From assembly GCA_020425885.1 (NCBI GenBank), contig JAGQRA010000797.1, positions 1-8,670 of the forward strand: DNA of 8,670 nt. Direction: 5' to 3'. This DNA is from Planctomycetota bacterium. GTDB lineage: Bacteria; Planctomycetota; UBA1135; UBA2386. The position numbers were made by a program, and so were the translations under genes. Under the pieces are notes generated by a model, which worked only from the letters and a program-made list of their open reading frames with translations, was not told where the DNA came from and did no database searches. Positions 1-8,670 of the stretch are shown here, in pieces; position 1 is the stretch's first letter, and each line of letters begins with the position of its first letter.

Positions 1-26
1 AAGACGGCATGAACAAGACCATCGGT

Positions 27-59
27 CAGCCGTGTGCGGGAAAACCGCATGCACGGTTG
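27..59 (+). ncRNA. Group II intron domain V hairpin (catalytic core)
   Basis: Domain V is the catalytic hairpin of group II introns and binds the active-site metals. Here the lower stem pairs C27-G59 and 28-34 (AGCCGTG) with 52-58 (CACGGTT), including the usual G-U pair next to the AGC triad (28-30). A two-base bulge (T50, G51) lies on the 3' side, as expected. The upper stem TGCGG (35-39) pairs with CCGCA (45-49). The loop between them is GAAAA (40-44), five bases instead of the usual GNRA tetraloop, so the hairpin is 33 nt rather than the typical 34. The fit to the family is otherwise very close. Confidence 0.85.
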
Positions 60-63
60 GATA

Positions 64-122
64 GGGGGGCTTGGTTGCCGCGGGATTGCTTCTTCAACAA
101 GACCAGGTAACCAAGCTCTACC
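64..122 (+). ncRNA. Group II intron domain VI hairpin with candidate branch-point A
   Basis: Bases 69-79 pair with 106-116 as an 11-bp stem with one G-U pair. It extends through 66-68 with 117-119 using G-U and G-C pairs. A120 is then unpaired on the 3' side and followed by C121-C122, which can pair with G64-G65. This is the arrangement of a domain VI stem with its bulged branch-point adenosine a few bases before the 3' splice site. Its position directly after domain V supports the assignment. The branch A is an inference from folding by eye. Confidence 0.7.
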
Positions 123-123
123 A

Positions 124-906
124 ATGCAGACCCGCGTTCACGTAATGCGCCGGCGGCGCGAACTCGGCGGTGGCTCGTATGCGATCGAGGTCGACGGGCC
201 GATCCCGCCCACCGATCCGGGCCAGTTCTACATGCTGCGGACCCGCGAACGGTGGCCGGTGTTGCTGCCGCGGCCGCTGTCGCTCTACGACCGGGCCGAC
301 GACGGATCGTGGGGCAGTTTCCTCGTCAAGTCGGTCGGCCCCGGGACCAGAGCCCTGCTCGACCTCGAACCCGGCGAGGAACTCGTGCTCAATGGCCCGC
401 TCGGCCGCGCGTTCCCGGCCGAGGTCGAGGATCCGGTCTGCATCGCCGGCGGCGTCGGGCTGGCGCCGTTCCTGTTGCTGGCGCGGCGGCGGGCGGCGGC
501 GGGCGGCAGGTTGCGGCTGTTGTTCGGCGGTCGCTCGCGCGATGCGCTCGCCGGCCTCGACGACTTCGTCAAGATCGCCGATGTCCACACCTCGACCGAC
601 GATGGCAGTCATGGTCATCACGGTCTGGTGACGGGGCTGCTCGACGAGCTGGTGACGAACGGCGAGGTGAGGCGTGGCGAGGTCGTGTTCTGCTGCGGGC
701 CGGACCCGATGATGGCAGCGGTCGCGGCCGCGTGTCGGCAGCACGAGCTGCGCTGCTTCCTGAGCCTCGAGACCTACATGGCCTGCGGCTATGGCGTCTG
801 CAACGGCTGCACGGTCAAGGTCGATGGACCGCGCTTCAAGGGATGGCCGTACTCGAAGACGTGCATCGAGGGGCCGGTCTACGAGGCCTTCGAGCTGGTC
901 GAATAG
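124..906 (+). CDS. pyrK: Dihydroorotate dehydrogenase B, electron transfer subunit (PyrK type)
   Basis: This is the FAD/[2Fe-2S] subunit that carries electrons from dihydroorotate oxidation (PyrD) to NAD+ in pyrimidine biosynthesis, in the cytoplasm. The 260-aa product has the family's full layout: an N-terminal ferredoxin-reductase-like barrel with the FAD motif RPLSLYD (50-56), GPLGRAF (91-97), the nucleotide-binding loop GGVGLAPF (109-116), CGPDPMM (191-197), and a C-terminal iron-sulfur motif with Cys 221, 226, 229 and 247, the usual four ligands of PyrK. Start: ATG at 124 gives an N-terminus that aligns naturally with PyrK (RVHVMRRRREL then PGQFYML). The frame is open further upstream, but that part lies inside the intron. 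There is no convincing ribosome binding site before 124, as expected if the native leader is the 5' exon to the left. No pyrD follows: the next gene is convergent. Its partner must lie left of the window or elsewhere. Confidence 0.93.
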   Translation: MQTRVHVMRRRRELGGGSYAIEVDGPIPPTDPGQFYMLRTRERWPVLLPRPLSLYDRADDGSWGSFLVKSVGPGTRALLDLEPGEELVLNGPLGRAFPAEVEDPVCIAGGVGLAPFLLLARRRAAAGGRLRLLFGGRSRDALAGLDDFVKIADVHTSTDDGSHGHHGLVTGLLDELVTNGEVRRGEVVFCCGPDPMMAAVAAACRQHELRCFLSLETYMACGYGVCNGCTVKVDGPRFKGWPYSKTCIEGPVYEAFELVE

Positions 907-908
907 CC

Positions 909-923
909 GGCCGGTAACCGGCC
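909..923. terminator. Small GC hairpin between convergent gene ends
   Basis: GGCCGG (909-914) and CCGGCC (918-923) form a 6-bp stem around a TAA loop. It lies 2 nt after the pyrK stop and 7 nt beyond the stop of the convergent DUF2237 gene. The position fits a bidirectional terminator, but there is no T-run on either side, so it is not a classical intrinsic terminator. Confidence 0.4.
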
Positions 924-930
924 CGAACGC

Positions 931-1314
931 TCAGCCCGGGATGGCGTGGCCGCGCAGCGTCGCCAGGTCGATGAACTCGAGCGTGCGCTCGTGGGTCGAT
1001 TCGAGGACCACGCGCGGCGCCCGGTCCTCCTGCAGCGCTTCGACCCAGCGCATCGCGCACAGGCACCAGCGGTCGCCGGCCTGCAGGCCGGGGAAGTCGA
1101 ATTCGGGGCGCGGCGTCGACAGGTCGTTGCCGGCATCTTTGGAGAAGGCGAGGAAGTCGTCGGTCATCTCGACGCAGACGGTATGGGCGCCGACGTCCGC
1201 GTCGGAGGTGTTGCAGCAACCGTCGCGGAAGAAGCCGGTCATCGGCTCGGTGCTACACGGCTTCAGCGAGGAGCCGAGCACGTTGCGGGCCGTTTGGGAT
1301 TCGGGCTCGTGCAT
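931..1314 (-). CDS. DUF2237 family cysteine-rich protein
   Basis: The 127-aa product closely matches the DUF2237 family, which is widespread and of unknown function. Recognisable blocks in order are NVLGSSL (11-17), TGFFRDGCC (26-34), VCVEMTDDFLAFS (46-58), GNDLSTP (62-68), FPGL (74-77), GDRWCLCAMRW (80-90) and LESTHE (104-109). Six cysteines (20, 33, 34, 47, 84, 86) sit in or next to conserved blocks and could bind metal or form disulfides (inference). Family members are about this length, so it looks complete. Start: ATG at 1314 places the conserved NVLG block about ten residues in. An in-frame ATG at 1329 would add five residues, and neither has a clear ribosome binding site. The gene follows the beta-domain protein gene by 24 nt and is likely the last gene of the minus-strand transcript. 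No signal peptide is seen. Confidence 0.9.
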   Translation of the reverse strand: MHEPESQTARNVLGSSLKPCSTEPMTGFFRDGCCNTSDADVGAHTVCVEMTDDFLAFSKDAGNDLSTPRPEFDFPGLQAGDRWCLCAMRWVEALQEDRAPRVVLESTHERTLEFIDLATLRGHAIPG

Positions 1315-1338
1315 TCGGACCGCGAGCATCGCACCCGG

Positions 1339-3120
1339 CTACTGCGGCAGACGAACCTCGATCTCGGCGCCGGCGGTGACGGCGAAGCGATGGAAGTTCG
1401 TCGCGTCGTCCTTACCCTTCCAGGCCAGCGCGTAGTCGCCGGCAGGCAATTGCAGCCCGGGCAGCTCGGCGCTTGCCGCGGCATCGTCGAACGCGGTCGT
1501 CTCGACCCGGATGTCGAGGTCGGCGCGCACCTGGGACAGCTCCGCTGCCGAATCCTGCGGCAACGCGAAGCGCACGATCCCCGGCCGCGGCAACAGGACG
1601 TTGCCGAGATCGCATGGCGTGGAACCGTCGACCCAGTGCCGACCGCCGTCGTGCCATCCGGTGGCGCGGTGGAACAGCTCGACCTGATACCAGCCGGCGA
1701 CGAGCCCTTCGAGCCGCCGTGGCTCGCCTGACCTGCGGTGCGGCACCCGGGTGCCGACGCCGGTGTCGAGGCTCCAGACCCGGATCGTCACCCGGTCGTG
1801 CACGTTCTCGGGCAGGACCGGACGGAGCAGCAGCGAGCCTCTGGCCTCGGATGGGGGAGCGATGACGAGATCTTCAGTGTTGATCGTCACGCCGTGGACC
1901 ACGGCGACCGGCAGCCGCTGGCCGTCGCCGGGCAGCCAGAGCGCGACCGAGCCCGTGGTCGCGGGCAGGTTGGCGAGCACGAACGAACCGTCTGCACCGC
2001 TGGTGGTCGAGTCGCGCCAGCTGCCGTCGCTGGCGATCCAGTCGATCGTCGCGTTCGCGATCGTCGCGCCCGCGGCATCGCGGGCCACACCGCGCACACC
2101 GGCGTCGCGATGCAGGTTCACCGTCACGGTCGTCGCGCCGGTCGTCGCGTTCGCCGGACAGGTGCCGAGGCCGGTGGCGGTCCCGCCGGCGCGCACCGTG
2201 TAGTCCCCGGCTTGCAGCTCGGTGAACGCGAACTGACCTTCGGCATCGGTCTTGCCGCGCTGCAACGGCGCCGGTCCGCTGCCGAGCAGCGCGATCGGCA
2301 GCTCTGCTGCGGGCTTGCCGTCCTCGCCGAACACGGTGCCGACGATGCGCGCCGGGATCACCGCGGCCACGTCGGCCTGATCGAGGCTGCCTGTCTGATG
2401 GACCGAGATGTTGCCGAAGCTCAGGCCGTTGAACGAGAATCCGGACAGTTCGATCGTGTTCGACTGCAAGGAGTCGGTGCCGGTGCCCGCGGTGGCGAAG
2501 ACCGCGTGCGGGTGCAGGCCGGGCTTCATCTCGGGTCGGTCGCCGCCGGCGCCGGACAGGGTGAGGAAGCCGCTGGTCGGCATGCCGCTCGCTTCGCCCT
2601 TGGTGTCGAAGACGATGCGGATGCCCTTGCCGGTGTTCGGCTCGCGCAGCAGGGTCGTCGAGACCTTGTTGCCGTGACGCAGTGCGATCCGACGCAGGCT
2701 GCTGCGGCCGTCGTCGACGATGACTTCGCCGCTGCTCTGTCGCGAGCGCCATCGCAGCGAGATCCTGCCGTCGTCGCCGCTGGCGGGGTGGGCGTCGTCG
2801 AGCACGCAGCCCGGCGGTGCCAGCAGGAGATCGTGGCCGCTGACCGGCAGGCCGGTCGAATCGACGACCAGAACCTCGAGTTCGAAGGTGTAGGGATGGT
2901 CGAGCCACGATGCGGCGTCGGGTTCGACGGCCGCAGGTTCGCGGATCGTGTTCTCGTCGCTGCCGGGTGAGTCTGCCGCGGCCACGGTCGACGCCATGGC
3001 GGCATCCGGCTGGGTGTCGGCCGGAGCTGCCAGGGCGGGGTCCCGGTTCAGGCCGAAGAGGAATGCGCCGGCTGCGAGCGCGATGCAGACAATGATCAGC
3101 GCCTTCGTGTTCGTTCGCAT
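1339..3120 (-). CDS. Membrane-anchored or exported protein with carboxypeptidase-regulatory-like beta domains
   Basis: The 593-aa product starts with a short basic end and a hydrophobic segment (about 7-24: ALIIVCIALAAGAFLFGL), acting as a signal anchor or as a signal peptide with a possible cut near ALAAPA (29-34). A low-complexity Ala/Asp/Pro linker (30-70) follows. The rest is a chain of beta-rich modules. Two fit the carboxypeptidase-regulatory-like (CarboxypepD_reg) pattern best: about 257-312 (RIVGTVFGEDGKP, then TDAEGQFAFTELQAGDYTV) and 339-410 (GVRGVARDAAGATI, then SGADGSFVLANLP). Similar but looser modules are at about 79-145, 427-510 and 512-592. No catalytic motif is visible, so a structural or binding role at the envelope is inferred. 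Start: ATG at 3120 has GAGG 6 nt upstream and begins directly before the hydrophobic segment, which beats in-frame starts further upstream. It lies 25 nt after the sulfatase stop, so it is likely co-transcribed. The true function is unknown. Confidence 0.85.
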   Translation of the reverse strand: MRTNTKALIIVCIALAAGAFLFGLNRDPALAAPADTQPDAAMASTVAAADSPGSDENTIREPAAVEPDAASWLDHPYTFELEVLVVDSTGLPVSGHDLLLAPPGCVLDDAHPASGDDGRISLRWRSRQSSGEVIVDDGRSSLRRIALRHGNKVSTTLLREPNTGKGIRIVFDTKGEASGMPTSGFLTLSGAGGDRPEMKPGLHPHAVFATAGTGTDSLQSNTIELSGFSFNGLSFGNISVHQTGSLDQADVAAVIPARIVGTVFGEDGKPAAELPIALLGSGPAPLQRGKTDAEGQFAFTELQAGDYTVRAGGTATGLGTCPANATTGATTVTVNLHRDAGVRGVARDAAGATIANATIDWIASDGSWRDSTTSGADGSFVLANLPATTGSVALWLPGDGQRLPVAVVHGVTINTEDLVIAPPSEARGSLLLRPVLPENVHDRVTIRVWSLDTGVGTRVPHRRSGEPRRLEGLVAGWYQVELFHRATGWHDGGRHWVDGSTPCDLGNVLLPRPGIVRFALPQDSAAELSQVRADLDIRVETTAFDDAAASAELPGLQLPAGDYALAWKGKDDATNFHRFAVTAGAEIEVRLPQ

Positions 3121-3126
3121 GCGTGG

Positions 3127-3130
3127 CCTC
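3127..3130 (-). promoter_or_regulatory. Ribosome binding site deciding the start at 3120
   Basis: On the minus strand GAGG lies 6 nt before the ATG at 3120, in the 25-nt gap after the sulfatase stop. It supports this start over in-frame starts that would overlap the sulfatase gene. Confidence 0.5.
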
Positions 3131-3145
3131 GGTTGCCCCGCCATG

Positions 3146-4630
3146 CTACTTCGCGTCGCCGTCCAGCGTCTGCAAGCGGAACACCGGCGAGGCGACATGC
3201 TCGCGTTGCATGATGGTTTCGAGGTCGGTCAAGTGCGTGACCTGCTTCGCGGCGAGGTTGGTGGTCTCGCCGACATCGGCGTCGAGGTCGAACAGCTCGG
3301 TCACGGCCGGCCCCTTCTGCAATCGGCTGCGCACCAGCTTCAGCTTGCCCTGCCACACCGCCTGCCAGCCGCCGTAGCCGGCGAACTCGCGGTAGAGGAA
3401 CGGCCGCGGCTCCTGGCGCTCGCCGCGCAACGTCGCGGCGAAGCTGATGCCGTCGATGCCCTCGGGGACTGTGGCCCCGCACAGTTCGGCCAGCGTCGGC
3501 ATCCAGTCCTCGAAGCCGGTGATGCGGTCGCTCTCGCTGCCGGCCGGCACATGGCCCGGCCAGCGCACGATTCCCGGCACGCGGACGCCGCCCTCGTACA
3601 TCGAGCCCTTGCGGCCGCGCAGCTCGCCGCAGGACGCGAAGAAGTCGACGTCGGTGCCGCCGATCGGGCTGTGGGTGGCGCCGTTGTCGGACGTGAACAC
3701 GACGATCGTGTCGGCGGCGAGCCCGAGTTCGTCGAGCAGGTCGAGCAACGTGCCGACCGAGCGATCGAGGCGGCTGATCATCGCCGCGTAGGCGGCGCGC
3801 GGCGTGCGATGCGGCGTGTAGCCCCTGCCGCCGGGATAGGGCGTCTCCTCGAACTTGCCGGCGTAGGCCGCGAGCTCCGCATCCGGAACATGCAGCGCCA
3901 GATGCGGAATGACCGACGGGTAGTAGAGGAAGAACGGGCGCGACCGGTTGTCCTTCAGGAACGCCGACGCCGCGGCGAGGATGCGATCGGGCGCGTAGTC
4001 GCTGCCCTTGAAGCTGGCATAGCTCGCCGGGTCGTTGACATCGGCGCCTGCGGCCAGCTTGCCGTGCCCCGGCACCGGCGGCTCGTTCTTCAAAGCGATG
4101 CGCTCGGCATCGTCCCAGAGATAAGACGGCCAGTACGAATGGGCGTGGCGCTGGCAGTTGTAGCCGAAGAAGTGGTCGAAGCCGCGCTCGAGCGGGCTGC
4201 CATACGAGTCGACCGGTCCGAGGCCCCACTTGCCGTAGCCGCCGGTGCGATAGCCGGCGCCTTGCATGACTTCGCCGAGCGTGGTCTCGCCCTTCGGCAG
4301 CGGCCACTGCCCTTCGGGTTGCTGCTCCTTGTTGTCCCGCACCGCGGCGTGCCCCGGGTGCTTGCCCGTCATCAGCACGCAGCGCGAAGGTGCGCAGACC
4401 GGCGATCCCGAGTAGTGGCGCACGAGCCGCATGCCCTGTCCGGCCAGGGCATCGAGCCGCGGCGTCGCGATCTTCTCCTGGCCGAAGCAGCCGAGTTCGC
4501 GGTAGCCGAGATCGTCGGCGAGGACGAAGACGACGTTGGGCGGCCTCTTCTTGGTGCCGGCATCCTGCGCCGAGGCGAGGGCGAGCGGAGCCGCGAAGGT
4601 GGTGAGGAACGCGACGGCGAGGCGAAGCAT
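3146..4630 (-). CDS. Secreted formylglycine-dependent sulfatase (arylsulfatase-like)
   Basis: The 494-aa product is a type I sulfatase that hydrolyses sulfate esters, probably outside the cytoplasm. It has an N-terminal signal peptide (hydrophobic 4-19, likely cut after ASA at 19-21). Next come the metal-binding DD pair (D39, D40 in VLADDLGY), the CxPSR maturation motif CAPSR (79-83), whose C79 would become formylglycine, GYGKWGLG (131-138, K134), a PHLALH block (H243, H247), the metal-binding SDNG (314-317) and RGRKGSMYEGG (338-348). The C-terminal small domain ends with FDLDADVGETTNLA. All key residues are present and the length is normal, so it should be active once modified by a formylglycine-generating enzyme encoded elsewhere. 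The substrate cannot be told from sequence alone. The start at 4630 gives a good signal peptide but has no Shine-Dalgarno site. A long hairpin lies 6 nt upstream. The beta-domain gene follows in the same direction. Confidence 0.95.
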   Translation of the reverse strand: MLRLAVAFLTTFAAPLALASAQDAGTKKRPPNVVFVLADDLGYRELGCFGQEKIATPRLDALAGQGMRLVRHYSGSPVCAPSRCVLMTGKHPGHAAVRDNKEQQPEGQWPLPKGETTLGEVMQGAGYRTGGYGKWGLGPVDSYGSPLERGFDHFFGYNCQRHAHSYWPSYLWDDAERIALKNEPPVPGHGKLAAGADVNDPASYASFKGSDYAPDRILAAASAFLKDNRSRPFFLYYPSVIPHLALHVPDAELAAYAGKFEETPYPGGRGYTPHRTPRAAYAAMISRLDRSVGTLLDLLDELGLAADTIVVFTSDNGATHSPIGGTDVDFFASCGELRGRKGSMYEGGVRVPGIVRWPGHVPAGSESDRITGFEDWMPTLAELCGATVPEGIDGISFAATLRGERQEPRPFLYREFAGYGGWQAVWQGKLKLVRSRLQKGPAVTELFDLDADVGETTNLAAKQVTHLTDLETIMQREHVASPVFRLQTLDGDAK

Positions 4631-4636
4631 GGAGGG

Positions 4637-4716
4637 CTGGAGTACTGAACCCGCTTCGCTTTTCCAGGCTCGGTCTCTGCCGAGTCTGGAAAAACGAAGC
4701 GGGTTCGGTACTCCAG
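4637..4716. repeat. 80-nt near-perfect inverted repeat (long hairpin)
   Basis: Two 37-nt arms (4637-4673 and 4680-4716) flank a 6-nt loop (4674-4679). They differ from perfect complementarity at only three positions. In + strand RNA two of these are G-U pairs and one is a C/A mismatch. In minus-strand RNA one is a G-U pair and two are mismatches. The core arm motif is GAACCCGCTTCG with its complement. The element fills almost the whole 93-nt gap between the stop of the 68-aa gene (4721) and the sulfatase start (4630). It could be a dispersed palindromic repeat (REP- or MITE-like), a terminator or attenuator without a T-run, or a translation-blocking leader. No flanking target-site duplication is visible. 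Confidence 0.9.
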
Positions 4717-4720
4717 GGTC

Positions 4721-4927
4721 TCAGTCGCAGCCGGGCTGTTCGCTGATCAGGGCGAGGTCGTTGCAGGCGTTCCAGAGCAGCACCATGGCCTGCTTGACGT
4801 TGGCGCTGGCGACCGGGGGCAGGTCGGTGCGGGCGCTGAGGGTCCTGGTGCGGGTGTAGAGTTCCAGCAATTCGCGCTCGTCGGCGGTCAGCGCGTTGCC
4901 GAGCAGGTCCTTGGTTTGGTCGGTCAT
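4721..4927 (-). CDS. Unrecognised small helical protein (68 aa)
   Basis: I do not recognise this family. The predicted product is 68 aa, mostly helical, with an acidic first half (DQTKDLLGNALTADERELLE) and a second helix rich in small and hydrophobic residues (NVKQAMVLLWNACNDLALI). It contains two cysteines (57 and 66) and has no signal peptide or clear membrane segment. Start: ATG at 4927 lies 22 nt after the stop of the CoA-ligase gene, with no strong ribosome binding site. A longer frame reaches back inside that gene but gives an implausible Ser/Arg/Pro-rich extension. Same-strand tight spacing suggests co-expression with the CoA ligase. The hairpin begins 4 nt after its stop. It is called coding because of the spacing, the protein-like composition and the lack of a competing gene here. 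Confidence 0.65.
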   Translation of the reverse strand: MTDQTKDLLGNALTADERELLELYTRTRTLSARTDLPPVASANVKQAMVLLWNACNDLALISEQPGCD

Positions 4928-4949
4928 CGTTCGGCTCGGTTCGTCCGGT

Positions 4950-6296
4950 TCAGTATTGGGGGCGCAGATCCTGCAGGCGCTTGGCCTTGAGTTCGAAGCG
5001 CGGCAGCTCGCCGGCCTTGGCGAGTTCGACGTTGAAGCGCAGGCCTTCGTGGGCATCGGCGAGGTCCTTGCCGAGCTGTTCGGACAGGGCGGGCCAGGTG
5101 TCCTCGCGGTCGGGCTTGAGCTCGACCTTGACCGTGATTTCGTCCTGCACGTCGTCGACGCGGGCGATCACGATCTGGAACTCCTCGACCTCCTTGTGCT
5201 CGCGCACGACGGCTTCGACGGCGCGCGGATAGACGTTGGTGCCGCGGATCAGCTTCATGTCGTCGGTGCGGCCGAGGATGCCGCCCTCGAAGATGTCGCC
5301 GGTGCGGCCGCAGTCGCAGCGATCGTGCGGCACCTTGCAGACCAGATCCTTGGTGCGGTAGCGCAGCAGCGGGATGAAGCTGCGGCCGAACGAGGTGACG
5401 ACGCGTTCGCCGCGTTCGCCGTAGCCGACCGGTTCGCCGCTGTCGGGGTCGAGCACCTCCTCGATGAAGTGATCCTCGATGATGTGCGGGCCGCCGGGCT
5501 GGTGATCGCATTCGAAGATCATGATGGTGCCGATCTCGGTCATGCCGGCGGTGTCGCCGCACTTGCCGCCCCACATCTCCTCGATCATCTTCTTCACCGC
5601 GGGGATCGAGCCGGCCGGTTCGCCGCTGACGATGACGCGCCGCACGTTGCCGTCGCGACGCAGGTTGATGCCCATCTTCTCGGCGGTCTGGCCCATGCGC
5701 AGCGCGTAGGTCGGCGTCGCGCAGACGACGGTCACACCCATCTCGACGATCTGTTTGACGCGCTGCTCGGTCGTCATGTTGCCCGAGGCGAGCGTCAGGC
5801 AGCCGAGCTTCTCACAGCAGTAGTGCGCGCCCCAGAAACCGATGAACGAGCCGTAGGAGAAGGCGAAGAAGACCTTGTCGCTCGGTCGGACGCCGAAGCC
5901 CCAGAAGCCGTAACACCACATGTCGGCGATCCACGACCAGTCCTTGCGCGAATCGAGAACGCGCAGCGGCTGCCGACCCGAGGTGCCCGAGGTCAGGTGG
6001 TAGCGGATCGCATCGTCGCGCGGCCGGGTGATCAGATCGCCGAACAGCGGCTTCTCGGCCTGGTTCGCCATCCACTCCTCGCGCGTCATGAACGGCAACC
6101 GCCGGATGTCGTCGAGGGACCGGATCTTGTCGGGCGTCACACCGGCCTTCTCGTAGAGGCGGCGATGGAACGGCGATTCGGACCAGGCGCGGCCGACGAG
6201 TTCCTGCAGGCGATGCAGCTGCAGGGCCCGCAACTGGTCCTTGGGCAGGGTCTCGATCTTGGGATTCCAGTAGGCGATGTCGGTCGCGGCGTGCAC
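4950..6296 (-). CDS. Phenylacetate-CoA ligase family AMP-forming enzyme (PaaK-like)
   Basis: The 448-aa product is an adenylate-forming ligase that activates a carboxylic acid with ATP and CoA, in the cytoplasm. Family features in order are an N-terminal region with LQELVGRAWSESPFHRRLY (30-48), the ATP loop LTSGTSG (101-107), the adenylate-binding GMTEIG (251-256), YRTKDL (313-318), a CDCGRTG element (327-333), GRTDDMKLIRGTNVYP (342-357), and a C-terminal domain with PRFELKAKRLQDL (432-444) carrying the expected catalytic-region lysines. Length and motif order match PaaK, but whether the substrate is phenylacetate, benzoate or another aryl or fatty acid cannot be told. No other phenylacetate pathway genes are present. 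Start: GTG at 6296 has GGAGG 4 nt upstream. An ATG at 6365 would add 23 residues with no family resemblance. It is the first gene of the minus-strand cluster. Confidence 0.92.
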   Translation of the reverse strand: MHAATDIAYWNPKIETLPKDQLRALQLHRLQELVGRAWSESPFHRRLYEKAGVTPDKIRSLDDIRRLPFMTREEWMANQAEKPLFGDLITRPRDDAIRYHLTSGTSGRQPLRVLDSRKDWSWIADMWCYGFWGFGVRPSDKVFFAFSYGSFIGFWGAHYCCEKLGCLTLASGNMTTEQRVKQIVEMGVTVVCATPTYALRMGQTAEKMGINLRRDGNVRRVIVSGEPAGSIPAVKKMIEEMWGGKCGDTAGMTEIGTIMIFECDHQPGGPHIIEDHFIEEVLDPDSGEPVGYGERGERVVTSFGRSFIPLLRYRTKDLVCKVPHDRCDCGRTGDIFEGGILGRTDDMKLIRGTNVYPRAVEAVVREHKEVEEFQIVIARVDDVQDEITVKVELKPDREDTWPALSEQLGKDLADAHEGLRFNVELAKAGELPRFELKAKRLQDLRPQY

Positions 6297-6300
6297 GGAG

Positions 6301-6305
6301 CCTCC
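6301..6305 (-). promoter_or_regulatory. Ribosome binding site deciding a GTG start at 6296
   Basis: GGAGG on the minus strand is 4 nt before the GTG codon at 6296. The spacing is slightly short, but this is the only strong Shine-Dalgarno-like site near the N-terminus of the CoA ligase. It supports the GTG over the upstream ATG. Confidence 0.55.
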
Positions 6306-6324
6306 GTTCGGGGTGAGGGTCCGT

Positions 6325-6353
6325 ACCTTAGATCGGCCCCCCTGTGCTGTCCA
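6325..6353 (-). promoter_or_regulatory. Candidate sigma70-type promoter of the minus-strand cluster
   Basis: On the minus strand a TGGACA box (6348-6353) lies 17 nt from TAAGGT (6325-6330). The -35 matches TTGACA at five of six positions, but the -10 matches TATAAT at only three of six. Transcription would start near 6318, giving a leader of about 22 nt before the GTG at 6296. The placement is good and the match moderate. Confidence 0.35.
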
Positions 6354-6419
6354 CGAATGCAGCATCGCGTCATGGGTGTCCGGACTTGCGACAGATGCCG
6401 GGACAAGGGCGCCGCCGGC

Positions 6420-6446
6420 TCAAGTGCGGGGCCGCCGGGCCGACGA
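6420..6446 (+). promoter_or_regulatory. Candidate sigma28 (FliA)-type promoter of motA-motB
   Basis: TCAAGTGC (6420-6427), an 11-nt spacer and GCCGACGA (6439-6446) follow the FliA consensus TAAAGTTT-N11-GCCGATAA at 11 of 16 positions with the exact spacing. It lies about 50 nt upstream of the motA start on the same strand. In enteric bacteria motAB is transcribed by this sigma factor, so the function fits. GC-rich sequence raises the chance of a false match. Confidence 0.4.
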
Positions 6447-6495
6447 TCCGACAGGCGGCTCGCCAAGGCTGTCGGCATCCAGGGATAAAGCGGCA

Positions 6496-7266
6496 ATGGA
6501 CATCTTCACGCCTATCGGGCTCGCGATGGCCTTCATCGGCGTCATCGGCGGCATGGTCCTCGAAGGAGGTCATCCGGGGGCGCTGCTGCAGGTCACGGCG
6601 TTCATGATCGTGATCATCGGCTCGCTCGGCGCGACGTTCGTCGCGACCTTGCCGTCCGACATGGGCTTCGCCTTCAAGTCGTTGAAGCGGATGTTCCTGC
6701 CCGGCAAATACGACTTCCACGGGCTCATGGAGAAGATCATCGAGCTCGCCAACCTGGCCCGCCGCGAAGGGCTGCTGGCGCTCGAGACCTACGCCAACAG
6801 CGGCCAGGGCGACCCCTTCCTGGTGAAGTGCCTGACGCTCGCCATCGACGGCAGCTCGGCGGAGGCGATCCGCGAGACCGTCGAGATCGACATGCATATC
6901 CAGGAGGAGGACGACAAGGCCGGCATGAAGTTCTGGGAGACCTGGGGTGCACTGGCGCCGACCGTCGGCGTGCTCGGCGCGGTGCTCGGCCTCATGCACG
7001 TCATGGGCGTGCTCGACCAGCCCGACAAGATCGGTCCCGGCATCGCGGTCGCGTTCGTCGCGACGGTCTACGGCGTCGGCTTCGCCAACATCGTGTGCCT
7101 GCCGGCGTCGTTCAAGCTCAAGCGTCACATCGAGCACGACCAGCTGCTCAAGAACATGGTGCTCGAAGGCGTCGTCGGCATCCAGTCGGGCATGGCCCCG
7201 GGCGCGCTCCGCAGCCGCCTGAAGGTGTATCTCGGCAGCCACGGCCACGCCGCCGAGAAGAAGTAG
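6496..7266 (+). CDS. motA: Flagellar motor stator protein MotA (MotC/PomA type)
   Basis: The 256-aa product is the ring-forming stator subunit that, with MotB, converts ion flow into flagellar rotation at the inner membrane. Four membrane segments are visible at about 4-22, 30-51, 150-170 and 181-202, with a cytoplasmic loop between the second and third. Conserved elements include R90 and E98 in the loop (rotor contact in MotA), APTVGVLGAVLGLMHVM (154-170) and GIAVAFVATVYGVGFAN (182-198), plus prolines 155 and 203 that match the functional prolines of MotA. In the third segment A162 sits where sodium-type PomA has Thr158, while T190 matches PomA Thr186. The block resembles proton-type MotC, so proton coupling is likely but not certain. 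Start: ATG at 6496 begins just before the first membrane helix, with AGGGA 10 nt upstream. The stop is 8 nt before motB. Confidence 0.93.
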   Translation: MDIFTPIGLAMAFIGVIGGMVLEGGHPGALLQVTAFMIVIIGSLGATFVATLPSDMGFAFKSLKRMFLPGKYDFHGLMEKIIELANLARREGLLALETYANSGQGDPFLVKCLTLAIDGSSAEAIRETVEIDMHIQEEDDKAGMKFWETWGALAPTVGVLGAVLGLMHVMGVLDQPDKIGPGIAVAFVATVYGVGFANIVCLPASFKLKRHIEHDQLLKNMVLEGVVGIQSGMAPGALRSRLKVYLGSHGHAAEKK

Positions 7267-7274
7267 CGGGTGCC

Positions 7275-8009
7275 ATGGGCAAGAAGCACAAGCACGAGGA
7301 GCACGTCAATCACGAGCGATGGCTGGTGTCGTTCGCCGACATGATGACCCTGCTGTTCGCGCTGTTCGTCGTGCTCTACGCCCTCGGCCAGGCCGATCTC
7401 GAGAAGGCCAAGCTGCTGAAGAACTCGATCCAATGGGCCTTCCACATCGCCGGCGAAGGCAAGACCAAGGACGAGGGCGTGTTCGATCAGCAGACCGGCG
7501 GCGGCGACGTGCTCGCGGGGCCGCCGCTGATCACCGCGCAGGACGGTGAGATGCGCGAGTTCCTGAAGGAGCAGCTCGAGAAGTACGAGGATGTCGCCGG
7601 CAAGTCGCTCACGATCGTGCAGACCGACGACACCGTCGCCTTCACGGCGCCGATCACCGACTTCTTCGACCCCGAGCGACCGTGGCCGGTCAAGCGCGAG
7701 GTCGGCGGCTGGCTCGAGAAGACGCTGGTCACCTCGCTGACCTTCGCCTCCAACATCCAGGTCGAGATCAAGGCGCCCGACGTGCCGATCGGCCGCGATC
7801 GCGGCGGTCGGGTCATGACCTCGATCGACCTGACGATCGAGCGGTTGCGGACGATGGCGCGTTTCGTGCAGAAGCTGCCCGAGGTGCGCGGCAGCATGGT
7901 GAAGTGCGGGTGGTCGGGGATGGATGACGATCCGGGGCAGCCGGCCTGGCGCTGGGAGGAGCGCAGCACCATCTCGGTCGCGTTCTCGAATACGCAGGGC
8001 GGGCGCTGA
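7275..8009 (+). CDS. motB: Flagellar motor stator protein MotB with divergent OmpA-like domain
   Basis: The 244-aa product is the peptidoglycan-anchored stator subunit. It has a short basic N-terminus, the signature WLVSFADMMTLLFALFVVLYAL (16-37) with ion-carrying D22, a periplasmic linker, and a C-terminal region with an OmpA/MotB fold pattern. That domain is degenerate. Where MotB normally has the GHTD block before a PI pair, this protein reads VEIKAPDVPI (163-172). Only LTIER (186-190) and ER (229-230) recall the LSxxRA and NRR motifs. Peptidoglycan binding may therefore be altered (inference). Start: ATG at 7275 lies 8 nt after the motA stop with no clear ribosome binding site, so translational coupling to motA is likely. 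A Zorya defence ZorB is unlikely because the partner is an ordinary short MotA. Confidence 0.92.
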   Translation: MGKKHKHEEHVNHERWLVSFADMMTLLFALFVVLYALGQADLEKAKLLKNSIQWAFHIAGEGKTKDEGVFDQQTGGGDVLAGPPLITAQDGEMREFLKEQLEKYEDVAGKSLTIVQTDDTVAFTAPITDFFDPERPWPVKREVGGWLEKTLVTSLTFASNIQVEIKAPDVPIGRDRGGRVMTSIDLTIERLRTMARFVQKLPEVRGSMVKCGWSGMDDDPGQPAWRWEERSTISVAFSNTQGGR

Positions 8010-8043
8010 GCGGCGCCGGCGGCGATCGTGCGCGCGACGACCG

Positions 8044-8670
8044 TCAGTTCGCCGGCGTGGTCAGCATCCGGGCCAGGATCGTCTTCTGGATCATCGACGT
8101 GCCCTCGTAGATGCGCAGGGCCTGGATGTCGCGCCACAGCCGCTCGACCGGGAACGCGCTGGTGTAGCCGCGGGCGCCGTGCAGCATGACCGCGTCCTCG
8201 CACGCCTTGGCCGCGGCTTCGGTGGCGTGCAGCTTGGCCATCGCCACGTCGGCGTGCGTCTCGCTGCCGTCGAGCCGGCGCCGGGCGCAGCGATGGACCA
8301 GGGCGCGGCTGGCATGCAACGCGGTCAGGTGATCGGCGAGCCGCTCCTGCACCATCTGGAAGTCGGCGAGCCGTTGGCCGAACTGCTCGCGGTCGACGGT
8401 GAACGCGACGGCCGCGGCGAGCGCGGCGCGATGGATGCCGACCGCGCCGGCGGCGACGGAGATCCGGCCCGCGGCCAGCCCGCCCATCGCGACCGCGAAA
8501 CCTCTGCCCGGTTCGCCGAGGATGTCGTCGTCGCCGGCCGGGAATGCCGCGAAGCGCAGCTCGGCGTGATCGCTGCCACGGTGGCCGAGCTCGACGCCGG
8601 GCATCGGCGAGCGCGACAATCCGGGACGCGAGGTCTCGACCAGGAAGGCGGTGATGCCTTTGCGGCCGAG
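8044..8670 (-). CDS. Acyl-CoA dehydrogenase, C-terminal part (5' end outside the window)
   Basis: The visible 208 residues are the C-terminal portion of a flavin-dependent acyl-CoA dehydrogenase, which makes the alpha-beta double bond of acyl-CoA esters. The frame stays open to the right edge: GRKGITAFLVE at the edge and MGHRG-like GHRGSD are part of the middle beta domain. The all-alpha C-terminal domain has GRISVAAGAVGIHRAAL, REQFGQRLADFQMVQERLAD, MLHGARGYTSAFPVERLWRDIQ and RIYEGTSMIQK. The Glu of YEGT (about residue 189 of the visible part) matches the catalytic base of medium-chain enzymes (E376 type), so activity is expected. The stop is 34 nt from the convergent motB stop. Substrate chain length and electron acceptor (usually ETF) cannot be told. 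Confidence 0.93.
   Translation of the reverse strand, partial: LGRKGITAFLVETSRPGLSRSPMPGVELGHRGSDHAELRFAAFPAGDDDILGEPGRGFAVAMGGLAAGRISVAAGAVGIHRAALAAAVAFTVDREQFGQRLADFQMVQERLADHLTALHASRALVHRCARRRLDGSETHADVAMAKLHATEAAAKACEDAVMLHGARGYTSAFPVERLWRDIQALRIYEGTSMIQKTILARMLTTPAN

Follow-up and report, generated by a model that had tools for sequence, protein, structure and literature searches.

A lineage of group II introns, seen chiefly in Planctomycetota but present in Streptomycetaceae too, probably inserts in most cases at the sequence (C)AT/G located 6-11 nt downstream of a promoter -10 box, where it most likely splits the start codon of its host gene as AU/G (the slash marks the cut). We describe this lineage from a contig of a Planctomycetota bacterium (JAGQRA010000797.1, assembly GCA_020425885.1), analysed over its 8,670 nucleotides and called here the window. 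The window opens partway through the maturase gene of a mobile group II intron that occupies the pyrK start codon.

The intron end at pyrK

Positions 1-125 are the 3' end of a group II intron, made up of the maturase tail, domain V (DV) and domain VI (DVI), and ending CTACCAAT/G on the ATG of pyrK. The features of this region are:

1..12, + strand: end of the maturase, last three codons and stop (K T A stop), identical to the L090 maturase end; the rest lies beyond the contig end
26..60, + strand: domain V hairpin (RF00029 at 25-127, fold, 24-member alignment)
64..122, + strand: domain VI hairpin with the presumed branch-point A120 bulged (fold; seven DVI pairs with two-sided changes)
123..125, + strand: presumed last intron bases AAT (CTACCAATG at 41 of 43 planctomycete 3' sites)
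125/126, + strand: 3' splice site, most likely here, uncertain by 1-2 nt (ATG at both junctions)
124..126, + strand: start codon ATG of pyrK, most likely split AT/G (23 of 23 intron-free relatives match from that codon)
124..906, + strand: pyrK, dihydroorotate dehydrogenase electron transfer subunit, 260 aa (Pfam PF10418 and PF00175; relatives so named by their sources)

The Rfam group II intron model RF00029 matches positions 25-127 with 41.1 bits (E 1.6e-5), a score just over the gathering threshold of 40. The minimum free energy fold of 25-126 (-53.0 kcal/mol) forms the DV and DVI hairpins and leaves A120 bulged, while an alignment of 24 family members displays changes on both sides with pairing kept at 9 of the 24 predicted pairs, 7 of them in DVI. 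Positions 1-12 (AAG ACG GCA TGA) encode K-T-A-stop, with which the maturase of the related intron L090 also ends (...YPGSKTA stop). Over the matching stretch, window 1-126 shares 119 of 124 aligned bases with L086, and as many with L087. A preliminary description of this DNA had placed a group II intron 3' end at 1-126, and the Rfam match, fold, covariation and maturase tail bear it out; the alternative end that it offered, at 120-121, is disfavoured by the invariant family sequence, which continues to AAT(G). The contig starts within the intron, so that this copy's domains I-IV and 5' exon lie off the contig: intron body and 5' exon were read in relatives, from 20 planctomycete genomes and from actinomycete replicons.

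ATG 124 is the native start of pyrK. The match opens there in all 23 close intron-free relatives (L001-L022 and L035), which start with ATG in 21 cases and GTG in two, and ATG stands at the equivalent place in a related gene without the intron (L023). Judged by its PyrK relatives, the source of the contig is a planctomycete. That pyrK is a housekeeping gene, as first described, is agreed. The accompanying argument that splicing would restore a native leader and ribosome-binding site is weak, because TANNNT lies 6-14 nt upstream of the start in 20 of the 23 intron-free relatives (6-11 nt in 15), which suggests that most of their mRNAs are leaderless. Expression of pyrK may plausibly depend on splicing. 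The remainder of the window holds open reading frames that, judged by eye, would encode a DUF2237-type protein (931-1329, -), a sulfatase (3146-4630, -), a phenylacetate-CoA ligase (4950-6365, -), MotA with MotB after it (6277-7266 for MotA, +) and an acyl-CoA dehydrogenase (8044-8670, -).

A second planctomycete pyrK, whose product is 51% identical to that of the window, carries at its start a remnant of about 215 nt (L027:2397-2611): a short 5'-end piece followed by a DV-DVI that is related to the window's and ends CTACCAATG on the pyrK ATG. Its 5' junction has TACACT 6 nt before ATG 2395, its 3' end reads AATG, and an RF00029 search of this locus did not reach the gathering score. Such a remnant is too short to splice alone, so dependence on splicing need not last: here the host gene seems to have outlived the core of the intron and its ability to splice.

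Distribution of the family and its 3' ends

A DV pattern search gave 7 places in 5 of 30 genomes with PyrK relatives and 35 places in 14 of 154 genomes of the order; it matched 14 of 392 genomes drawn from the phylum, 5 of which carry other intron types. By their 3' ends, family members are present in 20 planctomycete genomes, G354 by a variant end only (CGACCAATG at L165, excluded from the site count). The sequence CTACCAATG is read at 41 of the 43 distinct planctomycete 3' sites, the two exceptions being CTACCGATG (L095) and CTACCCGTG (L163). As an informal control, no end of the CTACCAATG type occurs in the 150 nt after DV at ten other group II loci of G240, G493, G462, G214 and G399, nor in 110 nt of the other group II introns L107 and L115 of G063. 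Copies in Streptomyces cadmiisoli, Serratia symbiotica, Embleya NBC_00888, Streptomyces NBC_01643 and Rhodococcus WAY2 have different 3' ends. Three short copies of 849, 1005 and 818 nt (L123, L126 and L183) have both ends intact and are perhaps spliced in trans by the maturase of another copy.

5' junctions mostly lie behind a -10 box

The 5' junctions were collected by a script anchored on a downstream motif and the 5' box of the intron, and blind to both ATG and promoter. It kept 28 distinct junctions, 27 from planctomycetes and one from Embleya. Every one of them falls within a start-codon triplet (26 ATG, 2 GTG), and at 26 a TANNNT ends 6-11 nt upstream (25 of these at 6-9 nt), with no TANNNT elsewhere within 47 nt of the kept junctions. 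In a background of 88 genes from 28 loci, such a box precedes the first ATG of 10 genes or, more loosely, any ATG of the first third of 16 genes (Fisher P 1.4e-15 and 7.6e-13 against the junctions). Eight further family junctions, dropped by the filter of the script, were read by eye: five fit (L148, L200, L210, L213 and L224), two have ATG without the box (L193 and L220) and one has neither (L140). Their addition brings the box to 31 and the start-codon triplet to 35 of 36 junctions. The five without a box are L140, L145, which has TAGGGG, L150, L193 and L220.

One of these, L193:2952-3010, is a 5' remnant in Streptomyces scopuliridis, located without a -10 box immediately behind a perfect-looking inverted repeat after acnA. 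It is the only 5' junction that was noticed behind an inverted repeat, against 26 of 28 behind TANNNT.

Leaderless genes have been described as marked by a TANNNT that precedes the start by about 10-12 bp (PMC3160421 and PMC12340547); the upstream TANNNT at 26 of the 28 junctions identifies the genes behind them as putatively leaderless. Across 271,114 bases of related loci there are 28 instances of the combined motif TANNNT-N6..9-ATG in which C precedes ATG, 21 of them ahead of an ORF of at least 120 aa, whereas a shifted control motif occurs 5 times in these bases, once ahead of such an ORF. From these junctions, the lineage appears to target CAT/G behind a -10 box, and since the box and CATG together mark the starts of leaderless genes, the intron would usually land in a start codon.

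An actinomycete copy allows comparison with empty sites. In the complete record NZ_CP108777.1 of Embleya sp. NBC_00896, a 1976-nt intron lies between GGGACTACGGTGCGTCCAT and GACCGAAACCTGG, the latter beginning a gene whose relatives are annotated as protein-tyrosine phosphatase, with TACGGT-N6-AT/ at the 5' junction. The intron-free orthologue of Nonomuraea gerenzanensis reads TACGCT-N7-ATGACCGAGACCTGG and that of Streptomyces NBC_00158 reads TACGCT-N6-GTG; the -10 box therefore belongs to the host. Splicing at AU/G in Embleya would join ...GCGTCCAT to GACCGAAACC. In Streptomyces NBC_00046, a 3' end CTACCAGTG stands ahead of a 74-codon frame.

Position of the cut

Group II introns begin with GUGYG and end in AY. 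The bases that follow the junction ATG in this family, GTG, TCG or GAG and then YGTC, recur within genomes and hence belong to the intron. As the 5' ends of relatives read AT/G ahead of these bases (the 3' end being AAT), either one base is inserted or the cut falls after ATG. The exact cut is ambiguous because ATG stands at both junctions. With AU/G...AAU/G, G is the first intron base in every subtype and AU stands at the end; if the cut instead follows AUG, the distances to GYG and to the branch A are the usual ones. We favour AU/G with reasonable confidence, and under either cut the start codon would be in frame in the joined RNA. The first base of the start codon can be assigned to the 5' exon, since two junctions have GTG. 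These GTG junctions (L206 and L215) also make it unlikely that the intron is cut ahead of the start codon, as they come from a genome, G117, whose 3' ends read AATG. Among the options of the preliminary description, the family junctions thus favour an intron end at T125, with the start codon completed by the 5' exon.

Both ends were sought at 15 loci, five of which gave no 5' end. The ten two-ended copies (818-2053 nt) all rebuild ATG when joined, and in seven a long or domain-bearing host frame follows; in L121, L180 and L183 it does not clearly do so. A PAP2-phosphatase identity considered for the exons of L094 and L121 was set aside, the 3' exon piece having no Pfam match.

Host genes

Sequence continues beyond 42 of the 43 3' sites, the L086 site ending its contig. 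At least 60 codons are open from the start codon at 35 of the 42, including the SDR of L095/L122, and fewer at L085, L098, L099, L131, L164, L169 and L175. At two of the 35, L083 and L094, the open frame appears not to be the right one, which leaves 33 of 42 sites that open a plausible host gene. Thirty of these 33 have a Pfam match (below gathering scores for L117) and L088, L137 and L166 have none. The matches are diverse: DAO, galactokinase, CutA1, MobB, ScpA, ABC ATPases, PdxA, methyltransferase, asparaginase and YebC, together with glycosyltransferase, sulfatase, methylmalonyl-CoA mutase, TANGO2, dTDP-sugar epimerase, SDR and others. For 18 of these 30 genes, it starts at most 35 residues in and at profile positions 1-5, as expected of true N-termini. 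ORF length by itself was rejected as proof of start codons, 969 of 1702 CATG sites in related loci opening at least 60 codons.

Some sites do not conform. Nine of the 42 have no plausible gene at the ATG, which counts against start codons as the general target, and 12 are without a plausible frame or without a Pfam match; there are copies within coding sequence and others apart from genes. At L131 of G117, the host frame is stopped after 15 codons from the ATG and resumes in frame, perhaps in a decayed gene.

A proposed mode of targeting and splicing

The maturases of three relatives were searched for domains. All three match TIGR04416 as well as RVT_1 and GIIM, and none has a profile match to an endonuclease domain. 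The maturase frame of L088:4014-6056 extends without a stop from the start codon of the host gene across the intron, for 680 aa. Translation of the maturase from the host ATG as a general rule was rejected, as this frame is open in L088 and not in L127, L090 or L125. A hairpin of the type GCCG-NTCATGTCN-CGGC lies 204-283 nt into the intron in the 12 members matched, 10 of which present CATG in the loop. This CAUG loop, complementary to the exon CAUG, is likely to be EBS1 of domain I.

We propose that the CAUG loop, as EBS1, would pair with the exon CAUG, while the -10 box would be read by the maturase or made accessible by RNA polymerase opening. The box must count, because four bases cannot give the precision observed. 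RNA from the host promoter would begin about 7 nt after the box, leaving a 5' exon of about 2-8 nt that ends in AU; splicing, inferred here from sequence, would join this AU to G and so rebuild a leaderless AUG. In unspliced RNA, the pyrK start would be an internal AAUG about 2 kb into the molecule. Against this scheme, a 5' exon of 2-8 nt would leave almost no IBS1/IBS2, which makes such splicing hard.

The proposal takes two forms. The maturase and the intron RNA may simply read TANNNT and CATG as a bipartite sequence, without any role for transcription, and we regard this plain form as a strong contender, if slightly on the doubtful side. It agrees with the motif census, whose 21 hits ahead of ORFs among 28 (against 1 among 5 for the control) give a share of gene starts resembling that of the 3' sites (33 of 42), but a spacer of 6 to 11 nt suits RNA polymerase better than a rigid RNA-protein footprint. 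In the bolder form, the ribonucleoprotein inserts in the strand exposed by polymerase at leaderless -10 boxes, at about +2/+3, and the gene is read only from mRNA joined to the 2-8 nt AU exon; as a whole, we consider this unlikely. Sequence recognition and polymerase exposure are not separated here, because the motif census leads mostly to gene starts anyway.

Alternatively, the intron could insert at many CATG sites and persist mainly in start codons, where the regenerated AATG, or else splicing, would leave the gene in a usable state. An intron ending in AATG does leave the host frame readable, the pyrK of L027 has survived the loss of splicing, and there are copies within or away from genes; yet intergenic sites should be tolerated at least as well, and all 28 kept junctions fall in a start-codon triplet. 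As host selection also leaves the spacing of the -10 box in 26 of 28 unexplained, we find this decidedly improbable. Somewhat less so, though still improbable, is that the window intron is a dead remnant and that pyrK is read from AATG without splicing. The window reveals a 3' end only, and the copy at the L027 pyrK cannot splice alone; against this, the DV and DVI of the window pair well, the 119 of 124 shared bases are shared with active-looking copies, and the visible intron end contains no TANNNT upstream of ATG 124, so that no new promoter of this kind is seen. An assembly artefact joining a repeat end to pyrK would be a concern with sources that are mostly metagenome assemblies, their contigs often ending in the intron. 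It is extremely improbable here: independent assemblies and ten two-ended copies give junctions that agree to the base, and so do a 6.9 Mb contig (G035) and the complete record of Embleya.

Discussion

According to a review (PMC4424553), most bacterial group II introns lie outside housekeeping genes, and those of class C target terminators. The insertion site at pyrK was initially called unusual; this stands for bacterial group II introns at large, according to the same review, but not for the present family, of which start codons are the usual site. A likeness to group IIC would lie in a putative short exon pairing combined with an outside landmark in place of a long homing site, and in the lack of an endonuclease domain; the landmark itself differs, being a transcription terminator or attC in group IIC (PMC4424553) and, in our reading, a promoter -10 box with a start codon here.

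The nearest precedent that we found for a bacterial group II intron in a translation-relevant codon of a housekeeping gene is that of Azotobacter vinelandii groEL, which sits in the groEL termination codon (PMC8283771) and is assigned to a monophyletic subset that carries a large 5' insertion (PMC4465626). Compared by description, that intron concerns the stop codon of one gene, and the present family the start codons of many genes behind -10 boxes. Some of the targeting may already be on record in papers that deal with the A. vinelandii intron and its lineage (Ferat 2003; Michel 2007). TeI3 of Thermosynechococcus elongatus, a second likeness, concerns group II introns inserted adjoining start codons (PMC2882425); it occupies one conserved site between two start codons of the RT gene of another intron, whereas the present family uses many unrelated host genes. 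Among the matches listed from the open-licence literature, in the text available for them, we found no description of -10 or general start-codon targeting, TeI3 being the only near case; start-codon targeting was also sought in the available parts of PMC4028801, PMC8919778, PMC4424553 and PMC2882425, where again only TeI3 comes near. Targeting of the start codon and -10 box looks new.

Such a lineage would add a class of targets, the promoter and start codon of leaderless genes, to homing sites, terminators and attC. It would let splicing control the translation of metabolic genes in bacteria, whose group II introns are mostly found elsewhere than in housekeeping genes, and it raises the question of how splicing by a ribozyme could proceed when the 5' exon is nearly absent. 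It also points to a reverse-splicing particle that takes a gene-start signal as its target. If the bolder form of the proposal were true, the element would be a promoter-homing retroelement with an extremely short group II 5' exon, and its splicing would act as a translation switch for housekeeping genes.
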